A DNA stretch of 7,497 bases from JAGLHV01 sp023132075 [NCBI: bacterium]. Its GTDB lineage: Bacteria > CBDUZB01 > JAGLHV01. The notes under the pieces were generated by a model. The model was not told the origin of the DNA. It ran no database searches and worked only from the letters and a program-made list of their open reading frames with translations. Shown one piece after another: positions 1-7,497 of the stretch. Every line of letters begins with the position of its first letter. The stretch's first letter is position 1. Location of the stretch: positions 1 through 7,497 of the forward strand of contig JAGLYT010000074.1 of assembly GCA_023132075.1 (NCBI GenBank), given 5' to 3'. Made by a program: the position numbers and the translations under genes.

Positions 1-1
1 G

Positions 2-104
2 ACAGAAACTACAGTTATGAGTTATTAGTTACGAGTTATAAGTTAACTACAAAAAACAAAGATAAAGACAGGTACAGAAACTACAGTTATTAATTATAAG
101 TTAA
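2..104. repeat. Degenerate 7-nt tandem repeats with a duplicated 17-mer
   Basis: Five consecutive 7-nt units of the form N-AGTTA-N run from 12 to 46 (cAGTTAT, gAGTTAT, tAGTTAC, gAGTTAT, aAGTTAA). A second, shorter and more decayed run covers 84-104 (cAGTTAT, tAATTAT, aAGTTAA). Both runs are preceded by the same sequence: the 17-mer ACAGAAACTACAGTTAT occurs at 2-18 and again at 74-90, exactly 72 nt apart. The segment up to 156 is otherwise A+T-rich and non-coding. It resembles the short degenerate repeats seen between genes in many large or uncultured bacterial genomes. No function is shown. No convincing promoter for the gene at 157 could be picked out. Confidence 0.7.
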
Positions 105-156
105 AAAAAATTTTATTAAAAACTCTGGACATTACCTTTAAAAAAAGGAGAGGGGG

Positions 157-534
157 ATGAAGATGGCTAAACGCATATTAGTGATAGAAGATGAGCCGGA
201 TGTTTTAAAAATGACTGTTTTCAGGTTAAAGAAAACGGGGCATGAGATTTTAGTAGCTGTAGATGGCGCAGAAGGTTTGGAAATGGCAGAGAAAGAAAAA
301 CCGGATTTAATCTTTCTTGATTTAAATTTACCGGTATTAGATGGAGGTGAGGTTTGCCGCAGGATTAAAGCTAATGAGTCGTTAAAAAAGATACATGTGA
401 TTATATTGAGTGCAAGTTCGGATGGGATGAAGCAGAAAGCAAAAGAGATCGGAGCTGATGATTATATAATAAAACCTTATGAAGTTAGTGATTTGATAGA
501 AAAGGTGGAAAAAAATTTGGGGAAGGCTGAATAA
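157..534 (+). CDS. Stand-alone receiver-domain response regulator (CheY-like)
   Basis: This 125-aa protein is one complete phosphoacceptor receiver domain and nothing else, so it probably signals by protein-protein contact rather than by binding DNA. The expected residues are all visible. The acidic metal-binding pair is E11-D12 in LVIEDEP. The phosphorylated aspartate is D55 in FLDLNLP. The switch serine is S85 in IILSAS. The aromatic switch is Y103, and the conserved lysine is K106 in IIKPY. An output domain is absent; the C-terminus stops after the last helix. ATG 157 is preferred because AAGGAG ends 6 nt upstream; ATG 163 would also fit but sits further from that site. No histidine kinase or other partner is in the window. 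The prepilin-like gene downstream is separated by more than 200 nt, so a link to pilus control is only possible, not shown. Family assignment is secure; the pathway is unknown. Confidence 0.95.
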   Translation: MKMAKRILVIEDEPDVLKMTVFRLKKTGHEILVAVDGAEGLEMAEKEKPDLIFLDLNLPVLDGGEVCRRIKANESLKKIHVIILSASSDGMKQKAKEIGADDYIIKPYEVSDLIEKVEKNLGKAE

Positions 535-599
535 AATAAAAGACAGTTAAAAGACAAAGAATAAAGACTGCAAATGGCAAAAGAGGAAAGACAATTTTT

Positions 600-618
600 C
601 CCCCTTTGAAAAAGGGGG
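600..618. repeat. REP-like palindrome with G-rich tail
   Basis: CCCCCTTT (600-607) and AAAGGGGG (611-618) form a perfect 8-bp stem around a GAA loop. The run TTGGGGGGATTT follows at 619-630. This layout matches a palindromic intergenic repeat I recall from many unrelated bacterial genomes, often linked to REP-associated tyrosine transposases, but no such transposase is here. It lies 65 nt after the receiver gene. It could act as a transcription end, but the T-run expected after an intrinsic terminator is missing, so I call it a repeat rather than a terminator. Confidence 0.6.
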
Positions 619-692
619 TTGGGGGGATTTATGACAATGTATGGCATGAACGAAGTGAGTATATGACTATTTGTGACAGAGTATTTATGAGT

Positions 693-716
693 CGGGAACC
701 CGGGAATTCGGAAACA
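693..716. repeat. Three 8-nt direct repeats
   Basis: CGGGAAC, CGGGAAT and CGGAAAC start at 693, 701 and 709, a strict 8-nt period. They lie 52-75 nt upstream of the preferred start of the prepilin-like gene and are clearly more G+C-rich than the surrounding spacer. They could be a binding site or a decayed simple repeat; the sequence alone does not decide. Confidence 0.4.
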
Positions 717-755
717 TATTAAATGAATATTTTTGATATTAATTATTTTAAAAAT

Positions 756-760
756 GGAGG
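756..760 (+). promoter_or_regulatory. Ribosome binding site deciding the prepilin start
   Basis: GGAGG lies 7 nt upstream of ATG 768, an ideal spacing. The in-frame ATG at 762 would be 1 nt from it. The ATG at 723 has no such site and would put 15 polar residues ahead of a short prepilin leader. The site therefore supports 768 as the true start. Confidence 0.75.
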
Positions 761-767
761 AATGCTC

Positions 768-1703
768 ATGAATAAAAAAGCTTTTATTTTAATTGAGGTT
801 ATGTTGGTGGCAGCAATTGGCGGTATATTGACTACTGCGGTTGTTCCTAAATTTTTTAACGCTCATAAAAAAGCACAGGAAAATGTTTGTTTAGCCAACA
901 GACGCCTTATTGAACGGACGGAAGATTTATACTTTGCCCAGGAGGGCAAACATTCAGCAAGTGTACGGGAATTGGTTGATACCGGATACCTGGATGGTTT
1001 ACCTCGATGTCCCTGTGGAGGAGAGTACCTCTGGGTTCCTTATCCGGAAGATAGTCCGCAATATAATGTGCTTGTTTGTTCTATGCATGGGGCAGATAAA
1101 CCTTTTGAAGAAGAGATTACGACTAAAAAAAAGGGGATGCCTTCCGGAGAAAGAGAGAATGGGCAAGCAGACACTGTTGAAGTGATCTTAAGTCAAAATG
1201 ATTTTAGCCGGAATATGGGTGACTGGCAAGCGCTATTTTCGGAACAGGATATGGAAGTAAAAAAAGGACATTTAAAAGGGTCTAATTATGCAGAAAGCAC
1301 TTTGGGTAGTGAGGATTGGAGTAATTATACCTTCACTGTGTCAGCGAAAATAATTAAATCGGGAAAGGAAGATGGGGATGTAGCCCAGATTAAATTTAGG
1401 GCTAATAATTTTCCGGAAAATTTCTATGCGCTGATGTTGAAAAAAAGTGGAACACTGGAATTAAGTAAAATGCAGGAGGGTGAATGGCATTCCTGTTTAG
1501 CTCATTCTTTTGACGCCGGAAATATTAAGAAATGGAATGACTTTAAAATAGAAGCAGAAGGAGCTAAGTTGAAGATTTCGGTCAATGAACAGTTAAAAAT
1601 AGTTTATACTGACCCTGAGCCTATTTTAAACGGGGGAGTTGGTTTGCGTGCATCTTCGGGTATTGTTCAATGGGATAATTCAGAAGTAGCCATTAAGAGA
1701 TAA
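768..1703 (+). CDS. Prepilin-like protein fused to a DUF1080/ConA-like domain
   Basis: This 311-aa protein starts with a class III (type IV prepilin-like) signal. A short basic leader MNKKA is followed by FILIEVMLVAAIGGIL. Prepilin peptidase would cut between A5 and F6, leaving the conserved glutamate as E5 of the mature chain (E10 here). Alanine replaces the usual glycine before the cut. Residues 6-28 are the hydrophobic assembly helix. Residues 30-110 form a pseudopilin-like head with C81, C83 and C104 in RCPCGGEY ... CSMHG, a possible metal or disulfide site. After a charged linker (about 115-138), residues 142-311 resemble a DUF1080/LamG-type beta sandwich, with DFSRNMGDWQ at the start, WNDFKIEAEG near 256-265 and GGVGLRASSG near 289-298. 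The likely role is a minor pilin or pseudopilin presenting a ligand-binding domain at the cell surface. No other pilus gene is in the window. The pilin call is strong; the C-terminal call is moderate. Confidence 0.85.
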   Translation: MNKKAFILIEVMLVAAIGGILTTAVVPKFFNAHKKAQENVCLANRRLIERTEDLYFAQEGKHSASVRELVDTGYLDGLPRCPCGGEYLWVPYPEDSPQYNVLVCSMHGADKPFEEEITTKKKGMPSGERENGQADTVEVILSQNDFSRNMGDWQALFSEQDMEVKKGHLKGSNYAESTLGSEDWSNYTFTVSAKIIKSGKEDGDVAQIKFRANNFPENFYALMLKKSGTLELSKMQEGEWHSCLAHSFDAGNIKKWNDFKIEAEGAKLKISVNEQLKIVYTDPEPILNGGVGLRASSGIVQWDNSEVAIKR

Positions 1704-2148
1704 GAGTGCCCTACATCTAAGGAAACAAGTGCTGTTTTTATTAATTTAATCCGGAATTATTATGATGAAAAGGAAAGTATCCCGGAAGTTAGGGTGAGGA
1801 TGAATATACGGATATGAGATTAAATCCTGTTGTTCGGTTTAATTATAACATATAAACCTTATAGAAAAGTTCTTAGACTAAGGATGAATGAAGATGTTTT
1901 ATCTGCAGGATTTATTAAGTGAAAAGAAGTAATTTTCCGCTAAACTTATTAAGTAAAAAATCGAATTAGTTTTTCTGCAGCAAAAATTAAATATTAATAT
2001 TGAAATTTTTTTTGGAATCTGGTAGGATAAAAATCGTGATTGTAATGGTTTATGTGCGGACTTTAAAAAAAGGAATGTTTTTGTTTTTATAGACATATAA
2101 ATTGGTTTTTATATTTTTAAAAAGTTATTTAAAAAAGGAAGGGAAACT
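1704..2148. other. 445-nt A+T-rich spacer without a convincing gene
   Basis: I find no credible coding region, tRNA or recognisable riboswitch here. Only very short open frames with poor composition occur on either strand. The 9-mer TTATTAAGT appears twice, at 1912-1920 and 1946-1954. CTGCAG occurs twice near them. A weak promoter-like pair, TTGTTC at 1830-1835 and TATAAA at 1851-1856, has a 15-nt spacer, which is shorter than usual. The gap ends in A/T tracts just before the ribosome site of the gene at 2149. Because a four-gene same-strand cluster begins right after it, this is the most likely place for that cluster's promoter and any control element. Confidence 0.5.
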
Positions 2149-2775
2149 ATGGATACTAAGGATAAAAAGGTTAATAAAAAAATTGAAAATTTTAAAGATT
2201 TTCACCGGCTTATACCTGAATTTGTAAAAGAGATTAATAAAAATAAACAATTAGCTATTCGTGCGGCAGTTAATCCTTTACTGGCTTTTGAGGAATTGGG
2301 ATATAATTTACCGCCTGAAGTTCAAAAAAAAGTGGGAAGATTTATTCGTTTTCGTCCTAAAGATCGCAAGCGTTTGGCAGAATTAGAGACGGAGATTTAT
2401 AAAACAGCAGGATGCACTTTTGATCTTGATTCTCCTCAGGAAGTGGAAACGGTTTTATTTAAAACTTTAAAGATGCGCAAACCTAAGGGGATGGAAGAAA
2501 TGGTTAATTTAAATGTAATTCAAAAAGGGATGGCAATAGCAAAGAAGAAGAAAAAGAAAAAAGTAGAAAAAGTGGATCCTTTGGAAGGATTAAAAGAAAA
2601 ACATGCTGTCATTGCTCCCTTATTGTCTTATCGTAAAATCCAGGCAGGCAGCTCTGGTTTTGCTCCCCGGTCTCTTTATGAAGAACTCAAGGCAGGGAAA
2701 AAGAAATTTCCTATAAGTAAAATGAGCGTACGTTTTCCCGAACAGCACAAGCATGAGGAGGTAGAAGATGCCTAA
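2149..2775 (+). CDS. Stand-alone protein resembling the DNA polymerase I thumb region
   Basis: This is a 208-aa basic protein. Residues 79-95, LETEIYKTAGCTFDLDS, match the Taq DNA polymerase I stretch LEAEVFRLAGHPFNLNS (from memory) at 8 of 17 positions. The continuation SPQEVETVLFKTL resembles the family pattern S-x-x-Q-L-x-x-V-L-F. Residues 145-164, LEGLKEKHAVIAPLLSYRKI, match Taq LEALREAHPIVEKILQYREL at 8 of 20, in the same order. A looser match ends at F196. Between the two blocks lie 49 residues against about 32 in Taq, including seven lysines (132-138). The thumb/palm DNA-contact segment TKLKST is not conserved, and the chain ends before palm motif A, so no polymerase activity is possible. 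Residues 42-62 (NPLLAFEELGYNLPPEV) may extend the match. AAGGAAGG at 2135-2142 is the ribosome site. Its 3' end overlaps the next gene by 8 nt. Role unknown: a DNA-binding or scaffold relic is inference, and coincidental helical similarity remains possible. Confidence 0.8.
   Translation: MDTKDKKVNKKIENFKDFHRLIPEFVKEINKNKQLAIRAAVNPLLAFEELGYNLPPEVQKKVGRFIRFRPKDRKRLAELETEIYKTAGCTFDLDSPQEVETVLFKTLKMRKPKGMEEMVNLNVIQKGMAIAKKKKKKKVEKVDPLEGLKEKHAVIAPLLSYRKIQAGSSGFAPRSLYEELKAGKKKFPISKMSVRFPEQHKHEEVEDA
2756..2761 (+). promoter_or_regulatory. Ribosome binding site inside the upstream gene
   Basis: AGGAGG lies 6 nt before ATG 2768, within the last codons of the thumb-like gene. The stop TAA of that gene (2773-2775) falls after the new start. 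This 8-nt overlap with a strong site points to translational coupling of the two products. Confidence 0.8.
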
Positions 2776-5700
2776 TACCCGTGGTTTTGAAGTAGTAGCA
2801 GAGGTCATAGTATTAGTTTTAAATGAAATTCTTAAAGCAGCCTGGGATAACGGAGGAACCGGTGAGGCGGGGTCTATTCCCCATGAAGTTGTTATAGAGG
2901 AAGGGTTAATGTTTGGAACTTACCAGGTAACCAGTGGTCAGGTTAGTATTCCCCAGGAGGGTCTTAGTCTGGATATGGCACCGGCTGATAATGGAGTAAC
3001 CGTAAGATTAGCAACAGGGATTCAGGTAGATCTGGACCAAGAAACTATACCGGTAGATTCTTTATCTCAATTTAATATGACCGCGGATATTGATATAACC
3101 GCTCCTTTTGGAATTATTCCGGAAACAGAATTTAATGTTGGGGTTATTTTTGAGGGGTTGCCCCGGGATAAGGTAGTTGTTGCCCTTACCAGCGGAGATC
3201 CTATTGAACCGATTTCAGATACCCTTATTGCCGAGTATATACATAACCTTTATGAACAGAACGGAGATACTTTTCCGCATACTATTACCCTTGAGGATCA
3301 GAGCTGGAATGCTTTTACTTTCGATGCCTTTATTGAACTTTTTGATGATCTTTCTGATCCGGCACGGCAGATTACTGTACAGCGTCCCGACCCAAATCAT
3401 GTTGCCATATCCATACCTGTTCATTTAAGGTTAAGTGATGTAAATTGTTCTTATACTACTGTTCTTTCCCCTATGGGAGTAACCGCCAGAATAATTATTA
3501 CTGCTCCTTATGAGCAGACTTCAGGAAGAATTACCGCTACTTTAAGTGCAGCAGTGGTTACAGTAGAGGATTTAGCTCCTGCTTCAGGAACTGAAGGAAC
3601 TAATTATAATTTAAATAAAATAGGAGCAGCCGCTTTAGGAATAGACCTTGATGTTTTATTTATAACTCAGATTACTCTTCAGGGAACAGCGCTGGTTCAG
3701 GGGATGGGAGATGATGACGGAGAAATAAAAATTGACTATCCTACAGTAACCCAAATAGAACAATTTATCGGTGACCAGGTGCATCAGGAATTGCTCAATC
3801 GTCGTTACATGGGGGCCTGGACACCGGAAACCCCGGAAGATTCCCCGGTAGAAATCAGAGAGGTTCGTCCCAAGGCTTTAGCCGATGCTTTGGCTATAGG
3901 GATTAATCCGGGAACGGGTGCTGATGAGAATCTTTTGATTAATTTCGTTCCCTCTGACCAGTCCTTTGCTATTGCCCTGGATGCGGATTTTGTCAACCAG
4001 ACAATTGACGAGATTATTGCTGCTCCTGAACCCGATGGTTTCGGAGGGGTTCCCCAGGATTTCAATAATATAGAAGGACATGATGCAAGATTGAAATCGC
4101 TTGATCATGAATTAAAATCTGATGTTATTCATTTCTGGGGGGATGTAACGGTTTATGATGTTTTTTGCAAAGCCGATGCAGATTGCAGTTTTTGGGCAGA
4201 CATAAAGCTTAGATGGAATCCTCCGGACAGCTCCGGCGGTCAAAATCTGGAACCATACCTTCATGATGATGATGTAGATTTGCCCTGGTGGGCATGGCTT
4301 ATTGCCGTATTGGGTTTTATTTTTGGTCTGATTGTCGGAATTATTATGGTAGTAGTTACTGTGGTAGTTGAACGTGTTGCTGAACGTGTTGGTGGAGCAG
4401 TGATGGAAGATGAGGTGGCCGATGAATTACAGGTATTAGGAGCATGGCCTCAGGAATTACAGGGAATTGGGACAGTTATCTCTACCTTTCAGGAAGCAGT
4501 AGGTATTGATTCTAACGGCCTTTTATTTTCAGGTTCAATAATGATAGTTACTCCTTACAGTCTTACTTTAACCGATTCGGCTTGTGCCGGTGGCCCTTAT
4601 TCGTGTTTTGCAGGGGGGCTTCCTGTTGATTTTTTTGCCGGTCCCGGCAATCCAAAAATCGATTATCACTGGAATTTTGGAGCAGGAATTACTTCTCTGG
4701 GACACCTTGCGAGCCGTAAATACGACGATAATGGTTTATATCGTGTTCGTTTAACCTCTACGGTTAACGAACCCGGGGGGGCAATTACTCATAATTCTGT
4801 TTTGGTTCGTGCGGAAAATGTACCGCCGTTAGTCGATGCCGGAGAGGATAAAGTGGTCAATGAAGGGGAAGAGATTTTATTCTCCGGTAAGTTTACCGAT
4901 CAGGAATGGCCGGATACTCATGAAGCTATCTGGGATTTTGGAGATGATTCACTTCCTGTAGAGGGAGTGATTACCGAAACCAATAATCCGCCTCAGGCAG
5001 AGGGTGTTGTTACCGGCAGTCATGCCTATTGTGACCAGGGAGAATATACCGTAACCTTACGCATGCGCGATAATAACGGTGGGGTTAGAGAAGATACGCT
5101 TAAGGTTACTGTGCTTAACGTAGCACCGACAGTAGATGCCGGAGAGGATATGTTTGCTTATGCTTGTACGCCGATTACTCTGGTAGGGCGTTTTACCGAT
5201 CCGGGATGGTGTGACCAGCACATTGGTCACTGGAGTTTCGGTGATTGTACGCCTCCTCATCCGGCTGTTATCCGGGAGAAAAATGAACCGCCTATGGGTA
5301 CGGGCATTGTGGTTGCTACCCATACCTATAATCGTTGTGGGACCTATTGGGTAGAGTGTGTGGTTATTGATGACGATGGAGGAGTTGGTAGAGATGTTAT
5401 TACCGTGCGGGTAGTGGATGTTTTAAACCGTGATTTTGAGTCTGGTTTTCGTAACCTTAAGATGGGAACGGTAGCCAATCATTGGGAACCTTATCCGGAT
5501 AGTACATCTACACATACATTGGGAATGGTAGAAGCTGTGGATGTTAGTACAGCATTTTTTAATGCTGAAGAATTTGTTGTTCACGGTGGACAGCGTTCTC
5601 AAAAAATAGAAGGGGTGGGTAAATTTAGTGCCGGTATTTATCAACGGGTAGGAGCTAATCTTAATTGGGATTATCAGGTATCGGTCTGGTATCATATAGA

Positions 5701-6511
5701 TGAAAGAACAGGGGGTAAGTGCCGTTTGGGAATAGATCCTTTAGGGGGTACTGATCCTGCCTCAGCTGATGTAGAATGGGTTGAAAGAAATCAACGGCAT
5801 AATTGGGCACAATTAGTCTGGCGGGTGACAGCGAAAAAGCGGGCTATTACTATTTTTCTTGAAGTAGTCGGTGAAACACAAAACACGGCTGCTTATTTTG
5901 ACGATGTTGTTTTAAGTCCTTATCCCTGTCCGTTAAAAGAACCGGAAACAATAGAACAGCCTGAGCCGGAATTACGGGAGATATGTGTTGATTGGGCAGA
6001 GGAGAAAAAAGGCGGAGAAGTGGGTACTGTTTATGAAAAAAACGGTTTTGTTTTTAAGTCCGCGAATCAGGAAAAGTTACGCATTATAATCTGGGGTTCG
6101 CCGGAAGGTCAGGGTAAATTGGCTATTCCTCGGGAGGGAATGCAGGTTTTGTTGCCCTTTGTAGCTGATGCCGTTTTTGCCCATGTTGGACTTTATACCC
6201 AGCGTGCTATTGTCTTAAAGGCTCTGGATGCAGAAGGTAATACCGTAGGAGAGGTGGCTACGCCTGCTGCTCAGGGGGAAGCTTATACTCTGGAAGTAAA
6301 TACGGTAGGAACTGCATCTCTTTTCTTTTCCGGAGGAGGCGGTGAAGGTTTGTTGCTCAATCTGTGTATTTCCGAGGAAGCAGGAGGAGAAAAGCGTCCG
6401 CTCAAAAAAGCTGAAGATGTTAAGAAAGAATTGAGCCGGGTGGAAGGGAAAATAGATGCTAAACTAAAACGAAAAAAAATGAAGATTAAGAAGAAAAGTA
6501 AAAGAAAATAG
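2768..6511 (+). CDS. Large PKD/jelly-roll membrane-anchored protein, 1247 aa
   Basis: I do not recognise this protein as a whole. No N-terminal signal peptide is visible: residues 7-27 look like an amphipathic helix. Residues 1-480 alternate beta strands with helices. The segment near 7-30 (GFEVV ... VLNEILKAAWDNG) recurs in looser form near 399-420 (SFAIA ... FVNQTIDEIIAA), suggesting two TULIP/BPI-like halves; that call is weak. Residues 507-534 (WWAWLIAVLGFIFGL onward) form a clear membrane helix. Three PKD-like domains follow at about 596-684, 686-785 and 786-885, with core motifs YHWNFGAG, IWDFGDDS and HWSFGDCT. Residues 886-1052 look like a carbohydrate-binding jelly roll (NRDFESGF at the start, YFDDVVLSP at the end). 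Residues 1070-1202 are a beta domain opening with CVDW and closing with LLLNLCIS, shared with the next gene. The tail 1217-1247 is lysine-rich. The likely role is a surface or particle adhesin. It is coupled to the thumb-like gene by overlap and lies 39 nt from the next gene. Confidence 0.88.
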   Translation: MPNTRGFEVVAEVIVLVLNEILKAAWDNGGTGEAGSIPHEVVIEEGLMFGTYQVTSGQVSIPQEGLSLDMAPADNGVTVRLATGIQVDLDQETIPVDSLSQFNMTADIDITAPFGIIPETEFNVGVIFEGLPRDKVVVALTSGDPIEPISDTLIAEYIHNLYEQNGDTFPHTITLEDQSWNAFTFDAFIELFDDLSDPARQITVQRPDPNHVAISIPVHLRLSDVNCSYTTVLSPMGVTARIIITAPYEQTSGRITATLSAAVVTVEDLAPASGTEGTNYNLNKIGAAALGIDLDVLFITQITLQGTALVQGMGDDDGEIKIDYPTVTQIEQFIGDQVHQELLNRRYMGAWTPETPEDSPVEIREVRPKALADALAIGINPGTGADENLLINFVPSDQSFAIALDADFVNQTIDEIIAAPEPDGFGGVPQDFNNIEGHDARLKSLDHELKSDVIHFWGDVTVYDVFCKADADCSFWADIKLRWNPPDSSGGQNLEPYLHDDDVDLPWWAWLIAVLGFIFGLIVGIIMVVVTVVVERVAERVGGAVMEDEVADELQVLGAWPQELQGIGTVISTFQEAVGIDSNGLLFSGSIMIVTPYSLTLTDSACAGGPYSCFAGGLPVDFFAGPGNPKIDYHWNFGAGITSLGHLASRKYDDNGLYRVRLTSTVNEPGGAITHNSVLVRAENVPPLVDAGEDKVVNEGEEILFSGKFTDQEWPDTHEAIWDFGDDSLPVEGVITETNNPPQAEGVVTGSHAYCDQGEYTVTLRMRDNNGGVREDTLKVTVLNVAPTVDAGEDMFAYACTPITLVGRFTDPGWCDQHIGHWSFGDCTPPHPAVIREKNEPPMGTGIVVATHTYNRCGTYWVECVVIDDDGGVGRDVITVRVVDVLNRDFESGFRNLKMGTVANHWEPYPDSTSTHTLGMVEAVDVSTAFFNAEEFVVHGGQRSQKIEGVGKFSAGIYQRVGANLNWDYQVSVWYHIDERTGGKCRLGIDPLGGTDPASADVEWVERNQRHNWAQLVWRVTAKKRAITIFLEVVGETQNTAAYFDDVVLSPYPCPLKEPETIEQPEPELREICVDWAEEKKGGEVGTVYEKNGFVFKSANQEKLRIIIWGSPEGQGKLAIPREGMQVLLPFVADAVFAHVGLYTQRAIVLKALDAEGNTVGEVATPAAQGEAYTLEVNTVGTASLFFSGGGGEGLLLNLCISEEAGGEKRPLKKAEDVKKELSRVEGKIDAKLKRKKMKIKKKSKRK
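4823..5422 (+). repeat. In-frame tandem duplication of a 100-residue PKD unit
   Basis: Residues 686-785 and 786-885 of the large protein are two copies of one 100-residue unit with an exact 300-nt period. Both open with PP/AP-x-VDAGED, carry FTD-x-x-W, WDFGDD or WSFGDC, a roughly 26-residue insert with NNPP or NEPP, and end in TVLNV or RVVDV. At DNA level GATGCCGGAGAGGATA is identical at 4835-4850 and 5135-5150. The rest has diverged strongly, so the duplication is old. The second copy gained cysteines: C800, C815, C827, C857 and C864, against only C755 in the first. Confidence 0.85.
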
Positions 6512-6531
6512 GTTTAAAGAAATAAAATTTA

Positions 6532-6661
6532 TTATTGAAAAGGAGAAATTATGCCTGAAGAAAGAATAGTTAAAATTACAGCCTGGCCCAAAGAACCGGC
6601 AAAACTGGAACATCGTTTTAATAGCGAAAAACCCTGTCCTGTTTCTATTTCTTTTGAAAAA
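6532..6661 (+). repeat. Direct repeat, first copy (second copy at 7368-7497)
   Basis: The 130 nt here match 7368-7497 with five mismatches: one in the leader and four in the coding part. The repeat includes the ribosome site AAAAGGAGAAATT and the first 37 codons of the gene. It continues past the window edge, so the full repeat length is unknown. The offset is 836 nt, about one gene plus spacer, which marks a recent tandem gene duplication or homogenisation between copies. Confidence 0.95.
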
Positions 6662-7288
6662 ACTCCGGCTAATGTAATCGTTCATTCTAATCCCAAAGAG
6701 CCGCTTCATGTAGATATGGCGATGAATGTTATAGCAAAGGAAACAATCCCGGTATGTATTAAAATGTGTGAACCAATTTGTGTAAAAAGCAAATATGCTA
6801 TTGCTATCGACATTTTCGACCGTCCGGTAGCCAATATTGGTTTGCAGGGGGAAACCAGAATATCTAATTGCCGTGAAGAGGATAATAATGTTAGGCCGGT
6901 TTGTGTTGATTTTAATAAGTTAAAAAAGGGAATGGAATTTACAGAAGCACTTACCTATCAGGAATTTAAGTTTACTCCGCTGGGAGACAAATTACGGACA
7001 GTAGATTTCGGAGAGCCTGCCGGCCGAATAAAATTAGCTTTTTCGGGGGAAGGTATCCGCATAGATCTTCCTCAGGAGGCAAATCAGGTAAAACTTACAG
7101 TCAATAATTATGCCGGTCAGACCCTTGATTTTTCTGTCTATACCGGAAGTACATTGGCTAACCAATTTTCTCAGGACATTGTAAATGAAGTAAAAGAAAT
7201 TTTTATTTCCCGCTCCGGAGTTACGGCGATAGAGATTAAAGGCGGGAATAATGAAGCGGCAGTAGTGGAGGTTTGTTTTTCTTCATAA
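6551..7288 (+). CDS. 245-aa protein with C-terminal CVDF beta domain
   Basis: I do not know a named family for this protein. It has no signal peptide and no membrane segment. Residues 1-115 are beta-rich with repeated Pro-Val strands (CPVSISF at 29-35, PLHVDMAM at 51-58, IPVCIKM at 66-72) and several cysteines. Residues 117-245 begin with VCVDFNKLKKGMEF and end with VEVCFSS. They match the last folded domain of the preceding large protein: C-V-D-W/F near the start, K-K-G, F-x-F, LR then G-x-P-x-G and K-L-A, EG before a leucine-proline (LP), and a closing cysteine strand. A disulfide between C118 and C242 is plausible if the domain leaves the cytoplasm. AAGGAG ends 5 nt before the start, and the upstream gene stops 39 nt away, so co-transcription is likely. 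A near-identical copy follows. The shared domain suggests that the two products assemble together or use the same attachment route; that is inference. Confidence 0.85.
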   Translation: MPEERIVKITAWPKEPAKLEHRFNSEKPCPVSISFEKTPANVIVHSNPKEPLHVDMAMNVIAKETIPVCIKMCEPICVKSKYAIAIDIFDRPVANIGLQGETRISNCREEDNNVRPVCVDFNKLKKGMEFTEALTYQEFKFTPLGDKLRTVDFGEPAGRIKLAFSGEGIRIDLPQEANQVKLTVNNYAGQTLDFSVYTGSTLANQFSQDIVNEVKEIFISRSGVTAIEIKGGNNEAAVVEVCFSS

Positions 7289-7386
7289 ACTCTGCAGGAT
7301 TATATTGAGCGGGATAAGAGATAAAAGATTGATTTTTTTGAAAAAATAAATTAAAATGAAACAGCTCTTATTAAAAAGGAGAAATT

Positions 7387-7497
7387 ATGCCTGAAGAAAG
7401 AATAGTTAAAATTACAGCCTGGCCTAAAGAAGCGGCAAAATTGGAACATCGTTTTAATAGTGAAAAACCCTGTCCTGTTTCTATTTCTTTTGAAAAA
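7387..7497 (+). CDS. Second tandem copy of the CVDF-domain gene, cut by the window end
   Basis: Only the first 37 codons are present. They differ from the gene at 6551 at four bases, in codons 13, 16, 19 and 25. Three changes are silent and one gives P16A. The ribosome site AAGGAG and its 5-nt spacing are copied too. The mostly silent differences point to a functional, selected copy rather than a dead fragment. Whether its C-terminal half carries the same CVDF domain cannot be seen here. The 98-nt spacer from 7289 holds an A/T inverted repeat (7332-7347, ATTTTTT/AAAAAAT) but no convincing terminator, so read-through from the upstream copy is likely. Confidence 0.9.
   Translation, partial: MPEERIVKITAWPKEAAKLEHRFNSEKPCPVSISFEK

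What the first reader, a model, noticed from the sequence alone, without database searches (positions are those of the whole stretch)
2149..2775. Polymerase-I thumb region as a stand-alone protein with no catalytic domain
Two blocks, residues 79-95 and 145-164, match the bacterial DNA polymerase I thumb in the right order (8/17 and 8/20 identities to Taq, recalled from memory). The chain ends before palm motif A. The linker is about 17 residues longer than in Taq and holds seven consecutive lysines; the TKLKST DNA-contact segment is not kept. A thumb fold recruited away from replication and placed beside a surface-type protein would be unusual. It could be a DNA-holding scaffold, a structural relic or an adaptor.
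Basis: partly seen in the sequence, partly recalled or inferred. Interest (0 to 1): 0.72.

Follow-up and report, generated by a model that had tools for sequence, protein, structure and literature searches.

The report
Polymerase thumb inserted in small protein
A small bacterial protein carries the 'thumb' piece of a DNA-copying enzyme in its middle, probably kept for its shape rather than for gripping DNA, in a gene cluster where no other DNA-copying gene was seen.

Summary
Residues 73-169 of the 208-aa protein match DNA polymerase I above Pfam's cut-off (36.5 vs 34.3 bits). A profile of it and its ortholog rings in 64 other genomes of 386, each time in a frame of 590-1373 aa. The genus has an ordinary polA too. 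'Stand-alone thumb' is not the best description: a 121-aa protein from another phylum (G125), encoded directly upstream of a homolog of the partner gene, matches residues 1-72 and 166-208 but not the middle, and the polymerase signal lies only in the middle. So this looks like a small frame protein with a Pol I thumb hairpin (about 68-171) inserted, unless G125 lost it. A model superposes the insert on the Bst thumb, but polymerase rows were supplied, so this is partly circular. Apolar core residues are mostly kept, invariant polar ones mostly not (p 0.08). The gene overlaps the start of a PKD-domain protein gene in a cluster with a polyprenyl synthetase. I read the thumb as a rigid spacer or interaction arm; that function is inferred, not shown.

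The parts
2137..2142 (+). ribosome-binding-like GGAAGG before the ATG
   Evidence: sequence
2149..2775 (+). 208-aa chimeric protein (frame + Pol I thumb insert)
2191..2349 (+). N-terminal frame module, residues 15-67 (VNPLLAFEELGY motif); helical in the models, weak resemblance to a RiPP leader bundle
   Evidence: residues 1-72 match the G125 protein, 0 of 5000 shuffles; no polA signal, -0.1 bits; VIA Z 3.5 to SonA on a low-confidence model
2350..2661 (+). Pol I thumb-derived insert, residues 68-171
   Evidence: 47.7 bits for residues 60-170 against a polA-only profile; model superposes on Bst 503-587 / Taq 456-546 (polymerase rows in the alignment)
2365..2484 (+). thumb block 1, residues 73-112 (LETEIYKTAGCTFDLDSP...VLFKTLK)
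2485..2577 (+). linker at the thumb tip, residues 113-143, with seven lysines at 2542-2562
   Evidence: pLDDT under 50 for 117-140; short tandem repeat 2541-2572
2578..2649 (+). thumb block 2, residues 144-167 (LEGLKEKHAVIAPLLSYRKI)
   Evidence: weak alone (3.7 bits)
2662..2736 (+). C-terminal frame motif, residues 172-196 (SLYEELKAGKKKFPISKMSVR)
   Evidence: residues 166-208 match the G125 C-terminus, 7 of 5000 shuffles; dN/dS 0.05 for 166-208 (5 syn, 1 nonsyn)
2768..6511 (+). partner: 1247-aa protein with PKD domains; its ATG overlaps the end of the thumb gene by 8 bases
   Evidence: a homolog of its N-terminal part follows the frame gene in G125
6551..7288 (+). 245-aa cluster protein, no Pfam or PHROGs match; its start is repeated at 7387-7497 (second copy cut by the contig end)

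Best explanation
The gene makes a three-part protein. Residues about 15-67 and 172-196 belong to a small frame protein; in both places where it was found it is encoded directly before a gene for the same kind of partner protein. Between them sits a DNA polymerase I thumb hairpin (68-171). The Pol I thumb is two antiparallel helices joined by a tip, so its two ends lie side by side (recalled structural knowledge) and it could be slotted into a loop without breaking the host fold. The insert kept most of its apolar core but lost most of its invariant polar residues, so it probably serves as a rigid arm or spacer with a lysine-rich tip rather than as a DNA clamp. I infer that the frame part docks on the PKD-domain partner or another cluster member (the cluster includes a polyprenyl synthetase) and that the arm adds reach or a second contact, perhaps with an anionic membrane or a polyprenyl diphosphate. 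Shown: thumb homology, two-part frame similarity, overlap with the partner gene, cluster. Inferred: insertion as the direction, docking, loss of DNA binding, the arm's role.
For: Thumb: Pfam above cut-off; 64 other genomes of 386 ring, all in frames of 590-1373 aa; polA signal confined to residues 60-170 (47.7 bits; N part -0.1, C part -2.3). Frame: the G125 121-aa protein matches the N part (score 61, 0 of 5000 shuffles), the C part (39, 7 of 5000) and the two joined (84, 0 of 5000, shuffle maximum 61), while the middle is no better than chance (34, 2826 of 5000); BLASTP gives 3e-5 for residues 34-67; it is the best of 806 frames in seven loci by summed N+C score, 100 against 72 for the next. 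Partner homology in G125: 78.6 bits, 3e-19. Model superposition. Of 21 polA columns invariant in six sequences, mapped by eye, 10 are kept: 8 of 12 apolar, glycine or aromatic and 2 of 9 polar (Fisher p 0.08). Purifying selection overall. G002's cluster lies on a 41-kb contig among what I read as housekeeping genes.
Against: Only one thumb-less frame relative was found. Its C-terminal match is short (BLASTP second piece E 0.16), one unrelated frame scores higher on the C part alone (45 vs 39), and the unsplit window protein against it is beaten by 21 of 5000 shuffles. The AlphaFold model that shows the thumb had 13 viral polymerase rows in its alignment; without them pLDDT is 46 and Foldseek finds nothing significant (3 of 20 rows are Pol I, the best at rank 1 with E 4.0). 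Even with them no Foldseek E is under 0.001, and the tool warns that Z under about 13 can be a common arrangement for helical bundles. The insert has 4 synonymous and 11 nonsynonymous changes, so relaxed constraint is possible. The polar-loss pattern misses 0.05. No binding has been tested.
Confidence: 0.6

Rival explanations
1. The whole of residues 5-166 is a truncated, diverging copy of polA (thumb plus the stretch before it), now a relic or a gene fragment with a new tail.
For: NCBIfam pola aligns 5-166 to 455-597 of 890; MAFFT also lines up NPLLA..EELGY with the polA segment before the thumb; the insert has dN/dS 0.68.
Against: The N part scores -0.1 bits against a polA-only profile, matched or beaten by 36 of 1000 shuffles, and 1.5 bits against a viral thumb profile, 89 of 1000; it matches a thumb-less protein with the same neighbour; dN/dS 0.28 overall; ribosome site and overlap with the next gene. 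Among the polAs compared the closest is G045's, not that of its own genus (21/43 vs 13/35, 10/29, 11/35), but the outgroup loci had been picked as best hits, which biases this.
Confidence: 0.15
2. A DNA-holding adaptor: the thumb still binds duplex DNA, with the lysine run replacing lost contacts.
For: Net charge +17, seven lysines at the tip; thumb ancestry.
Against: Invariant N and Q stand as D92 and E98, and invariant T, S, T, K, T are not kept (mapped by eye); the neighbours identified are PKD and polyprenyl synthetase genes, none of DNA metabolism by my reading.
Confidence: 0.15
3. Chance or convergent similarity of a helical, lysine-rich protein to the thumb.
For: Lysine-rich stretch; block 2 alone is weak (3.7 bits); no blind structural match.
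Against: Masking residues 131-143 leaves 41.4 bits; 500 shuffles peak at 10.8; all 64 significant hits outside the genus lie in polA-length frames.
Confidence: 0.03

Closest known systems
Bacterial DNA polymerase I, thumb subdomain (Pfam PF00476, N-terminal part)
   Same: Sequence blocks in order; residues I83, G88, F91, S95, L103, F104, L107, L145, L159, R162 kept; modelled fold
   Different: No palm or fingers, longer tip linker, invariant polar residues mostly lost, sits between the two parts of another protein
121-aa protein of G125 (L059:8969-9334), unnamed; no Pfam or NCBIfam match over a cut-off
   Same: N- and C-terminal parts; partner homolog directly downstream
   Different: No thumb; its partner is 466 aa with no Pfam PKD match
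NHLP/Os1348-type and borosin (SonA) RiPP leaders
   Same: N/D-P..A...G motif (recalled); weak hits only: NF038399 E 0.062 for the G125 protein, VIA Z 2.9-3.5 of residues 17-67 to SonA
   Different: 13.4 bits against a cut-off of 40; Foldseek E 7.1-9.2; [quoted passage not shown] no RiPP enzyme recognised by reading the ORFs of the window and L012

Membership tests
DNA polymerase family A (PF00476) | Profile score over the curated cut-off | tested here: met
   36.5 vs 34.3 bits
DNA polymerase family A (PF00476) | Palm and fingers with motifs A, B, C | tested here: not met
   Match ends at profile position 90 of 381; the chain ends at residue 208
DNA polymerase I equivalog (TIGR00593) | 600-bit cut-off | tested here: not met
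   38.7 bits
DNA polymerase family A (PF00476) | Invariant polar residues of the thumb | tested here: not met
   2 of 9 kept, invariants taken from six polAs and mapped by eye
DNA polymerase family A (PF00476) | Thumb fold | tested here: inconclusive
   Z 11.9, rmsd 1.4 over 74 residues, but polA rows were in the alignment and Z under about 13 can be chance for helical bundles; pLDDT 46 without those rows
Frame family of the G125 121-aa protein | N- and C-terminal parts next to the same kind of partner gene | tested here: met
Os1348/NHLP clan (NF038399) | 40-bit cut-off | tested here: not met
   13.4 bits for the G125 protein; not listed for the window protein
Borosin binding domain (SonA type) | Five-helix bundle leader | tested here: inconclusive
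   Z 3.5, 3.1 A, 46 residues, low-confidence model

The most novel reading that the evidence does not exclude
A Pol I thumb hairpin acted as a mobile structural module: it was captured, as an insert, by a leader-like docking protein of an isoprenoid-linked gene cluster and turned from a DNA clamp into a scaffold arm, which would be the first case known to me of a polymerase thumb working outside a polymerase.
Probability: 0.4. Interest if true: 0.75.

Novelty: new variant of a known kind. Interest (0 to 1): 0.55.

Why it matters
Polymerase thumbs are treated as parts that only make sense beside a palm. A thumb kept in a non-polymerase frame, with the core retained and most invariant polar residues gone, would show that the hairpin is a portable unit, and would give a natural test of which residues serve the fold and which serve DNA. 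It also flags an annotation trap: the protein passes Pfam's cut-off for DNA polymerase A without being a polymerase. For the cluster itself (frame protein, large PKD protein, polyprenyl synthetase and two unnamed proteins) my paper searches listed nothing on a named function.

Tried and rejected
Hunts that found no further copy of the chimera: viral contigs (the partner); phages and plasmids by tblastn (13 weak matches, all in records without annotation; 16 weak matches, 12 under genes annotated as polymerases, 4 with no gene listed); genome contigs (one locus, the G002 contig itself); 386 genomes with the two-row profile (only G000 and G002 outside polA-length frames); 198 genomes of G125's phylum with the partner profile (G125 and a distant partner homolog, G517, with no frame gene beside it by my reading); G045's phylum (2 genomes, hits only in frames of 894 and 1079 aa); G033's phylum (1 genome, no match, which the tool says shows nothing). 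N part against plasmids and phages, G125 protein against plasmids: no match. The C part alone was not searched. G001 lacks thumb gene and partner in its assembly, but its contig ends inside the cluster, so absence is not shown.

In one search, 14 of 386 genomes matched the partner; apart from the window's genome, G002 and G125, the other 11 matched only residues 575-680, the PKD end. The G107 hit looks like an unrelated surface protein. A lipid-tube (TULIP-like) fold for the partner was a hunch from memory; the PDB sequence search gave nothing below E 0.38, so it is not claimed. The 245-aa protein against G033's 127-aa protein: only E 0.019, not claimed. Ruegeria plasmids carry a 50% identical polyprenyl synthetase near a family 1 encapsulin gene, with no frame match there. 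Rfam at gathering cut-offs and tRNA: none in the window.

Papers: the searches on a thumb outside a polymerase listed 13, 0, 0 and 1 papers; by title and start of abstract none reports a Pol I thumb outside a polymerase. These were listings only. PMC8429565 and PMC2887384: passages seen.

Dropped rows: 3 of 17 polA loci (L010, L036, L040) failed my motif filter; L039 failed another. In one search, 65 viral thumb segments came from the 80 loci, 43 remained after thinning, and I used 13.

Full report
What is there. Window 2149-2775 encodes 208 residues. Pfam places residues 73-169 in DNA polymerase A at 36.5 bits, above the curated cut-off of 34.3; NCBIfam pola gives 4.1e-10, far below its own cut-off.

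Is it chance? No. A profile from 11 polA proteins of other genera scores it at 46.0 bits; masking residues 131-143 leaves 41.4; the best of 500 shuffles reaches 10.8. In the reverse direction a profile of the window protein and its ortholog hits 64 other genomes of 386 at E 0.001, each time in an open frame of 590-1373 residues. I looked at only part of these as polA: up to 14 loci. Block 2 alone is weak (3.7 bits). An ordinary polA is present: split at contig ends in the window's genome and whole in G001 and G002.

Who else has it. Of three genomes held from this phylum, two carry the gene. G002's copy is 92% identical and lies with the same cluster on a 41-kb contig among what I read as housekeeping genes. 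The response regulator and prepilin-like genes that precede it in the window do not align anywhere in the 19.9 kb of G002 held as L012, while 2161-6870 aligns at 91%, so the conserved unit begins with this gene.

What the rest of the protein is. Searching with the partner protein found one relative in another phylum over more than the PKD end, G125 (5.6e-14). Directly upstream of it is a 121-aa gene. Its two ends match residues 1-72 (0 of 5000 shuffles) and 166-208 (7 of 5000) of the window protein; the middle does not match (2826 of 5000). The uncut window protein against it is less clear (21 of 5000), as expected if a large insert separates the parts, and BLASTP finds the N part at 3e-5 but the C part only at 0.16. 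Among 806 frames in seven loci it is the best by summed end score. The polA profile scores residues 60-170 at 47.7 bits, the N part at -0.1, the C part at -2.3, and the G125 protein at -1.7. By eye, about nine residues in G125 stand where the window protein has about 105. The simplest reading is a thumb inserted into a small frame protein; loss in G125 is not excluded with one outgroup.

Structure. With its ortholog only, AlphaFold gives pLDDT 46, and Foldseek with that model finds nothing significant, though 3 of its 20 rows, including rank 1 at E 4.0, are Pol I. With 13 viral polymerase thumb rows added pLDDT is 67: 71-110 at 84-91, 141-170 at 69-88 by blocks of ten, tip linker below 50. The 50 Foldseek matches listed of 128 are Pol I entries (best E 1.5e-3, none under 0.001); VIA-align puts residues 68-170 on Bst 503-587 with Z 11.9, rmsd 1.4 over 74 residues. 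The rows supplied make this partly circular, and the tool warns that Z under about 13 can be a common arrangement for helical bundles; it shows that the sequence fits the fold, not that the fold was found blind. In the model without polymerase rows, residues 17-67 resemble the SonA leader bundle at Z 2.9-3.5, which is weak; the G125 protein has a weak Os1348/NHLP hit (E 0.062). [quoted passage not shown] I use this only as a lead for 'docking'.

How it may work. Of 21 columns invariant in six polAs across the thumb, mapped by eye, 8 of 12 apolar, glycine or aromatic residues are kept but only 2 of 9 polar ones (Fisher p 0.08). N stands as D92 and Q as E98. That is the pattern of a kept fold with lost DNA contacts; which of these residues touch DNA is recalled, not tested. 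Selection is purifying overall (dN/dS 0.28; 16 synonymous, 19 nonsynonymous changes), strongest in 166-208 (0.05; 5 and 1) and weak in 70-165 (0.68; 4 and 11). The end of the gene overlaps the start of the PKD gene by 8 bases, and in G125 the same pair is 3 bases apart, so the two products are probably made together. Further along the cluster come a 245-aa protein, a 248-aa protein that I call NEW3-like from memory (no Pfam match over cut-off) and a polyprenyl synthetase (3.7e-59); in the window's genome the last two lie on contig C16. Both have relatives in G033 (1e-11 and 53% identity). I infer a docking frame with a rigid arm in an isoprenoid-linked assembly.

Verdict. Observation confirmed; interpretation partly supported and refined to an insert in a frame protein. 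Function remains inferred.

Noticed in passing
window 6532-6661 and 7368-7497: The start of the 245-aa gene is repeated (96% over 130 bases); L012 (G002) shows a single, 115-aa version. Contig C16 begins about 60 bases further by G002 coordinates, so C362 and C16 are probably adjacent.
   Followed up: partly
window 157-534 and 768-1703: A response regulator and a prepilin-like protein (N_methyl just under its cut-off) with a C-terminal 3-keto-disaccharide-hydrolase match precede the cluster; in L012 the genes before the cluster are different ones.
   Followed up: no
L026 (G033:C213): A cluster in a distant phylum with a polyprenyl synthetase, several NEW3-like proteins and an IPP-isomerase-like gene (last two labels from my reading), related to the cluster next to the window.
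   Followed up: partly
L042 6115-11029 (Ruegeria plasmid NZ_CP031947.1): A 50% identical polyprenyl synthetase, the third gene after a family 1 encapsulin shell gene; similar in Ruegeria sp. THAF33, where one gene between is not listed.
   Followed up: no
window 2768-4567: The N-terminal 600 residues of the PKD protein form a rare family (3 of 386 genomes; 2 of 198; G125 in both) with a DVDLPWWA motif before a hydrophobic stretch and no PDB relative by sequence.
   Followed up: partly
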